64,000 nucleotides of DNA from Rhodobacterales bacterium HKCCE4037 (GTDB lineage Bacteria; Pseudomonadota; Alphaproteobacteria; Rhodobacterales; Rhodobacteraceae), in contig WVSM01000007.1 of assembly GCA_015689645.1 (NCBI GenBank), forward strand, positions 1-64,000, given 5' to 3'. Below, one piece after another: positions 1-64,000 of the stretch (position 1 is its first letter; every line of letters begins with the position of its first letter). The notes beneath the pieces are model-generated. The model saw only the letters and a program-made list of their open reading frames with translations. It was not told the origin of the DNA and did not search any database. The position numbers were made by a program, and so were the translations under genes.

Positions 1-827
1 AACCTTGGCTTCATGACGATCGAATGGGTCGACTGGTGGCCGGTTCTGCTGGGAGGATCGTCGAGATCGTAGAGCGCCGTCATCAGCGCATCGGCGACTT
101 GGCGGCTGGTCGCATCCGAGCCCAGCCCTTCCAGCACCTTCACGATCTTGTCTTCGTCAAGATATTGCAGACCGTCCGAGGCCTGGATCAGAACATCGCC
201 CGGGTCGAGCACGGTGGCCGTATCCGGCACGTCCATCGACTTGATCGACCGGCCCATCAGCACCGAGGTCAGCGCATTCCGGTCGGGGTGGTTGGCGGCT
301 TCCTCTTCGCTCAATTCGCCCGATTTCGCCATCTGGTCGATGATGGGAGCCATGGAATGATCTTCGTTGAGCTGCCTGAGCTGCCCTTCCCGCCAAAGGT
401 AGAGCGGGCTGTCGCCGACCGACGCCCAATAGAGCCGATCCTCGAACATCACGGTGGCAAGAAAGGTCGCCCCCATGCCCTGAAGCCGGCTGTCCTCGGA
501 CGCGCGATCCTTGAGCACGCCATTTGCCGTCTCGATGGCGGAGGTCAGTTCCTTGTTCAGGTTGCTTTCAAGCGACGCGCCATCATGCATCAGGAATTTC
601 AGGTGGCTGACCGCGTCGATCACCACCAGGCGGCTGGCGAGGTCGCCCGCCGCGTGACCGCCCATGCCGTCGGCCAGCACCGCGAAGCCGCGTTCCATCC
701 CGCCGTGGAAATCGGCGAGAAGCGTGTCTTCCTGGTAGGGGCGTTTGCCCTGCCACAGCGCCGTGGCCACGTCGTAGCCGATTGCGGTCTTGTTCGCGCT
801 GCCGCCCGCGCTTTGTGCCGGGCTCAT
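1..827 (-). CDS. PP2C-family Ser/Thr protein phosphatase (3' end cut by window edge)
   Basis: Metal-dependent protein phosphatase expected to dephosphorylate Ser/Thr on partner proteins in the cytoplasm. The translation shows the PP2C signatures in order: QED near residue 27, DGMGGHAAGD, a GMGAT strand, WASVGDSPLYL, and ASDGLQYL. No stop is reached before base 1, so the last few residues are missing. The start ATG overlaps the stop of the upstream FHA gene as ATGA, so the two are translationally coupled. It is a clear paralogue of the phosphatase at 19666-20547: both begin YDVA-AL-QG and share the DGMGGHAAGDLASR block. A cognate kinase is not visible here and may lie beyond the left edge. Confidence 0.9.
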   Translation of the reverse strand, partial: MSPAQSAGGSANKTAIGYDVATALWQGKRPYQEDTLLADFHGGMERGFAVLADGMGGHAAGDLASRLVVIDAVSHLKFLMHDGASLESNLNKELTSAIETANGVLKDRASEDSRLQGMGATFLATVMFEDRLYWASVGDSPLYLWREGQLRQLNEDHSMAPIIDQMAKSGELSEEEAANHPDRNALTSVLMGRSIKSMDVPDTATVLDPGDVLIQASDGLQYLDEDKIVKVLEGLGSDATSRQVADALMTALYDLDDPPSRTGHQSTHSIVMKPR

Positions 828-1513
828 GCGTCGGACCAATCGAAATCGTCACCGCAGAACGCCACGAAGCGGAGCGAGGTCGCGCCGATTCGGATCGTGT
901 CGCCGTGCTTGAGCGTTTCGGAATGCAGCACCGGCGCATCATTGAGGCGCACGATGTTGGTCTTGCCGCCATGGCTGATGTGAAACATGCGCGTCTCGTC
1001 GTCGTAGGTCACGAAGGCATGGGGGTCGCGGCTGATGGTTTCGTCGCCGAAATCCACCTGCGCGGCGTTGTCCGGGCCACGCCCGACGCTGTTCATCCCG
1101 AGGCTCAGCGCAATCGACGCTCCGCGTCCCGGACCCGCGATCACGACAAGCCAGCCGACGACCGGCTGCATCGCCATCATCTCCTTGCCCATCGCGGCCT
1201 CGTCATCGGCCTGCTGCGGGTCACCGCCGTACCCATGGATGCGGGTCTTCGGCCGCGCATGGCCGGACGCGTCACGGCCCTGGCCCGGAGGCGCTGGCGG
1301 CGGCGGGGGCGGCGCGGGAGCCGCGCTGTCGCCGTCCTCGACGATCCGTGTCTTCGCACCGGAATTGTCGTCTCCGCCCGCATCGAGGGGGCGCGTCTTG
1401 CTGGCATCGCCGCGCGGCGGAAGCGGCGGCGGGGGCGGAGGTGCAGGGGCGTCATCGCCGGACGGCAGGCCGCCGTCCAGTTCATCGTCCGTCAGGATGG
1501 GTTTCTTGGCCAT
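824..1513 (-). CDS. FHA-domain phosphothreonine-binding protein
   Basis: A 229-residue protein with a disordered Pro-rich N-terminal half and a C-terminal FHA domain (about residues 120-215). FHA domains bind phosphothreonine peptides. Visible FHA landmarks are the VGRG turn, ISRDPHAF and the LNDAPV Asn. The linker carries three K-T-R motifs, at Thr40, Thr55 and Thr90, which are candidate phosphoacceptor sites. The start at 1513 was chosen because an AAAGGA Shine-Dalgarno lies about 6 nt upstream; the in-frame ATG at 1519 overlaps that site. It is paralogous to the FHA protein at 18984-19673, sharing the unusual ending SLRF-AFCG-DF-W. It overlaps the downstream phosphatase gene by 4 nt. Confidence 0.88.
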   Translation of the reverse strand: MAKKPILTDDELDGGLPSGDDAPAPPPPPPLPPRGDASKTRPLDAGGDDNSGAKTRIVEDGDSAAPAPPPPPPAPPGQGRDASGHARPKTRIHGYGGDPQQADDEAAMGKEMMAMQPVVGWLVVIAGPGRGASIALSLGMNSVGRGPDNAAQVDFGDETISRDPHAFVTYDDETRMFHISHGGKTNIVRLNDAPVLHSETLKHGDTIRIGATSLRFVAFCGDDFDWSDA

Positions 1514-1853
1514 GTTCATCCTTTCAAAAGGCAGGCAGCATCGTCGAACGCCGGCCGCCAAGATCTGTTCTGCGCAGCCCCGGGTTCTGTCGGCATCCGA
1601 AGCCTTGACCCAATTGGTAGCACAGTGCTGGCAAACTTGAAGAATTTTGGTGAGAGATGCGAGTGGCGGGATTCCCTGCCGGTTTTGGCCCCGCAATCAC
1701 GGCTGCGTGTGAAGGATTTCAACGGTCCGCTCGATCCTTGTCCGACACGCCCGCGCCGACATCGCTCGCGCGGCTCGGTGCGGTTTCCGTCGCATCGGTG
1801 TGCCCGGCAAAAGCTTCCAGCACAGCGCGCGTAACGGGCCGGATGCCGCCGGT
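1514..1853. other. Intergenic region upstream of the FHA/PP2C pair
   Basis: About 340 bp between the end of the MttB-like gene and the FHA start. Open frames here are short or are extensions of opposite-strand shadows. It should hold the FHA/PP2C promoter, but I cannot pick a convincing -35/-10 pair. Confidence 0.6.
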
Positions 1854-3395
1854 TCAGTTGAAGTAGATCTTCCAACGCTCCCGCACGGCCCTGTCCGTCG
1901 CCGGATCGACCTGGCAGGTCCCTTGCGCAAGGATCGCGTGCTTGCGGGCGGTCGCCGCGGCGACGAGGTCGGGTTTGCCCACCTCCTCCCACTCCTTCGG
2001 GCTCATCCGGTTGCCGAGGGTCGGGTAGACGAAATCCTTCTGCATCCACGCCAGAGTCTTGTCGGTGCCGAGGTAATGGCCCGGCCCGCCGAGGCAGACC
2101 TCGGCCATCTGGTCGAGCGCCAGCGTCTCGTCCGTCACCTCGATCCCGCGCACGCAGCGTTGCGCCTGGCCGATGATGTCGTCGCCGAGGATCAGGCTTT
2201 CGAGGCAGAAGCCCAGAAGCGAGGCATGCATGCCCGCCGCCTCGTAGACCATGTTGAGGCCCGAGAGGCCGGTTATCACGTTGGAGCACATCTGCTCCCA
2301 CCCGGCCTGCATGTCGGGCAGCTTGGAATCGGATGCGCCGCCCGCAGCACCGCCGGGCAGGCCATAGAAACGGTGCATCTGCGCGCAGGCCGCCGACAAG
2401 AGCGCCTGTTCGCCCGAGCCGAGGCACATCGCGCCGGTCCGCAGGTCCAGCCCGAAGGGCCATGTCCCGAAGATCGCCGGGAAGCCCGGGACCATCGCGT
2501 TCACGTAGACGAGGCCCGCAAGGCATTCCGCCACCGCCTGCACCACCGCCCCCGCGATGGTCGAAGGTGCCGTCGCCCCCGACATGCCCGCCGACAGAAG
2601 CAGCACCGGCATGCCCGCGCGGATGCAATGCTCCATCGTCTGGCAGCTTTCGGTGGCGAATTTCATCGGCGGCACGACGAAGCAGTTCGAGTTCGAGATG
2701 AAGGGCCGCGCGCGCCACTTGTCCTCGCCGCCCGCGAGCATGTGGATCATCTCCATGCACGGCGCGACGTGGGACGGGTCGGAGAAGGACATGCCGATAT
2801 GCTTGGTCGTGCCCGCGACGCAGGCATAGATCGAGTTCAGGTCCATCTCGAGGTTGTCGGCGATCTCGCGACAGACCATCGGGCGCTGGTAGAAGTGGAT
2901 ATTGTCGAGCGCCTGCGTGATCCGCGCGGCATCGTAGAGGTCCTGGCTGGTGGAGTGGCGGTAGCTGTTGGTCTCGACCTCCACCACGTTCACCGCCGCG
3001 CCCGCCGTGCCATAATGCACGCGCGTGCCGCGCAGGTCGAGATCGAAGCGCGGGTCCCGCGCCGCCAGCGTCAGGTCGCGATTGGCCTTGGCCAGCATGT
3101 CCTCGACCAGGGCGCGCGGATAGCGCAGCCGCCCGTCGTCGCCGAGGATCGCGCCCGCGCCGACCGTAATGTCGATGCCAGATTGCGGCGCGTCTGCCAG
3201 CCCGATGGTTTCCAGCGCGGTCAGCGCGGCCTCGTGGATCTGGTGCACCTGCGTCTCGGTCAGCACGTTGAGCACGTTGCTTTCCATGCCGGGCCGGATC
3301 GGCCGGATATCGTCGGGCAGCGCCGCCGCCCGTGCAGCCACCCGTGCCGCGCGGCCGCCACCGGGCCGCCCCTTGCGCTCCTGAACCTCAACCAT
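1854..3395 (-). CDS. MttB-like (trimethylamine methyltransferase family) protein, non-pyrrolysine type
   Basis: A 513-residue member of the MttB superfamily, TIM-barrel methyltransferases that demethylate quaternary or tertiary amines. The frame has no internal TAG, so it is a non-pyrrolysine homologue; characterised ones act on glycine betaine or related quaternary amines. Consistent blocks include AGTTKHIGMSFSDP, GGAAGGASDSKLPD and LGGPGHYLGTD. The start at 3395 is preceded by GGGAGGG. It overlaps the upstream lyase-family gene by 8 nt and is the last gene of the demethylation operon. No small corrinoid-binding protein gene is visible nearby, so the methyl acceptor is unclear. The substrate is inferred from context only. 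Confidence 0.85.
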   Translation of the reverse strand: MVEVQERKGRPGGGRAARVAARAAALPDDIRPIRPGMESNVLNVLTETQVHQIHEAALTALETIGLADAPQSGIDITVGAGAILGDDGRLRYPRALVEDMLAKANRDLTLAARDPRFDLDLRGTRVHYGTAGAAVNVVEVETNSYRHSTSQDLYDAARITQALDNIHFYQRPMVCREIADNLEMDLNSIYACVAGTTKHIGMSFSDPSHVAPCMEMIHMLAGGEDKWRARPFISNSNCFVVPPMKFATESCQTMEHCIRAGMPVLLLSAGMSGATAPSTIAGAVVQAVAECLAGLVYVNAMVPGFPAIFGTWPFGLDLRTGAMCLGSGEQALLSAACAQMHRFYGLPGGAAGGASDSKLPDMQAGWEQMCSNVITGLSGLNMVYEAAGMHASLLGFCLESLILGDDIIGQAQRCVRGIEVTDETLALDQMAEVCLGGPGHYLGTDKTLAWMQKDFVYPTLGNRMSPKEWEEVGKPDLVAAATARKHAILAQGTCQVDPATDRAVRERWKIYFN

Positions 3396-4218
3396 CGTGC
3401 CGCCCTCCCTGCAACAACGCGTCAATTTCGCTTCCCGGCGCGCTTGCCTTGAAGGGCGTCAGGTTGCCTTTCATCAGGGCCGCCATCCCGTCGCGGATCG
3501 CCGCATGGGCCAGCCGCGCCACCTGGGAGCCGAGCGAGATGCGCCGCACACCCATGCCGGCAAGCTGGCTGACGCTCATGTCCTGCAACGCCCCCACGGC
3601 CAGCGCGTTTACCGGCCCCCTCACGGCAGCCAGAACCTGCGCCAGTTCCGCCTTGCCCGGCGGCACCGGAAGATAGAGGCAATCGGCGCCCGCGGCCTCG
3701 AAGGCCTGAAGGCGCAGGATGCCCTGCTGAAGGTCGTAGGTGCCGTTCATCACCCCGTCGGCCCGTGCAGTCAGCACGAAGGGCCGGCCAAGGGCGCGCG
3801 CGGCGGCGACACCGGCGCGGATCTTCTCGACCGCGAGCTCGAAATCGTAGGCGCCCACGGGATCTCCGAATGTCGTATCCTCGATCCCGCAGCCCGAAAG
3901 GCCCGCCTCGGCAGCCAATCGCACCGTTTCTGCCACGTCTTCGGGCGAATCGCCGAAGCCGTTCTCGAAATCGCCCGAGACCGGCAGGCCGGTGGCGGCA
4001 ACGATATCCTCGGCATGGGCCAGCGCCTCGTCGCGGGTGATCGTGCCCATGTCGGGCCGCCCCAGCGTGAAGGCGTGGGCGGCGCTTGACGTGGCCAGTG
4101 CCTCGGCCCCCATCGCTGCCATCATCCGGGCGCTGCCCCTGTCCCAGGGATTGGGCATGACGAAGCAGCCGCTGGCATGCAGATGCGCGAATTTCTCGTG
4201 CCGGTCTGAGACTTTCAT
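3388..4218 (-). CDS. Isocitrate lyase/phosphoenolpyruvate mutase family protein
   Basis: A 276-residue TIM-barrel enzyme of the PEP mutase/isocitrate lyase superfamily. Members make or break C-C or C-P bonds of small 2-oxo or hydroxy acids with Mg2+. Visible features are the N-terminal VMPNPWDRGSARMM block, the SGDFENGFGDSPEDV metal-binding region, GCGIEDT and FVLTARADG. The family's reactive KKCG-type loop is not obvious, so the exact reaction cannot be assigned. The start at 4218 (MKVSDRHEK) has an AAGGCAAGG Shine-Dalgarno-like stretch upstream. It overlaps the mttB-like gene by 8 nt, and 157 bp holding a dispersed repeat separate it from the upstream methyltransferase gene. Confidence 0.82.
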   Translation of the reverse strand: MKVSDRHEKFAHLHASGCFVMPNPWDRGSARMMAAMGAEALATSSAAHAFTLGRPDMGTITRDEALAHAEDIVAATGLPVSGDFENGFGDSPEDVAETVRLAAEAGLSGCGIEDTTFGDPVGAYDFELAVEKIRAGVAAARALGRPFVLTARADGVMNGTYDLQQGILRLQAFEAAGADCLYLPVPPGKAELAQVLAAVRGPVNALAVGALQDMSVSQLAGMGVRRISLGSQVARLAHAAIRDGMAALMKGNLTPFKASAPGSEIDALLQGGRHDG

Positions 4219-4292
4219 CGGGCCTTGCCTTTCCTCGCTGCGGGACATGCCCGAATTGACGCAGCACTCCGGGCGGCGGGACTGCCCGACGA

Positions 4293-4322
4293 TGCATTTT
4301 CATGGAACAAAGATGGGCAGGT
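4293..4322 (+). repeat. Dispersed repeat copy A (GGAACAAAGATGG family)
   Basis: Core GGAACAAAGATGGGCAGGT at 4304-4322, preceded by GCATTTTCAT. The 19-nt core is identical to 54185-54203, and a 13-nt core matches inverted at 15074-15086. It lies in an intergenic gap. Confidence 0.7.
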
Positions 4323-4375
4323 CGGTGCCCGGCCGTCCGGCCTTCCGCGCGGGGCGGAGCGAGGCCGGCGCGCGG

Positions 4376-5278
4376 TCACCGGCCGAGCCTTCCAGCGATC
4401 GCCGCGATATGGTCGGGGCCCGTCTCGCAGCAGCCGCCGACGATCGTGGCGCCCATGTCGATCCAGCGCATCACGTGGTCGGCATAGGCCGCGGGCCCCA
4501 TGTCGCGCCGGGCGCTGAGGTCGCTGGCGGTGGTGCCGCCATCGAGAAAGGCCTTGGTGATCTGGGTGAAGGCGTTGGCATAGGCGCCGAACGGAACGCC
4601 CGCGCGCGCCAGCGGATCGAGCGCGGCGGGCATGGCCTCGGGGGCCGAGCAATTGGCCAGCACCGCGTCGGCGTCCTTTGCCACGGCGACGGCATCTGCC
4701 ACCGGCTCGCCCGAGCGCAGGCGCGTCCCGTCCTCGTCGTCGATGGTGAATGACAGCCAGACCGGGCGCAAAGTCTGTCGCCCGGCTTCGAGGCAGGCGC
4801 GCGCCGCGTCGATGGAGGCGATGGTTTCGAAGAGCAGGATGTCGGCGCGGGGCGCCAGCGCCTTCGCCACCTCGGCATAGAGCGCGACGGCCTCGGCATG
4901 GGGCGGGTTCAGATCGGCGCGGTAGCTGGCCCCGAGCGGGCCGATGGAGCCCGCGATCTGCGCGCGGCCCCGCACGGCCTCGGCCTCGTCCATCGCGCGG
5001 CCGAGAAGCGCTTCGAACTCCGCCTCGCGGTCGGGCAGGTCGATGCCTTCGCCCGCGTAATGGTTGGAGGCCCCGCCCCGCAGGCGGTCGCGGTGGATCG
5101 CGTAGGAATTCGTCGTGATGACCTCTGCGCCCGCGTCGACGTAGTCGGAATGCAATTCGCCGACGAGACCGGGATGATCGATCATCACCTGTGTCGACCA
5201 GAGCGCTTGCGCCGGCTGCCCGGAGCGCCGGATCAGTTCCTGCCCCATGCCGCCGTCGAGGATCGTCACACTGCTCAT
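4376..5278 (-). CDS. Homocysteine S-methyltransferase family protein (BHMT/MmuM-like)
   Basis: A 300-residue zinc methyltransferase of the betaine-homocysteine/S-methylmethionine methyltransferase family, expected to move a methyl group to homocysteine to give methionine. The zinc ligands are visible: Cys in LANCSAPEAM and the Cys pair in VGGCCETGPDH. The N-terminal LDGGMGQEL and TNSYA blocks fit the family. The start at 5278 overlaps the upstream unknown gene as ATGA. In this operon it could take methyl groups from betaine or dimethylglycine-type substrates, making it the likely partner of the MttB-like protein. The donor is an inference. Confidence 0.88.
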   Translation of the reverse strand: MSSVTILDGGMGQELIRRSGQPAQALWSTQVMIDHPGLVGELHSDYVDAGAEVITTNSYAIHRDRLRGGASNHYAGEGIDLPDREAEFEALLGRAMDEAEAVRGRAQIAGSIGPLGASYRADLNPPHAEAVALYAEVAKALAPRADILLFETIASIDAARACLEAGRQTLRPVWLSFTIDDEDGTRLRSGEPVADAVAVAKDADAVLANCSAPEAMPAALDPLARAGVPFGAYANAFTQITKAFLDGGTTASDLSARRDMGPAAYADHVMRWIDMGATIVGGCCETGPDHIAAIAGRLGR

Positions 5279-5934
5279 TCCGCCTGTCCTTTTGCCGTCG
5301 CGATGAAATCGTGCCAGCCATACTCGGTCGAGCCGCGCCTGCGCCATCCACAATCGAACGGCGCCCGGTCGAACAGGGTGTCGAACTCCGCCTCCACCTC
5401 CGGGTCCGGGGCCCCCTGCCGCGCGCGATCGTCATGGCGGAAGACGATCTTCTCCAGCGGCGCCGTGGCCTCGAGCGCGAAGGTCCACCCGAATTCCGTG
5501 ACGCCCTCCGCCTGCACGGCGTAGCACCCATCGCCGCGGTGCGAGACGGTCATCCTCGCCCGGTCGAAGAGCGCGTGGCTGTCCTGGTTGATCGCGCCGG
5601 GGCTTTCTTCTGGCGCGTCCGGGTCCGTGACGTCATAGTCGAAAGACAGGCCGTCGACCGCGTCCAGCCCACGCCCCGCCAAGGCCGCGCGAGGCATTTC
5701 CAGCCATTCGGTGTAGAAGGCCGGGGCGATTTCATGCTCGATCTCACCGTCCTCCGGGTAACGCGGGTCGGTCCAACTGACGAGGCGCGGCGCGGCCCAG
5801 ACATCCACGTTGACCGACAGCATCGTCGATCCCGCCCCCGCCACGCCGAACAGCACGATGCCCGCATGCTTCAGGTCCAGAACCTGCTCCGGCATCCCCT
5901 CCATCGCGAAGCGGAACCAGCCTTCGGCGCTCAT
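5275..5934 (-). CDS. Conserved hypothetical protein of the demethylation operon
   Basis: A 219-residue soluble protein I do not recognise. No signal peptide, membrane segment or cysteine motif is apparent. It is rich in acidic and aromatic residues (for example WTDPRYPEDGEIEHEI and FDYDVTDPDAPEE), suggesting a beta-rich fold. It sits between the dehydrogenase and homocysteine methyltransferase genes, overlapping each by 4 nt (ATGA at both ends), so it is almost certainly co-translated with them and has a role in the same pathway. Its function is unknown. Confidence 0.8.
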   Translation of the reverse strand: MSAEGWFRFAMEGMPEQVLDLKHAGIVLFGVAGAGSTMLSVNVDVWAAPRLVSWTDPRYPEDGEIEHEIAPAFYTEWLEMPRAALAGRGLDAVDGLSFDYDVTDPDAPEESPGAINQDSHALFDRARMTVSHRGDGCYAVQAEGVTEFGWTFALEATAPLEKIVFRHDDRARQGAPDPEVEAEFDTLFDRAPFDCGWRRRGSTEYGWHDFIATAKGQAE

Positions 5935-8381
5935 GCACGCAGTCTTTCGTTGGCCGGATCCCAGAGCGGCCCGTCCGGCTGCACCACGGCGCGGCAGATC
6001 TCGCCGTAGATGTTGACGTCAAGCTCCGTGCCCGGTTCCGCCAGGTCGGCCCGGACCATCGCCAGTGCCACGGAATGGCCCACCCGGTAGCCCCAGGCGC
6101 CGCTGGTCGTTTCGCCCACCACGTCACCGCCGTGGGTGATCGTGGACATCGACGGCGCGTCCGCTTCGCCCGCATCGACGCGCAGGGTGACGAACCGCTT
6201 CTTCACACCGCGTTGCTTCTCGGACAGAAGCGCCGCCTTGCCCGGGAAGTCCTGCGGCTTGTCGAACTTGACGAAGCGTTCCAGCCCGCCTTCGAGCAGG
6301 GAGTAATCGGTGGAAAGGTCCCCCTTCCACGCGCGGTAGCCCTTCTCGATCCGCAGCGCGTTCAGCGCCCACATGCCGAACGGTTTCGCCCCGGCGGCGA
6401 TCACCGCCTCGTAGATCGCGGGCATCTCGGCATTGGCGGCATGGATCTCCCAACCCAGCTCGCCAGCGAAGGACACGCGCGCGAGAAAGGCGGGGCGACC
6501 GACGACCGTCGCCTCCTGGTGCGTCAGCCAGCCCAGCGACAGGTCGGCATCGGTGCCCACCGCGCCGAGAAGGTCGCGCGCCTTCGGGCCGGTCACGATG
6601 AGGGTCGTGACCTCGGTGGTGTGATCAGTCAGGCTGACGCCATCGGGCAAGCCGTCGCGCCACAGCACCTCGTAATCGTGCCACTGCGCCGCCGCCGCGG
6701 TGATCAGGGTGAAGTGATCCTCCGCATGCCGGATCAGCGACATCTCGGTCAGGATGCGCCCGCGCGGATCGGGGAAATACCCGAGGTTCATGCGCCCGAC
6801 CTTGGGCAGCGCGCCCGCGATGCGGCCTGCCAGCCAGTCCGCCGCGCCCTCGCCCGTCAGCGTGAAGCGGCTGAAGCCCGGCAGGTCCAGCACGCCGACG
6901 CCGTCGCGCACGGCCTCGCATTCCTCGCGCACACGAGCCTGCCACGGGCCGGCCCGGCCCCAGGTCTCGGTCGCATCGAGCGATGTATCATCCCCCGGCT
7001 GCGCGAACCAGTTCGCCCGCTCCCATCCCGCGTAGGCGCCCATCTGCCCGCCCAGTTCGCGGACGCGCGCATCGACCGGCGAGAGCTTTCGGTCGCGCCC
7101 GGCCGGCCAGGATTTCCACGGGAAATGCATGCCGTATTCGTGGCCATAGGTCTCCAACGCCTTGTCGAGGCAATGGGCGTGATCGGTGTAATCGGTGTAG
7201 CGGCGCGGGTCGCAGGCCCACATGTCCCACTCGGTCCGGCCTTCGGTAATCCATTCGGCGAGCACCTTGCCCGCACCGCCGCCCTGCACGATCCCGAAGG
7301 TGAAGGAATGTGCCTCGAACGCGTTCACCACGCCGGGCATCGGGCCGATCATCGGCAAACCATCGGGGGCGTAGGGAATGGGTCCGTTGATGTTGCGCCC
7401 GACCCCGCCCTCGGCCAGAAGCGGCACGCGGGCCATCGCATCCTCGATGTAATATTCCAGCCGGTCGAGGTCGTCGGGATAAAGCTGGAAGCTGAAATCC
7501 TCGGGCATCGGGTCGTCGGGCGTCACCCAATGCGCCTTGCAGTTCCGCTCGTAGGGCCCGAGGTTCAGCCCGTGCTTGTCCTGCCGCAGGTAGTAGGATG
7601 TGTCCACGTCCCGCACCAAGGGCAGCTTGCGCCCGTTCGCCTCGGTCCACTCCTTCAGGGCGGGGATTTCCTCGGTCAGGAAATACTGGTGCGACATCAC
7701 CACCATCGGCACCCGCCGCCCGCCGAAGGGCCGGAACCACTCGCCCACGCGCTGCGCATAGTAACCCGCCGCGTTGACCACGTATTCGCAGCGGATCTCG
7801 CCCTGCGGTGTCTCCACGATCCATTCGCCGTTCTCGCGCCGGACGCCGGTGGCGGGGCAGAAGCGCATGATCGTGGCGCCGAGGTCCCGCGCGCCCTTGG
7901 CCATCGCCTGCGTCAGCTGCGCCGGGTCGATATCGCCGTCGTAGGGGTCATAGAGGATACCGCTAAGGTCATGGGTTTCGAGGAAGGGGTACATCTCCTT
8001 CGCCTCCTGGTTCGACAGCATGCGCATGTCGATGCCCTGGTATTGCGCCATGCCCAGAACCCGCTGGAACTCCTGCGCGCGCTCGCGCGTGTGGCCGAGG
8101 CGCAGCGAGCCGGTGACATGGTAATTCATCGGATATCCGACGTCTTCGGCGAGCGTGCGGTACATCTCGAGGCTGTAACGCTGCATGTTCAGCACCGCCC
8201 AGGAGGTCGAGAAATTCGGACAATTGCCCGCCGCGTGCCATGTCGAGCCTGCCGTCAGTTCGTTCTTTTCCAGCAGCACGCAATCGGTCCAGCCCGCCTT
8301 GGCCAGATGATAGAGGCCGGAGGTTCCGACGACCCCGCCCCCGATGATGACCACGCGCGCGGTGCCTGGCAGATCGGCCAT
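5931..8381 (-). CDS. FAD-dependent dimethylglycine/sarcosine dehydrogenase-like protein with GcvT domain
   Basis: An 816-residue flavoprotein of the dimethylglycine/sarcosine dehydrogenase family. It should oxidatively demethylate an N-methylated amino acid and pass the C1 unit to tetrahydrofolate. The N-terminal FAD site VVIIGGGVVGTSGLYHL is at residues 9-25, followed by STWHAAGNC, the position where family members attach FAD to His. A DAO domain runs to about residue 420. A GcvT-like aminomethyltransferase domain follows, with FAGELGWEIH and a C-terminal SGAWGYRVG. The start at 8381 is preceded by GGGAGGAGAG. It is the first gene of the leftward operon and diverges from the lysR gene. Confidence 0.92.
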   Translation of the reverse strand: MADLPGTARVVIIGGGVVGTSGLYHLAKAGWTDCVLLEKNELTAGSTWHAAGNCPNFSTSWAVLNMQRYSLEMYRTLAEDVGYPMNYHVTGSLRLGHTRERAQEFQRVLGMAQYQGIDMRMLSNQEAKEMYPFLETHDLSGILYDPYDGDIDPAQLTQAMAKGARDLGATIMRFCPATGVRRENGEWIVETPQGEIRCEYVVNAAGYYAQRVGEWFRPFGGRRVPMVVMSHQYFLTEEIPALKEWTEANGRKLPLVRDVDTSYYLRQDKHGLNLGPYERNCKAHWVTPDDPMPEDFSFQLYPDDLDRLEYYIEDAMARVPLLAEGGVGRNINGPIPYAPDGLPMIGPMPGVVNAFEAHSFTFGIVQGGGAGKVLAEWITEGRTEWDMWACDPRRYTDYTDHAHCLDKALETYGHEYGMHFPWKSWPAGRDRKLSPVDARVRELGGQMGAYAGWERANWFAQPGDDTSLDATETWGRAGPWQARVREECEAVRDGVGVLDLPGFSRFTLTGEGAADWLAGRIAGALPKVGRMNLGYFPDPRGRILTEMSLIRHAEDHFTLITAAAAQWHDYEVLWRDGLPDGVSLTDHTTEVTTLIVTGPKARDLLGAVGTDADLSLGWLTHQEATVVGRPAFLARVSFAGELGWEIHAANAEMPAIYEAVIAAGAKPFGMWALNALRIEKGYRAWKGDLSTDYSLLEGGLERFVKFDKPQDFPGKAALLSEKQRGVKKRFVTLRVDAGEADAPSMSTITHGGDVVGETTSGAWGYRVGHSVALAMVRADLAEPGTELDVNIYGEICRAVVQPDGPLWDPANERLRA

Positions 8382-8487
8382 GTCTCTCTCCTCCCACGGC
8401 GGACCCGCTCGCGCGCACGCCATACCTCGATGACGGCGACTATTGCGCCCCGCGATCCGGAGTTCAATTCGCCGGAGACATCTGTTT

Positions 8488-8506
8488 TAATCGGGAAATC
8501 CGATTA
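8488..8506. promoter_or_regulatory. Putative LysR-type operator in the divergent region
   Basis: Perfect inverted repeat TAATCGG-GAAAT-CCGATTA in the 205-bp gap between the dehydrogenase operon and the divergent lysR gene. Its symmetry and location fit a LysR-type regulator site controlling both units. Confidence 0.55.
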
Positions 8507-8586
8507 GCAACCAACCGGGCACACACCTTTCATCTTGCCGGAAAACTCCGGGGGTTTGGGGGCTGGCCCCCAACTCCGAAACGCAC

Positions 8587-9426
8587 ATGCAGATCGACCA
8601 GATCGAAACCTTTCTCGACCTTCTCGAAACCGGCTCGTTCAACCGCACCGCCGACCGTCTGGACGTGACGCAATCCACCGTCTCGGGCCGCGTGAAGGCA
8701 CTTGAGCGCGCGCTTGGCGAGCGGTTGTTCGAACGCTCGCGCGCCGGGACGCAGCCGACGACCGCCGCCCTGAGGTTCGAGGCCCACGCCCGCGTCCTGC
8801 GCCGCGCATGGGCCGATGCGCAGGCCGATGTGAAACCCTATGGCGCGGCCGTCATGCTGCGCATCGGCATCCAGCATGACCTGCTGGAAAACCACGCGGG
8901 CGAATGGTTGACCGCGCTGCGCTCCGCGGTGCCGGAAAGCGGCTTCTACGTCGATGGCGACTATTCGCGGCAGATGTGCCGGGATCTCGAATCCGGGGCG
9001 CTCGATCTGGGGATCCTCTACACGCCCCGCCCCTCGCCCGACCTCTATTTCGAAAGCATGGGCGAGGTGGCCTATCACATGGTCTCGATGACGGCGCGCA
9101 GCCTGGCCGAGGTGACGGCCACCGACTACATCCTGCCGAACTACGCCCCCGCTTTTGCGCAGACCCATGCCAGCCTCCTGCCCGGCCTTTCGCAGGGGAC
9201 GGTCTCCAGCGGTCAGGCCGCCGCCGTGCGCGGGCTTCTGGTGGCGTTGAACGGGACGACCTACCTGCCCCGCGAGATGGCCGAAAGCCTGGTGAGCGAG
9301 GGCGCGCATCTTGTCGAGGGCGGCCCGGTGATCGGCCAGCCGGTCTTTACCGCAATGCACCTGCGCAACCGCCATCGCGCCGGCTATCGCCGCATGGCGA
9401 AAGTGTTGCGGGACCGGCTGGCCTGA
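8587..9426 (+). CDS. LysR-family transcriptional regulator
   Basis: A 279-residue LysR-type regulator. The N-terminal winged helix-turn-helix is clear: FLDLLETGSFNRTADRLDVT followed by QSTVSGRVKALE. An effector-binding domain follows. It is divergent from the demethylation operon, with a 19-nt inverted repeat between them, so it likely controls that operon in response to a methylated amine or a pathway intermediate. The effector cannot be deduced from sequence. The effector domain is slightly short (the family is usually about 300 residues) but looks intact. Confidence 0.9.
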   Translation: MQIDQIETFLDLLETGSFNRTADRLDVTQSTVSGRVKALERALGERLFERSRAGTQPTTAALRFEAHARVLRRAWADAQADVKPYGAAVMLRIGIQHDLLENHAGEWLTALRSAVPESGFYVDGDYSRQMCRDLESGALDLGILYTPRPSPDLYFESMGEVAYHMVSMTARSLAEVTATDYILPNYAPAFAQTHASLLPGLSQGTVSSGQAAAVRGLLVALNGTTYLPREMAESLVSEGAHLVEGGPVIGQPVFTAMHLRNRHRAGYRRMAKVLRDRLA

Positions 9427-9445
9427 TGCGTCTGAGAAGGGCGGC

Positions 9446-9509
9446 GAAGGCCTTTGAAAGGCCTTCACGCGCCTTCATAGGCGCGTGTGCACCGGTTTTC
9501 GAAAACCGG
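9446..9509. repeat. Cluster of three contiguous palindromes downstream of lysR
   Basis: Three inverted repeats follow each other: GAAGGCCTTT-G-AAAGGCCTTC (9446-9466), CACGCGCCT-TCAT-AGGCGCGTG (9466-9487) and CCGGTTTTC-GAAAACCGG (9492-9509). None has a U-run after it, so a simple terminator is not certain. The gap lies between convergent genes (lysR + and the 9656-10603 gene -), where such structures could end transcription from both sides. Confidence 0.6.
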
Positions 9510-9534
9510 GCCCCCTTCGGGATCAGACCGGTCC

Positions 9535-9577
9535 GCGGACTCCCGTTTGCATCCATTATATTTCTACAAAAATAGAA
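9535..9577 (+). repeat. Possible degenerate copy of the dispersed repeat
   Basis: GCGGACTCCC, then GCATCC and ATATTTCTACAAAAATAG. This resembles the reverse complement of 15074-15125, which reads GCGGACTCCCCCTGGCATA followed by the GGAACAAAGATGG core. The match is imperfect. Confidence 0.35.
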
Positions 9578-9655
9578 AAGCTCTCAAAACCAAGCCTTTG
9601 TTTTCAATCGAAACCCCGGAAAGATCGCCAGGTTATCACGCGTGATGCGCAGGGA

Positions 9656-10603
9656 TCACGCCCGCCGGACCACCACTTCGTATCCTTCCTCCTCCGGCTC
9701 GTCGTCGACCAGTTCCATCGGGAAGCCGTCGGCGCGCACGTCAAGCCCGGTCGCGGCTTCCAACAGCTCGATCATCCGGTCCGACTGCGCCCGCTCCCCC
9801 AGCACGCGCTGCCCCTCGGTCAGCATCGCGATCAACTTCGGGCTGATCTCCAGCGGCACGCCGAACCGCTCGGCGATGGTCTGGAACAGGCCCACGTCCT
9901 TCTGGACCAGGTCGAGCGTGAAATTCACATCGCGCGACCCCGACAGGATCAACTGGCTTTCGGTCTCATGGACAAAGGAAGTGCCGGACGAGACCGCGAT
10001 GGCCTCGTAGGTCGTCGCCATATCCACGCCCGCCGCGCGCATCACGGTCAGCGCCTCGCACAACATCAGAAGATGTCCAGTGGCGAGGTAATTCGTCATC
10101 ACCTTGAGCGTCGAGGCCGTCCCCAACGGCCCGGTATGCAATATCCGCCGCCCCATCTTCGTGAGCAGCGGAAAGACCCGCTCGAACACGTCGCGCGCGC
10201 CGCTCATGTAGATCGAGATGTTGCCGGTATCCGCGCGGTGGCATCCACCGGACACCGGACATTCCGCCACCGCGCCGCCCCTTGCTTCGACCAGAGGCGC
10301 AAGGCGCAGGATCTCGGCCGCGTCGGTGGTGGACATTTCCATCCAGATCTTGCCGGCGCCGATCTCGGGCAGCATCGTCTGGACAACGGCGGCCGACGCC
10401 GCAGGCGACGGCAGGCAGGTGACGACGACGTCACACGCGCGCATCATCGCTGCGGGATCGCCGCCCGCCTCCGCCCCGCGCGCCACGAAGCGTTCCACCA
10501 GTCCCGCGTCGAGGTCATGGACGCGCAATGCCACCCCGTTGCGCAGCAGGGATCCGGCCAGCTTTCCGCCGACCGATCCCAATCCGATAAAGCCGACCTG
10601 CAT
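9656..10603 (-). CDS. NAD(P)-dependent 3-hydroxyisobutyrate dehydrogenase-family oxidoreductase
   Basis: A 315-residue beta-hydroxyacid dehydrogenase. The N-terminal Rossmann motif VGFIGLGSVGGKLA is at residues 3-16. The substrate-binding CPVSGG block and the catalytic Lys region LKVMTNYLATG are present. The family reduces or oxidises 3-hydroxy acids such as 3-hydroxyisobutyrate, tartronate semialdehyde or sulfolactaldehyde, so the substrate is open. The start at 10603 has GGGAGGGCAGAG upstream. It is followed (105 bp upstream on the same strand) by a methyltransferase gene and converges on the lysR gene. Confidence 0.88.
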   Translation of the reverse strand: MQVGFIGLGSVGGKLAGSLLRNGVALRVHDLDAGLVERFVARGAEAGGDPAAMMRACDVVVTCLPSPAASAAVVQTMLPEIGAGKIWMEMSTTDAAEILRLAPLVEARGGAVAECPVSGGCHRADTGNISIYMSGARDVFERVFPLLTKMGRRILHTGPLGTASTLKVMTNYLATGHLLMLCEALTVMRAAGVDMATTYEAIAVSSGTSFVHETESQLILSGSRDVNFTLDLVQKDVGLFQTIAERFGVPLEISPKLIAMLTEGQRVLGERAQSDRMIELLEAATGLDVRADGFPMELVDDEPEEEGYEVVVRRA

Positions 10604-10708
10604 CTCTGCCCTCCCGATGGCGCATCCGTTCATGCTCGTTCCAGCACTACGCGCCGCACATCATTCCGACCGTTCCAAAAGCGCCAAAAGCCTGCCGGAA
10701 ATGACCGT

Positions 10709-11329
10709 TCAGACGAGGATTTCGCAGACATGCACCCGGTTCTTGACCTCCGGCGCGCCGACCGGGATCGTGAGAAACAGCGGGCTGCGGAAGACTTCGC
10801 GCCAAGAGCCCTCGGCCTCGTGGCGCGCGATGGCGTCGAGATAGGCCAGGTCCTGTCCGTCGTCGTGGCGCAGCGCGAAGACCAGCCAGCCGCCCGGTTT
10901 CGTGACCCGCACCAACTCGTCGAATGAATTCGGCGGTGCATGGCCCGGCGTGATGACGCCCACGCTCATGGTTGCGGCGAAATGGTTGCTTTCGAATGGC
11001 AGATCGTCGCCCAGGGCGCCCTCGACCAACGTTTCATAGATACCCTTGGCCCGCGCGACCTCCAGCATTCCCGGTGACAGGTCCAGCCCGGTCATCCCCG
11101 CATAGCCCAGAAGATGCAGCGGCTCGGCCTGCAGACCTCCGCCGCAACCGGCATCGAGGATCGGCGTCGTCCCGCGCGGCACATGCGCCGCGAACGCTGC
11201 CGCCGCGATCCAGGGCAGACGGTAGCCGCCGGCCATCAGCTCGGCCTCGTAGCTGTCCGCCCAGGCGTTGTACTTGGCCTTCGCCGCCTCCGGCGAGGTG
11301 GCATCATAGGCCTTGTCGAGTGCACTCAT
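10709..11329 (-). CDS. Class I SAM-dependent methyltransferase
   Basis: A 206-residue soluble methyltransferase with the class I fold. SAM motif I is ILDAGCGGGLQAEPL, motif II is the acidic GLDLSPGMLEVA, and motif III is VTKPGGWLVFAL. The substrate is unknown. It shares a 311-bp divergent region with the BCCT transporter gene, which could mean co-regulation in a methylated-amine setting, but this is inference. Confidence 0.85.
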   Translation of the reverse strand: MSALDKAYDATSPEAAKAKYNAWADSYEAELMAGGYRLPWIAAAAFAAHVPRGTTPILDAGCGGGLQAEPLHLLGYAGMTGLDLSPGMLEVARAKGIYETLVEGALGDDLPFESNHFAATMSVGVITPGHAPPNSFDELVRVTKPGGWLVFALRHDDGQDLAYLDAIARHEAEGSWREVFRSPLFLTIPVGAPEVKNRVHVCEILV

Positions 11330-11640
11330 CGCATGATCCTCCGCGCCGGTTTATGGGGACATGCTCGACCTCAATGCCGCCGAAGGCAAGTCTTGGACGA
11401 CACGCGGTTGCGCACGCCAGTCTCAACAACCGGACCTTAGAGGAGTGGCTTATTTCAAGATTCAGCGTATCGTGGTGCCCACTCGGATGCTGTGCAGATG
11501 CGCAGCAATGGAGCGGACCGGCGTGTCGCAAAACGCCGGAAATCGCCGCTCCCGGCCTGCAACCTGTCGCTTCCAAACCACGGGGGCAGGCAAACTTCTA
11601 GAAGATCACGAGACCAAAAAACTGGACGGGACAGAAGAAC
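11330..11640. other. Divergent intergenic region (methyltransferase / BCCT transporter)
   Basis: A 311-bp non-coding region presumably carrying two divergent promoters. It contains one perfect hairpin, CCGGCGT-N8-ACGCCGG, at 11518-11539, about 100 bp upstream of the transporter start. No recognised riboswitch fold was identified by eye. Confidence 0.6.
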
Positions 11641-13320
11641 ATGTCAATCAAACCACCCTTGACCGATCTGCCGATCAAGACGGCGGACAGCGGTTTCTAC
11701 AACGGCTTCAGCGTGAACGTGGCCGTGGTCAGCAAGATCATCATCTCCATTCTCGCGGTGTGGTGTATCGTCTGGCCGATCCAGGCAGGCGCAGTTCTCG
11801 GCACCTGGAACGCGATCATCCTCGAGCTTTTTGCATCCTGGTACATCTACGTGATCGCGGGGTTCGTGATCACCTGTCTCATTCTGGCGATCTGGCCCAC
11901 CGCAGGGCGCATGAAGCTCGGCATGGCGACGGATGAGCCCGAATTCACCAATTTCTCGTGGTTCTCGATGATGTTCGGTGCCGGGATCGGGGTCGGCATG
12001 CTGACCTGGGCCGTGGCCGAGCCCGTCACCCACTTCCAGAACAATCCGCAGGTGATCCAGGGCATCACCGACGGCGGGGCCGAGAACAACATTCTCACGG
12101 CCTATGAATGGTCCTACCTGCACTGGGGCTTCAGTGCGTGGTCGACCTACGCCATCGCCGGTCTTGCGCTCGCGTTCTTCGCCTACCGCCGGGGCCTGCC
12201 CCTGACGATCCGGTCGGCGCTGACCCCGCTGTTCGGCAAGTCGCTGTCGGGCGTGCTCGGCCACATCATCGACATCGTCGCGGTGGTTGCGACCATCCTC
12301 GGCGTGGCCCAGACCCTCGGCTTCGGCGTCGAACAATTCGTCGCCGGTCTGAACCGGATCGGCATCGGCGGGCTGGTGCAGGAAGACGGCTCGGCCACGA
12401 CCATCGGGATCATCGTGGCGCTGCTGTTCATCATGGGCGCATCGACGCTTTCGGCGCTGTCAGGCGTTGGCAAGGGCATCAAGTGGCTCTCGAACATCAA
12501 CATGGGCCTGTCGATCTTCCTTCTGGCGTTCTTCATCATCTTCGGAGCGACGTGGTTCGGCGTGAACGCGTTCTTCGTGGGTATCTGGGAATACCTCAAG
12601 GCACTGCCGTGGATGAGCTTCAACGTCTTTTCCTCCGATGGGGTCGAAGGCTCGGAATCGTTCCTGCTGGCGCAGTGGCAGGGCTGGTGGCCGGTGTTCT
12701 ACTGGGCCTGGTGGATCGCCTTCGCGCCCTTCGTCGGCCTGTTCCTCGCACGCATCTCCAAGGGTCGCACGATCCGCGAGTTCGTTCTGGGCGCGATGAT
12801 CGTCCCGGCGCTGATGTGCTTCGTCTGGTTCGCCTGGGCCGGTGGCACCGCGATCGACCTCGAACTGAACGGCGACGCGGGCGGTGTGATCTTCGACGCG
12901 GCCAACGGCGACAAGATCTTCGCCATGACCGAGTTCATGCTCTCGCCGATCTCCGAGGTGCTTGCATGGGGCATGGCGGTTCTGATCGTGGTCCTCCTGA
13001 TGACCTTCCTCGTGACCTCGGCGGACTCCGCGGTGCTGATCGTGAACACGATCAATGCGGCCGGCGACGAGGGGCCGAAGGCGCGTCCGCATATCCTGTT
13101 CTGGGGCGGAGCGCTTGCGCTAGTCGTGGGCGGTCTGCTGCTTTCGGGCGGCACAGGCGCGATCCAGACCGCGATGGTCATCGGGGCGCTGCCTTTCTCG
13201 GTGGTGATGGTGTTGATGTGCGTCTCGCTGATCAAGGCGATCTTCAACGATGGGCGTCGTGAGGCGGCGGGCGTGCCCACCACCCATGACGAGATCCCCT
13301 CGGTCACGCCGGCGGAGTAA
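11641..13320 (+). CDS. BCCT-family betaine/carnitine/choline transporter
   Basis: A 559-residue inner-membrane secondary transporter with about 12 hydrophobic segments. The BCCT signature is clear near residue 358: WWIAFAPFVGLFLARISKGRT. The glycine-rich GAGIGVGMLTWAVAEP stretch in TM3, the cation/substrate region in Na+- or H+-coupled members, is also present. It should import glycine betaine or a similar quaternary amine, feeding the demethylation operon at 1854-8381. The start has GGACAGAAGAAC upstream. A short acidic cytoplasmic tail suggests no large osmosensory extension, so uptake for catabolism is as likely as osmoprotection. Confidence 0.93.
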   Translation: MSIKPPLTDLPIKTADSGFYNGFSVNVAVVSKIIISILAVWCIVWPIQAGAVLGTWNAIILELFASWYIYVIAGFVITCLILAIWPTAGRMKLGMATDEPEFTNFSWFSMMFGAGIGVGMLTWAVAEPVTHFQNNPQVIQGITDGGAENNILTAYEWSYLHWGFSAWSTYAIAGLALAFFAYRRGLPLTIRSALTPLFGKSLSGVLGHIIDIVAVVATILGVAQTLGFGVEQFVAGLNRIGIGGLVQEDGSATTIGIIVALLFIMGASTLSALSGVGKGIKWLSNINMGLSIFLLAFFIIFGATWFGVNAFFVGIWEYLKALPWMSFNVFSSDGVEGSESFLLAQWQGWWPVFYWAWWIAFAPFVGLFLARISKGRTIREFVLGAMIVPALMCFVWFAWAGGTAIDLELNGDAGGVIFDAANGDKIFAMTEFMLSPISEVLAWGMAVLIVVLLMTFLVTSADSAVLIVNTINAAGDEGPKARPHILFWGGALALVVGGLLLSGGTGAIQTAMVIGALPFSVVMVLMCVSLIKAIFNDGRREAAGVPTTHDEIPSVTPAE

Positions 13321-13347
13321 CGTCGCATCACCCCTAACGAACATGAA

Positions 13348-13370
13348 ACGGGCCGCCCAGTGCGGCCCGT
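13348..13370 (+). terminator. Hairpin downstream of the BCCT gene
   Basis: Perfect stem ACGGGCCGC-CCAGT-GCGGCCCGT starting 28 bp after the transporter stop. The U-run is missing, so termination strength is uncertain. Confidence 0.5.
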
Positions 13371-13538
13371 AACTTGTTGGCTCCCGTCCAAGCGGCGCCC
13401 CCCCGATTTGACACAGCGTCACTTCCGGTTTCCCTTACCTTCTGCCAAGTTTGATCCGTGATTAGGTCAGCCGGTAAATGAACAGCGCTCACGCCATCTG
13501 ACGTGCGCTATCGTCCGATCCCGTGGGAGGAGAGAAGC

Positions 13539-15029
13539 ATGGCCCGCTCGGGAACATTTTCGCGGCGAGCCCTGCTTGTCGGCGCGGGCGCTCTCTGCGG
13601 TTACGCCGCTGGACGCGGTTGGGCACCCGGGCTCGGCCAGCTTGACGGTGTGACCCGCATCGGCGGCACGCCGGAGGGCCGGTTTCTGAACGACGCGTCC
13701 GAGCTTCAGGCCACGCCGATCCACAGCCACACCCGCCCCAACGCTCACGGCGATGCCTTGATCGAGGCCTTCCGCGCCGAGCTTCGCGCCGCACGGGAGG
13801 AAAGCCGTCCGCTCTGCGTCTCTGCCGCACGTCATTCGATGGGCGGCCAGGCGATCCCGCGCGACGGTCACGCGATCACCGTCGACAATGCCTGGATCGA
13901 GCCGGACACGGCCTCGGGCACCTATCGGGTGAATGGCGGGGCGCGCTGGCGCGACGTGATCCGGGCGCTCGATCCGATCGGCTATTCGCCCGCCGTCATG
14001 CAGTCGAACCACGATTTCGGCGTCGCCGCGACCTTCAGCGTCGGCGCCCACGGCTGGCCCGTGCCGTACGGCCCGATGGGCGCCACGGTCCGCGAGGTCC
14101 GCATGGTCCTGCCCTCGGGCGATCTGGTCACGGCCTCCCGCACCGAGAACACGCAGCTCTTCCAGATGGCGATGGGCGGCTACGGGTTGACGGGGCTGAT
14201 CGTCGACATGGTGGTCGACATGGTGCCGAACCAGCGGCTGTCCCCGGCGTTCGAAACCACGGCCGCGACCGACTTCCCGGCCCGCTTCCGCGAGGTGGTC
14301 GACGACCCCGCGATCCCGATGGCCTATGGCCGCCTGAACGTCACCCGCGAGACCCTGTTCGACGAGGCGCTTCTTGTGACCTATGCGCCGACCGAAGACC
14401 AATCCGACATCCCGCCCGCCACGGAATCCGGCTGGATGTCGCATGCGGCCTCCTACCTCTATCGCGGCCAGGTCGGGCGGGAAGGTATGAAAGACTGGCG
14501 CTGGTGGGTCGAGACGTCGCTCGGGCCGCGCTTCGCCGGCGAAAGCACCCGCAATTCGCTGATGAACGAACCCGTCGTCACGCTGGACGACCGGGACCCG
14601 ACGCGCGTCGACATCCTGCACGAATATTTCGTGCCCTTCGACGCGTTCGACGGCTTCCTTCAGGCCTGCCGCGATGTGATCCCCGATGCGTTTGTCGAAT
14701 TCCTGAACGTCACGCTCCGCTTCGTCGATACCGACACGGACAGCTACCTGCCGCATTCCCCTGGCCCGACCATCGCGGCCGTGATGTCCTTCACGCAGGA
14801 ACTGACCGCGCGCGCCGAGGCTGACCACGCCCGCATGACACGGGCCCTGATCGACCGCATCCTCGAAATCGGCGGGCGCTACTACCTGCCCTACCGCCCT
14901 CATGCCACGCAGGACCAGTTCACCCGCGCCTACCCCCGCGCCGCCGAGCTGGCCGCCCACAAGCGCGAAATCGACCCGACCCTCACCCTCCGCAACAACC
15001 TTTGGGACAGCTACATGGCCCATCTCTGA
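13539..15029 (+). CDS. Tat-exported FAD-linked oxidase (aldonolactone/sugar oxidase type)
   Basis: A 496-residue PCMH-type FAD oxidase. The N-terminus has a twin-arginine signal: SRRALLVGAGALCGYAAG near residues 7-24, so the enzyme is probably folded with FAD and exported to the periplasm. The FAD domain shows SAARHSMGGQAIPRDG and later FSVGAHGWPVPYGPMG. The C-terminal half resembles D-arabinono-1,4-lactone oxidase/FAD-linked oxidases. The start at 13539 was chosen for the GGGAGGAGAGAAGC Shine-Dalgarno and because it gives a proper Tat leader. The substrate is not predictable. It stands alone, with no obvious electron-acceptor partner adjacent. Confidence 0.85.
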   Translation: MARSGTFSRRALLVGAGALCGYAAGRGWAPGLGQLDGVTRIGGTPEGRFLNDASELQATPIHSHTRPNAHGDALIEAFRAELRAAREESRPLCVSAARHSMGGQAIPRDGHAITVDNAWIEPDTASGTYRVNGGARWRDVIRALDPIGYSPAVMQSNHDFGVAATFSVGAHGWPVPYGPMGATVREVRMVLPSGDLVTASRTENTQLFQMAMGGYGLTGLIVDMVVDMVPNQRLSPAFETTAATDFPARFREVVDDPAIPMAYGRLNVTRETLFDEALLVTYAPTEDQSDIPPATESGWMSHAASYLYRGQVGREGMKDWRWWVETSLGPRFAGESTRNSLMNEPVVTLDDRDPTRVDILHEYFVPFDAFDGFLQACRDVIPDAFVEFLNVTLRFVDTDTDSYLPHSPGPTIAAVMSFTQELTARAEADHARMTRALIDRILEIGGRYYLPYRPHATQDQFTRAYPRAAELAAHKREIDPTLTLRNNLWDSYMAHL

Positions 15030-15073
15030 CTTCCCCGCTCTTCTCAACCCGGACCTTTTTTCCGCAACCAACA

Positions 15074-15097
15074 CCATCTTTGTTCCGGAAATATGCC
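15074..15097 (-). repeat. Dispersed repeat copy B (inverted)
   Basis: CCATCTTTGTTCC at 15074-15086, the reverse complement of the GGAACAAAGATGG core, continuing to GGAAATATGCC. It lies in the 213-bp gap after the FAD oxidase gene. Confidence 0.65.
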
Positions 15098-15242
15098 AGG
15101 GGGAGTCCGCAGGACGGGGGATAGCGTCCCCCTCCCCGAGGTAGACCGGCGCAAGCCGGGCAAGGAGACAAGAAACCTGCGGGCTTGCCCGCTCCGCCAG
15201 ATCACGTCACCAAGGTCACACCCAAGTCAAAGGCCAGGTTCC

Positions 15243-15650
15243 ATGTCCTTCCTCCGTCGCCTCTGCCTCGTCTACGCCGCAATCCTGCTGGCCGTGGCCG
15301 CCATCAACTACATCCCCGGCCTCACCGATGACGAGGGGCTGGCCTTCGGGATCTTCGCGCTCGACCCCTTCGATGACGCGCTACACCTCGCCTCGGCGAT
15401 CTGGGCGTTTCTCGCCGGGCTGATCTCGAACCGCTCCGCCCGCATGTTCCTCCTGATCTTCGGGGCCGCGTATCTGGCGGATGGCATTTTCGGCATCTTC
15501 ACCGGCTGGGGCTTTCTCGATTTCGCGATCTTCACCAACGAGTCCCTCGGCCCCGAGTTCAGCTACCTGCGTCTCGCGGCCAACGCGCCCCATATCGGGT
15601 TGGGCGGCATCGCGCTTCTGGCGGGCCTTCTCGGCGGACGGCGCGCATGA
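15243..15650 (+). CDS. Small integral membrane protein (DUF4383-like)
   Basis: A 135-residue protein with four predicted hydrophobic helices: residues 5-24, 46-62, 68-88 and 112-130. The layout and a conserved-looking HLASAIWAFLAG segment resemble DUF4383-type membrane proteins of unknown function. The start at 15243 gives an N-terminal membrane helix. It overlaps the next gene by 4 nt (ATGA), so the two are likely co-translated. Confidence 0.75.
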   Translation: MSFLRRLCLVYAAILLAVAAINYIPGLTDDEGLAFGIFALDPFDDALHLASAIWAFLAGLISNRSARMFLLIFGAAYLADGIFGIFTGWGFLDFAIFTNESLGPEFSYLRLAANAPHIGLGGIALLAGLLGGRRA

Positions 15651-16693
15651 GGCACCTGGGGCGGGTCGTCAAACGTCTGGCCCAGCTTCTGCTGATGCTG
15701 GTCCTGGCGCTCGCTGCGCCCTCGCTTTACGTCGAAACCCTCTGCCGCCCGTCTGGCGAGGCTGCCCCCGCCAATCCGCTCAGCGGCGAGACCCGGCCCG
15801 AGATCCGCACCCTTCTGACCTATCCGGAATGGCATATCGTGCATGCCTATGACGACTACGCCGAGGTCATCGACCAGGGTGATCCGCACGACTTCGGTTA
15901 CCTGCGCGCCGTGGCGGGATATTGGACCTCGCTTTGCACGCTCACCCGCGCCAGCGGGGGGCTGGGAGAGATCGACGGCGGCACAAGACAGCTTGTCCAC
16001 GTGATCGGCGTCTCCTTTACCGTCGAGATGCTGATGAAAGGTCTTTACGAGGAGACCCTGGGCCGCATCGCCACCTGGGTTCGCGGGCCCGAGCCTGCCC
16101 GGCTGGACAGGTTGTCCGCCCTCCAGGCCGCCGAATACGCCGCGTTCCTCCAACAAGTGCCGTGGTATCGCTACGATTTCCGCGAGGAGGCCGCAACGCT
16201 CGACGCCGCCGCCACCGACGCGTTCCGGGATCGCGAACGCGCCTTTGCCCTCGGCCTCGAACACCGCGTCCGTGCAGCCTATGCGGATGTGATCGCGCAG
16301 GCCGTGGCGGCAACGGGGTTCGATGACCTGACCCTGCAGATGGTTGTGTCCGGCCTGTCGCGCGAGCAGATCGAAGCCGTGGACGGCGTGACGATCCTTG
16401 GTGAGGCGTCCGTCGGGATCGAAATCGAAACCCCCCGCTACCGGGAACTGACCGGGATTCTCGCCGATTGGGCGGATCAGGGCGCCACGTTCCTCGACAT
16501 GGCGGGCAACGATCAGATCATGTTCACCGCCCTGTCGGATCGCGAAGAGGTGCCGGGCACGCTCGCCTCCCTGCCTCGGCAAGGCTACGGCGACACGCGG
16601 CACCTCTTCCTCGTGCCGGTCACGTCGCTCGCCGAAGCCTTGCGCGGGTTGGAAGACAGCGGTCTGACCCTTGAGCACATCCATGATTATTGA
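15647..16693 (+). CDS. Hypothetical membrane-anchored protein
   Basis: A 348-residue protein with one N-terminal hydrophobic helix (residues 10-28) ahead of a soluble domain, so it is probably periplasmic and membrane-anchored. I do not recognise the family. Trp/Tyr/His-rich blocks such as TYPEWHIVHAYDDYA and VPWYRYDFREEAA suggest a conserved alpha-helical domain. It is coupled by ATGA overlap to the small membrane protein upstream and followed 27 bp later by another small unknown gene. Confidence 0.72.
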   Translation: MRHLGRVVKRLAQLLLMLVLALAAPSLYVETLCRPSGEAAPANPLSGETRPEIRTLLTYPEWHIVHAYDDYAEVIDQGDPHDFGYLRAVAGYWTSLCTLTRASGGLGEIDGGTRQLVHVIGVSFTVEMLMKGLYEETLGRIATWVRGPEPARLDRLSALQAAEYAAFLQQVPWYRYDFREEAATLDAAATDAFRDRERAFALGLEHRVRAAYADVIAQAVAATGFDDLTLQMVVSGLSREQIEAVDGVTILGEASVGIEIETPRYRELTGILADWADQGATFLDMAGNDQIMFTALSDREEVPGTLASLPRQGYGDTRHLFLVPVTSLAEALRGLEDSGLTLEHIHDY

Positions 16694-16720
16694 CGCGCAG
16701 AACCGCACTCTCGGCACCAC

Positions 16721-17017
16721 ATGCTGAAACGTATCCTCATCGCCCTGCCGCTTGTTTTCGCAGGCTGGATCGCGACCCTCGCGCTGGTCATGCGCCTTGG
16801 CGGAGAGGCCCCTGCCGCCTTCGTGCCGTTTCCACCCAACGACTTCGTCGCCGCCCTGCCTGCCGATATCGCCATCACGGGGCGTTCGCCGATTTCGCTG
16901 ACCGTGCGCTCCGACACCACGGATCTGCCCGCCACCCTCTACGCCGCCGGGGCTTGGCTGGTCCTTCCTGCGGGGCTGGAGGCCTGTATCCCGAACTTCC
17001 TGCGGGAGGACGTCTGA
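16721..17017 (+). CDS. Small hypothetical protein with N-terminal membrane/signal segment
   Basis: A 98-residue protein beginning with a hydrophobic stretch (ILIALPLVFAGWIATLALVM) that could be a signal anchor. The remainder is a short, possibly beta-rich domain. No family was recognised. It follows the 348-residue gene on the same strand by 27 bp and may be the end of that small operon. Confidence 0.55.
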   Translation: MLKRILIALPLVFAGWIATLALVMRLGGEAPAAFVPFPPNDFVAALPADIAITGRSPISLTVRSDTTDLPATLYAAGAWLVLPAGLEACIPNFLREDV

Positions 17018-17051
17018 GACATCTTCCTGACTTGCCCTGTCAGCAGAATGC

Positions 17052-17486
17052 ATGACGCAGAATGCCTTGGCTGCTAGGCTCCTACCCGTGGAACGGCCGG
17101 CACCGATATCCGCCGCGCGCGACAAGCGGCACCGCGAACGCTTGATGAAGATGCGTTCCTTGATTTTCGCCGCCGCCGAGGCGACCGGGACGTCACCGCT
17201 GACCGAAACGCTGAAATGGGGGCAACCCGCCTACCTTCCCGCGAAACGGGCGGGGACCACGCTGCGGCTTGGGGTGGAGGCGGATCAACCGGCCCTCTTC
17301 GTGCATTGCCAGACGGACCTCGTCAGTCGCTACCGCGTACTTTTCCCGACGGAATTCCGTTATTCAGGCAGCCGCGCGGTGCTGCTGCCTCCGCAGGGTC
17401 CGTTCGCTGAGGCGGCATTCCAGCAGATCGCGGCGATGGCGATGACCTACCACCGGGATAGACGGGCCTTGGAGGACAAGGCTTAA
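17052..17486 (+). CDS. DUF1801-family protein
   Basis: A 144-residue soluble protein resembling the DUF1801/YdhG fold. The ETLKWGQPAYLP motif is typical (E-x-x-KWG-P-Y), followed by a beta-rich section and C-terminal FAEAAFQQIAAMAM. The biochemical role of the family is unresolved. It lies 34 bp after the preceding unknown gene and 169 bp before the kinase start, so it probably closes the upstream transcription unit. Confidence 0.72.
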   Translation: MTQNALAARLLPVERPAPISAARDKRHRERLMKMRSLIFAAAEATGTSPLTETLKWGQPAYLPAKRAGTTLRLGVEADQPALFVHCQTDLVSRYRVLFPTEFRYSGSRAVLLPPQGPFAEAAFQQIAAMAMTYHRDRRALEDKA

Positions 17487-17655
17487 ACGTCCCCGAACCG
17501 GGACCGTACAATTCGCGCGGCATTGCGGGCAATCGGCCCGGAACGCCCCGCTACACGCCACATTCCGGACACATTTCGACCGCCCAATCCGGAGTGCGAC
17601 TGTGCGCCCGGATGGTCCTGGCCGCGTCGCCCCAAGTGAACCAGCAGGCGACGTG

Positions 17656-18987
17656 ATGGAACCCGAACCCACCCCACAGGGAGATGAGCTGCCCCCCGGC
17701 GCGACCCTCTGCGGCGGGCAATACACGATCGACGGCTACCTGAACGCGGGCGGCTTCGGCGTGACCTATATTGCGCGCGACAGCCTTGGCCGCCGGGTCG
17801 TCGTCAAGGAATGTTTCCCCAGCGCGATGTGCTTCCGCTCCAACCAGACGGTCTGCGTCCGCAGCCAGGGCAATGCGGTGGAATTCGATGCGATCCTCGA
17901 GTTGTTCGAGAAGGAGGCGCGAGCGCTCGCCAGCCTGCAACACCCGTTCATCGTGGGTGTGCACCAGTATTTCCGGGACAACGGCACCGCTTACATGGCG
18001 ATGGATTTCGTCGAAGGGCGCACACTTCTCGAATTGATCGAGACGGCGCCGCACGAGCTGACGCCCGAGCGCGTGAAAACCCTGCTGTCGCAACTCTTGC
18101 AGGCGTTGAGCTACATCCACCGCAACGACATCCTGCACCGCGACATTTCTCCCGACAACATCCTGATCGAGGCGAGCGGCCTGCCCGTGCTGATCGACTT
18201 CGGCGCCGCGCGCGAGGATGCGACGCGCGTCAGCCGGGTGCTGTCGAAACTCCAGACCGTGAAGGACGGGTATTCACCGCAGGAATTCTATGTCGCGGGC
18301 AGCGAACAGACCTATTCCAGCGACCTCTACGCCCTGGCCGCCACGTTCTATCATGTCGTCATGGGCACCGCCCCACCGTCGAGCCAGACCCGCATGGCCG
18401 CCGCCGCCCGCGACGATGCAGACCCGCTGCCGCAGCCGCCACGTATCGAAGGCTACGACACGGCGTTCATCGCGGCGATCTGGGCCTGTCTCGGCCTGTT
18501 CCCCAGGGACCGTCTGCGCGACGCCGATGCGTGGCTCGCGACGATGGATGAGACCGTGCGCCAGCAGCGTTTGCTGGAACAGGCGGAACAGGACGCGGCC
18601 CTCGACACCACCGTGTCGCATCTCGTTCGCGATTTCTTCCGTGACTTCAAACCGAAACCGCCGGAGCCGCCGAAATCTGCGGCGCAAGCCGCGCCGCCCA
18701 AGCCGGCCGTCGTGCGGATCGTGGCTCCGGCACCAGAGCCAGAGGGTCAGGATACCGCGGAAGAGGCCCCGGTTCCGCCGCCCCGCCCCGTCAGCCAACC
18801 CCGAAAGCCGCGTCTGCAGCCGATCGAGAAGATGCATCTGAAATACCAGCGCCCCGCCCCGGCGCTGGACCCGAAGCCGAAGCGTGAAACAACGACCCGG
18901 TCCGGCTGGCTGTCGCTTTTCAGTCGCACCTTCTCGGCCGGTCGCAAAACCTCGTCCGGGGACAACACAGCAGAGGAAATCGCATGA
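17656..18987 (+). CDS. Bacterial Ser/Thr protein kinase heading the kinase-FHA-phosphatase-GTPase operon
   Basis: A 443-residue Hanks-type kinase. The glycine loop AGGFGVTY is at about residues 31-38, catalytic Lys in VVVKECFP at 51, HRDISPDN at 161-168 and DFGAAR at 181-186, so it looks active. It belongs to the bacterial group whose N-lobe reads KEYFP (here KECFP). The C-terminal ~150 residues are Pro-rich and disordered, with basic clusters and no transmembrane helix, so it is probably cytosolic or recruited by partners. The start at 17656 (MEPEP) is preferred; an in-frame GTG at 17602 would add 18 residues. It overlaps the FHA gene by ATGA. Likely substrates are the FHA protein and the GTPases encoded downstream. 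Confidence 0.9.
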   Translation: MEPEPTPQGDELPPGATLCGGQYTIDGYLNAGGFGVTYIARDSLGRRVVVKECFPSAMCFRSNQTVCVRSQGNAVEFDAILELFEKEARALASLQHPFIVGVHQYFRDNGTAYMAMDFVEGRTLLELIETAPHELTPERVKTLLSQLLQALSYIHRNDILHRDISPDNILIEASGLPVLIDFGAAREDATRVSRVLSKLQTVKDGYSPQEFYVAGSEQTYSSDLYALAATFYHVVMGTAPPSSQTRMAAAARDDADPLPQPPRIEGYDTAFIAAIWACLGLFPRDRLRDADAWLATMDETVRQQRLLEQAEQDAALDTTVSHLVRDFFRDFKPKPPEPPKSAAQAAPPKPAVVRIVAPAPEPEGQDTAEEAPVPPPRPVSQPRKPRLQPIEKMHLKYQRPAPALDPKPKRETTTRSGWLSLFSRTFSAGRKTSSGDNTAEEIA

Positions 18988-19673
18988 GCATCAACAGATT
19001 ACGAAGCGTTGCCGTTCGCATGCGCCCGCCGGTTCCGACCAGCGACGGACCGACGGAAGGCCAGACCGGTCACGTGGCAAGCGGCCCCCGCCGCGTGGTG
19101 GTCAGCCGCCCCGGCGCAAAGGCAAGACGCCAGATCTGGGACCTTCAGGATGAGACGCGCAGTCCGAACGAGCCGGTCCCGGCCGAGGCTTCTTCTGCAC
19201 CGGTGGAAAGCGCCGCACCTGCACCTGTGGTCAGGCCTTCGCCCGCGAAGACCCGCATCATCGGTTTTCACGCCGAGGCCATCGCCGGTGACATCCAGCC
19301 CGAAGCGGCAAGCGGCCCCGCATATCCCGCCGGGTTTCTCGTCGTGACGGACGGCCCAGGCCGTGGCGCTCATTTCGTGGTCACTACCCGTGTCTCGACC
19401 ATCGGGCGTGGCGAGGATCAGGATATCCGCCTCGACTTCGGCGACGAGAACATTTCGCGGGCGGGTCATGCCTCGGTGATGTTCGACGCCGAGCAGAACC
19501 GGTTTTTCCTCGGCCACGGAAACAAGGCCAACGCGGTGCGCCGCAACGACCGCCCGGTTCTTGCCACGGAAGAGCTTGAACATGGCGACGTGCTGCGCAT
19601 CGGCAAGACCAGCCTGCGGTTCCACGCCTTCTGCGGTGCCGATTTCTCGTGGGGCGGTCCGGATCATGACTGA
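18984..19673 (+). CDS. FHA-domain protein of the kinase-GTPase operon
   Basis: A 229-residue protein with a disordered N-terminal half and a C-terminal FHA domain (about 117-215): TIGRGEDQDI, ENISRAGHAS and RRNDRPV. FHA domains read phosphothreonine, probably placed by the adjacent kinase. A K-T-R-I motif puts Thr90 just before the FHA domain, the same position and motif (KTRI) as Thr90 of the paralogue at 824-1513. The two proteins also have identical length and the same SLRF-AFCG-DF-W ending. It overlaps the kinase gene by 4 nt and the phosphatase gene by 8 nt. Confidence 0.88.
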   Translation: MSINRLRSVAVRMRPPVPTSDGPTEGQTGHVASGPRRVVVSRPGAKARRQIWDLQDETRSPNEPVPAEASSAPVESAAPAPVVRPSPAKTRIIGFHAEAIAGDIQPEAASGPAYPAGFLVVTDGPGRGAHFVVTTRVSTIGRGEDQDIRLDFGDENISRAGHASVMFDAEQNRFFLGHGNKANAVRRNDRPVLATEELEHGDVLRIGKTSLRFHAFCGADFSWGGPDHD

Positions 19674-20547
19674 CGCACCGGCACTGGAATACGACGTGGC
19701 CTCGGCCTTGTCGCAAGGCGCGCGCAGCCGACAGGAAGACGCGCTGGCCGTGGCCTTCGCCGATGGTGCGCCCGAGGGGTTCGCGATCCTATCGGACGGG
19801 ATGGGCGGCCACGCGGCAGGCGATCTGGCCAGCCGCACAATCGTGTCGGAAGCCTTTGCGGTCCTCACCTTGCCGATGGAGGGTGCAGACCCTCAAGCCG
19901 TTCTCGCGGATGCCGTCGAGCGCGCCAACGCGCGTGTCCGGGTTCATGCCACGACCGAGTCCGGCAACTCCGGTATGGGCGGGACGATCATCGCGGCTCG
20001 GGTCGCCGATGCGGCACTTCACTGGGCCTCGGTCGGGGACTCGGTGCTTTACCTCTTTCGCGGCGAAACGCTGACGCGCCTGAATGCCGATCATTCGATG
20101 GCACCTCAACTCGACCTCATGGCCGCGAATGGCGCACTCACTCACGCCGAAGCGGCTTCCCACCCTCAACGCAATTGCCTGACATCCGCCCTGACCGGCC
20201 AGCCGATCGCCGAGATGGATTGCCCCGACATTCCGGTCGAATTGCGCAACGACGATATCGTCCTGCTGGCCAGCGACGGTCTGCAATATCTGCCTGACCC
20301 GATTATCGAAGCCCTGCTTCTAAGGGCGCGCGGAAACAGCAGCCGGCACATTGCGCGGGACCTGCTGGATGCCTTGGCCACGCTGAACGACCCCGAACAG
20401 GACAATACCGCCCTGGTCGTCATACGACCGATACGGCCGAGACCCCGTGCGCGGCGCATCGGCCTGCTGAATACCCCCGCCGCAATGGTCAAGGCGATGC
20501 GGAAGGCCGTCGGGCCTTCGGTCCGATCGGTGGTGCGGAGAAGCTGA
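19666..20547 (+). CDS. PP2C-family protein phosphatase of the kinase-GTPase operon
   Basis: A 293-residue metal-dependent Ser/Thr phosphatase, expected to reverse the kinase's action. All metal-binding Asp blocks are present: RQEDALAV, LSDGMGGHAAGD, LLASDGLQYL and DPEQDNTALVVI. The C-terminal 35 residues are basic (RPRPRARR, then AMRKAVGPSVRSVVRRS), which could aid membrane or partner binding. The start at 19666 (MTDAP) was chosen over an upstream in-frame ATG at 19561, which would lie deep inside the FHA gene. It shares one base with the next start codon (TGATG). Confidence 0.9.
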   Translation: MTDAPALEYDVASALSQGARSRQEDALAVAFADGAPEGFAILSDGMGGHAAGDLASRTIVSEAFAVLTLPMEGADPQAVLADAVERANARVRVHATTESGNSGMGGTIIAARVADAALHWASVGDSVLYLFRGETLTRLNADHSMAPQLDLMAANGALTHAEAASHPQRNCLTSALTGQPIAEMDCPDIPVELRNDDIVLLASDGLQYLPDPIIEALLLRARGNSSRHIARDLLDALATLNDPEQDNTALVVIRPIRPRPRARRIGLLNTPAAMVKAMRKAVGPSVRSVVRRS

Positions 20548-21704
20548 TGCACGCAGGTCGCACGGACAAGGACGAAACCCTCGCCCGGCTGGAGGCGCTC
20601 ATGTGCGCCCCCCGGCTGGCCGGTGCGGAGGCTGACCGGTGTGCGCGATTGCTCGACGCGTTGCGCACACCCGCGCGCGTCTGCCTGATGGGGCCGGTCC
20701 AGAGCGATCTGCGCACCATCCTCTACAGCATTCTGGACACCGACTTCGCGCCCGACGGCCTCGCCCTGCCGCCGGCCATTGAAATCCGTCACGGTCCAGT
20801 GATCCGAACCCAGGCCACGCTGGAAGACGGCCAATTGAAATCCTCAGACGGCTGGCCGAGTGTCGCCCTTCTGTCCGAGGCACCGGTGTTTCTGCAGATA
20901 GATGCTCCGGCAGAAATCCTGCGCCGCATGTCGATCCTCGCTCTCACGCTCGAGGCCGATCCCGCGATGCACCGGCCAGCCCTGTCCTGGGCCGCGCGGA
21001 GGACCGAAATCGCTGTCTGGTGCACGCCATCCTTCGGCGTTGTCGATGCGGGGATCTGGGCCAATGCGCCGGAGCGGCTGATGCACCGCGCCTATCTGTT
21101 GGAAACCCGGCCCGAGGACGAACGCTGCGATGCCGGCCCTGCCAGCGGTTTCACAACCGTCCTTCACATCCCCCTGCCCGGCGATATTGCACCGCTCCTG
21201 AGTCAGTTGGATGCAGATATCGACGAAGCGCGGCTGGCGGATATGGATGCGGCGCAGATGGTGTTGCACCGACTTGGGCCGCTGGTGACTGACCTGCCCG
21301 ACGCACCCCTGCCGAACGGTCCTGTTCTGGCCGATCGCAGCGCGGCACAGCTTGCCTACCTGAGCGAGATCCTTTCTGAACCGACGCTTTTCCTCAGCCG
21401 TCGCGCCCGCTCCCTTGCCGAAGATCTGACGTGGGCCGCAGTCGAAGAGCCGGAGGCTTGGGCCGAAGCCGCCCTCGGCCATTGCGCCGAAACCGCCGAA
21501 GGCCTGCGGGACCGCGCCAGCGGTTGGCCCGACGATCTGCCGGAACTCGAAGCCCTTTCGCTGATAATCGAAGAGGCGGCGGACCAGATCGTCTTGCTGC
21601 AAATGGAGAACGGTGCCGAACAGGTGGAGGATGCGGCGGGCCTCCTTCACCAGATGAGGGTGGCTTTCGACCAATGCCACCGGGGCATGGGAATGGCGGC
21701 ATGA
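20547..21704 (+). CDS. GTPase-fold protein with degenerate P-loop (putative pseudo-GTPase)
   Basis: A 385-residue protein that looks like a decayed relative of the GTPase at 23758-24561. VCLMGPVQSDLRTIL (residues 45-59) aligns with VALLGEFSAGKSTLA of that GTPase, but the GxxxxGKS Lys/Ser are lost. EIAVWCTPSFG with the following IWANAPERLMHRAYLL aligns with VAIWCTPATQA and IWDAMPARLHQRSLLL. It also lacks the DxPG and TRID guanine motifs. The C-terminal ~140 residues are acidic and helical. I infer a non-hydrolysing partner or scaffold for the two intact GTPases. It is coupled to its neighbours by TGATG and ATGA overlaps. Confidence 0.7.
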   Translation: MHAGRTDKDETLARLEALMCAPRLAGAEADRCARLLDALRTPARVCLMGPVQSDLRTILYSILDTDFAPDGLALPPAIEIRHGPVIRTQATLEDGQLKSSDGWPSVALLSEAPVFLQIDAPAEILRRMSILALTLEADPAMHRPALSWAARRTEIAVWCTPSFGVVDAGIWANAPERLMHRAYLLETRPEDERCDAGPASGFTTVLHIPLPGDIAPLLSQLDADIDEARLADMDAAQMVLHRLGPLVTDLPDAPLPNGPVLADRSAAQLAYLSEILSEPTLFLSRRARSLAEDLTWAAVEEPEAWAEAALGHCAETAEGLRDRASGWPDDLPELEALSLIIEEAADQIVLLQMENGAEQVEDAAGLLHQMRVAFDQCHRGMGMAA

Positions 21705-23761
21705 AACATGAGCCCGACATTCAGGGCCTCGCCCCGCATCAGGCCCTTCTTGCGCAGGCCTACCGTGGTCTCAACCCACTGGCACGGGACCTGTCGCGTC
21801 TGCAAGCGTCGCTCGACCACTTGCGACTGGCGGGAGGAGAAACCTACGAGACGCAGATCCGGACCCTTCGGCAGGACATCCGTGCCTATGCGCCTTCGGT
21901 GACCCTGATCGGACAGGTCAAGGCTGGCAAGACCTCGCTGGCCAACGCTATGGCGGGGAAAATCGGGTTGCTGCCATCCGACATCAATCCGTGGACATCG
22001 GTCGTGACCTCGGTGAACCTCTCCCCCCGCCGCTCCGGATCGCAGGAAAAGGCGCAGTTCCGCTTCTTCACCGATGCCGAATGGGAGAACCTGCTGTCGA
22101 CCGGCGGGCGGGTGGGGGAGCTGGCGAGCCGCGCGGGCGCGGATCAGGAGCTCGAGAAAGTGCGCGGGCAGCTTGCGGCGATGCGAGCGGCGGCGCGCCA
22201 AAGGCTCGGCGACCAGTTCGAGATGCTGCTCGGACAGACCCACGACTACGGTTATGTCGATGCGGAATTGGTGCAGCGCTATGTCTGCCTGGGCGACGAG
22301 GCCGATGGCGATCCGGCGCAGGGGCGCTTTGCCGATATCACCCGTTCGGCGGAACTATCGGTCTGCCAGCCCGCCCTCCCCATGCCGATTTGCCTTCGCG
22401 ATACGCCGGGCGTGAACGACACGTTCATGGTGCGCGAACAGATCACCGTGAACGCGATCCGGGGCAGCCGGCTGTGCGTGGTTGTCCTTTCGGCGCATCA
22501 GGCTTTGTCGAACGTCGACCTCGCGCTTGTGAGGTTGATCGCCAACGTGCCGTCCCGCGACGTGATCATCTTCGTCAACCGCATCGACGAATTGACCGAT
22601 CCGGCCGGCGACATCCCGGAAATCCGCGTTTCAATTCAGGCGACATTGAAATCCCTCAACGTGCCGACCGACGCAGAGATCCTGTTTGGAAGCGCACGAT
22701 GGGCAAATGCAGCCTTGGCCGGCGATTTACGGACCATGGGCCGTGACAGTGCTGCGGCATTGCTAAATTGGGCCCGTGCGCAAGCCACACAGGGCGGGCT
22801 CGACAAGGACACCGCCGCGATGGTCTGGGGGCTGTCGGGGCTGCCCGCGCTCGGTCAGGCCATTGCCGACCGGATCGTCGCGGGTGAAGGCGCGGCAAAG
22901 GTTGCCCACATCTCGGGTGCCGCACGAAACATTGCCTCGGCGCTCACTGCCGCAGCCGTCATCGACGAGCGCCGGTTGGTCGAAAGGAGCGCCAATCGCG
23001 TCGACGCGGGCCGCCTCGCCGCCGCGCTCGACCACCTGGCTGAGGACGCGGAACGCAAACTGGAACAGGTGCTTTCTGCCATGAGCTCCGATCTTGACCT
23101 GCGCTTGCGCAAGGCACAGGACGCCTTCGTCAGCCGGGGCACGACCGCCCTTGTCCGTCACCTCGAAACCTTCGGGCAAGAGATCGAATGGACTTATGAC
23201 CCCATCGGTCTGCGGCTGCTCCTGAAATCCGGCTACACCGTTTTCTGCGCCAGGTTGCACAAGGCCGCGGAAGCGATGTATCGCGACAGCGCGCTACAGA
23301 TACAGGCACTCTTCGAAGAGGCGTTCGGCCTGAGCCATACAGGTTTTGCCCTTGAAGCGCCGCCGGTGCCCGACGCGCCGACGCCGGTGATCCTTGGCCG
23401 AACCATCGCACTCGACATCAAGGGAAGCTGGTGGAGCCGATGGTGGCGACGGCGGCGCGACTACACGACCTACGCCGAGGAATTCCGCTCGCTGATCGAG
23501 GCGGAGATTTCGCCGATGGTCACAGCCCTTTCCGACGATCACGCGCTGCCCCATGCGGAAGCTCTCCTGGTGGAGTTGAAAGCGTTCATCGGTGAGCAGC
23601 GTAGCGTGGTTCTTGGCCTTGCTGAGCAGCCGCTCTGCGACCTCGATCATCTGCGCGCGGAACAGGCGAAGAAAGCCGCGATCCGGGCAGGTTCCCTGAA
23701 AGCGGCCTACGGTCTGCTTGTCGATCTCGGCACGAGCCAAATCGATGCGAGGAGAGCATGA
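21701..23761 (+). CDS. Dynamin-like GTPase
   Basis: A 686-residue large GTPase of the bacterial dynamin-like type. G1 is GQVKAGKT (71-78), a possible G2 Thr lies in NPWTSVVTS, G3 is DTPG (234-237) and G4 is NRID (293-296). A long helical stalk follows, with a moderately hydrophobic segment near LRLLLKSGYTVFCARL and a WWSRWWRRRRDY patch (about residues 577-588) suited to contact membrane phospholipids. Dynamin-like proteins reshape or fuse membranes using GTP. The start at 21701 is supported by ATGA overlap with the preceding gene; an upstream in-frame codon would duplicate that gene's coding DNA. Confidence 0.85.
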   Translation: MKHEPDIQGLAPHQALLAQAYRGLNPLARDLSRLQASLDHLRLAGGETYETQIRTLRQDIRAYAPSVTLIGQVKAGKTSLANAMAGKIGLLPSDINPWTSVVTSVNLSPRRSGSQEKAQFRFFTDAEWENLLSTGGRVGELASRAGADQELEKVRGQLAAMRAAARQRLGDQFEMLLGQTHDYGYVDAELVQRYVCLGDEADGDPAQGRFADITRSAELSVCQPALPMPICLRDTPGVNDTFMVREQITVNAIRGSRLCVVVLSAHQALSNVDLALVRLIANVPSRDVIIFVNRIDELTDPAGDIPEIRVSIQATLKSLNVPTDAEILFGSARWANAALAGDLRTMGRDSAAALLNWARAQATQGGLDKDTAAMVWGLSGLPALGQAIADRIVAGEGAAKVAHISGAARNIASALTAAAVIDERRLVERSANRVDAGRLAAALDHLAEDAERKLEQVLSAMSSDLDLRLRKAQDAFVSRGTTALVRHLETFGQEIEWTYDPIGLRLLLKSGYTVFCARLHKAAEAMYRDSALQIQALFEEAFGLSHTGFALEAPPVPDAPTPVILGRTIALDIKGSWWSRWWRRRRDYTTYAEEFRSLIEAEISPMVTALSDDHALPHAEALLVELKAFIGEQRSVVLGLAEQPLCDLDHLRAEQAKKAAIRAGSLKAAYGLLVDLGTSQIDARRA

Positions 23762-24561
23762 TGAACGACGATCCAAGACCAGCGCGTGTTGCCCTGCTTG
23801 GCGAATTCTCAGCCGGGAAAAGCACGCTGGCTAACGTGCTACTGGGACGGGCGCAATCGCCGGTGAAGGCGACCGCCACCCAGATGCCGGCGCTATGGTA
23901 TCGCTTCGGCACGGGCGCCCCGACGCGCAAATGTGAAGACGGCACCAAGCACACGCTGCCGGGAATTGCCGGAACCGTTGCTTCGGTCGACGGCACGCAG
24001 GCCATCGACGTCCCTTTGGACGCGCCGATCCTGCGCCGGTTCGACTTGCTCGATCTGCCGGGAAGCTCGGACCCGAACATGCCCGCGACCGCATGGGATG
24101 CAATCCTCCCCGAGGTGGACGTTGCCATCTGGTGCACGCCAGCGACGCAGGCGTGGCGGCAATCGGAGGCCGCGATCTGGGACGCGATGCCGGCCCGGCT
24201 CCACCAACGTTCGCTTCTGCTGCTGACGCGGATCGACAAGGTCGGCGTAGCGGACCGGGCGCGCGTGCTGCGGCGGATCCGCGGCGAAGCCTCTGCAAGA
24301 TTCCGGCATATCCTGCCCGTCGCTCTTCTGTCCGTCAGTGAGCCGCCTTGGGCGTGTGAGGCCTCCGGCCTCGACAAGGTGTTTGAGGCGCTCGACGATC
24401 TGCTGGCCCATGAAACGCCGCGCCCCGAACCTACGGTCGCGCCGGACACATCCACCGATACGCCGGACCTCCCACGGCCCGTCGTGCCACGCCGCGTGGT
24501 CTCGTTGAAAGGCGGTCGCCCGGCCCGTCGGCGCGCCTCCGAGAACAGGCCGTTGATCTGA
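23758..24561 (+). CDS. Small dynamin-type GTPase
   Basis: A 267-residue GTPase. G1 is GEFSAGKST (15-23), G3 is DLPGSSDP and G4 is LTRID. Residues beyond about 215 form a Pro-rich, basic tail (RRVVSLKGGRPARRR), which may bind membrane or partners. The G1 motif and ATATQMPALWYR switch region resemble the N-terminal domain of dynamin-family proteins without the stalk. It overlaps the large GTPase gene by ATGA. Two ATG codons occur in tandem (23758 and 23761), so the exact start is uncertain by one residue. Confidence 0.85.
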   Translation: MMNDDPRPARVALLGEFSAGKSTLANVLLGRAQSPVKATATQMPALWYRFGTGAPTRKCEDGTKHTLPGIAGTVASVDGTQAIDVPLDAPILRRFDLLDLPGSSDPNMPATAWDAILPEVDVAIWCTPATQAWRQSEAAIWDAMPARLHQRSLLLLTRIDKVGVADRARVLRRIRGEASARFRHILPVALLSVSEPPWACEASGLDKVFEALDDLLAHETPRPEPTVAPDTSTDTPDLPRPVVPRRVVSLKGGRPARRRASENRPLI

Positions 24562-24564
24562 GCC

Positions 24565-24927
24565 ATGGCCGAGGCTGCCCACGATATGCTCCGCGCGTTC
24601 TGCACCGCGAACCCGTCCTGCGCCCTTCTTGCGCTCAGTGACCTTCGGGTCGGAACAATGTTGCTCGCCCATGGGGAACTGACCTACCCACAGGAATATC
24701 TGGACGCCGTGAGCTGTTTTGCCCGGGACGCCCTGACCGTGGCCGGAGCCGGCGCGGACCACATGATCTTCTGTACCCCGGAAAGCACGCGGCTGGTTGT
24801 GCGAGAGACTCGGCCGTCGGACCTCGCCCTGACAGCCTTTGCACCGCCGGATGCCGATCCGCGCCCTTTGCTCGAGGCGCTCCGCCAACTCGTCGCGAGC
24901 TTTGCGCCAAACGCGCTGGCCGCATGA
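24565..24927 (+). CDS. Roadblock/LC7-like small protein
   Basis: A 120-residue protein whose apparent alpha-beta-beta-alpha-beta-beta-beta-alpha order matches the Roadblock/LC7 (MglB-like) fold: CALLALSDLRVGTMLLA as the first strand pair and DHMIFCTPESTRLVVRE as the later strands. Roadblock proteins regulate small GTPases, often as GAPs or scaffolds, which fits its position just after two GTPase genes. The assignment rests on pattern and context, not on strong motif identity. It overlaps the next gene by ATGA. Confidence 0.5.
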   Translation: MAEAAHDMLRAFCTANPSCALLALSDLRVGTMLLAHGELTYPQEYLDAVSCFARDALTVAGAGADHMIFCTPESTRLVVRETRPSDLALTAFAPPDADPRPLLEALRQLVASFAPNALAA

Positions 24928-25670
24928 CAAACATCGACCGCATATGCGCCACGCTCAATGTCGTGGCCCGGGTCGGCGCTGTCACTGGCGGTGTGCGGGA
25001 CCTTCCGACGTTGCTTGAGGCCTTCAATCGCACGATCCTGCCGCGGCGGTTTCTGTTGCAGCACAAGCGCGGAGAGATTTCGTTCCTCGTCAGCAACCGC
25101 CGATTGCATCGGATGGAGCATGCCAGCGCGCGTGGCCTTCCCTGGAACAGGCCCTTGGGCGCCGAACATCGCGCCGACGTTGGCAAGGCGCTTCTATCCC
25201 TCTGCGCCGCTGCCCCCCTGGACCGGGTCGACGTCACGCCCTGCGGGCCGGGCGCGCCGTTCGACGGGTTGGGCATCGCCGCTCCTGATCTGATCGCATT
25301 CGTCGGTTCGAGCGTGGCCGCCTTACCCGATTTGCAGACGCGCATCGTGGATTTCGCCCGCCGGCATCCCGAACAGGTCGAGGCGAGTTTCCTCATGGCC
25401 GAGGACGCGATCGCGACCCTTACCGGCAACGAGGAGGACATCGAGCGTGTTTTTCCAAGCGTGTCCGACATGCTCGACCGCGCCACTGCGCCAACCTGTT
25501 CGCTCACCGCCAGCCTCGAGACCGACGGCGCATTGGCCGTGCCACGGCCGCCATATGACGACGGCAGCTTCCTGATTGCGGGTGAGGTCGGATTGCTCGG
25601 CGTCCTGGTTCTACGCGACCTCCCGGCGACCGACGCGATGGCCCACTGGCGGACGGCTCAGGTTGCTTGA
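24924..25670 (+). CDS. Uncharacterised last protein of the kinase-GTPase operon
   Basis: A 248-residue soluble protein I cannot assign. Segments such as RRFLLQHKRGEISFLVSNRRLHRM and DLIAFVGSSVAALPDLQ suggest an alpha/beta fold, perhaps with a second Roadblock-like half, but no motif is decisive. It has no signal peptide or membrane helix. ATGA overlap with the preceding gene ties it to the operon. Its 3' end overlaps the 3' end of the convergent lacI-type gene by 13 bp. Confidence 0.75.
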   Translation: MTNIDRICATLNVVARVGAVTGGVRDLPTLLEAFNRTILPRRFLLQHKRGEISFLVSNRRLHRMEHASARGLPWNRPLGAEHRADVGKALLSLCAAAPLDRVDVTPCGPGAPFDGLGIAAPDLIAFVGSSVAALPDLQTRIVDFARRHPEQVEASFLMAEDAIATLTGNEEDIERVFPSVSDMLDRATAPTCSLTASLETDGALAVPRPPYDDGSFLIAGEVGLLGVLVLRDLPATDAMAHWRTAQVA

Positions 25671-26695
25671 CCGGCGGGGGCTGGCCCAAGCGATCCACGC
25701 CGCAACACCTCGGTCGTAAGGCATTCGCTTTCCAGCGGCGTGCCCTCCTCGAGCAGACCGACCAGCGCGCGGGCGGCGCGGCGGCCCATGTCACGGTGCG
25801 GCACCCGAACCGTGGCAATCTCGGGAAAGGTCACCTGCGACAATTCCAGATCGTCGAACCCGGTGATCGAAACATCGCCCGGCACATCCAATCCCATGGC
25901 CCGTGCCTGTTTCATCGCGCCCACGGCCAGCACATCGTTGGCGCAGAGCACCGCGGTCGGCGGGGTGTCGTTGCGCATCACCTCCGCAAAGCCCGCAGCC
26001 CCGGTGTCGATCCCGTAACGCGTCAGGTGGATCACGAGACTGTCGCGGGACAATCCCGCCTCCGCCACCGCGTCCTGCACCCCGCGCAGCCGTTCTGCCG
26101 CGCGATCGTTGGTTTCCGTTTCCGCAGCGATCATCGCGATGCGGCGGTGACCGAGGTTCAGCACCTCCCGTGTCAGCGTCCGCATTGCGCCGCGATTGTC
26201 GAAGCCAACGCTCGGCTCCGTTCGTGTCGGATCGTACGCCCATGTGATCAAGGTGGGCACGTTGCGCATCGCGATGAATTCGGAAATCGCCGCGGCGCGA
26301 TCGTAGCCGATCAACAGGAGCGCATCGGCCCCTCGCGCGACCAGCGCCCTTACCTGACGCTCCTCGAGGTCGGTTCGATAGGCCGAGCTGGCCACCAGCA
26401 AGGTGTATCCGGCACGGTCAAGCTCTTCCTGAAATGCCTGGATGCCGCGCGCGAATATCGCATTCTCCATCGTCGGGATGATCGCCCCGATGGTTCGCGT
26501 GCGTTGCGACGCCATCACACGGGCGCCGAAATTCGGTGAATACCCCAAGGTGTCAATCGCCTCCTGAACCCTGGCGCGGGTTCGCGACGACACGCGGTCT
26601 GGAAAGTTGAGGCAACGCGAAACCGTTGCGGTCGAGACCGCGGCAAGGCGGGCCACGTCCTCAAGCGTTGGCACGGATCTGGTCTGTTCGCTCAT
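25658..26695 (-). CDS. LacI-family transcriptional regulator
   Basis: A 345-residue LacI/GalR regulator. The N-terminal helix-turn-helix is TLEDVARLAAVSTATVSRCL with the hinge helix following. The periplasmic-binding-protein-like effector domain contains IGAIIPTMENAIFARGI and SITGFDDLELSQ. The start at 26695 has an AGGGACGAC Shine-Dalgarno. The target is unknown; it may regulate itself through the inverted repeat at 26762-26780, or act with the GntR regulator on the adjacent TTT operon. It is transcribed convergently with the kinase-GTPase operon. Confidence 0.9.
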   Translation of the reverse strand: MSEQTRSVPTLEDVARLAAVSTATVSRCLNFPDRVSSRTRARVQEAIDTLGYSPNFGARVMASQRTRTIGAIIPTMENAIFARGIQAFQEELDRAGYTLLVASSAYRTDLEERQVRALVARGADALLLIGYDRAAAISEFIAMRNVPTLITWAYDPTRTEPSVGFDNRGAMRTLTREVLNLGHRRIAMIAAETETNDRAAERLRGVQDAVAEAGLSRDSLVIHLTRYGIDTGAAGFAEVMRNDTPPTAVLCANDVLAVGAMKQARAMGLDVPGDVSITGFDDLELSQVTFPEIATVRVPHRDMGRRAARALVGLLEEGTPLESECLTTEVLRRGSLGPAPAGQAT

Positions 26696-26761
26696 GTCGT
26701 CCCTGCCCGATTGCACCTTTCGGCCCCTGCCCCAGGTGCATCCTTCAGGTCAGCCTGCCAA

Positions 26762-26780
26762 TGCAAGCCCTTTCATTGCA
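26762..26780. promoter_or_regulatory. Possible LacI-type operator
   Basis: Inverted repeat TGCAA-N9-TTGCA 67-85 bp upstream of the lacI-type gene. The symmetry fits a LacI-family site, but the spacing is not canonical. Confidence 0.3.
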
Positions 26781-26847
26781 AGGCGAGAGCATGGCGCGCA
26801 ACTGTATTGGCACCGACGTCCTGACGGAACTTGCGCCGATTAAGCGA

Positions 26848-27600
26848 TCATGCCGCGCCCGCGTCCTGGCGGAGCAGCGCCAGCGCAGTCACGCCCACGG
26901 ACTCGGCCTCAGTGCTCTTGGTGAGACGCCTGAGATTGGCGAGCGCCGTGCGGGCATGTTCGCGCGTGATCGCCTCGGCCCGGGTTCCTTCCCGCGCTTT
27001 GATCGACGCAAGGATCTCGCGATGCTGCGCTTGCGCCGCGCGCAGGCCTTCGGCAAATTCCGAGGGTCGACGGTCCTGCGGCAAGAAGGCAGAGGGCGAC
27101 GCGAAAGGCAGGCGCTTGATCCGCTCCAGCTCCGTCGCGATAACGGACGAGCCCGACATCTGCGCCAGCATGTCGTGAAATTTCATGTTCAGGGCAGAGT
27201 AGTCGTCGAAGTCCAGATTCTCCGGAAGCGCCGCGACGCAACGGTCCAACTTTGCCATGAGCGCCTCGGCATCCCGAGCCTGACGGTCCGATAGTCCACG
27301 CTCCGCCGCGAAGCGCGCTGCCGTACCTTCAAGGATGCCACGCAGCTGAATCGTGTCGGCAAAATCCTCGTAGGCAAAGGTGCGCACGACGAAGCCGCCG
27401 CTTTCGCCCCGCTCGATCAGCCCTTCTTCAGCCAGCCAGGACATGGCCGCGCGGACGGGGGTGCGCGAAATGCCCAGATCGCCCGCAATCTCGGCCTCGT
27501 AGATCCTGGACCCGCCGCTGTAATTTCCGTCGAGGATGCGATGCCGGAGGGCGATCGCCGCCCGCATCGTTTGTGAATTGGCCCTGTTGCTGTTCTGCAT
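26848..27600 (-). CDS. GntR-family (FCD domain) transcriptional regulator
   Basis: A 250-residue GntR regulator of the FadR/FCD subgroup. The winged helix-turn-helix contains EAEIAGDLGISRTPVRAAM and LAEEGLIER. The helical FCD effector domain shows the metal-binding His residues in MKFHDMLAQMSG and AQHREILASI. The start at 27600 (MQNSN) has AGAAGGG upstream; a longer in-frame ATG at 27705 would run through a GTATAC operator-like site. It is divergent from the TTT/amidohydrolase operon and probably represses it until an organic-acid inducer binds. Confidence 0.9.
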   Translation of the reverse strand: MQNSNRANSQTMRAAIALRHRILDGNYSGGSRIYEAEIAGDLGISRTPVRAAMSWLAEEGLIERGESGGFVVRTFAYEDFADTIQLRGILEGTAARFAAERGLSDRQARDAEALMAKLDRCVAALPENLDFDDYSALNMKFHDMLAQMSGSSVIATELERIKRLPFASPSAFLPQDRRPSEFAEGLRAAQAQHREILASIKAREGTRAEAITREHARTALANLRRLTKSTEAESVGVTALALLRQDAGAA

Positions 27601-27690
27601 TCGCCCTTCTTCCACCAACTTCCGGACGCTGGAAATGCCCCCCGGGAAAATGCCCGAAAGCGCGCCGACGTCGTCCAGCTCGCCTCGAAC

Positions 27691-27696
27691 GTATAC
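27691..27696. promoter_or_regulatory. GTATAC half-palindrome site 1
   Basis: GAACGTATACATTGC, about 91 bp upstream of the GntR start. It is a candidate autoregulatory operator; FCD regulators commonly bind short GTATAC- or TNGTNNNACNA-like palindromes. Confidence 0.4.
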
Positions 27697-27877
27697 ATTG
27701 CACACTATTTTGGCAAAAGACGTGCTTCACTTTCGGGAAAAGTTGGGTCCGTCCGGAGGCCGAAAATCGGCCAAATTCGCATGAAGAGCTCATTCCAGCA
27801 TGGAACTCCGCGGGTCGGCAGCCGAAGCAGACCGGTGCCTGCACGCGACGGAAAGTTAACACGCTCGCCCGAATCTG

Positions 27878-27883
27878 GTATAC
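27878..27883. promoter_or_regulatory. GTATAC half-palindrome site 2
   Basis: TCTGGTATACATAGA, midway in the divergent region. It shares the GTATACAT octamer with site 1. Confidence 0.4.
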
Positions 27884-28032
27884 ATAGATCTTGGACGAGC
27901 AAGGAGAGGCCAAAGCCGCTCGGGACACGTCAGATTGCCGGCAGAGCCTTTGATGCAAGGCAAATGCAGCACTCTTTACGATCCGAAAGCGACGATTCGC
28001 CAACGCGCGAAAATACAAGGCCGCACAAGACT

Positions 28033-28038
28033 GTATAC
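28033..28038. promoter_or_regulatory. GTATAC half-palindrome site 3
   Basis: GACTGTATACTTTAAG, 46 bp upstream of the TctC-like start. This position would block transcription of the operon if occupied by a repressor. Confidence 0.45.
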
Positions 28039-28083
28039 TTTAAGTGACCGGGCTACAGGGCCCGAACCATCTGGGAGGATATA

Positions 28084-29172
28084 ATGAATACCACTTCACC
28101 ACTTTCTCTGCGGGGCGTTCTGGGCGCAGCAAGCCTTGGACTTTTGCTGTCCGCAGGCACCGCCATGTCGCAGGTCATCGACCTCGAGGGTGAGACCGTC
28201 ACCATTGTCCACAACGCTGCTCCCGGTGGCTCCACCGGATTGTCGAGCCAGGTTCTGGCCGATGTCTGGGCTCAGACGATGGAAGGCAACCCGACGATCG
28301 TCGTCCAGTCCGTCGAAGGCGGCGCCCTGACCCGAGGGATTCAACAGGTCATGAACTCGCGTCCCGATGGCCTCACCATCGGCTACGTGGCATGGCAGGG
28401 CACCACACGCATCCTCGACCCCGAAGAATTGCAGATCCCGTTCCAGGATGCGGGTATCATCGGCGGCATCGGCGGCGCGGCCTTCTTCACGCATGTGGAT
28501 GCAGAGGTAGCCGCGGACGGAGACGCCTTCGCAAACCTGGAGTCGCTGCGGTTCGGCGGCTTCTCGCCGCGTTCGGCCCCTTCGATGCAGATGGCCGGCG
28601 TGCTCGACCTTCTGGGCGTCGACTGGTCCTTCGTGTCCGGAATGGGCGGCGATGGCCCTCTGCGGGCGGCGATGGAGCGGGGTGAGATCGAAGCCTACCC
28701 CGCGACTGTCTCGATCTATCTTCAGGACCTACGGGACGGGCCGATCGCGGCCGGCGAGACCACGGGCATCTATCACATCGGCCGGATCGACGAGGACGGC
28801 GCGGAACAGCCCATCGAAGCCTTTGGTGGCGCCTTCCCGACGGTGACCGAATATCTCGCCGCGCAACTGGGCGAGACCCCGTCCGGCCCGATCTGGGACA
28901 TGATCATGTTCCACAGTGAAGCCTCCGCCCCGGTCAACTGGCTGGTCATGGCCCCTCCGGGCACGTCCGAGGAGCACCTCGCCATGCTGCGCGAAAGCTT
29001 CGCCGAAGCGGTTCAATCGCCCGAGTATCTGGAGGCGGCGACCAACGTTTTCGGGGGCGAGCCGAACATCGTGCTCTACGAGCAGATGCTCGATATCGTG
29101 AACACCGTGCAGAACACACCGGAAGAGCTGCGCGAAACGATGCGCGCCTACATCGCCGAGATGGAAGGCTGA
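28084..29172 (+). CDS. Tripartite tricarboxylate transporter substrate-binding protein (TctC/Bug family)
   Basis: A 362-residue periplasmic solute receptor. A Sec signal peptide covers about residues 1-30, ending in TAMSQ. Blocks typical of Bug receptors are NAAPGGSTGLSSQVLADVW after strand 1, GGALTRGIQQVMNSRPDG, and the C-terminal LVMAPPGTSEEHL. It should deliver a carboxylate ligand to the fused permease encoded next. It is the first gene of the operon, preceded by GGGAGGATATA. The ligand cannot be read from sequence. Confidence 0.9.
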   Translation: MNTTSPLSLRGVLGAASLGLLLSAGTAMSQVIDLEGETVTIVHNAAPGGSTGLSSQVLADVWAQTMEGNPTIVVQSVEGGALTRGIQQVMNSRPDGLTIGYVAWQGTTRILDPEELQIPFQDAGIIGGIGGAAFFTHVDAEVAADGDAFANLESLRFGGFSPRSAPSMQMAGVLDLLGVDWSFVSGMGGDGPLRAAMERGEIEAYPATVSIYLQDLRDGPIAAGETTGIYHIGRIDEDGAEQPIEAFGGAFPTVTEYLAAQLGETPSGPIWDMIMFHSEASAPVNWLVMAPPGTSEEHLAMLRESFAEAVQSPEYLEAATNVFGGEPNIVLYEQMLDIVNTVQNTPEELRETMRAYIAEMEG

Positions 29173-29190
29173 TCGCACGTCAGGCTTAGC

Positions 29191-29218
29191 GGGGCCGCGC
29201 CCGGACGGGTGCGGCCCC
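29191..29218 (+). promoter_or_regulatory. Intercistronic hairpin between receptor and permease genes
   Basis: GGGGCCGC-N12-GCGGCCCC. An internal hairpin after a binding-protein gene often keeps receptor mRNA more abundant than permease mRNA by partial termination or 3' protection. Confidence 0.5.
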
Positions 29219-29247
29219 CTCCCTCGATCGCGGGCTTGGAGTCCACC

Positions 29248-31218
29248 ATGCTGCAGAGCTTCTTCGACGGGCTCGTTCTCATCGTCTCGTTTCCGGCGAT
29301 CCTTTACCTGTTCGCGGGCATCCTGCTCGGGCTCTGGCTCGGCATCGTTCCGGGATTGGGCGGTGTCACGGGCATGGTGATCCTTCTGCCCTTCACGTTC
29401 GGCATGGAGCCCGCACCGGCGCTTGCGATGTTGCTGGGGCTTTTCGCCGTCGTGTCCACATCGGACACGGTATCATCGGTCATGCTGGGTATTCCCGGCA
29501 CGATTGCGAGCCAGGCCACGGTTCTCGACGGCCACCAGATGGCCAAGCGCGGGCTCGCACAGACCGCTCTCGGGGCGGCGTTCTTCTGCTCGGCCTTCGG
29601 CGGCGTTTTGGGGGGCATCGCGATGGCCCTGTCCCTTCCGATCGCCCTGTGGATCATTCTTGCCTTTGGGTCACCCGAATTCTTCCTGCTGTCCCTTCTC
29701 GGCCTCGTGATGGTTGGAGCGGTCTCCGGCAACGCGGTCTCGAAAGGGATTGGCGCAGCTGCGCTTGGCCTGCTGCTGAGCCAGATCGGCTATCCCGTGG
29801 CATCGTCCACGCCGCGCTACTGGTTCGGCAATCCCGATCTGCTGGATGGTCTGCCGCTGGTACCGATCTTCCTCGGACTTTTCGGCATCCCCGAGATGAT
29901 GGAGCTTGCGGCGCGCCGCACCTCGATTGCGCATATCGGCGACACCCGCGCCGAAAACGACAGCCTCCTGCAAGGCGTGCGCGAGGCGATGAAGAACAAG
30001 TGGCTCGCGATCCGCTGCTCGCTTCTGGGGGTCTATACCGGGATGCTGCCCGGTATCGGATCCGCTGTGGTGGACTGGCTCGCCTACGGCCACGCCGTGC
30101 AGAGCGCCAAGGATCGTTCGCAGTTCGGCAAGGGCGACATCCGCGGCGTGATCGGTCCGGAAAGCGCCAACAACGCGGTTCTCGGCGGTTCGCTGATCCC
30201 GACGCTGGCATTCGGCATTCCGGGGTCCGGTGCCATGGCGATCCTGCTTGGCGCCCTTACGATCCACGGCTTTGCTCCGGGCCGCAGCATGCTCGAGACC
30301 AACCTCGACGTCACCTATTCGATGGTCTGGACGATCATCATCGCCAACCTGATCGGGGCCGCCGTTCTCGCGGTCTGGGGCCGACAGGTCGCGCGCGCCG
30401 CGTTCATCGACGGCAACCTCGTCGTGCCCGCAGTCATCATGTTCATCTTCATGGGATCGTGGCTTTGGCAGCCGTCCATGTTCACCTGGATCGTACTCCT
30501 GTCGGTCGGGCTTTTCGGCTACCTGATGAAGACCGGCGGCTGGCCGCGCCCGCCCTTCATCCTCGGTTTCGTGCTCGGTCCGATCATGGAAAACGCCATG
30601 TCGATCACCTACCAGAGCTACACGCCACTTGAGGTGATCCAGCGTCCGACCGTCCTGATCCTGCTGGCGGTCGTCAGCGTGGTCTTCTTCCTCGCGGTCA
30701 AGCAGACCCGGAAGAGGCTTTCGGATTTCAATATCGAGATCACGCGCGAAAGCCGGGGCAGCCTCTACCTCTCGAGCCTGATGGCCGTGATTATGTGCGT
30801 GGTTTTCGCGGTCGCCATCTGGCTGGCGCTGGACTGGACGCCGCTGAGCCGGATCACGCCGATCTTCGTCGGGATCATGGGGCTCATCACCATGGCCTTC
30901 GTGATCGGGTCCGATTTCACGAAACAGCGCCGCTTCGCACGGGCCGAAGACGGTGAAGCCGGCGGGACCATCGGGGGATTCCTTGCTGAAAACCGATCCG
31001 AGCTTGCGATATTCGCGATGATCGCCGTCATGGTCGCAGCGACGCCCTGGATCGGCACCTATGCTGCGGTCATCGCCTTTGCCGCCTTCTTCATGAAGTT
31101 CTGGGGCAGATACTCGCTGCTTTGGACGGCCGTCTACTCGTTCGGCATCTGGGTTGTTCTATATGTTCTTTACGACCGGATGCTTCACACGCGGTTCGAG
31201 CCGCCGTTTTTCCTCTGA
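29248..31218 (+). CDS. Fused TctA-TctB permease of the tripartite tricarboxylate transporter
   Basis: A 656-residue membrane protein. Residues 1 to about 500 are the large TctA subunit (GLWLGIVPGLGGVTGM, the ATVLDGHQMAKRG loop, GMLPGIGSAVVDWLAYGHA and GIPGSGAMAILLGAL). Residues from about 510 to the end, after a cytosolic linker, match the small four-helix TctB subunit, normally encoded separately. No stop or frameshift is seen between them. The start at 29248 follows TTGGAGTCCACC. It imports the TctC ligand, driven by ion gradients in this family. Confidence 0.88.
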   Translation: MLQSFFDGLVLIVSFPAILYLFAGILLGLWLGIVPGLGGVTGMVILLPFTFGMEPAPALAMLLGLFAVVSTSDTVSSVMLGIPGTIASQATVLDGHQMAKRGLAQTALGAAFFCSAFGGVLGGIAMALSLPIALWIILAFGSPEFFLLSLLGLVMVGAVSGNAVSKGIGAAALGLLLSQIGYPVASSTPRYWFGNPDLLDGLPLVPIFLGLFGIPEMMELAARRTSIAHIGDTRAENDSLLQGVREAMKNKWLAIRCSLLGVYTGMLPGIGSAVVDWLAYGHAVQSAKDRSQFGKGDIRGVIGPESANNAVLGGSLIPTLAFGIPGSGAMAILLGALTIHGFAPGRSMLETNLDVTYSMVWTIIIANLIGAAVLAVWGRQVARAAFIDGNLVVPAVIMFIFMGSWLWQPSMFTWIVLLSVGLFGYLMKTGGWPRPPFILGFVLGPIMENAMSITYQSYTPLEVIQRPTVLILLAVVSVVFFLAVKQTRKRLSDFNIEITRESRGSLYLSSLMAVIMCVVFAVAIWLALDWTPLSRITPIFVGIMGLITMAFVIGSDFTKQRRFARAEDGEAGGTIGGFLAENRSELAIFAMIAVMVAATPWIGTYAAVIAFAAFFMKFWGRYSLLWTAVYSFGIWVVLYVLYDRMLHTRFEPPFFL

Positions 31219-31235
31219 CACGGAAGGAGATACCC

Positions 31236-32306
31236 ATGCTCGACGATACGCAACCCACCACGGACCCCATAACGGGCCTCGGCGCGGTCGATTGCGACAT
31301 CCACCCCCGTCTTCCCGTGCGCGACGACCTGATGCCCTTTTTCGATGCGTACTGGCGCGAACAGGTGCCCTATCGGAATATCGACAGGCTGGAACTGACG
31401 AGCCATCCGGTGTCCCTGCCTCCCTATCGGCGCGGAGAGGGGATGAACGACAGCGCCGAGGATCTGGCCCGCAACCTGCTCGACCCGAACGGGCTTTCGG
31501 CGGGTATCCTGACGCTCGTGAACGGAACACAGGCGCTTTACGATCCCTACATGGCCGATGCCTTCTGTCAGGCCACGAACCGCTGGCTCGCGGCAGACTG
31601 GCTCGACCGCGACCCACGGTTGCGCGCGGCGCTTGTGGTGCCGTTCCAGCATCCTGAAGCCGCTGCCGAAGAGATCCGCCGTTATGCCAATGATCGACGT
31701 TTCGTCGCGGTGACCGCGCTGGCGATGGGCGAACGACCGCTCGGCCAGCGCGCCAACTGGCCGATCTACAAGGCCGCTGCTGACGCGGGTTTCGCGCTCA
31801 ACGTGCAGCCCGGCCATACGTACCGCCACGCGCCGAGCCAGGCCGGCTTCCCGTCCTTCCTGGTCGAAGAACGCATCCACATGGCGCAAGGCGCCGCAAG
31901 CCAGACGATGAGCCTTCTGTCCGAAGGTGTGATGACCGAGTTTGCCGACATGAAGATCGTCATGGCCGGCACCGGGGCAAGCTGGCTGTTCGGCATGTCG
32001 TGGCGCGTGGCGAAAGACTGGCGCGGCGCGCGTGTGGAAACGCCCTGGATCAAGGAAAGCCCCGAGAAGATCCTCGAACGCCAGCTTCGCCTGACCATCG
32101 CACCCTTCGACGCGCCGCCCGAGATGGAGGCCGATCAAAGCATCGTCGATGTCATCGGCTCCGCCGACATGCTGCTCTACGCCAGTGACTTCCCGCACGC
32201 CCATGCCGGGCCGGCGGGGGCCTGGCCGCGCGCGATCCCGAAAGATCTCTCCCCGGTGATCGCGCGCAAAAATCCTCAGGAAACCTATCCCCGACTGGAG
32301 GTGTGA
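31236..32306 (+). CDS. Amidohydrolase-family protein (ACMSD-like), first of pair
   Basis: A 356-residue metal-dependent TIM-barrel hydrolase/decarboxylase of the amidohydrolase-2 (ACMSD-like) family. The metal site begins at VDCDIHPRLP (D-x-H), with LNVQPGHTYRH and the C-terminal YASDFPHAHAG. Relatives hydrolyse or decarboxylate ring-derived acids or lactones. It has a strong GGAAGGAGATACCC ribosome site and is 17 bp after the permease. It is paralogous to the next gene (both begin DCDIHP), about 35% alike by eye, suggesting two steps or a heteromer. The substrate is probably the imported carboxylate. Confidence 0.85.
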   Translation: MLDDTQPTTDPITGLGAVDCDIHPRLPVRDDLMPFFDAYWREQVPYRNIDRLELTSHPVSLPPYRRGEGMNDSAEDLARNLLDPNGLSAGILTLVNGTQALYDPYMADAFCQATNRWLAADWLDRDPRLRAALVVPFQHPEAAAEEIRRYANDRRFVAVTALAMGERPLGQRANWPIYKAAADAGFALNVQPGHTYRHAPSQAGFPSFLVEERIHMAQGAASQTMSLLSEGVMTEFADMKIVMAGTGASWLFGMSWRVAKDWRGARVETPWIKESPEKILERQLRLTIAPFDAPPEMEADQSIVDVIGSADMLLYASDFPHAHAGPAGAWPRAIPKDLSPVIARKNPQETYPRLEV

Positions 32307-32307
32307 C

Positions 32308-33402
32308 ATGACAACCGCCGTTCTGGAAAAGGACAACAAGACGGACGCCAAGCTGGGTGTCGTCGATTGTGACATCCACCCGGCCCTGTCCACTCCGCAG
32401 GAGATCCTGCCGTTCCTGCCGCTCAGGTGGCGCGATCACCTGAAAGACTACGGGATGCGCAGCCCCAACCCGTTCTACGCGGCGCTACCCTATCCCCGCA
32501 TGGGCAATGGCATGCGGCAGGACAGCTATCCCCCCGATGGCGGGCCTGCGGCCTCGAACCTCGCCTTCATGCAGGAACAGCATCTGGACCCGCTGAATAT
32601 CGAACATGGCCTCCTGCACGCGTTGAATGCGGGGCCTTCGCTGATGAACCTCGAACAGGGCGCGGCGGTCTGTGCGGCGTACAATGACTGGCAGATCGAC
32701 AAGTGGTGCGGGCCCGACCCGCGGCTCAAGGGCGGCATCTGCATTCCGCAGGAGGATGCCGGCCTATCGCTCAAGGAGATAGAGGAACGGAAGAAGGACC
32801 CCCGCTTCGTGCAGGTGGCCTTCGTACCAAAAAGCATCGAACCCGCCGGTCGCCGCCGCTACTGGCCAATCTGGGAAGCCTGCGAGGCGCTCGACCTGCC
32901 CGTCGGCATGCACTCGGCCGCCTACGGCCAGCGCGCAAATAGCGCGTCCGGGTGGGCCAGCTTCTACGTGGAGGAGCATTATTCCTTCGCCCACGTTGCG
33001 CAGACCGTGCTGGTGTCGATGATCTTCGAAGGTGTGTTCGAGCGTTTCCCGAAGTTGAAACTCGTACTCGTCGAAGGTGGTTTCGCCTGGCTCGCGCCGC
33101 TGGTGTGGCGGATGGACCGCGAGTGGGAGGAGATGCGCAGCGAGGTTCCACATGTGAAGATGCGCCCGTCGGAATACGTGCGCCGCAATGTCTGGGTCAC
33201 GACCCAGCCGGTGGAAGAGCCGCCCAACCCGCGCCACGTCAAGAACCTGATCGACTGGATCGGAGTCGATCGGTTGATGTTCTCCACCGATTACCCGCAT
33301 TGGGATTTCGACCATCCCGAACGCACCTTCCGCGTGGGTCTCAGCGAAGTTGACATGACGGCGATCATGCGGGGCACTGCCCGCTCGGTCTACGGGCTCT
33401 GA
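32308..33402 (+). CDS. Amidohydrolase-family protein (ACMSD-like), second of pair
   Basis: A 364-residue relative of the preceding gene. Metal and catalytic landmarks are VDCDIHPALS, LPVGMHSAAYG, LKLVLVEGGFAWL and the C-terminal MFSTDYPHWDFDHPE. The start lies 1 bp after the upstream stop, with GGAGG in its last codons. The EGGFAWL and DYPHWD blocks are those of the ACMSD/2-hydroxy-acid decarboxylase group. The pair with the Rieske and GFA genes points to breakdown of an unusual organic acid. Confidence 0.87.
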   Translation: MTTAVLEKDNKTDAKLGVVDCDIHPALSTPQEILPFLPLRWRDHLKDYGMRSPNPFYAALPYPRMGNGMRQDSYPPDGGPAASNLAFMQEQHLDPLNIEHGLLHALNAGPSLMNLEQGAAVCAAYNDWQIDKWCGPDPRLKGGICIPQEDAGLSLKEIEERKKDPRFVQVAFVPKSIEPAGRRRYWPIWEACEALDLPVGMHSAAYGQRANSASGWASFYVEEHYSFAHVAQTVLVSMIFEGVFERFPKLKLVLVEGGFAWLAPLVWRMDREWEEMRSEVPHVKMRPSEYVRRNVWVTTQPVEEPPNPRHVKNLIDWIGVDRLMFSTDYPHWDFDHPERTFRVGLSEVDMTAIMRGTARSVYGL

Positions 33403-33405
33403 TCC

Positions 33406-33819
33406 ATGGGACGACACGTCATCTGCCGCGCTGAAGACATCGCGCCCGGCTCGTCGAAACGGGTCGAGGTCGAGGGCCGCGAGATCGCGGTCTTCAACAC
33501 CGGGACAGCCTTTCGCGCCGTCACGAACCGCTGCCCGCACGAGGGCGCGGACCTGTGCCGCGGCAGGATCGCCGCCTTCGTCGATGCCGACGCGCCCGGG
33601 GCCTTCACCGTCGACGAGGACCGCGTGATGGTGCGCTGTCCCTGGCATGGCTGGGAATTCGACCTCGAAACAGGGCGCAGCTATTGCGACCCGAACCGTG
33701 TGCGGGTGAAGCCGTTCGAGGTAAATGTCCAGCAGGCCGACGGACGGGTCGAAGGCAAGTACAGCGTCGAAACCTTTCCCGTGGAGGCCGAGGGCGAATA
33801 CCTTGTGCTGACGATATGA
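33406..33819 (+). CDS. Rieske [2Fe-2S] ferredoxin-type protein
   Basis: A 137-residue Rieske protein. The cluster ligands are Cys/His in NRCPHEGADLC and Cys/His in VRCPWHGWEFD, spaced by an unusually long insert of about 35 residues. It lacks the catalytic domain of Rieske oxygenases, so it is an electron carrier. No oxygenase subunit is in this operon. It may pair with the reductase-like gene at 35990-36904 or an enzyme elsewhere. It overlaps the GFA gene by ATGA. Confidence 0.88.
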   Translation: MGRHVICRAEDIAPGSSKRVEVEGREIAVFNTGTAFRAVTNRCPHEGADLCRGRIAAFVDADAPGAFTVDEDRVMVRCPWHGWEFDLETGRSYCDPNRVRVKPFEVNVQQADGRVEGKYSVETFPVEAEGEYLVLTI

Positions 33820-34313
33820 CCCAGACGGCGGCCACTCCCGTGACGCTCCCCCCCTTGCCCCTGGCAGGAGGCTGCCAGTGCGGGGCGGTGCGCTACCGGA
33901 TCACCGCGCCGCCCGTGACTTGCTACGTCTGCCATTGCGATGATTGCCGCAGGCAATCAGGCAGCGCCTTCGGGATGTCGTTGCAGGTTCCCCATGAAAG
34001 CGTCGAAATCGCGGGGCCGCTTGTCGACCTTTCCTGGACGGGGGGCTCTGGCCGCGCCTCGACGCGACGGTTCTGCGAGAGATGCGGCACGCGGGTCACC
34101 CATCAGATCGACGGCAGCGCGATCGTGGTCATCAAGCCCGGAACGCTGGACGATCCCGACTGGCTGCGTCCGGCGGGCCACATTTTTTCCGATCAGCGGG
34201 CGGCGTGGCTGCCACGCCCGGATGACGGAACGCTCGATTATCCACAGGGTCCCGACATGCCCGAATTGCACCGACGCTGGAGCGAGATGCTCGCCGCCGG
34301 TGCCGCAGAATGA
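33816..34313 (+). CDS. GFA/CENP-V family zinc protein
   Basis: A 165-residue protein of the glutathione-dependent formaldehyde-activating (GFA) fold. Zn ligands are visible as GGCQCGAVRY, CYVCHCDDCRRQSGS and RFCERCGTRV. Members bind glutathione-formaldehyde or unknown thiol adducts; only some are real GFA enzymes. ATGA overlap with the Rieske gene puts it in the same pathway. A second, unrelated-position GFA gene is at 55226-55636. Confidence 0.87.
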   Translation: MTQTAATPVTLPPLPLAGGCQCGAVRYRITAPPVTCYVCHCDDCRRQSGSAFGMSLQVPHESVEIAGPLVDLSWTGGSGRASTRRFCERCGTRVTHQIDGSAIVVIKPGTLDDPDWLRPAGHIFSDQRAAWLPRPDDGTLDYPQGPDMPELHRRWSEMLAAGAAE

Positions 34314-34325
34314 AGGAGCGCACCC

Positions 34326-35984
34326 ATGCTCGACGACAAGCAGACCCGGACCGAAACTGTCCTGAACCCGGTGGGCTACCCGCCCAAGGTTTCGGCCAAG
34401 TCCCCTGCCCCGCGCTCCGGACGCCTTTCGGGCCGCAAGGTGTTTCTCGTTGATACGCGGTTCGACGACAGCGCCGAATTGCTGAAACAGGTCGCCGCGT
34501 GGTTCGCGGAACACATGCCCGACCTTGAGACGGAAATGGTGCAATTGGCACGCACCTATGCCGACGACGACCCGGACCTGTGGGAACGGATCAAGGCCGA
34601 AAACGGCGTTGCCATCGTAGGCGTCGGGCATTGTTCCACATGCGCCCCCGCCGTCACCACCCATGCCATCACGCTCGAGACGAAATACCGCGTGCCTGCC
34701 GTCGCCGTGCATACCGAGAAGTTCGACCGTGTCGTCCGGTCCGTCGCGCGGATGGGCGGGCTGCCGCAACTGCCCTTCGCCTTCGTGCCGCAGCCCGTGA
34801 TGGGTAAGACCGAGGCGGAATTGCAGGCCTATGTCGCGGGCGACGATCCGAGGACCGGCCTGCCCGTCATGCAGGAGATCATCACCGCGCTGACCGAAGC
34901 GCCGCCGCCGGGTGACAAGCAGCTGAAATTCGACCGCTCGACTCCGCGCGAAGTGGATTTCACCGGAACGGAGGAAGAGCTTCAGGCCGCGTTCATCGAA
35001 CGCAACTGGACCGATTTCCTGCCCATCGTCATTCCGACTGACAAGCGGGTCGAGGCGATGTTGAAGGGCACCAGCCGCAAGCCGGACGAGGTCGTGGGCC
35101 GGATGGAGCCCACGAAGAACCGCGGACAATGGGAATACACGGTAGAGAAGGTCGCCGTGAACGCGGTGATGGCCGGAGCGAAACCTGAGTATTTTCCGGT
35201 CATCCTCGCGCTCGCGGCCTCGGGCGTGACCGCGCGCGGCTCGACCTCGTCTTCCGGCGCCGCCATGGCGGTCGTCAACGGCCCAATCCGGCACGAGATC
35301 GGGATGAATTGCGGTATCGGCGCGATGGGTCCCTACAACCACGCCAACGCCACGATCGGACGCGCCTACGGCCTGCTCAGCCAGAACGGTCAAGGCGGAT
35401 CGGTACCCGGAGAGACCTACATGGGCTCGCTCGGGTCCGGGCACACCTACCAGAACCTCACCTTCGCCGAGAACGAGGAGCGGTCGCCGTGGGAGCCGCT
35501 GCACGTCCAGCATGGCCACAAGGCCGAGGACAGTACCGTCTCGATCTTCTTCGGCAACCGGACGACCACGTTCAGCCTCGGCCTGCGCGAGACGCATTGG
35601 CAGGAGCATGTCCGCGACATGCTTCTTGGCACCGACCAGATCACCGCGCCCATCCTGGTGCTCGACCCGATCTGCGCCCGTCAGTTCGTGACGCGTGGCG
35701 GCTTCGACACGAAAGAGAAGCTGATCGACTGGATCCACGACACGGCACGGATGCCCGCCAAGCGCTTCTGGGACCTGCAATTGGTGCAGAATTACGTCTA
35801 TCCCCACGCGACCTACGGGGTCGAGCCGCTGGCCACCAAGCTGAAGGCTGACCCCGACGAATTGATCCCGGTCTTCCTGAAGGAGCGGATCAATGTCGTG
35901 GTCACGGGCGGTGAGGCGAACGGCTATTGGCAGATCTACGGCGCCCGGCCGCAAGGGACCTTTTCGATCGACGCCTGGAGGTAG
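34326..35984 (+). CDS. UGSC-like Cys-motif protein, large form (putative redox/thiol enzyme)
   Basis: A 552-residue protein. Residues 38-140 resemble the UGSC family, with the redox-like motif VGHCSTC (residues about 101-107) at the position where family members have U-G-S-C. Here the first site is Cys, so it is not a selenoprotein. Residues about 230-550 form a second domain rich in Gly and His (HEIGMNCGIGAMGPYNHANA, SLGSGHTYQN) that I do not recognise. Close packing with a thioredoxin reductase-like gene suggests a thiol-dependent step. AAGGAG precedes the start. Confidence 0.65.
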   Translation: MLDDKQTRTETVLNPVGYPPKVSAKSPAPRSGRLSGRKVFLVDTRFDDSAELLKQVAAWFAEHMPDLETEMVQLARTYADDDPDLWERIKAENGVAIVGVGHCSTCAPAVTTHAITLETKYRVPAVAVHTEKFDRVVRSVARMGGLPQLPFAFVPQPVMGKTEAELQAYVAGDDPRTGLPVMQEIITALTEAPPPGDKQLKFDRSTPREVDFTGTEEELQAAFIERNWTDFLPIVIPTDKRVEAMLKGTSRKPDEVVGRMEPTKNRGQWEYTVEKVAVNAVMAGAKPEYFPVILALAASGVTARGSTSSSGAAMAVVNGPIRHEIGMNCGIGAMGPYNHANATIGRAYGLLSQNGQGGSVPGETYMGSLGSGHTYQNLTFAENEERSPWEPLHVQHGHKAEDSTVSIFFGNRTTTFSLGLRETHWQEHVRDMLLGTDQITAPILVLDPICARQFVTRGGFDTKEKLIDWIHDTARMPAKRFWDLQLVQNYVYPHATYGVEPLATKLKADPDELIPVFLKERINVVVTGGEANGYWQIYGARPQGTFSIDAWR

Positions 35985-35989
35985 CGGAC

Positions 35990-36904
35990 GTGTCGGACCA
36001 CGACATCATCATCGTCGGCGCCGGGGTGGCGGGCCTGTCCGCCGCCATGGCCGCCGCCGCGCATGGATGCCGCGTTCTGGTGATCGACCGGCTCGGTGCT
36101 GGCGGACAGGTCGTCAATGTCGAGCATATCGAGAATTATCCGGGCTTTCCCGACGGAATTTCGGGCATCGAGCTTGGCCCCGCCCTGCAGGAGCAGGCAG
36201 AGGCCATGGGCGCGGAATTCCGTCTGGGGGAGGTCGAAGGCATCACCCGGGAGGGCGACGCCTGGGTCGTGGCCGTCGAGGGTGATGAATTGGTCACGCA
36301 GGCGCTCATATGGGCGGCCGGGTCGCAACTGCGGTCCCTCGGCGTCGAGGGGGAAGAGACCTTCCAAGGGCGCGGCCTGTCGAGTTGCGCGTCCTGCGAT
36401 GGGCCCTTTTTCCGGGACAAGCCAGTGATGGTGGCCGGTGGCGGCGACAGCGCGGTGCAGGAGGCGCTGGCTCTCCTGCCGCTTGTCGGAAAGGTGACGC
36501 TGGCCCATCCCGGCCCTGAGCTTGGCGCACAGGCAATGCTGATCGCGCGGCTGGCGGATACCGATGTCGAGGTCCTCGCAGAGACCCGCGTCACAGGTCT
36601 GATCGGCGATGACGGGCTTCAGGCCGTTGCGGTCGAACGGAATGGCCAGACGGAGCATATCGAGGCCGCCGGGATTTTCGCCTTCACCGGGCTTTCCCCG
36701 AATACCGCCCCGCTGGAAGGCCTCGCGGATCTTGACGCCGAAGGGCGCGTCAGGGTCGATGTGATGATGCAAAGCTCTGCCGCGGGGCTCTGGGCCGCTG
36801 GCGATGTCCGCGCGGCGTCGGTCAACTGGCTGGCTGCGGCGGCCGGGGACGGAACCACCGCCGGGATCGCCGCTGCAAGATGGTGCCGGGGACGCACGGC
36901 CTGA
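35990..36904 (+). CDS. Thioredoxin reductase-like FAD/NAD(P)H oxidoreductase
   Basis: A 304-residue flavoprotein. FAD site is IIIVGAGVAGLSAAMA (residues 6-21). The redox-active pair is CASC in SSCASCDGPFF (thioredoxin reductases usually have CATC). The NADPH-binding VAGGGDSAVQEA follows, with the C-terminal GLWAAGDVR FAD signature. The start is GTG at 35990, behind GGAGG. It closes the operon, 5 bp after the UGSC-like gene, and could re-reduce its CSTC centre. Confidence 0.9.
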   Translation: MSDHDIIIVGAGVAGLSAAMAAAAHGCRVLVIDRLGAGGQVVNVEHIENYPGFPDGISGIELGPALQEQAEAMGAEFRLGEVEGITREGDAWVVAVEGDELVTQALIWAAGSQLRSLGVEGEETFQGRGLSSCASCDGPFFRDKPVMVAGGGDSAVQEALALLPLVGKVTLAHPGPELGAQAMLIARLADTDVEVLAETRVTGLIGDDGLQAVAVERNGQTEHIEAAGIFAFTGLSPNTAPLEGLADLDAEGRVRVDVMMQSSAAGLWAAGDVRAASVNWLAAAAGDGTTAGIAAARWCRGRTA

Positions 36905-37080
36905 ACTCGGCGTTTGGATGCAGCTTGCGTCAGCGACCATGACATCTCGCGCCGGGACGGGCGCGACGCCGGTTCTCAGGAAAACACGTGGAAAATCCGA
37001 CACATGTTGCAGCGGGCGAGAGGATCAACCTGCAGCCTGAAGCACCGCCCAAAGTCGCCGGATCGCCGCCAGACCGAGGA

Positions 37081-37085
37081 AAAAA
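37081..37085 (-). terminator. T-run after tRNA-Leu
   Basis: Five consecutive T (as RNA, minus strand) directly follow the encoded CCA end. The tRNA itself would supply the upstream structure. Confidence 0.4.
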
Positions 37086-37170
37086 TGGTGCGGGTGGAGG
37101 GACTTGAACCCCCACGCCTTGCGGCGCCAGAACCTAAATCTGGTGCGTCTACCAATTTCGCCACACCCGC
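37086..37170 (-). tRNA. tRNA-Leu (anticodon UAG)
   Basis: A class II tRNA of 85 nt with CCA encoded (37086-37088). Acceptor stem GCGGGTG/CACCCGC, anticodon stem CCAGA/TCTGG around loop TTTAGGT (anticodon TAG), a short variable arm CGCCGCAAGGCG, and T-loop TTCAAGT. It decodes CUA and CUG-type Leu codons. Confidence 0.95.
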
Positions 37171-37329
37171 ATCGGCGGTGCGTTTAACAGGCCGAATTGT
37201 CGGAAGCGAGCGCAAAATCACCGTGGCTTTAACCCAATCGCAACTCGGTTTCGCCCAGATTATGCCCGAATCTCCCGCGAGGTTCTCCGCATCACCGGGC
37301 TGCCACCCGCAAAACCTGAGGGGAAGACC

Positions 37330-37941
37330 ATGACTGCCAACGCACTCCACATCGAAGAAAAAGCTCGCCCGATGCAGGACGATGCCGTAACCTCGCGCTC
37401 ACATAAACGAGGCACTCAGTGCCCGAACGAGCGAGCAGGTTACCAAATGACACAAGCAACCCCGCGGCCGCAGGCCGGTGTGGGTGGCAGCGCCGGCGTA
37501 TGCGAAGCCGGTCTTGCCCCCGGAACGCAAGTCCTCACCACGGACGGCGCCATCCCCGTAGAATTCCTCAACCCCGGCGACCGCATCATCACCCGCCGTG
37601 GTGTGCGCAAGCTGAAGGCCGTGATGCGCCACACCATTCCCGAAGGCACGCCGGTCGTGCGGGTCGCGGCAGATGCGCTTGGCGGCAAACCCTCCACGGA
37701 TATCACTCTGATGCCCGGCCAGCGGGTCCTGGTCCGCGATTGGCGCGCAAAGGCGCTCTGGGGCAAGGACATCGCCGCCGTGCCCGCCACACGTCTCGTC
37801 GATGGCAATTTCATCACGTCCGAAACCAGTGGCCGCCAGATCATGCTGTCGCTCTACTTCGGCGCACCGGAAATCCTGTATGCGGACGGGCTGGAACTGG
37901 CCTCCGCCGACAAGCCGAAGGTCTCGGCCAAGGCAAAGTAA
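37330..37941 (+). CDS. Hint-domain protein
   Basis: A 203-residue protein with a Hint (Hedgehog/intein-like) domain from about residue 62: GLAPGTQVLTTDGAIPVEFLN followed by RIITRRGVRKLKAV. The usual self-splicing Cys/Ser start is CEAGLAPGT. The C-terminus lacks an obvious intein Asn end, as in the many stand-alone Hint proteins of Rhodobacteraceae. The role is unknown. The start at 37330 has GAGGGGAAGACC; a second ATG at 37447 would give a 164-residue version that keeps the Hint domain. Confidence 0.78.
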   Translation: MTANALHIEEKARPMQDDAVTSRSHKRGTQCPNERAGYQMTQATPRPQAGVGGSAGVCEAGLAPGTQVLTTDGAIPVEFLNPGDRIITRRGVRKLKAVMRHTIPEGTPVVRVAADALGGKPSTDITLMPGQRVLVRDWRAKALWGKDIAAVPATRLVDGNFITSETSGRQIMLSLYFGAPEILYADGLELASADKPKVSAKAK

Positions 37942-38007
37942 CGCCTCTGCGGCAGCTACACTCTTCTCCACCGTGGTCGGCGATGGCAGACCGCCACCAC
38001 GGATCTC

Positions 38008-38035
38008 AAACGGCGCCCCGGGACGGGCGCCGTTT
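38008..38035 (+). terminator. Rho-independent terminator of the Hint gene
   Basis: AAACGGCGCC-N8-GGCGCCGTTT followed by GTCTTTT. It lies between two convergent genes and may serve both. Confidence 0.8.
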
Positions 38036-38067
38036 GTCTTTTCCAGACCGAGCGCACCGCTGTTTGA

Positions 38068-39645
38068 TCAGTCAATTCCGAGATCTCGCAGAACCTGCGG
38101 GATCATGTCCGGCAGGTCCTCGGCGATCAGGCCCGGCCCGAACGCCCGCGCGGCCCCGGCATGCAGGACGACGGCGGATTGCGCGGCCTGGAACGCGCCG
38201 AAGCCGCGCGCCAGCAGGCCGGTGATGAGCCCGGCCAGCACATCGCCGGACCCTGCGGTCGCCAACCATGGCGCAGCCCGCTCATAGGCGGCGGCGTGGA
38301 TCGCTACCTGCCCGTCCGGCGCGGCGATGACCGTATCCGCCCCCTTGAAAACCACCACGCAGCCCGCACGCAACGCCGCCGCGCGCGCCGCATCGAGTTT
38401 GGAGAAGGCAGGTCCGGTTGTGGCCCGGGCGCCAAGGCGCTCGGCGATATCCGGGAACACGCGGGCGAATTCCCCCCCGTGCGGCGTGATGACCGCCGCG
38501 CTTGGCAGATCGGCGACCAGGTCTTCCTCAGCCCCTTCGAAACACGACAGCGCATCGGCGTCCAATACCACCGACAGGCCGTGCCGGCCTGACCTCAACG
38601 CAGCCCGTACCAGATCGCGTCGATCCTGCCCCGCGCCCAATCCAGGCCCCATGCAAAGTGCGTTGATCCGGCGGTCCTCCAGCACCTCCAGGAGATCCTT
38701 CGCACCGTCGCAACGCCGCAGCATCAACGAGCTCACCTGCGACGCGCATTCCATCATCGCCGCGCCGGGGGCGGCCAGCGTCACCAGCCCTGCCCCGATC
38801 CGCAGCGCCGCCCGCGCCGCCAGTCGCGCGGCGCCGGTGCGCCCCATGCCACCGGTCAGCACGACGGCATGGCCGTGGTGGAATTTGTGCGCGCCCGCGG
38901 CGTTCTTCGAAAGGCTCGGCTCCGCCAGCAACGGATCGGGCAAACGCGCCGCCATGACCCCCTGCGACCGATCCTTCAATCCGATATCGACAACGACAAG
39001 CTCGCCGCAACAGCCCGGCCCATCCGCCAGCATGTGTCCCAGCTTGGGCTGGTGAAAAGTCACCGTCAGGTGCGCCGCGATTTCTCCGCACCATTGGTTT
39101 TCGGACCACAAGACGCGTCCGCTGTCCGCGTCGAGGCCAGAGGGCAGGTCCACCGCGACGACGCGAGGGGGCATCGCCAAATCGGTCGGTCCATCGGCGA
39201 AAAGGCCATGGAACAACGCGCCGAGCTGGTCAGGCGGCTCGAACGCGCGTGTCAGGCCGGTTCCGAAGAGGGCATCGACGATCAGGTCGGCACCCTCGGC
39301 TTCGACGGCTTCAAGCGGATGCACCGCCCCCAGCGCTTCCCATTTCCGGCGGTTCTCGCCTGCGTCGGCTGGCATCCTCTCGGCCACGCCCATGCCATGG
39401 ACGGCCACATCCCACATCTGCGCATGCAGGAGACGCGCAATGACATAGCCGTCACCGCCATTGTTGCCCGGGCCGCACAGGATCACAGCCCGTCGCGGTC
39501 CGTCCCGCAACTCCGGCCAACGCGTCAGCGCAGCCTCGACCACCCCCTGCCCTGCCCGCTCCATCATGCCGGGTCCGGTGACGCGGCCCGAGGCGATGGC
39601 CTCACGCTCCAGGTTTTGCATTTCCGCTGCGGTGAGGAGCTTCAT
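38068..39645 (-). CDS. nnr: Bifunctional NAD(P)H-hydrate epimerase / ADP-dependent NAD(P)HX dehydratase
   Basis: A 525-residue fusion that repairs hydrated NAD(P)H. The N-terminal half is the YjeF_N epimerase (CGPGNNGGDGYVIARLL, VDALFGTGLTR, VVAVDLPSGLDAD). The C-terminal half is the ribokinase-like dehydratase (VLTGGMGRTGAARL, PHGGEFARVF, ATAGSGDVLAGLITGLLARG). The start at 39645 (MKLLTAAEMQ) is the usual one for this protein; an in-frame TTG five codons earlier lacks support. A weak Shine-Dalgarno precedes it. Confidence 0.93.
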   Translation of the reverse strand: MKLLTAAEMQNLEREAIASGRVTGPGMMERAGQGVVEAALTRWPELRDGPRRAVILCGPGNNGGDGYVIARLLHAQMWDVAVHGMGVAERMPADAGENRRKWEALGAVHPLEAVEAEGADLIVDALFGTGLTRAFEPPDQLGALFHGLFADGPTDLAMPPRVVAVDLPSGLDADSGRVLWSENQWCGEIAAHLTVTFHQPKLGHMLADGPGCCGELVVVDIGLKDRSQGVMAARLPDPLLAEPSLSKNAAGAHKFHHGHAVVLTGGMGRTGAARLAARAALRIGAGLVTLAAPGAAMMECASQVSSLMLRRCDGAKDLLEVLEDRRINALCMGPGLGAGQDRRDLVRAALRSGRHGLSVVLDADALSCFEGAEEDLVADLPSAAVITPHGGEFARVFPDIAERLGARATTGPAFSKLDAARAAALRAGCVVVFKGADTVIAAPDGQVAIHAAAYERAAPWLATAGSGDVLAGLITGLLARGFGAFQAAQSAVVLHAGAARAFGPGLIAEDLPDMIPQVLRDLGID

Positions 39646-39674
39646 GGCACCGTGTTTCAACTTTGCTTACTTAT

Positions 39675-39689
39675 TAGGCGCTTCGCCTA
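39675..39689. repeat. Small hairpin in the nnr-glnB divergent region
   Basis: TAGGCG-CTT-CGCCTA followed by TTCTTTTG on the plus strand. It may be a leader structure or a weak terminator; no gene ends just before it. Confidence 0.35.
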
Positions 39690-39785
39690 TTCTTTTGTCG
39701 AGGCCTTTGGATTCTGCCCAAAGATTGGCCATGGACTTCCCTGTTGCATGGACGCCCTTCGCCCAAGATGGTGTCAGAACCGTGA

Positions 39786-40148
<363 letters not shown>

Positions 40149-40208
40149 GTCCACATCAAACGAAACACCCCCGACCGGGGCCGAACTGAATACAAAGGGA
40201 AGGTCAGT

Positions 40209-41615
40209 ATGAGCACTAAAGACTTCTTGAAACTGATGAAGGACGAAGAAGCGGAATACGTCGATATCCGTTTCACCGACCCGCGTGGCAAGCTGCAGCA
40301 CGTCACCGTGATGGCGGATCAGGTCGATGAGGACTTCCTCGAAGAAGGCTTCATGTTCGACGGCTCCTCCATCGCCGGCTGGAAAGGCATCGAGGCTTCG
40401 GACATGAAGCTGATGCCCGACACCGAAAGTGCCTATGTCGATCCGTTCTACGCGGAAAAGACGATCTGCGTGCACTGCACCGTGGTCGAGCCCGACACCG
40501 GCGAGGCCTACAACCGCGACCCGCGCGGCACGGCGCAACTGGCCGAAGCCTACCTGAAATCCTCCGGCATCGGCGACGCGGCCTACATGGGCCCGGAAGC
40601 AGAATTCTTCCTGTTCGACGACGTCCGCTTCTCGGTCAGCATGAACAAGGTCTCCTACGAGGTCGACGCCCAGGACGCGGCGTGGAACTCCGACAGTGAC
40701 TACGAGATGGGCAACATGGGCCACCGTCCGGGCATCAAGGGCGGCTACTTCCCCGTGAACCCGACCGACGCGGCGCAGGACCTGCGGTCCGAGATGCTCT
40801 CGACGATGAAGCGCATCGGCATGAAGGTCGACAAGCACCACCACGAGGTGGCGTCGTGCCAGCACGAGCTTGGCCTGATCTTCGACAGCCTCACCAAGCA
40901 GGCGGACGAGCTTCAGAAATACAAGTACGTCATCCACAACGTCGCGCACGCCTACGGCAAGTCGGCCACGTTCATGCCGAAGCCGATCTCGGGCGACAAC
41001 GGCACGGGCATGCACGTCAACATGTCGATCTGGAAGGACGGCAAGCCGCTCTTCGCGGGTGACAAGTACGCGGACCTGTCGGACGAGGCGCTGTGGTTCA
41101 TCGGCGGCATCCTGAAGCACGCCAAGGCCCTGAACGCCTTCACGAACCCCTCGACCAACTCCTACAAGCGCCTGATCCCGGGCTTCGAAGCCCCTGTTCT
41201 GCGCGCCTATTCGGCCCGCAACCGTTCGGGCTGCGTGCGGATCCCGTGGACGGAGAGCCCCAAGGCGAAGCGCGTCGAGGCCCGCTTCCCCGATCCGTCG
41301 GCAAACCCCTACCTGTGCTTCGCGGCCCTGCTGATGGCTGGCCTCGACGGCATCCAGAACAAGATCAACCCGGGCGATCCGTCGGACAAGGACCTCTACG
41401 ACCTGCCGCCGGAAGAGCTGGCCGAAATCCCGACCGTCTGCGCGTCGCTCCGCGAAGCGCTGGACGAGCTGGAAAAGGATCACGAGTTCCTGCTGAAGGG
41501 CAACGTCTTCACGAAGGACCAGATCGAGGGTTACTGCGCGCTCAAGTGGGAAGAGGTTTACGCCTACGAGCACACGCCGCACCCGATCGAGTACAAGATG
41601 TACTACAGCTGCTGA
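40209..41615 (+). CDS. glnA: Glutamine synthetase type I
   Basis: A 468-residue GSI-beta glutamine synthetase making glutamine from glutamate, ammonia and ATP. Landmarks are FDGSSIAGW, the metal-ligand block MGPEAEFFLFD, the ATP site KPISGDNGTGMHV, and the NRSGCVRIPW region. The adenylylation site is Tyr in KDLYDLPPEE near residue 398, so it is covalently regulated via PII. The start has AAGGGAAGG. It is followed by a strong terminator. Confidence 0.98.
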   Translation: MSTKDFLKLMKDEEAEYVDIRFTDPRGKLQHVTVMADQVDEDFLEEGFMFDGSSIAGWKGIEASDMKLMPDTESAYVDPFYAEKTICVHCTVVEPDTGEAYNRDPRGTAQLAEAYLKSSGIGDAAYMGPEAEFFLFDDVRFSVSMNKVSYEVDAQDAAWNSDSDYEMGNMGHRPGIKGGYFPVNPTDAAQDLRSEMLSTMKRIGMKVDKHHHEVASCQHELGLIFDSLTKQADELQKYKYVIHNVAHAYGKSATFMPKPISGDNGTGMHVNMSIWKDGKPLFAGDKYADLSDEALWFIGGILKHAKALNAFTNPSTNSYKRLIPGFEAPVLRAYSARNRSGCVRIPWTESPKAKRVEARFPDPSANPYLCFAALLMAGLDGIQNKINPGDPSDKDLYDLPPEELAEIPTVCASLREALDELEKDHEFLLKGNVFTKDQIEGYCALKWEEVYAYEHTPHPIEYKMYYSC

Positions 41616-41634
41616 CCTTCGGTCAGACCAATGG

Positions 41635-41662
41635 AAAGGGCGCCTCGCGGGGCGCCCTTTTT
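41635..41662 (+). terminator. Rho-independent terminator of glnBA
   Basis: AAAGGGCGCC-TCGCGG-GGCGCCCTTT followed by TT and CTTC, beginning 20 bp after the glnA stop. Confidence 0.9.
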
Positions 41663-41768
41663 CTTCGTCAAACTCGTCGGGTCGCACGCGTGTGAATGGG
41701 GGCTACCTAATTGCCGCCGAACGATTTTCGCTTTCTCGTTAACCGAAAATTAAGCCGAACACCCCGCC

Positions 41769-42392
41769 TCAGCACCCGTCGTTGAAGATACCCGAAAGCT
41801 CCAGCCCCGGCGCGCAGAGCAACCCGCCCCACTGGTAGGCCTGCTGGCCGTTCTGCAACTGCACCACCCACCACGAGAAGCCGTTGAAGAAGACGCCCGT
41901 GTCGCTGACCAGCGTGAGCGGCTGACGCTCGACCGTGGAGCCGACATCGGCGAAGTTCGTGCCCGGACCGCCCCGCAAGTTCCCGCCGAAGGAGAAGCCG
42001 GGGAACGGGCCGACCTGCGGGTCGAAACCGCCGCCGCCACCGGCAGCGGCATTGCCGCCCGGCTCGGTCACGCCGGTCTGGGTGCAGTTGAACTGCGTCC
42101 CCGACGCCGTGAACAGCCGGAACGTGCCTTGGTGCTCGATCCACTCAAGGCCCGTCGAAGGATCGAAGAACCGCACGCCGCTGCCCGAGATCGCCGGGCT
42201 GAGAACCGAACGCTGCACCTGGCCGTTCGACAGGTTTCGCGCATCGACGCCGATCACGTCTTCTTCGTCGAAATAGGTGGCCGTGAAGGCAATGCCGTTC
42301 GCTGCGCCGCAATCGTAGGTAATGTTGGCCAACGCCGCCATGGGCGCGAGCGCGCCGACCGCGCAGGCCGTCACAAATGTCTTGGTTTTCAT
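41769..42392 (-). CDS. Secreted protein with MliC-like and SH3-like domains
   Basis: A 207-residue protein with a Sec signal (residues 1-22, ending AALA). Residues 25-103 resemble MliC, a C-type lysozyme inhibitor fold: Y-D-CGAANGI, then SGSGVRFFDP and FNC. Residues 133-200 are an SH3b-like domain (GGNLRGGPGTNFADVG, FSWWVVQLQNG, QWGGLLC). A Gly-rich linker joins them. SH3-like domains often bind cell-wall peptides. It is a relative of the protein at 42824-43846. Function is unproven. Confidence 0.78.
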   Translation of the reverse strand: MKTKTFVTACAVGALAPMAALANITYDCGAANGIAFTATYFDEEDVIGVDARNLSNGQVQRSVLSPAISGSGVRFFDPSTGLEWIEHQGTFRLFTASGTQFNCTQTGVTEPGGNAAAGGGGGFDPQVGPFPGFSFGGNLRGGPGTNFADVGSTVERQPLTLVSDTGVFFNGFSWWVVQLQNGQQAYQWGGLLCAPGLELSGIFNDGC

Positions 42393-42450
42393 GCTGGTCC
42401 CCGGATTTGAATGGCGAAAGTCTTGCCCGAGCCGCGCCCACCCGCAAAGA

Positions 42451-42476
42451 AAAAAGCGCCCCGGAGGGCGCTTTTC
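42451..42476 (-). terminator. Rho-independent terminator of the 64-residue gene
   Basis: Read on the minus strand: AAAGCGCCC-TCC-GGGGCGCTTTTTT, starting about 18 bp after that gene's stop. Confidence 0.8.
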
Positions 42477-42494
42477 AACGACACGTATGGGTTT

Positions 42495-42689
42495 CTACTT
42501 CTTCCCGCCACGCTTGCTGGCGAAGGTCGCGCCGTCCTGCTTGCTGGCGATGCGGGCCTGATCCGCCTTGAACGCCGCAAGCGCGCGGTCGTGGCTGCCG
42601 CCCATCGCGATGCGGTTGACGTGAATCTCGGTTCTCGGCGCGTCCACCGACTGGAAAAAGCGCATGACGCTGCTGACGATCCGCTCCAT
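42495..42689 (-). CDS. Small basic hypothetical protein
   Basis: A 64-residue basic protein with no recognised family; the C-terminus ends ASKRGGKK. A candidate ribosome site GAGGCAGAGC is upstream. A strong terminator follows the stop, which supports a real gene. It lies between the two MliC/SH3-like secreted protein genes on the same strand but has no signal peptide. Confidence 0.6.
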   Translation of the reverse strand: MERIVSSVMRFFQSVDAPRTEIHVNRIAMGGSHDRALAAFKADQARIASKQDGATFASKRGGKK

Positions 42690-42823
42690 TGCTCTGCCTC
42701 ATGATATGTTTTTATTGATCTTGAGACAGCGATGGCGGCGAAATGTGGCGAAATCTGGGCACGCCCTGCCCGGGTCAGCGGAGGGGCCGTAAGCTGTGGC
42801 CCCTCTGCCACTTTTTCGCCGTA

Positions 42824-43846
42824 TTACGGGCAGTTGGCGAGCACACCGGGCACGCCGCCGCCGGGCACGCAGATCACCCCACCCCACTGGAATGCGACCT
42901 CGCCGTTGGGCAGCAGGATCTCCCACCAGGTGTAGCCGTCAAAGACAATGCCGCTGTCGGACAGAAGCGTGATGGTGGCGCCTTCCTCGGTGCCGCCGAT
43001 ATCGGGGAAGGCCGTTCCGGGGCCGGAGCGGACGTTGCCACCGAGTGTGACCGCCGCAATGTTGGCGGCACCGGCTGCGTCCGGGGTGGCTTCACCGGCG
43101 CCGGTGTCGGCCAGCGCAGGGACCGCGCCCTGCGCCGGGCAGGCGCCCGGATCGACGATGACGCCGCCGACGCCGCCGCCGGGCACGCAGATCACCCCGC
43201 CCCACTGGAAGGCAGAGCGCCCGTCCGGGAGAATGATCTCGAACCAATTGTACCCGTTGAACAAAACGCCGGTGTCGGCCTGAAGGATGATTTCGGCGCC
43301 TTCTTCCAGACTTCCGACATCCTCGAATTCGGTGCCGGGACCAGCGCGCAGGTTGCCACCGAGCGAGATGGCCGGAATGTTCGCGCCGCCTGCCGCGTCG
43401 GGGGTCGCCTCGCCCGCGCCGCTGTCACCGGAAAACGCAGGAGAGCCATTGTCCAATGGCTGGTCCTGAATAACTTCGCTGTCCTCGACGGGCTGAACGG
43501 GCTGCTCGACCGGGGCCGCGGAGGCGGTCTCCAGCGTGCAATGCACGGTCAGGTCGCCTGCCGTCAGGTCGGCGATATCGCCGGTCCCGCTGAGCGTCAG
43601 ATCGCCTCCGGTATAAGTGAAGGCCTCCCCTCGCCGGGTGGCGCGCAGAGTCACGGGGTCGCTTCCGCCTGAGGGGCTGTCCACGCCGGTGATGAATTCG
43701 GCGACGGCCGCGTCGGTGCCTTCGATGAGCATGACGCGCACGTCCACATCGCCGAAACCAGGGCAGAGATAGGCTTCTGCCTGGGCGTTGGCGGCGCCGG
43801 AGGCGAGCAACAATATGCCCGCGGAAAGGGTCAATCTGGGGGTCAT
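42824..43846 (-). CDS. Secreted protein with MliC-like domain and two SH3-like repeats
   Basis: A 340-residue protein with a Sec signal (residues 1-24, ending NAQA). An MliC-like domain (AYLCPGFGDVDV to LTVHC) is followed by a disordered acidic linker and two SH3-like repeats: GGNLRAGPGTEFEDVG to QWGGVICVPGGG, and GGNVRSGPGTAFPDIG to QWGGVICVPGGG. The repeats are offset by 106 codons and still almost identical in DNA at their ends, so the second arose by recent duplication. The start at 43846 was chosen because it begins the signal peptide. Possible roles are lysozyme inhibition or cell-wall binding. Confidence 0.75.
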   Translation of the reverse strand: MTPRLTLSAGILLLASGAANAQAEAYLCPGFGDVDVRVMLIEGTDAAVAEFITGVDSPSGGSDPVTLRATRRGEAFTYTGGDLTLSGTGDIADLTAGDLTVHCTLETASAAPVEQPVQPVEDSEVIQDQPLDNGSPAFSGDSGAGEATPDAAGGANIPAISLGGNLRAGPGTEFEDVGSLEEGAEIILQADTGVLFNGYNWFEIILPDGRSAFQWGGVICVPGGGVGGVIVDPGACPAQGAVPALADTGAGEATPDAAGAANIAAVTLGGNVRSGPGTAFPDIGGTEEGATITLLSDSGIVFDGYTWWEILLPNGEVAFQWGGVICVPGGGVPGVLANCP

Positions 43847-43944
43847 TATGGTGTGTTCCTCTTGAAGCGAGTGGCGCCACACTGCCGTGGTTTCCCGGCG
43901 GACCCAAGGGGCATTTTGCCCTCAGGCGGAACGGCGCTGCCGTG

Positions 43945-44637
43945 TCACAGATCGTCGTCGTCAAGCAGCTCGTCGTCGATCGCCGCCTCGGCATCGTCGT
44001 CGAACATATCGCCGGTGTCCTTGTCCCGGTCGCCGTCGGGGCCCTCTTCGGGGTCGCCATCGGGGGGGCGGCTTTCCAGCAGCCCCGCTTCGCGCAGCTC
44101 CTTGAGGCCCGGCAGATCGCGGGCATTCTCCAGCCCGAAATGATCGAGGAATTCAGTCGTCACGACATAGGTGACCGGTCGGCCTGGCGTCATCCGGCGG
44201 CGGCCGAACTTGATCCAGTCAAGCTCGATCAACTGGTCGACGGTGCCACGGCTGACCGACACGCCGCGGATCTCCTCGATTTCGGCGCGGGTGACGGGCT
44301 GATGATAGGCGACGATGGCCAGCGTTTCGATGGCCGCGCGGGAGAGTTTGCGCTGTTCGACCTGCTCGCGCGCCATGAGAAAGCCGAGGTCGGCGGCGGT
44401 GCGGAAGGCGTAGGCATCGCCCACCTTTGCGACCTGCACGCCGCGCCCCTCGTAGCGTTTGCGCAGAAGCACCAGCGCCTCGGCCGGGTCGGAGCCGTGG
44501 GGCATCCGCGCCTCCATCTCCGAGAGGCTGACCGGCTCGGCGGAGGCGAACAGAAGCGCCTCGATCATGCGCTCCTGTTCGGCCAGCGGGGGCGCGCGGA
44601 AGAGGCTTTCTTCCTTCTTATTGGGGGCGTCGCTCAT
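43945..44637 (-). CDS. scpB: Segregation and condensation protein B
   Basis: A 230-residue kleisin-partner of the SMC-ScpAB condensin complex. Two winged helices: RMIEALLFASAEPVSLSEM and ETLAIVAYHQPVTRAEIEEIR with the following GVSVSRGTVDQLIE. A long acidic tail (DDDAEAAIDDELLDDDD) is typical for alphaproteobacteria. It overlaps scpA by ATGA. scpA-scpB-nagZ order is a conserved alphaproteobacterial block. Confidence 0.96.
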   Translation of the reverse strand: MSDAPNKKEESLFRAPPLAEQERMIEALLFASAEPVSLSEMEARMPHGSDPAEALVLLRKRYEGRGVQVAKVGDAYAFRTAADLGFLMAREQVEQRKLSRAAIETLAIVAYHQPVTRAEIEEIRGVSVSRGTVDQLIELDWIKFGRRRMTPGRPVTYVVTTEFLDHFGLENARDLPGLKELREAGLLESRPPDGDPEEGPDGDRDKDTGDMFDDDAEAAIDDELLDDDDL

Positions 44638-45428
44638 GTGTCTTTCCGGCGCAGTTGGATCGGCTCGAACGTGTCGGATTGCCGGATTTCAACCTTTCCG
44701 GCCTTCGTCAACTCCAAAGCGGCGGCGAAATTGGCGGCGGTGGCGGACCGGCGCGCCTTGGGGTCCGTGGTCCAGCCGTCTGGCAGGTAGCTCATCAAAT
44801 CGGCCCATTCCCCCATGTAACCCACCAGGTTGCGCAGGCGGTCGAGCGCCTCTTCCATGGTCAGGATCTTCTCGCGGTCCATCACGTAGGGACGGAAATC
44901 GTCCTTCGTGCGGATGCGGGCATAGGCCTGCATCAGGTCCAGAAGGCCGGCGGTATAGGTGATCTTGCGGTTGGTCGTCATCGCCTGCGGCGCGCCGCGC
45001 ACGAAGCGGTCGCGGCCAAGCCGGTCGCGGGCCATCAGCTTGGCGGCGCAATCGCGCATCGCGGCAAGGCGTTCGAGCTGGAAGGCGAGATGCGCGGCGA
45101 GGTCTTCGCCCGATGGCCCCTCCTCGCCCGGTTCGGGGGGCAGCAGGAGCTTGGATTTCAGGAAGGCGAGCCAGGCGGCCATCACGAGGTAGTCGGCGGC
45201 CAGTTCGATGCGCAACTGGCGGGCCTGTTCGATGAAGGCAAGGTATTGCTCGGTCAGCGCAAGGATGGAGATCTTGCGCAGGTCGACCTTCTGGGTGCGC
45301 GACAGCGTCAAGAGCAGGTCGAGCGGACCTTCGAAGCCGTCGACATCGACGATCAGCGCCTCGGCCTCGCGGCGGGCGGTGACGCTGTCCCAATCGTCGG
45401 TGTTCGCGGGTTGTCCGGCTTCAGACAT
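44634..45428 (-). CDS. scpA: Segregation and condensation protein A
   Basis: A 264-residue kleisin of the SMC condensin complex. The N-terminal block VDGFEGPLDLLLTL is diagnostic, with KVDLRKISILALTEQYL and YLVMAAWLAFLKSKLLLP after it. The C-terminal winged region is short. The start at 45428 (MSEAG) has GGAGAGG upstream and overlaps the nagZ end by 8 bp. Confidence 0.95.
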   Translation of the reverse strand: MSEAGQPANTDDWDSVTARREAEALIVDVDGFEGPLDLLLTLSRTQKVDLRKISILALTEQYLAFIEQARQLRIELAADYLVMAAWLAFLKSKLLLPPEPGEEGPSGEDLAAHLAFQLERLAAMRDCAAKLMARDRLGRDRFVRGAPQAMTTNRKITYTAGLLDLMQAYARIRTKDDFRPYVMDREKILTMEEALDRLRNLVGYMGEWADLMSYLPDGWTTDPKARRSATAANFAAALELTKAGKVEIRQSDTFEPIQLRRKDT

Positions 45429-46425
45429 AAACCTCTCCGCCCAGAAGGGCTGAAAGGTCCCTCTCGGCGGCTTGGATGTCAAGCGGTTGAGGCTCCGGTC
45501 GGCGGGCAATGACCGTGTCCGCGCGGGCCTGGGCGGCACCGGAAAGCTGGCCGCAATTGGCGAGCACCTGCTCCATCTCGGCGCGGTCGCCGTTGCAATG
45601 CAGGATCATGTCGCAACCCGCCTTCCGGGCGGCGGCAGCGCGCTCGGCAATCGTGCCGGGAAGCGCGTTCATCGACAGGTCGTCTGTCATCAGAAGGCCA
45701 TCGAAATCAATGTCTTCGCGGATGACCTTCATCACGTCAGGCGAGAGCGTCGCGGGGCGGTCGGGGTCGATCGCCTCGAAGACGACATGGGCGGTCATGC
45801 CCATCATGATGTGGTCCATCTCTGCGAAGACGGCGAAATCGGTGACGTCCAGCGTTTCGCGGTCCAGCGATACGCGCGGCAGGTCGTGGTGGCTGTCGAC
45901 GGTGGCCGCGCCGTGGCCGGGGATGTGCTTGACCACCGGGTGGATGCCGCCGTCGGTCAACCCCTCGGCCACCGCGTTGCACAGGTCAATCACCGTGTCG
46001 GGGTCGGTGCCGTAAAGGCGGTTTTGCAGGAAGGGGTGGGTCTCGCTCCGGGCGACATCGGCGGTGGGGCCGCAGTGCACGTCGATGCCCACGGCACGCA
46101 ATTCCTCGGCGATCAGGCGGTAGCGCAGGTAGAGTGCGCGCGCCGGGTCGGACGCGCGCGCAACCATGTCGAGCGGCGGGTGCCATTCACGCCAGTGGGG
46201 CGCGCGCAGGCGTTGCACGCGACCACCTTCCTGGTCGATCAGGACCGGCGCTTCCCACCCGACCGCATCCCGCAATTCTGCTGTCAGGGCAGCAACTTGC
46301 GCCGGGTCGTTGACGTTCCGCGCGAAGAGAATGAAGCCCCAGGGCTGCGCCTCAGCAAAGAACCGTTTCTCGTCCGGCGAGAGGCTCAGCCCCTCGCAGC
46401 CGAGGATGGTCGCGGCCTGTGTCAC
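45421..46425 (-). CDS. nagZ: Beta-N-acetylhexosaminidase (peptidoglycan recycling)
   Basis: A 334-residue GH3 enzyme that removes GlcNAc from anhydro-muropeptides in the cytoplasm. The family site VVKHIPGHGAATVDSHHDLP includes the catalytic His; the nucleophile Asp is in LLMTDDLSM. The start is GTG at 46425, overlapping the SPOR-gene stop as GTGA. The N-terminus ILGCEGLSLSPDE is standard. Confidence 0.95.
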   Translation of the reverse strand: MTQAATILGCEGLSLSPDEKRFFAEAQPWGFILFARNVNDPAQVAALTAELRDAVGWEAPVLIDQEGGRVQRLRAPHWREWHPPLDMVARASDPARALYLRYRLIAEELRAVGIDVHCGPTADVARSETHPFLQNRLYGTDPDTVIDLCNAVAEGLTDGGIHPVVKHIPGHGAATVDSHHDLPRVSLDRETLDVTDFAVFAEMDHIMMGMTAHVVFEAIDPDRPATLSPDVMKVIREDIDFDGLLMTDDLSMNALPGTIAERAAAARKAGCDMILHCNGDRAEMEQVLANCGQLSGAAQARADTVIARRPEPQPLDIQAAERDLSALLGGEVYV

Positions 46426-47501
46426 CTGACGGTCACCGGGATGCAGGCAGCCCCCTGCGCGACCAATGCAGCACAGAAGCGGCGCGAGGCGGAGAGATCA
46501 CCGAAGCCATGGGCCCGCAGACGATAGAAGGTCTGTCCGCCGGAGGAGGCCTGTTCGATGACGCGCGCCCGACCGATGAAGAAATCCGGGAAGTTCTGCG
46601 ACAGTCGCTGCCATTCGGCGCGGGCCAGATCCGCGGAGTCGAACGCGCCAAGCTGGACAAGGCGGGTGCCGGTTTCCAGATCGGCGGCGGCAATCTCGAA
46701 ATCGTCGTTCACGGCAGGCGCCTCCCCTGCGGTCAGCGCGGCCTCGACAACCGGAACTGCGGTGGCCGCTTCGGCACGGGCCTGGATGCCGGCGGGGCGC
46801 AGGGCGGGACGGGGCGAGCGGCGCACGCCAGGGACCGAGATCGGGATGGTATCGGCGCGGGCCACCAGATCGGGCGCGTCCGCCGTGTTCGGAAGTGTAC
46901 TTTCTTCCAATCCTTCAAGGGGTTGCGCTTCGGCCAGCAGACGCTCGATCAACGCTTCGGTGTCCTCGGGCGTCGCCAGGGCCATGGCCTCGGGCGCCGC
47001 ATCGGCCACGATGTCAGCTTCGACTTCCGCGCCTTCCGCGACCTCTGCGACTTCGGGAGCTACCTCTTCAGCCTCGGCGGCAACGGAGGCATTCTGGAAG
47101 GCCTGCTCCAGCTCGGGCACGTCGTCGAAGTCGACGGGTTGCGGGGCCAGTACAAGCTGATCGGGGACCGGTGCAGCCTCGGCGCCTTCGGCCAGACGGT
47201 TGACGGCGAGGCCCTGGTTCTCGGCCACCGAGCCGCCAGGGTTTTCGGGCGCGACGCGCATCGGACCTTCCATGGCGCGAATTACCGGCACGTCCGTCAC
47301 GTCGCGCATCAGAAGTTGCCACGCCCAGATTGCCATGCCGATCACAAGACCGATGGACACGACCGCCCCGGCCCAGTTCACAAGCAGGCTGACGCGGTTG
47401 ACGTCTCCGGCCGTGTTCGTGTGCCCGTGGGAATAATGCTCAGGGGAATAGTCGTAACCAGACTCGCGGGTATGCTCCCCGGAATAATGGATATCTGCCA
47501 T
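46422..47501 (-). CDS. SPOR-domain inner-membrane protein
   Basis: A 359-residue bitopic protein. It has a cytoplasmic N-terminus, one TM helix at about 43-65 (WAGAVVSIGLVIGMAIWAW), a long acidic Ala/Glu-rich periplasmic linker and a C-terminal SPOR domain (RLVQLGAFDSADLARAEWQRL to FYRLRAHGF). SPOR domains bind denuded glycan at the septum, so it is likely a cell-division or cell-wall protein. It sits between argS and nagZ as in other Rhodobacteraceae. Confidence 0.92.
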   Translation of the reverse strand: MADIHYSGEHTRESGYDYSPEHYSHGHTNTAGDVNRVSLLVNWAGAVVSIGLVIGMAIWAWQLLMRDVTDVPVIRAMEGPMRVAPENPGGSVAENQGLAVNRLAEGAEAAPVPDQLVLAPQPVDFDDVPELEQAFQNASVAAEAEEVAPEVAEVAEGAEVEADIVADAAPEAMALATPEDTEALIERLLAEAQPLEGLEESTLPNTADAPDLVARADTIPISVPGVRRSPRPALRPAGIQARAEAATAVPVVEAALTAGEAPAVNDDFEIAAADLETGTRLVQLGAFDSADLARAEWQRLSQNFPDFFIGRARVIEQASSGGQTFYRLRAHGFGDLSASRRFCAALVAQGAACIPVTVR

Positions 47502-47578
47502 GCCTGCCTCATTCGCCCGGGCCGTTGCGGAGGCCCGTTGTCATCTGCTCGACCGGTGCGACAGGAGGTCTTGATGCC

Positions 47579-49306
47579 TCACATTTGTTCGACCGGAGTA
47601 ACGCCCAAGATACCAAGACCGTTGGAAATGACAATCGCCACGGCGGAAATCAGGCAAAGTTTCCCGGATGTTGCCGATGAGTCATCCTCCTGGAAGAACC
47701 GCAGGTGCGGCTCGGCGTTGCCCTTGTTCCAGAGCGCGTGGAATTCCGAGGCGAGATCGTAGAGGTAGAAGGCGACGCGATGCGGCTCGTGCGTTGCTGC
47801 TGCCGCCTCGATCATGCGGGGGTATTCGGCGAGTTTCGCGGCCAGCGCCAGTTCGGCCGGATCGGAGATCGCGGAGAGGTTGGCCGGGTCCGCTTCGATC
47901 CCCGCCTCGGCGGCCTTGCGCAGCACCGAGTGGATGCGCGCATGGGCGTATTGCACATACCAGACGGGGTTGTCCTTGGATTGCTCGCGCACCTTGTCGA
48001 CGTCGAAATCGAGCGGCGCGTCGTTCTTGCGGGTGAGCATGTGGAAGCGGGTGACATCGGCGCCCACCATCTCCACCACATCGCGCAGGGTCACGAAGGT
48101 CCCTGCCCGCTTGGACATCTTCAACTCCTTGTCGCCCTGCCGGAGCTTGACCAGCTGCGTCAGCTTGATGTCGAGCGGCACCTTGCCGTCGCTGAGGGCG
48201 GAGACCGCCGCCTTCATGCGCTTGACGTAGCCGCCGTGGTCGGCCCCGAACACGTCGATCAGTTCCTGGAAGCCCCTGGAAACCTTGTCGAAATGATACG
48301 CGATGTCGGGCGCGAAATAGGTCCAGGACCCGTCGGATTTCATCACCGGGCGGTCCACGTCGTCGCCGTGATCGGTGGATTTGAACAGCGTCTGTTCGCG
48401 CGGTTCCCAATCGTCGGGGGTCTTGCCTTTTGGTGGTTCCAGCACGCCTTCGTAGATCAGGCCCTTGCCGCGCAATTCGTCGATGGCGGCCTCGATCCGG
48501 CCAGTGCCGTAGAGCGATTTCTCGGAATAGAACACGTCCATCCTTACGCCCAGAAGCGCCAGGTCTTGGCGGATCAGCTCCATCATCCGCTCGGTCGCGA
48601 AGTCGCGCACCTCGTCCAGCCAGAATTGCTCCCCCTTGTCGACGAACTTGTCGCCGACCTTGTCCTTGAGCGCCTCACCCACCTCGATCAGGTAGTCGCC
48701 GGGATAGGTGCCATCCTCGAACGCGACCTCCTGCCCGTGGGCTTCGAGGTAGCGAAGATAGACGGAGCGGGCGAGCACATCGACCTGCGCGCCGCCGTCG
48801 TTGATGTAATACTCGCGGGTCACGTCATAGCCCGCCGCGTCGAGCAGGCTGGCCAGCGCATCGCCGAAGACCGCGCCACGAGTGTGACCGACATGCAACG
48901 GGCCTGTGGGGTTTGCGCTGACATATTCGACGTTTACGCGGCGACCTTCACCTGTTGCGCCGCGCCCGAAAGCGTCCCCCTTCTGCAACACCTCCGCCAC
49001 GACGTTGTGCCAGACGGAGGCCGAAAGGCGCAGGTTGAGGAAACCCGGCCCGGCAACGTCCGCGCTGTCGATGCGATCATCATCGGCAAGCTTGGCGGCC
49101 AGCGCCTCGGCAATGTCGCGGGGCTTCATCCGGGCGGGCTTCGCCAGCACCATCGCGGCGTTGGTCGCCATGTCGCCATGGGCCGCGTCACGGGGCGGTT
49201 CGACCGTGATGGCGCGGGTGTCCAGTCCCTCGGGCAAGGTGCCCTCGGCGGAAAGCGTGTCGATGGCGGCGAGAACGGCCTCGCGGATCTGGTCGAACAG
49301 GGTCAT
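47579..49306 (-). CDS. argS: Arginyl-tRNA synthetase
   Basis: A 575-residue class I synthetase charging tRNA-Arg. The HIGH motif is HVGH in [13 protein letters not shown] and KMSKS appears as LKMSKRAG. The N-terminal add-1 domain and C-terminal DALR anticodon-binding domain ([19 protein letters not shown]) are complete. It ends with VEQM. It is the first gene of the argS-SPOR-nagZ-scpA-scpB minus-strand block. Confidence 0.98.
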
Positions 49307-49369
49307 GGGCGTGTCCTTGGAAGGGTCACGCGCGGTGTATCATTACTGCCTGTGGCGTCAATCAGGGCG

Positions 49370-49717
49370 TCAGGGCGTGCAGCGCAGGTAATCGGTGACG
49401 ATGCCGTCGTTGATCATCCGCATGACCTGCCCGTCCTGAAGCGGGATCAGGAACATGTTGGCAGTCCATTCCTGCCCCTCGCCGGCGCAATTGCCGATGT
49501 AGGAATAGCCGTCCGTGCCCTGGACGGGGACCGGGTTCGACAGGGTGCAGAGGCTCTCGTAGAAGGTCAGAACGTTGTTCTCGAGCCGGACGACCGTCTC
49601 CTCGGGGTGGGTGGTGCAGGCGCCGATCTGGTAGCGGCCATTGGCCACCTGGGCCTGCGCGGTGGCGGCTGCGGCCAGCAGGAGAACTGCGGAAATTGAA
49701 AAGGTTTTCAAGGACAT
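49370..49717 (-). CDS. Small secreted protein, tandem paralogue 1
   Basis: A 115-residue protein with a Sec signal (residues 1-22, ATAQAQ). The mature part has five Cys and the block CTLSNPVPVQGTDG. It is homologous to the next gene: C-x-LSNP, D-x-x-x-YxGxC and the ending Y-x-RC-P align. The family is unrecognised. The two genes are 46 bp apart on the same strand. Confidence 0.72.
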   Translation of the reverse strand: MSLKTFSISAVLLLAAAATAQAQVANGRYQIGACTTHPEETVVRLENNVLTFYESLCTLSNPVPVQGTDGYSYIGNCAGEGQEWTANMFLIPLQDGQVMRMINDGIVTDYLRCTP

Positions 49718-49763
49718 GGGGGAAAGCTCCTCGCGTCGGAAATGGACGCGCGGAACCGGCCCG

Positions 49764-50129
49764 TCAGGGTTCGCACCGCGCGTAGGTATAGGCGTTATTG
49801 TTGATGACCACCACCATGCCGTCTATGGAGGCTTCCCCCACCAGCAGGCGGGCGTCGAAATCCACGCCTTCGGCGGTGCAGGCGCCATCGTAGAGGAAGA
49901 TCTGGTCCATGTCGCGCACGTTGATCGGGTTCGACAATTCGCAGCATTGCTCGAACAAGCACAGCGTCGGGAAGGACAGCGAGGCGGTGCTTTCCGTGCC
50001 GGGTTCGAACCCCTCGGAGGGGCAGGTAAAGCCTTGATAGAATTGACCATCTTGCGGGAAAGCCTGCGCGATGGACAGGGACGCGAACAGGACCGCCGCC
50101 GGGGCGGCGAGGCGGAGAGCAAAGGACAT
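49764..50129 (-). CDS. Small secreted protein, tandem paralogue 2
   Basis: A 121-residue protein with a Sec signal (residues 1-23, ending AQA). The mature part has six Cys, including QCCELSNPINV, and ends AYTYARCEP. It shares the C-x-LSNP and YDGAC/YIGNC blocks with the neighbour. Function is unknown. It probably folds as a small disulfide-linked domain in the periplasm. Confidence 0.72.
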   Translation of the reverse strand: MSFALRLAAPAAVLFASLSIAQAFPQDGQFYQGFTCPSEGFEPGTESTASLSFPTLCLFEQCCELSNPINVRDMDQIFLYDGACTAEGVDFDARLLVGEASIDGMVVVINNNAYTYARCEP

Positions 50130-50151
50130 CGTTCGGCTCCGGTAATTTGAG

Positions 50152-51324
50152 CTATAGGGGCGATTTCAGTGTGCCGCGATCCGGGCCACCGATCAACCTC
50201 TGGTGGCTCTCGAGCGCGAACCGGTCCGTCATGCCGGAGATGTAATCGGACACGATCCGCGCAAGGGCCGTCTCGTCACCGGCGATGTCTTCCACGTCCT
50301 TGCGCCACTGCTTGGGCAATTCGCCCGGGTTGGCCATGAAGAAGGGGAACAGGTCCTCGACGGCCTGCGTCACCTCACGGCGCATGACGATGACCGAGGG
50401 CGCGCGGTACATGCGGTTGAATAAAAATGTCCGGATGACCTTCAGGTCTTCGAACAAACCCTTGGAAAAGCGGATGATCGGACGACCTGCCAAGCGGATA
50501 TCCACAGGGGTTTGTGGATCGATTTCAGCGAACGCAGCGCGGGCACAGGCCAGAACATCCTCCACCAGGACGCCGAAAAAGCGGCGCAGGGCCTCGTGAC
50601 GGCGGCGGTAATAGTTCAGGCCCGGGTATTTCGCATCCACCGCCGCGAAACAGTCGCGCAGGATCGGCAATTCGGCCAGTTCGTCGGTCGAGAACAATTC
50701 AGCCCTCAAACCATCATGGAGATCGTGGTGATTGTAGGCGATGTCATCGGCCAGCGCGGCGACCTGCGCCTCGGCACTGGCGTGGGTGTCGAGCTCCAGG
50801 TCCAGCCCGTCGCAGGAGGCTTCAAGTGCCCAGGGATAAGGCGGCAGGACGGGGCCGTTGTGCTTGGCGATGCCTTCCAACGTCTCCCACGTCAGGTTCA
50901 GCCCGTCGAATTCCGCGTAATGCCGCTCCAGGTGGGTCACGATCCTGAGCGCCTGCGCGTTGTGGTCGAACCCGCCGTAGGGCGCCATGAGCGCCTGCAG
51001 CGCATCCTCGCCGGTATGCCCGAAGGGCGGATGGCCAAGGTCATGGGCCAGCGCCACCGTTTCGGTCAGGTCCTCGTCCAGCCCCAGCGCGCGGGCCATG
51101 GTGCGGGCGACCTGCGCCACTTCAAGCGAATGGGTCAGGCGGGTACGGAAATAATCGCCCTCGTGCTCCACGAAAACCTGCGTCTTGTGCTTGAGGCGGC
51201 GGAAGGCCGAGGAATGGATGATCCGGTCGCGGTCGCGCTGGAAGGGGGAGCGGTGGGCGCTCTCCTCTTCCGGCACGCGGCGGCCGCGCGTGTCCATCGG
51301 ATCGCATGCGAAGGATGCCCGCAT
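50152..51324 (-). CDS. dgt: Deoxyguanosinetriphosphate triphosphohydrolase-like protein
   Basis: A 390-residue HD-domain dNTPase that hydrolyses dGTP-type nucleotides to the nucleoside and triphosphate. N-terminal RSPFQRDRDRIIHSSAFRRL and the metal-binding set LTHSLEVAQVAR, ALAHDLGHPPFGHTGE and ADDIAYNHHDL are present. The start at 51324 follows AAGGAGG. It is divergent from the A-type carrier gene, a conserved pair in these bacteria. Confidence 0.94.
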   Translation of the reverse strand: MRASFACDPMDTRGRRVPEEESAHRSPFQRDRDRIIHSSAFRRLKHKTQVFVEHEGDYFRTRLTHSLEVAQVARTMARALGLDEDLTETVALAHDLGHPPFGHTGEDALQALMAPYGGFDHNAQALRIVTHLERHYAEFDGLNLTWETLEGIAKHNGPVLPPYPWALEASCDGLDLELDTHASAEAQVAALADDIAYNHHDLHDGLRAELFSTDELAELPILRDCFAAVDAKYPGLNYYRRRHEALRRFFGVLVEDVLACARAAFAEIDPQTPVDIRLAGRPIIRFSKGLFEDLKVIRTFLFNRMYRAPSVIVMRREVTQAVEDLFPFFMANPGELPKQWRKDVEDIAGDETALARIVSDYISGMTDRFALESHQRLIGGPDRGTLKSPL

Positions 51325-51498
51325 GTCATGCCTCCTTGCCGCCCGGCTCCGGCGCGGCACTCGTCTCGTTCATTTTCGCGCCAATGTTTCGGAAACCGGT
51401 TTCCCCGGTCCCGATCGCGCGCCTTGGGGGCTTCGTCTTGTCCCCGCCCCTGCCCCTTCATATATTTGCACCACGCTGAATGCGACAGGTGATCTGAC

Positions 51499-51828
51499 AT
51501 GCTGAATGTGCCCCCCAAAGTGACCGACCGCGCCTTCGCGCGCCTGGCGGAGATCAACGAAACCGCCGAGGCGCCGCAGGCCCTGCGCGTGGCCGTCGAG
51601 GGCGGCGGGTGTTCGGGCTTTCAATACGAGATCAAGCTGGATGCCCCGGCCGACGACGATCTGGTGCTGGAAGGCCAGGGCCAGAAGGTCGTGGTCGACA
51701 GCGTTTCGCTGCCGTTCCTGGCCGATGCGGTGATCGACTTCACCGAGGAGCTGATCGGCGCGCGGTTCACCATCGAGAACCCGAACGCCACGTCCTCCTG
51801 CGGCTGCGGCACGTCGTTCTCCATGTAA
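51499..51828 (+). CDS. A-type iron-sulfur cluster carrier (IscA/ErpA family)
   Basis: A 109-residue Fe-S assembly protein with the three conserved Cys: GGGCSGFQY and the C-terminal SSCGCGTSF. It passes clusters to target apoproteins. ErpA is the best guess among family names, but sequence alone does not separate it from IscA or SufA. It is divergent from dgt. Confidence 0.9.
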   Translation: MLNVPPKVTDRAFARLAEINETAEAPQALRVAVEGGGCSGFQYEIKLDAPADDDLVLEGQGQKVVVDSVSLPFLADAVIDFTEELIGARFTIENPNATSSCGCGTSFSM

Positions 51829-51918
51829 GCAGCGCTCGGCGCGGCGTTTTAACGTCGCGTTTTGCTGGCGCTGTCGTCCGCGAATGCTAGGCTCCCTTCC
51901 AAGCCAAGGGAGGGCGCC

Positions 51919-53103
51919 ATGGATCTGAACTTTTCCCCCGAAGAACAAGCCTTTCAGGCCGAGGTGAAGGCCTTCCTGGCCGAACATCTGCCGAAGGAAA
52001 TCGCCGACCGCGTAGGGCGCGGCGAAGAGCCGACGCGCGAGGACATGGACCGCTGGCACGCGATCCTGAACGACAAGGGATGGCTTGGGGGCTCGTGGCC
52101 CAAGGATTTTGGCGGACAGGCGTGGGGGCCGATCGAGCAGCATATCTTCGAGGAGGAATGCGCCAAGGCCAACGCGCCGCGGATCGTGCCCTTCGGCCTG
52201 AAGATGCTGGGGCCGGTGCTGATGAAATTCGGCTCGCCCGAGCAGCAGGCGGAGTATCTGCCGCGCATCCTCGATGGCCGCGACTGGTGGTGCCAGGGCT
52301 ATTCCGAACCGGGGGCCGGGTCCGATCTTGCCTCGCTCAAGACGCGGGCGGAGCGCGACGGCGATCATTACATCGTCAACGGCCAGAAAACGTGGACGAC
52401 GCTTGGCCAATACGCAAACCGCATCTTCTGCCTTGTCCGCACGAAGTTCGACGGCAAACCGCAGGAGGGGATTTCCTTCCTGCTGATCGACCTCGACACG
52501 CCGGGGATCGAGATGCGCCCGATCCGCCTGATCGAGGGCGGCTACGAGGTGAACGAGGTGTTCTTCACGGATGTGAAGGTGCCGGTCGAAAACCTTGTGG
52601 GCGAGGAGAACATGGGCTGGACCATCGCGAAATTCCTGCTGGGGCATGAACGGACGAATATCGCGGGCACCGGGTTTTCGGTACAGGCCCTGGCGCAGGT
52701 CAAGGCGCTGGCGCGGCAGGTCAAGCGGCGCGGCAAGCCGTTAATCGAGAACCCGCTTTTCGCCGCCCGGCTGGCGAGCGTGGAGGCAGAGCTGGAGGCG
52801 GTGAAGATCACCAACCTGCGGATGTTGTCGAAGGCGGCGGCGGGCGGGCGGCTTGGCGCGGAGCCTTCGATGCTCAAGATCAAGGGCACCGTGATCCGGC
52901 AGGAATTGAACGATCTGGCGCGCCGCGCGCTGGGTCCGGCGGCGGCCCCCTTCCCGTCCGAGGATCTCGACAACCTTGCCATAGCGCCGCAGGGCCATGC
53001 CCATAACGCGGGGAATTACTTCAACAACCGCAAGATCTCGATCTACGGCGGGTCGAACGAGATCCAGCGCAACATTCTGGCCAAGGGGATGATGCAGGGA
53101 TGA
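51919..53103 (+). CDS. Acyl-CoA dehydrogenase (larger partner)
   Basis: A 394-residue FAD acyl-CoA dehydrogenase. N-terminal LNFSPEEQAFQAEVKAFL, the FAD/substrate motif QGYSEPGAGSDLASL and the C-terminal IYGGSNEIQRNILAKGM are typical. Such enzymes with an adjacent smaller paralogue often act as a heteromeric dehydrogenase on bulky acyl-CoAs (as in steroid, dicarboxylate or pimeloyl-CoA degradation). The start at 51919 follows AGGGAGG. It overlaps the next gene by ATGA. Confidence 0.93.
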   Translation: MDLNFSPEEQAFQAEVKAFLAEHLPKEIADRVGRGEEPTREDMDRWHAILNDKGWLGGSWPKDFGGQAWGPIEQHIFEEECAKANAPRIVPFGLKMLGPVLMKFGSPEQQAEYLPRILDGRDWWCQGYSEPGAGSDLASLKTRAERDGDHYIVNGQKTWTTLGQYANRIFCLVRTKFDGKPQEGISFLLIDLDTPGIEMRPIRLIEGGYEVNEVFFTDVKVPVENLVGEENMGWTIAKFLLGHERTNIAGTGFSVQALAQVKALARQVKRRGKPLIENPLFAARLASVEAELEAVKITNLRMLSKAAAGGRLGAEPSMLKIKGTVIRQELNDLARRALGPAAAPFPSEDLDNLAIAPQGHAHNAGNYFNNRKISIYGGSNEIQRNILAKGMMQG

Positions 53104-54158
53104 ATTTCGAGATGAGCGATGACCGCCGGATGCTGGCGGATTCCTTGGCGCGGTTCCTGGCGGATACCTGCCCGGTCGAGAAACGGGTGGACGTGGCCTA
53201 TGCGGAGCCGTGGCATTCAGACGCGGCCTGGGCCGGGCTGGCCGAACTGGGCGCGCTCTATGCGCTGGCGCCCGAGGAGGCGGGCGGCATGGGCGGAACC
53301 GGTTTCGATATTGCCGTTGTCTTTGAAGAGCTTGGGAAGGCGCTTTGCCCGGAGCCGGTGCTTGCATCGCTCCTCGGCCTGCGGCTGTTGGCAGCGGCGG
53401 GGCAGGATCTGGAGCCGGTTCTGGCGGGCGAGCGTTTGGCCGTCGGCATCGGCGAATTGGACGCGCCCTATGATCTGGACGGGATCGCGACGCGGGCCGA
53501 GGGCAGCAGGCTGACCGGTCGGAAGTCCGTGGTCTACGGCGGTGCCGGGGCAGAACGGCTGCTGATCGCGGCGCAATCCGGTGGCAAACTGGCTCTTTTC
53601 GAGGTGAAGGCAGGGGACGCGCAGGTCACCGGCTACGGCATGATCGACGGCGGGCCGGCGGCTGAGGTGTTCCTCGACGACACGCCGGGCGAATTGCTGC
53701 TGGAGGATGCGCGCGGCGCGCTGGAAGAGGCGCTGGATGCGGGCGCGCTGGCGCTCTGTGCCGAGGCGCTTGGCGCGATGGAGGTCGTGCAGGGGATCCT
53801 GATCGACTACCTCAAGACCCGCAAGCAATTCGGCCAGCCCATCGGCGCGTTCCAGGCCTTGCAGCACCGGGCGATCGACGTCGGCATCGAGATCGAACAG
53901 GCGCGGTCCATCGTGATCCTCGCGGCCTCCGCCCTTGGCGGGCCGGAGGGGGCGAAGCGGGTCGCGCAGGCGAAGTTCCTCGTGGGCCGGATCGCGCGGC
54001 TGGTGGCCGAGGAGGCAATCCAGATGCATGGCGGGATCGGCATCACCTGGGAATATCCGATGGCCCATTACGCCAAGCGGCTGGTGATGATCGACGCACA
54101 ACTCGGCGATACCGACTGGCACCTGGAACGGCTGACCGAGGCGCTGGCGGCGGAGTGA
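53100..54158 (+). CDS. Acyl-CoA dehydrogenase (smaller partner)
   Basis: A 352-residue acyl-CoA dehydrogenase relative. It starts NFEMSDDRRMLADSLARFL and contains QFGQPIGAFQALQHRAIDVG and IQMHGGIGITWEYPMAHY. The YSEPGAGSD-type flavin block of the first gene is not visible, so it likely pairs with that protein to form one active heteromer. ATGA overlap supports this. The acyl substrate is not predicted. Confidence 0.9.
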   Translation: MNFEMSDDRRMLADSLARFLADTCPVEKRVDVAYAEPWHSDAAWAGLAELGALYALAPEEAGGMGGTGFDIAVVFEELGKALCPEPVLASLLGLRLLAAAGQDLEPVLAGERLAVGIGELDAPYDLDGIATRAEGSRLTGRKSVVYGGAGAERLLIAAQSGGKLALFEVKAGDAQVTGYGMIDGGPAAEVFLDDTPGELLLEDARGALEEALDAGALALCAEALGAMEVVQGILIDYLKTRKQFGQPIGAFQALQHRAIDVGIEIEQARSIVILAASALGGPEGAKRVAQAKFLVGRIARLVAEEAIQMHGGIGITWEYPMAHYAKRLVMIDAQLGDTDWHLERLTEALAAE

Positions 54159-54163
54159 GGGAC

Positions 54164-54203
54164 GCCTCCGGCGGGCAGATTTTCGGAACAAAGATGGGCA
54201 GGT
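54164..54203 (+). repeat. Dispersed repeat copy C (GGAACAAAGATGG family)
   Basis: CCTCCGGCGGGCAGATTTT then CGGAACAAAGATGGGCAGG (core 54185-54203), in the gap between the convergent acyl-CoA dehydrogenase and choV genes. The core is identical to copy A. Confidence 0.7.
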
Positions 54204-54215
54204 TACGCCCGGGTC

Positions 54216-55229
54216 TCAGGTGCCGAGGCGGGCGGTGACGCTGTCGGGGGTGACGGTGCCGATGATCGTGCCGTTCTCCTCGACCGAAAGGGGCGCCGGG
54301 CTTTCGGCGAAGCGGGTCAGGATGTCTTTGACGGGGGTCTCGACATTGATCCGCGCGTGGTCCGAGGGCTCCTCCCGCATCACGTCGCGCGCCGTCAACA
54401 CGCCGAGCGGGTTCATGTTGGCGACGAATTCGGCGACGTAATCGGTGGCGGGTTCCGAGAAGATCTGCCGCGGGGTGCCGACCTGCACGATGCGCCCGCC
54501 CTCCATGATCGCGATGCGGTTGCCGATCTTGAAGGCTTCGTCGAGGTCGTGGCTGACGAAGATGATCGTGCGCTTGAGGTCGCGTTGCAGGTCGAGAAGT
54601 TCGTCCTGCAGCTTGGTGCGGATGAGCGGATCGAGGGCGGAGAACGGCTCGTCCATCAGCAGGATCGGCGCGTCGGTGACGAAGGCGCGGGCGAGACCCA
54701 CGCGCTGCTGCATGCCGCCCGAGAGCTCACCCACCTTGCGGTCGGCCCAGTCGCTGAGGCCGACGAGAGCCAGCTGTTTCTCCACCGCCGCGTTGCGTTT
54801 CGCCGCCCCCTGCCCTGCCAGCTCGAGGCCCAGGCCCACGTTCTCGCGCACCGTGCGCCATGGCAGCAGGCCGAATTGCTGGAACACCATGGAGACGCAA
54901 TTCTGGCGCAGGTAGCGCAACTCGCTTGCGGGGGCGCCCGGCAGCGTCGTGGACCAGTCGCCGTCGTGGATGTGCACGCGGCCGCGCGCGACCGGGTTGA
55001 GGCCGTTGACCGCGCGCAGGAGGGTGGATTTGCCGGACCCCGAAAGACCCATGAGGACGAGAATCTCGCCCGCCTGCACGTCGAGGCTGCAGTTGTGGAC
55101 GCCCAGGACGTGGCCGGTTTCGCGCTGGATTTCGGGCCGCTCCTTGCCATCGTCGGCCAGTTTCAGCGCCTGCGCGGGGCGCGGGCCGAACATGATGCAG
55201 ACATTCTCGAACGAAACGGCGGTGCTCAT
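54216..55229 (-). CDS. choV: Choline ABC transporter ATP-binding protein
   Basis: A 337-residue ABC ATPase of the glycine betaine/choline (ProV/ChoV) type. Walker A is GLSGSGKST, signature is LSGGMQQRVGLARA, Walker B is ILLMDEPFSALDP. A C-terminal extension of about 60 residues resembles the regulatory CBS-like end of ProV proteins. It drives choline import with ChoW and ChoX. It overlaps the GFA gene by ATGA. Confidence 0.92.
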   Translation of the reverse strand: MSTAVSFENVCIMFGPRPAQALKLADDGKERPEIQRETGHVLGVHNCSLDVQAGEILVLMGLSGSGKSTLLRAVNGLNPVARGRVHIHDGDWSTTLPGAPASELRYLRQNCVSMVFQQFGLLPWRTVRENVGLGLELAGQGAAKRNAAVEKQLALVGLSDWADRKVGELSGGMQQRVGLARAFVTDAPILLMDEPFSALDPLIRTKLQDELLDLQRDLKRTIIFVSHDLDEAFKIGNRIAIMEGGRIVQVGTPRQIFSEPATDYVAEFVANMNPLGVLTARDVMREEPSDHARINVETPVKDILTRFAESPAPLSVEENGTIIGTVTPDSVTARLGT

Positions 55230-55636
55230 CGGCGGGCCTCGTAGCGCAGGATGCCTGCGACGCCGTCCGACGCGCCGCCATCATTGGGGTGGTTCTGGCC
55301 GTCGTGGACGATGATCTCGGTCAGCTCGAACGGGGTGTGGCCGTCGAGGCAGGCCATGTTGACCCCGTATTCGTTCGGGTTCGAGCGACGGCGGTGATGG
55401 GTGTAGATGCCGCAGGTCTTGCAGAAGTAATGCTCTGCCGCGCGGGTGTTGAACTGGTAGAGCGTCAGGTTGTCCGCGCCTTGGGTGATCGTCAGCCCGT
55501 CGAGCGGCGTGGAGACCGCGACCGCGCCGCGCATGGTGCAGAAGCTACAATCGCAGCGGCGGGCCGACGCCATGCCGTCGGTGATCTCGGCGGTGAAGCG
55601 GACGGTGCCGCAGTGGCAGGAGGCGTTGTATTTCAT
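55226..55636 (-). CDS. GFA-family protein nested between choW and choV
   Basis: A 136-residue GFA/CENP-V-type zinc protein. Zn ligands lie in ASCHCGTVRF, RRCDCSFCTMRG and YFCKTCGIYTHH. It overlaps choW and choV by ATGA at each end, so it is part of the choline transport transcript. The role in choline use (perhaps formaldehyde or adduct handling from demethylation) is inference. Confidence 0.88.
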   Translation of the reverse strand: MKYNASCHCGTVRFTAEITDGMASARRCDCSFCTMRGAVAVSTPLDGLTITQGADNLTLYQFNTRAAEHYFCKTCGIYTHHRRRSNPNEYGVNMACLDGHTPFELTEIIVHDGQNHPNDGGASDGVAGILRYEARR

Positions 55637-56619
55637 GTTTTCACCCGCAGGGCGCGGTCGAGGACGATGGCCACGACGACGATGATGAACCCGCTCTCGA
55701 AGCCGAGGCCGGTGTCCACCCGGTTGAGCGCGCGCACGACCGGCACGCCGAGGCCGTCTGCGCCCACGAGGGCGGCGATCACAACCATGGAAAGCGACAG
55801 CATGATGGTCTGGTTCAGGCCGGTCATGATCTGCGGCGTGGCGTAGGGAAGCTCCACCTTCCAGAGTTTCTGGCGCCCCGTGGCGCCGAAGGCATCGGCG
55901 GCTTCCAGCAGCGACGTGGGGGTCGAGGAAATGCCGAGATGCGTCAGGCGGATCGGCGCGGGCAGGACGAAGATCACCGTGGCGATGAGGCCGGGGACCA
56001 TGCCGATGCCGAAGAACACGATGGCCGGGATCAGATAGACGAAGGTCGGCAGCGTCTGCATCAGGTCGAGGACGGGCCGCATCCAGGCGTAGAGGCGCGG
56101 GCGGTGGGCGGCGGCGATGCCGATGGGTACGCCGAGGCCCATGCAGACGACGCAGGCCGACAGCACGAGGGTCAGGCTTTCCGTCGTCTCCTCGTAATAG
56201 CCCTGGTTGACGATGAAGAGGAAACCGATCGCCACCAGCGCCGGCACTTTCCAGCCGCGATGCAGCCACCAGGCGAGCGCGGTGAAGATCGCGATGATCA
56301 GGAACGGGTGCCAGTCGGGCGGGTAGAGAAACGTGGCCTCGCGCAGGCGGTCGTCGGAGATCCAGCTGGTGTTGGGGGGCTGCTGCAGAAGGGCGAGGAT
56401 GGCGTCGATCATCAGCTCCAGCGCGACGGAGATGGCATCGAACACGCCGGAGAGGTTCTGCTGCAGCCAGGCGAAGACGGCCTCGGCGGCGTCGCCGATG
56501 CGGAGCTTGCATTCGGTGAGGAAAGTGATCGGGCCGGTGACGTCTGGGTCGTTGGGGAAGGTGCATTCGGCGATGCCGTCTTCGGCCCACCAGGCGCGCA
56601 GGTCGCTCCACCAACTCAT
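55633..56619 (-). CDS. choW: Choline ABC transporter permease
   Basis: A 328-residue inner-membrane permease of the glycine betaine/choline class. Several hydrophobic helices occur, and the coupling motif region is DAFGATGRQKLWKVELPYATPQIMTGLNQTIM. A long N-terminal soluble segment before the first helix resembles ChoW. It follows choX in the usual order in this family, but here the two are 5 kb apart. The start at 56619 is MSWWSDL. Confidence 0.9.
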   Translation of the reverse strand: MSWWSDLRAWWAEDGIAECTFPNDPDVTGPITFLTECKLRIGDAAEAVFAWLQQNLSGVFDAISVALELMIDAILALLQQPPNTSWISDDRLREATFLYPPDWHPFLIIAIFTALAWWLHRGWKVPALVAIGFLFIVNQGYYEETTESLTLVLSACVVCMGLGVPIGIAAAHRPRLYAWMRPVLDLMQTLPTFVYLIPAIVFFGIGMVPGLIATVIFVLPAPIRLTHLGISSTPTSLLEAADAFGATGRQKLWKVELPYATPQIMTGLNQTIMLSLSMVVIAALVGADGLGVPVVRALNRVDTGLGFESGFIIVVVAIVLDRALRVKT

Positions 56620-56824
56620 TCCGGCATGTCCCCTCACTCGTTTCGCGCGATCATGGCGCGAGAGGGTCGGGATGGAAAGGGGGTGGGTTCCGGGGCATCC
56701 GGTGCAAGGTTGCACAAGAGGCGTAACACGTTGAAACCGCGCAAAAAATGAATTCTTGTTAAGGTTTTGTTAACCCGGCGGAAGGGGTGCACGGTGCGAT
56801 TGGGCGAGATTTGCGACCGCCGTG

Positions 56825-56850
56825 GGATGGTGGGTTTCACCCACCCTACG
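56825..56850. repeat. Palindromic repeat, right copy
   Basis: GGTGGGT-TTC-ACCCACCCTACG just after the end of the secreted-protein gene (minus strand). The same element, with one base changed, is at 57472-57497. The pair flanks that gene. Confidence 0.65.
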
Positions 56851-56852
56851 CG

Positions 56853-57395
56853 TCATGGGTCCTCGCAGATCGCGGCGGTCCAGGTGCCGCCGAAGCTGCC
56901 AGTGTAGCCGATGCGGGACTCGGTCGGGATCTCGCCCGGCGCGCCGATGTCGTTCAGGCTGGGCATGTTGCGGCGGTGGTAGGGGCGCAGGAAGTCGAAG
57001 GCCTGCCCCTCGGTCTCCTGCCCGGGCAGGAACTGGATCGTCGCGCCGATATCCTCGGCCAGGCCGTAGGTCCACGAGCAGCAGGGCGCGGCGGGTATGA
57101 TTTGCCAGAGCGCGCCGACATTCAGGCTTTCTGCCCCGGACGGGTCGTAATGCGTACCTGCGAGAAAGTAGATGTAGGACGGGCGGCTGCAATTGTCGCC
57201 GAGATACTCGGCATCCACCCAGCGGCCATTGCAGATGCCCCAGCCCATGCGGCTGACGAAATCGGCGCGGAAACTGTCGCCCGTGGTCTCATCCACCCAG
57301 CGCACGAGGTCCAGCGGGCAATCCATCACGTTCTGCGCGGCAACGGGGCCGGCGAGACCGAGGGCAAGGACGGCGGACAGGGTGCGTTTGGGCAT
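56853..57395 (-). CDS. Secreted Cys-containing hypothetical protein
   Basis: A 180-residue protein with a Sec signal (residues 1-21, ending PVAAQ). Six Cys in the mature part, including the APCCSW pair, suggest disulfides in the periplasm. No family was recognised. The start at 57395 (MPKRTLSAV) begins the signal. It is flanked by two copies of a palindromic repeat and sits in the block that splits choX from choW. Codon use looks like its neighbours. Confidence 0.75.
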   Translation of the reverse strand: MPKRTLSAVLALGLAGPVAAQNVMDCPLDLVRWVDETTGDSFRADFVSRMGWGICNGRWVDAEYLGDNCSRPSYIYFLAGTHYDPSGAESLNVGALWQIIPAAPCCSWTYGLAEDIGATIQFLPGQETEGQAFDFLRPYHRRNMPSLNDIGAPGEIPTESRIGYTGSFGGTWTAAICEDP

Positions 57396-57471
57396 GGCGG
57401 GACTTTCTCGTGATCTTTCAGGACCATGAGAGCGGTTGGGTGCCGTTGCGTCAAGATTCGGGAGCGTGACG

Positions 57472-57497
57472 CGGTGGTGGGTTTCACTCACCCTACG
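57472..57497. repeat. Palindromic repeat, left copy
   Basis: GGTGGGTTTCACTCACCCTACG, matching 56829-56850 except at one position. It lies upstream of the secreted-protein gene, between it and the response regulator gene. Confidence 0.65.
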
Positions 57498-57523
57498 GGG
57501 CTGGGGTGGCGTTGGCGCCTGTG

Positions 57524-57933
57524 TCAGACGGCGATCAACTGATGGATCGCCGCGTGCAATTCGCGCGCCGTGTCGCGTTTGAGCAGGTAGCCGTCGACAT
57601 GCAGGTCCTTGGCCAGTCCGATGTCGAAGGGGCTGTCGGAGGTCGTCCAGACCATGACCGGAAGGCTCCGAAGCTCGGGCGAATTGCGGATGAAGGACAG
57701 GACCTGGATGCCGCCGGCCCTTGGCATGTTCAGGTCGAGCACGACGAGGTCGGGAAACCGTCCGGTCTCGGCCGCCCGCATGAGCCATTTGACGGCGGCC
57801 TCGCCATCGGTGACGGAAGCGATCAGGGTGGGCGTCGTCCAGGTCGCGATCTTCCGCTCGAAATCGCGCAGGTCGAAGCGGCTGTCTTCGGCAATGAAGA
57901 TCCGCAGGGGGCGGTTCGCCCCGAAGTGGATGG

Positions 57934-57937
<4 letters not shown>
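57524..57937 (-). CDS. Single-domain response regulator (CheY/Rcp1-like)
   Basis: A 137-residue receiver domain without an output domain. Conserved residues are the acidic ED in IAEDS, the phospho-Asp in LVVLDLNMPRAGG, Thr/Ser in WTTSD and the Lys in GYLLKRD. It overlaps the histidine kinase gene by ATGA, so it is its partner. Rcp1-type regulators act through protein-protein contact or by relaying phosphate to a second histidine phosphotransferase. Confidence 0.92.
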
Positions 57938-59175
<1,238 letters not shown>

Positions 59176-59260
59176 GGTTCCTGTGCGCGGCAGACTGCCC
59201 CGGGGGCGTTAAATTGTCGTGAAAGACCCCGGATTTTGCATGATCCGGCCATGGAAAAAA

Positions 59261-59283
59261 GGCCCCGCCGGGTGGGCGGGGCC
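59261..59283 (-). terminator. Rho-independent terminator of the AGCS gene
   Basis: Minus strand: GGCCCCGCC-CACC-GGCGGGGCC followed by six T residues, beginning about 50 bp after the symporter stop. Confidence 0.85.
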
Positions 59284-59335
59284 GTTTCGGGATCAGGGGA
59301 CAAGCCCGCGCGGGGTCACGCGGGCCGGTCGGGTG

Positions 59336-60895
59336 TCAGTGCTTGAACTTCCGGATCTCGCCCGATTTCAGGCGGGCGGAATAGGAATTCAGCTCGGCCT
59401 TCACGACGCGCATCAGGAAGTAGAGGCAGAAGATGTTGACCACCGCCATGGCGAAGATCGCGGCATCGGAGAAGTCGATGACCGGCCCGAGACTGGCCGC
59501 CGCGCCGATGACGACGAAGATGCAGAAGATCACCTTGAAGACCAGCTCCGTCGTCTTGCCCTCGCCGAAGAGGTAGGTCCACGCCTTGAGGCCGTAGTAG
59601 GACCACGAGATCATGGTGGAGAAGGCGAAGAGGATCACCGCCAGCGCCAGCACGTAGGGGAACCAGCCGATGGCCGAGCCGAAGGCCGCCGAGGTCAGCG
59701 CGACGCCGCCGTTGCCGTCGACGGTCGCGATGGCGGTTCCGGCCTCGTTCAGCATGTAGTTGCCCGTCTCGGCATCGACGATCAGCTGCTGGCTGATGAT
59801 GATGACGAGCGCGGTCATGGTGCAGATCACGACGGTGTCGATCAGCGGCTCCAGCAGCGACACGAAGCCTTCGGTGATCGGCTCGTTGGTGCGGACCGCC
59901 GAGTGGGCGATGGCCGCGGAGCCGACGCCGGCCTCGTTTGAGAAGGCCGCGCGCCGGAAACCCTGGATCAGGGCACCGACAAAGCCGCCCGCCACGCCGA
60001 GGCCGGTGAAGGCGCCCGCGAAGATCTGCCCGAAGGCCCAGCCGATCAGGTCGTAGTTCACGATCAGCACGACCAGCGCCGCGCCGACGTAGAGGATGCC
60101 CATGAAGGGCACGACCTTCTCGGTCACGCGGGCGATGGACTTGATGCCGCCGATGATGACGGCAAAGACCAGGGCCGCGAAGATCAGGCCGGTGATCCAG
60201 CCGGGATATTCGCCGGTGATCTGGGTGATCTGCACATGCGCCTGGTTGGCCTGGAACATGTTGCCGCCGCCCAGCGCGCCGAGGATGCAGAAGATCGAGA
60301 ACAGCACGGCGAGGATCTTGCCGCCGGGCAGCCCCAGTTCGGCAAAGCCCTTGGAGATGTAGTACATCGGGCCGCCCGAGACGTGTCCGTCCGGGAACTC
60401 GTTGCGGTATTTCACGCCGAGCGTGCATTCGGTGAACTTCGACGCCATGCCCAGCAGACCCGCGAGGATCATCCAGAACGTGGCCCCCGGCCCGCCGATG
60501 CCCACGGCCACCGCCACGCCGGCGATGTTGCCGAGGCCGACGGTGCCGGAAAGGGCCGTGGCGAGCGCCTGGAAATGGCTGACCTCACCGGCGTCGTTCG
60601 GATCGGAATAATCCCCCTTCACCAGCGCGATGGCATGGCCGAAGAAACGGAACTGCACGGCGGCGAAGTAGATGGTGAAGACCGTTGCGCCGATCACCAG
60701 CCACATCACGATCCACGGGAAGGTCGTGCCCGGGATGGGCGCGAAGATGAAGCTGACGAAGGGGCCGGTAAAGTTGGCGAAGGCTTCGTTCACGCGGGCG
60801 TCGAGGGACAGGGCTGCCTCTTCCTGGGCCTGCGCGGGGATCGCGAGCATCAGCAGGGCCGACATCGCGAGGAGCTTGGCAAACAGGTTTTTCAT
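59336..60895 (-). CDS. Sodium:alanine (glycine) symporter, AGCS family
   Basis: A 519-residue membrane protein with a signal-like N-terminus and about 11 helices. AGCS motifs include HFQALATALSGTVGLGNIAGVA and GGPGATFWMILAGLLGM. It imports alanine or glycine with Na+. The C-terminus ends KSGEIRKFKH. Glycine use would fit with betaine demethylation (betaine to dimethylglycine to sarcosine to glycine). A terminator follows. Confidence 0.92.
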   Translation of the reverse strand: MKNLFAKLLAMSALLMLAIPAQAQEEAALSLDARVNEAFANFTGPFVSFIFAPIPGTTFPWIVMWLVIGATVFTIYFAAVQFRFFGHAIALVKGDYSDPNDAGEVSHFQALATALSGTVGLGNIAGVAVAVGIGGPGATFWMILAGLLGMASKFTECTLGVKYRNEFPDGHVSGGPMYYISKGFAELGLPGGKILAVLFSIFCILGALGGGNMFQANQAHVQITQITGEYPGWITGLIFAALVFAVIIGGIKSIARVTEKVVPFMGILYVGAALVVLIVNYDLIGWAFGQIFAGAFTGLGVAGGFVGALIQGFRRAAFSNEAGVGSAAIAHSAVRTNEPITEGFVSLLEPLIDTVVICTMTALVIIISQQLIVDAETGNYMLNEAGTAIATVDGNGGVALTSAAFGSAIGWFPYVLALAVILFAFSTMISWSYYGLKAWTYLFGEGKTTELVFKVIFCIFVVIGAAASLGPVIDFSDAAIFAMAVVNIFCLYFLMRVVKAELNSYSARLKSGEIRKFKH

Positions 60896-60908
60896 CGGTG
60901 AGACCCCT

Positions 60909-61340
60909 TCAGACGACGACGGTGACGGGAACGCGGGCGTTCATCACGAGGCTGGCGGTCGAGCTGCCGAAAAGCCGCGTGGTGAGACCGCCGGAACTGC
61001 TGCGCGCGACGATGATCTGGCTGGCGCCCTCGTCATGGGCGACGGCGTCGATCGTGTCGGCCACGTCGCCGTGCCGGACGATGGCCCGCGCGTTCAGGCC
61101 GGCCTCTTTCAGCGTGGCGATGGCGGGATTGACCACCCGCTCGGTGGCCACCGTGATCTCTTCCTCGCGCCGTTTGTGCCGCTCGGCGTTCTCTTCTGCG
61201 GTCTGGAAGGAGAAAGGCGACCATTCGATCACATAGACCACGATTAATTCGCAATCCGAGGTCTTGGCCGCGAGGTCCTTGGCGAAGGCCAAGGCCTTGT
61301 CCCCGGTGCCGTGGCCATCAAGGCCGATAACGAGTTTCAT
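60909..61340 (-). CDS. Universal stress protein UspA family
   Basis: A 143-residue UspA-type protein. The ATP-binding-type end is GASQIIVARSSSGGLTTRLFGSSTASLVMNARVPVTVV, matching the GxxG(x)9GS(x)2-type loop. It starts MKLVIGLDGHGTG. It is 13 bp upstream of the symporter gene on the same strand, so both are likely one transcript. It may tie transport to stress. Confidence 0.9.
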   Translation of the reverse strand: MKLVIGLDGHGTGDKALAFAKDLAAKTSDCELIVVYVIEWSPFSFQTAEENAERHKRREEEITVATERVVNPAIATLKEAGLNARAIVRHGDVADTIDAVAHDEGASQIIVARSSSGGLTTRLFGSSTASLVMNARVPVTVVV

Positions 61341-61550
61341 TGCTGCCGTCCCATATTGTTCCCTATTAACAGCGACTTATGCGACACGAGCCTGTCCACC
61401 CGGACGTATGAGTCCCTCTCAGCGTAGGCAGGGTTCGGGCAACGGTCCACAATATTGAAAGCTTGCAATTGGCGGATTCCGCCAATCCGCCCCGATTCTT
61501 CTAGATGAATAAGGGGTCGCGCGGCTTAATTTTTGACATATGCACAAAAA

Positions 61551-61575
61551 AGGGGCCCTGCATGTGCGGAGCCCC
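61551..61575 (-). terminator. Terminator of choX
   Basis: Minus strand: GGGGCTCCGCACATGCAGGGCCCCTTTTTT, a slightly bulged stem with a T-run 25 bp after the choX stop. Confidence 0.75.
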
Positions 61576-61599
61576 TGAAATGCTTGGACATTCGTGTGG

Positions 61600-62541
61600 T
61601 CAGAGACCCAGCGCCCCGCTCACGGCCGCCTGTGCGTCCCCGCCGTCGATGGTGGTCACACCGTCGAGCCATGCCATCACCGCATCGGGATTTGCGGCCA
61701 TCCAGGCCGTCGCGGCCTCTGCCGGGTCCTGCCCGTCATCGAGGATCGCGCCCATGATCTCGTTCTCCATCTCGAGCGAGAAGACGAGGTTGTTGAGCAG
61801 CGCGCCGACGTTCGGGCAGGCCTCCACGTAACCGGCCGAGGTGTTGGTGTAGACCGTCGCACCGCCGAGGTCGGGGCCGAACCAGTCGTCGCCGCCGGTC
61901 AGGTAAGTAAGGTCGAAGTTCGCGTTCATCGGGTGCGGTTCCCAGCCGAGGAAGACGATGGGCTCGTCCCGGTCCGAGGCGCGCTCCACCTGTGCCAGCA
62001 TCCCCTGCTCGGAGCTTTCGACCACTTCGAAGCCCCCGAGACCGAAGGCATCGGCCTCGATCATGTCCATGATCAGGCGGTTGCCGTCATTGCCCGGCTC
62101 GATGCCGTAGATCTGCGCGTCCAGCTCGTCGATGGCGGTCGCAATGGTGCCGAAATCGACGATGCCCAACTCGGCCCCGGCGGCGTTGGTCGCAAGCGTG
62201 TATTTCGCGCCTTCAAGGTTGGCGCGCACGGTGTCGACGGTGCCGGCCTCGCGATAGGGGGCGATGTCGGCCTCCATCGTGGGCATCCAGTTGCCGAGGA
62301 AGACGTCGACGTCGCCTTCGGCGAGCGAGGTGTAGGTCACCGGGACCGACAGGACGAGGATCTCGGTCTCGTAGCCCAGCGCTTCGAGCACGACTGTGGT
62401 GGCCGCCGTGGTGGCGGTGATGTCCGTCCAGCCCACGTCGGAGAAGGTCACGGTGCCGCATTCGGCATCTTGCGCCATGGCGCTGCCCGCGCTGACGGCA
62501 AGCGCAAGGGCGCTGACGGCTGTTTTCTTCATGAAAGTCAT
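61600..62541 (-). CDS. choX: Choline ABC transporter periplasmic substrate-binding protein
   Basis: A 313-residue periplasmic binding protein. A Sec signal covers residues 1-24 (ending AMAQ). The mature protein starts with GTVTFSDVGWTDI, typical of ChoX/ProX-like choline and glycine betaine binders that close an aromatic box around the quaternary amine; Trp residues in VGWTD, FLGNWMP and DDWFGP fit this. Two ATG codons are 9 nt apart; the first has AGGGAGATCC. choX is alone, with a terminator, and diverges from betI. Confidence 0.92.
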   Translation of the reverse strand: MTFMKKTAVSALALAVSAGSAMAQDAECGTVTFSDVGWTDITATTAATTVVLEALGYETEILVLSVPVTYTSLAEGDVDVFLGNWMPTMEADIAPYREAGTVDTVRANLEGAKYTLATNAAGAELGIVDFGTIATAIDELDAQIYGIEPGNDGNRLIMDMIEADAFGLGGFEVVESSEQGMLAQVERASDRDEPIVFLGWEPHPMNANFDLTYLTGGDDWFGPDLGGATVYTNTSAGYVEACPNVGALLNNLVFSLEMENEIMGAILDDGQDPAEAATAWMAANPDAVMAWLDGVTTIDGGDAQAAVSGALGL

Positions 62542-62571
62542 CTGGATCTCCCTGTCATTGATCGTTTGTTG

Positions 62572-62585
62572 ATTGACCAGTCAAT
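62572..62585. promoter_or_regulatory. BetI-type operator
   Basis: ATTGAC-CA-GTCAAT, a perfect inverted repeat between choX (start 62541) and betI (start 62627). It matches the known BetI site pattern of two inverted TTGAC half-sites and could control both divergent genes in response to choline. Confidence 0.75.
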
Positions 62586-62626
62586 TAAAATCGGTTTTCT
62601 GGGGCAGACGCAACAGGAGACGCGAC

Positions 62627-63196
62627 ATGCCCCGCACGGGAATGATGGCTATACGGAAAGACGCACTTGTCAACGCGACGATTAGCGAGATCGGGCGCGC
62701 CGGGACGCTGGACGTGACCATGGGACAGATCGCGAAAAGCGCGGGCGTGTCGAGTGCGCTGGCCCATCATTACTTCGGATCGAAGGACGATCTGCTGCTG
62801 GCCGCGATGCGCCGGGTGCTGACCCAGTTCGGCGCGGAAACCCAGGTTTTGCTGGGCAAGGCGGATACGCCTCGCGCGCGCCTCAGTGCCATCGTGGCCG
62901 CCAGTTTCGGGCCGCAGAACTTCCGCGACGAGGTCGTTTCGGCCTGGCTGAATTTCTACGTGATGGCGCAGACCCAGCCGCAGGCCGCACGGCTTCTGCG
63001 GGTCTACCAGGGGCGGCTGAAATCCAACCTGACCCATGCGCTCCGGCCGCTCTGCCCGGACCCGACGCAGGTGGCGGCAACGGCGGCGGCGCTGATCGAC
63101 GGGCTTTACATCCACGCCCTGAGCGGACCCGGCGCGCCCGACGCGGATGCCGCCATCGCGACGGTCGAAGCCTATCTTGACGGGGTGACCCAATGA
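62627..63196 (+). CDS. betI: Choline-responsive transcriptional repressor
   Basis: A 189-residue TetR-type regulator. The helix-turn-helix is MGQIAKSAGVSSALAHHYFGSKDDLL; the ligand domain includes VVSAWLNFYVMAQTQPQ and the Trp-containing choline pocket. It represses betaine synthesis genes until choline binds. The start at 62627 follows CAACAGGAGACGCGAC. ATGA overlap with betC. A BetI-type operator lies upstream. Confidence 0.94.
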   Translation: MPRTGMMAIRKDALVNATISEIGRAGTLDVTMGQIAKSAGVSSALAHHYFGSKDDLLLAAMRRVLTQFGAETQVLLGKADTPRARLSAIVAASFGPQNFRDEVVSAWLNFYVMAQTQPQAARLLRVYQGRLKSNLTHALRPLCPDPTQVAATAAALIDGLYIHALSGPGAPDADAAIATVEAYLDGVTQ

Positions 63197-64000
63197 ACAA
63201 GCCCAATATCCTGATCCTGATGGTGGACCAGCTGAACGGGACGTTGTTCCCCGATGGCCCAGCGGACTGGCTCCATGCGCCGAACCTCAAGGCACTGGCC
63301 GAGCGGTCGACGCGGTTCGCCAATGCCTACACCGCCTCGCCCCTCTGCGCGCCGGGCCGGGCGAGCTTCATGTCGGGCCTCCTGCCCTCGCGCACCGGGG
63401 TCTATGACAATGCCGCCGAATTCCCCTCGAGCGTGCCGACCTACGCGCATCACCTGCGCCGGGCGGGCTATTACACCGGCCTCTCGGGCAAGATGCATTT
63501 CGTGGGCCCGGACCAGCTTCACGGCTTCGAGGAACGGCTGACGACCGACATCTACCCCGCCGATTTCGGCTGGACCCCTGATTACCGCAAACCGGGCGAG
63601 CGGATCGACTGGTGGTATCACAACATGGGGTCAGTGACCGGCGCGGGCGTGGCCGAGATCACCAACCAGATGGAATATGACGACGACGTCGCCCATCACG
63701 CCGAGCAGAAGCTTTACGACCTGTCGCGCGGCCATGATGAGCGTCCGTGGTGCCTGACCGTCAGCTTCACGCATCCCCATGACCCTTACGTGGCGCGCAA
63801 GCGGTTCTGGGACATGTACGAGGATTGCGAGCACCTTCTGCCGGAGGTGGGCGATCTGGGGTATGACGCACAAGACCCTCATTCCAAACGGATTTTCGAT
63901 GCGAATGACTGGCGGTCCTTCGATATTTCCGAAGAGGATATCAAGCGGTCGCGCCGGGCGTATTTCGCCAACATCTCCTACCTCGACGAGAAGATCGGCG
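63193..64000 (+). CDS. betC: Choline sulfatase (3' end cut by window edge)
   Basis: Arylsulfatase-family enzyme converting choline-O-sulfate to choline; the first 269 residues are visible. The formylglycine site C-A-P-G-R in PLCAPGRASFMSG, N-terminal metal Asp in NILILMVDQL and FTHPHDPYVARKRFWD are typical of BetC. Directly after betI by ATGA overlap; the choline dehydrogenase and aldehyde dehydrogenase genes probably continue past the edge. Confidence 0.95.
   Translation, partial: MNKPNILILMVDQLNGTLFPDGPADWLHAPNLKALAERSTRFANAYTASPLCAPGRASFMSGLLPSRTGVYDNAAEFPSSVPTYAHHLRRAGYYTGLSGKMHFVGPDQLHGFEERLTTDIYPADFGWTPDYRKPGERIDWWYHNMGSVTGAGVAEITNQMEYDDDVAHHAEQKLYDLSRGHDERPWCLTVSFTHPHDPYVARKRFWDMYEDCEHLLPEVGDLGYDAQDPHSKRIFDANDWRSFDISEEDIKRSRRAYFANISYLDEKIG

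Follow-up and report, generated by a model that had tools for sequence, protein, structure and literature searches.

An eight-gene operon of Rhodobacteraceae that joins kinase, FHA and PP2C genes with a dynamin-like protein, two GTPase paralogues and a predicted Roadblock-fold protein

Introduction

Bacterial dynamin-like proteins (DLPs) are mostly paired in operons, and the Campylobacter jejuni pair tethers membranes (PMC6104087). Roadblock proteins, for their part, control small GTPases, frequently as heteromers (PMC9481161). The described systems closest to the locus studied here are the paired DLPs (Cj-DLP1/2 of C. jejuni and Nostoc BDLP1), LeoABC and Bacillus subtilis DynA, the MglA/MglB polarity switch of Myxococcus, the eukaryotic Rag GTPases with Ragulator, and the kinase-FHA-PP2C triad of type VI secretion systems (T6SS). 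The members of this triad are named PpkA, Fha and PppA, and such triads regulate T6SS in other bacteria.

We analysed a 64,000-nucleotide stretch of Rhodobacterales bacterium HKCCE4037 (contig WVSM01000007.1), referred to below as the window. It contains genes for a Ser/Thr kinase, an FHA protein, a PP2C phosphatase, a degenerate GTPase (g1), a DLP, a small GTPase (g2), a Roadblock-like protein and gene 8, in this order.

Results

Operon architecture and signaling genes

The block at 17656-25670 comprises eight genes on the + strand, all with an ATG start and a TGA stop, and the successive junctions measure -4, -8, -1, -4, -4, +3 and -4 nt (Table 1). This agrees with the preliminary description, which had reported eight genes, nearly all with overlaps of 1 to 8 nt, and 3 nt between genes 6 and 7. 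In the tested pairs, dN/dS was below 1 for all eight genes, and it was at most 0.51 in all comparisons with a finite dS (72 of 77). On the strength of the tight block and the conserved order (see below), we read the eight genes as one operon.

Table 1. Features of the operon in window coordinates
Feature	Position	Strand	Evidence
Gene 1, Ser/Thr protein kinase, 443 aa	17656..18987	+	Pfam Pkinase 7.5e-30
Gene 2, FHA-domain protein, 229 aa	18984..19673	+	Pfam FHA 4.6e-7, residues 139-207, C-terminal part
Gene 3, PP2C-type Ser/Thr phosphatase, 293 aa	19666..20547	+	Pfam PP2C_2 1.4e-8
Gene 4, g1, predicted pseudo-GTPase, 385 aa, gene 6 paralogue	20547..21704	+	tblastn paralogy, motifs, tree
g1 degenerate P-loop GPVQSDLR	20691..20714	+	Sequence
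Gene 5, dyn, dynamin-like GTPase (DLP), 686 aa	21701..23761	+	Pfam Dynamin_N 1.1e-10
dyn P-loop GQVKAGKT	21911..21934	+	GQ[VI]K[AS]GKT in 83/83
dyn G3 motif DTPGVND	22400..22420	+	DTPG[VI]ND in 83/83
dyn aromatic-basic motif SWWSRWWRRRR	23426..23458	+	WWxxW in 72/83
Gene 6, g2, small GTPase, 267 aa	23758..24561	+	Pfam Dynamin_N 3.1e-8, MMR_HSR1 4.2e-5
Gene 7, predicted Roadblock/LC7-fold protein, 120 aa	24565..24927	+	AlphaFold + Foldseek
Gene 8, 248 aa, predicted Roadblock-like helix/strand order in the C-terminal half	24924..25670	+	AlphaFold + Foldseek

Motifs were counted in at most 82 loci plus the window. L027, L028, L032 and L034 were omitted as copies of L046, L047, L048 and L054, and so were L036, L037, L039, L040, L041, L076, L077, L099 and L118, for which the script reported none of the kinase, FHA and PP2C genes on the DLP strand. 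Among 76 kinase sequences, the window included, 75 have an HRD-type catalytic motif and all have DFG. The phosphatase motif DG[ML]GG is present in 81/83, and the protein matches the NCBIfam Stp1_PP2C model at 3.2e-41 with 141.4 bits, under the cut-off of 230. Together with the DLP and g2 motifs given below, these patterns show that the catalytic motifs of the kinase, phosphatase, DLP and g2 are intact at the sequence level.

The first three genes are the same protein types as the T6SS triad, and they might serve a T6SS, with the remaining genes as bystanders. TssC was indeed commoner in DLP-positive (5/16) than in DLP-negative (2/21) family genomes sampled, a weak match in G052 being omitted. 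However, TssC (PF05943), the sole Tss gene searched, had no match in the whole window genome (G000), which extends for this gene the earlier remark that the window holds no Tss gene, and it was absent from 10 of the 15 other positives. The FHA protein scored 19.4 bits against the TagH cut-off of 120.25. T6SS control is rejected, or at least weakened, by the missing TssC and the low TagH score, and we find it scarcely credible for this operon.

The dynamin-like protein

The DLP reached 42.3 bits with Dynamin_N (cut-off 27), and the G1 and G3 motifs of a dynamin G domain are present in all 83 sequences. This domain is shared with the paired DLPs, and the best solved-structure matches of the DLP profile were 5owv (6.8e-9), which we take to be the Cj-DLP entry, and 2j68, a bacterial dynamin-like protein (5.5e-7). 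Two large DLP genes stand side by side in relatives of the locus (e.g., L173-L181, L187 and L188), as in the paired systems, whereas Pfam identified a single large DLP in the window block, placed between g1 and g2 and accompanied by the kinase, FHA, PP2C and Roadblock-like genes. Such partners are not named for Cj-DLP1/2 in the available portion of PMC6104087.

LeoABC and DynA likewise include bacterial DLPs, and the PADLOC LeoA model matched the window DLP weakly (2.9e-12). The NCBIfam LeoA model (NF041922), however, left the DLP unmatched at E values up to 1, and g2 scored 12.3 bits with it, against 325. Unlike in the window operon, we know of no kinase or Roadblock protein that accompanies LeoABC or B. 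subtilis DynA.

A simple hydropathy script detected no transmembrane (TM)-like segment in the window DLP, and membrane contact therefore rests on family resemblance. The same script found a hydrophobic stretch in 22 of 82 DLP orthologues and also in gene 8 of the window. The motif SWWSRWWRRRR is a candidate membrane-binding element, a role that we infer.

The GTPase pair and the origin of g1

g1 is a paralogue of g2 (31% over 154 aa by tblastn), and its GPVQSDLR stands where g2 has GEFSAGKS. The pattern GxxxxGK[ST] occurs in 51 of 83 g1 sequences and is absent from that of the window, while DxxG was found in 2/83, and 2 further sequences have a gap at this site. For its part, g2 carries GEFS[ASV]GKS and D[MFL]PG in 83/83. 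From its sequence, g1 is a predicted pseudo-GTPase under purifying selection, in concordance with the "degenerate GTPase" first reported for gene 4. Neither g1 nor gene 7 had a Pfam match.

In a GTPase tree built from 82 chosen rows, the g1 sequences formed one clade (support, 100/99), which grouped with GTPases of the second DLP-GTPase pair (98/92). This position, together with the relatives that have two such pairs, suggests that g1 was once paired with a second DLP, which this locus no longer has. The ancestral form seems to have had two DLPs and two GTPases; here the second DLP has gone and its GTPase has been kept as g1. On Ruegeria pTHAF33_a, both DLPs occur together with kinase, FHA and PP2C genes. 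DLP loss is not the only possible history, because the second-pair GTPases do not form a single clade (of their 22 rows, 11 are placed apart from g1) and the tree contains some long rows.

Genes 7 and 8

Gene 7 was modeled by AlphaFold with a mean pLDDT of 93.7, and its best Foldseek match was the Roadblock chain 9jq8_B (4.1e-6). Of the 46 matches at E ≤0.001, all but one (45) belong to Roadblock-type or Rag structures, and the model points to a Roadblock fold. A Pfam Roadblock family was not among the 19 families matched by 61 members of gene 7, so that the name Roadblock-like, given to it in the preliminary description, is right by predicted fold and not by sequence family.

Gene 8, previously listed as unknown, has no confident Pfam family (a single chance-level match, E 0.052), and its closest, weak likeness is to Roadblock and Ragulator chains. 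Its model (mean pLDDT, 87.6) gave the Ragulator chain 5y3a_G as best match (E 6.3e-3), with none below 0.001, and 48 of the 50 listed matches, all weak, were Roadblock, Ragulator-type or Rag-complex entries. Searching PDB sequences with profiles of either gene led nowhere. On visual inspection, the C-terminal regions of two other GTPases had a Roadblock-like appearance, but hhalign related gene 7 neither to them nor to gene 8, and one of these regions, when searched against PDB sequences, was equally fruitless.

A small GTPase adjoining a Roadblock-fold protein recalls MglA/MglB, and MglB (6h5b_B) matched gene 7 at 8.8e-4. However, no Ras-like or MglA family was matched by g2, which speaks against membership in that system, and no motility genes were seen adjoining. 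With the Rag GTPases and Ragulator the operon has in common two GTPases plus predicted Roadblock-fold partners, and Ragulator and Rag complexes head the gene 8 list. This likeness is at the fold level only; the window g1 has no catalytic switch motif, and the supposed output is a DLP.

Conservation and distribution

The full eight-gene order was found in 64 of 80 loci, a set that includes near relatives and is therefore not one of independent loci; 12 more have a contiguous part ending at a contig end. These loci are the best 80 of 493 stretches from a genome scan with the DLP, all Rhodobacterales by title. Since the g1 and g2 profiles overlap, the count does not distinguish the two GTPases and gives them a common label; for relatives, the start of the longest ORF was used. 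Of the four loci that fit neither pattern, L052 and L053 look like over-long ORF artefacts, L089 has g1 split in two pieces, and L118 has gene 8 split in two, with no recognised gene in its 3 kb upstream. Because the order recurs in 64/80 loci of other genomes of one marine group, the arrangement is more than chance; a lack of joint conservation, which the preliminary description had named as grounds for refutation, did not arise in these loci.

Genome sampling, in which scoring was limited to the 2 or 3 best candidates of each genome and weak or third copies may be missed, placed the DLP in 101 of 394 genomes of the family. Among 385 genomes of the class there were 2 matches, both within the same family, and among 398 of the phylum 9, 8 of them inside it; phyla beyond its own were covered solely by the genome scan (best 80 of 493 stretches). 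Co-occurrence in distant bacteria, which had been raised earlier, was thus not found. Within the family, gene 7 and gene 8 relatives were present in 53 and 50 of 248 genomes, respectively, and every genome positive for either was also DLP-positive when the lists were compared by hand; G015 has both genes at a great distance from its DLPs. The full text of open PMC papers, a scope that leaves bioRxiv preprints aside, yielded no description of an operon joining kinase, FHA and PP2C genes with a DLP and GTPase/Roadblock genes, so that the locus was not found under another published name.

Evidence bearing on the role of the operon

The patchy presence of the DLP and its occurrence on 18 plasmid records (Leisingera is among the named strains with plasmid-borne genes) would fit a defence against phages or plasmids, with the kinase as infection sensor and the DLP sealing or disrupting the membrane. 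In B. subtilis, phage lysis is delayed by DynA (PMC8844932). Besides the LeoA match, PD-T4-6 kinase models matched the kinase at 2.2e-44, with no cut-off given. The kinase match is generic, however, because 36 PADLOC models matched, and the MAD6 (MADS kinase) equivalog model gave 129.1 bits against 460. Flanking genes also argue against defence: among 126 proteins (of 172 meeting set limits, from 48 chosen loci), three PADLOC models were matched at 1e-20, by 6, 1 and 1 members, a count without background control that rejects or weakens a defence-island setting. The DLP occurred in no phage record, which does the same for a phage origin, and it evolves slowly (dN/dS 0.03-0.24 in 10 pairs). The defence idea of the preliminary description is hence weakly supported, and we consider it unlikely.

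A role in shaping photosynthetic intracytoplasmic membranes was suggested by the genus, where reaction-centre genes are present in 8/8 DLP-positive and 1/5 DLP-negative genomes, a comparison that ignores kinship. In the rest of the sampled family the figures were 3/8 and 5/16, respectively, and G017 and G019 have all eight genes without reaction-centre genes. Such full operons weaken this as a general role, which we regard as very improbable.

Envelope-stress repair, in which damage to the wall or membrane would be sensed by the kinase or adjoining sensors and the inner membrane would be patched by the DLP, is quite possible, at somewhat less than an even chance. In Ruegeria L187 and Leisingera L186, two proteins annotated as substrate-binding adjoin the kinase, FHA and PP2C genes, and a cut-off relative occurs in L180; of three such neighbours scanned, two matched LysM and the third matched SBP_bac_3 below the cut-off. 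Moreover, 16 of 75 kinase orthologues have a TM-like segment by the hydropathy script. The window kinase has none, however, and of the scanned loci just L180, L186 and L187 showed neighbours of this kind, with none in the window. Envelope repair is compatible with the explanation set out next.

Discussion

The explanation that we favor, with about even confidence, is that the operon encodes a regulated membrane-remodelling machine, in which kinase, FHA protein and PP2C would gate a GTPase-pseudoGTPase-Roadblock switch controlling an inner-membrane DLP. Both the remodelling and the phosphorylation gating are what we infer from the gene content. A signal would set the balance of kinase versus PP2C, and the FHA protein would bind phospho-threonine on a partner and assemble the complex. 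g2 would pair with the dead g1, gene 7 (and probably gene 8) acting as a Roadblock-type GAP, GEF or scaffold for them. The GTP state of g2 would then load or release the DLP, which may assemble on the inner membrane and tether, bend or seal it. Of the preliminary interpretation, the conserved unit joining phospho-signaling genes with a DLP, a small GTPase and predicted Roadblock-fold proteins is supported, within the one family where it was found, and defence is weakly supported.

A more specific form of this machine, which we hold to be rather doubtful, is that a Rag-Ragulator-like switch runs a bacterial dynamin. An active and a dead GTPase would be paired on Roadblock proteins, and a eukaryote-like kinase/FHA/PP2C cycle would time dynamin release for inner-membrane remodelling. 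If this switch works as proposed, bacteria would be seen to join an active GTPase, a dead one and Roadblock proteins in much the way that Rag-Ragulator does.

To our knowledge, little is established about what activates bacterial dynamins. The operon offers candidate dynamin regulators kept in order across one family, named strains with plasmid-borne genes included, and so opens the control of a dynamin by phosphorylation and by GTPase and Roadblock proteins to direct tests. If the Rag-Ragulator-like switch is real, the operon would encode a membrane-remodelling machine that is self-contained and gated by a signal, and for which we know of no bacterial precedent.

Structure and conservation of the operon

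The eight genes, on contig C34 of a 3.84-Mb genome, encode a Ser/Thr kinase, an FHA protein, a PP2C phosphatase, a pseudo-GTPase (g1, gene 4), a dynamin-like GTPase (DLP, gene 5), a small GTPase with intact motifs (g2, gene 6), and the products of genes 7 and 8. The preliminary description of a block whose genes nearly all overlap was borne out by the junctions between ORFs. The operon's GC content (65.5%) is close to that of the whole window (65.2%), so it is not foreign by composition. The converging regulator gene has relatives in stretches L027 to L029 of same-genus genomes.

Coordinates of the operon and the converging gene in the window
Feature	Positions	Strand	Remarks
Eight-gene operon	17656-25670	+	ORFs; junctions -4, -8, -1, -4, -4, +3, -4 nt
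LacI-type regulator gene	25658-26716	opposite	Convergent with the operon, whose last 13 nt it overlaps

Searching GTDB species genomes with a DLP alignment gave 493 encoding stretches, of which the best 80, all Rhodobacterales by title, were analyzed. With gene order scored by ORF calling using profiles built here, which place g1 and g2 under one label, the eight genes were in order in 64 of these 80 loci; 12 retained an uninterrupted portion of that order, truncated by a contig end, and 4 showed neither pattern. Of 394 family genomes sampled, 101 carried the DLP. At class level there were 2 matches among 385 genomes, both from this family and one of them the window genome itself; at phylum level there were 9 among 398, of which 8 came from the family and one, G1101, from a different family of the same class. 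The co-occurrence looked for was thus found as to order, but largely within one family and not in distant bacteria in the genomes sampled; the operon is a real, conserved unit, largely confined to that family in what was sampled. Relatives of genes 7 and 8 were found in 53 and 50, respectively, of 248 genomes of the family, all among the 101 DLP-positive genomes when the lists were compared by hand, which ties both genes to the DLP even when they are located elsewhere, as in genome G015.

Selection was estimated in 10 pairs of loci by the Nei-Gojobori method with longest-ORF starts, several dS values being near saturation. Of the 77 gene comparisons, 72 gave a finite dS, and in all of these the dN/dS ratio was 0.51 or less, ranging from 0.07 to 0.34 for g1 and from 0.03 to 0.24 for the DLP.

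Identity of the proteins

Pfam plainly assigned the kinase, FHA, PP2C, DLP, and g2 products. None of Pfam, NCBIfam, and PADLOC matched gene 4 or gene 7, and for gene 8 they gave nothing beyond a chance-level Pfam match. Sequence comparison identified g1 as a paralogue of g2. Among 83 sequences of each protein, GEFS[ASV]GKS and D[MFL]PG were both present in all g2 proteins, as were the P-loop and DTPG[VI]ND in all DLPs, while g1 carried DxxG in 2 (with a gap at the site in 2 more) and GxxxxGK[ST] in 51; the window g1 has neither. A WWxxW aromatic-basic motif, found in 72 of the 83 DLPs, is a candidate membrane element.

The AlphaFold model of gene 7 (61 sequences; mean pLDDT, 93.7) predicted the order helix-strand-strand-helix-strand-strand-strand-helix. 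Foldseek returned 46 PDB matches at E 0.001 or better, 45 of which were Roadblock, Ragulator-type, Rag-complex, or MglB entries and 1 the mite allergen Tyr p 36, so that gene 7, called Roadblock-like from the outset, is a Roadblock protein by predicted fold. For gene 8 (55 sequences; mean pLDDT, 87.6), the C-terminal half was modeled with the same helix and strand order, and 48 of the 50 Foldseek matches listed were of the same kinds (the other 2 being MON1A-CCZ1), none of them under E 0.001; gene 8 therefore probably holds a Roadblock-like domain.

Other layouts, plasmids, and neighboring genes

Other loci are laid out differently. In L040, L041, L166, L167, L172, L182, and L184, the DLP is accompanied by one GTPase; in L165 and L168 to L171, genes 7 and 8 lie near such a pair. 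Two consecutive DLP-GTPase pairs occur in L037, L174 to L178, L181, L183, and L188, and in L173 and L179 two pairs are separated by genes 7 and 8. In L187 (Ruegeria pTHAF33_a) and L180 (genome G439), the last layout is followed by the kinase, FHA, and PP2C genes, an arrangement that may be the most complete version of the system; in L187 (15001-30511), two further proteins come next that have LysM or solute-binding matches. In L165, L168, and L170, genes 7 and 8 precede an ABC-type ATPase gene (by eye) and then a second-type DLP with its GTPase. The C-terminal regions of the GTPases of L040 (6462-7724) and L041 (6322-7743) look Roadblock-like by eye, which was not confirmed by hhalign or a PDB sequence search.

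In a tree of 82 chosen GTPases, all 29 g1 proteins formed one branch (100/99) inside a group with 11 second-pair GTPases (98/92), and g2 formed another (100/98) inside a larger group that includes 14 first-pair GTPases (99/95). Most simply, the second DLP would have been lost in the eight-gene form and its GTPase would have survived as a pseudo-enzyme, g1, although this is weakened by the placement of the remaining 11 of 22 second-pair GTPases away from the g1 group and by several long rows.

The DLP was also found on 18 plasmid records (12 Leisingera, 5 Ruegeria, and 1 Rhodobacter). Among the four examined for layout, Leisingera aquaemixtae has the eight genes in order (4, 7, and 8 annotated "hypothetical protein"), Leisingera sp. 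S132 has them split into two divergent groups, the Ruegeria plasmid has the two-DLP form, and Rhodobacter sp. CZR27 has two DLP-GTPase pairs only. Proteins with LysM or solute-binding matches sit beside the FHA-PP2C part in S132 and Ruegeria, and a TM-like segment occurs in 16 of 75 kinases; both observations hint at a signal from the envelope, but the window has neither feature. Four long kinases (L088, L095, L101, and L104) have one TM-like segment and, by eye, a PDZ-like C-terminal part.

Among the 25 of 108 families listed for 126 flanking proteins, ABC transporters and response regulators were commonest (6 each), the others being mostly enzymes, regulators, and transporters. PADLOC at 1e-20 matched three models in these proteins: mad3 (6 members, probably ABC ATPases), WYL (1), and GlgB (1). 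Nine loci (L038, L058, L059, L093, L094, L103, L112, L114, and L125) have a response-regulator family beside the operon, and seven of them also have a histidine-kinase-like family (Pfam check on the L038 pair only). In L029, L046, L047, L049, L050, L051, and L088, the operon has a catalase-peroxidase-like gene and a LysR-type gene nearby, both identified by eye.

TssC is absent from the window genome. Among the family members in the sample of relatives, 5 of 16 DLP-positive versus 2 of 21 DLP-negative genomes had it, leaving out a weak match in G052. Reaction-centre genes were present in 8 of 8 DLP-positive versus 1 of 5 DLP-negative genomes inside the genus, an association probably due to kinship; it did not extend to the other sampled genomes of the family, where the counts were 3 of 8 versus 5 of 16.

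Proposed role

The operon is better supported than from the sequence alone; its parts are known, and no description of their combination was found by title or abstract in searches of the open PMC literature. PMC6104087 describes bacterial DLPs as mostly paired in operons, the Campylobacter jejuni pair tethering membranes, and PMC9481161 describes small GTPases regulated by Roadblock proteins, often heteromers, such as MglB with RomY, and Ragulator for Rag GTPases. From these accounts we propose, giving the proposal about an even chance, that a switch made up of g1, g2, and the Roadblock proteins would replace the second DLP. The parts and their linkage are established by the results above; in the order of events that we infer, the kinase, FHA, and PP2C proteins would set this switch and the DLP would be its output on the membrane, a mechanism with which envelope repair, as the physiological role, would be compatible.
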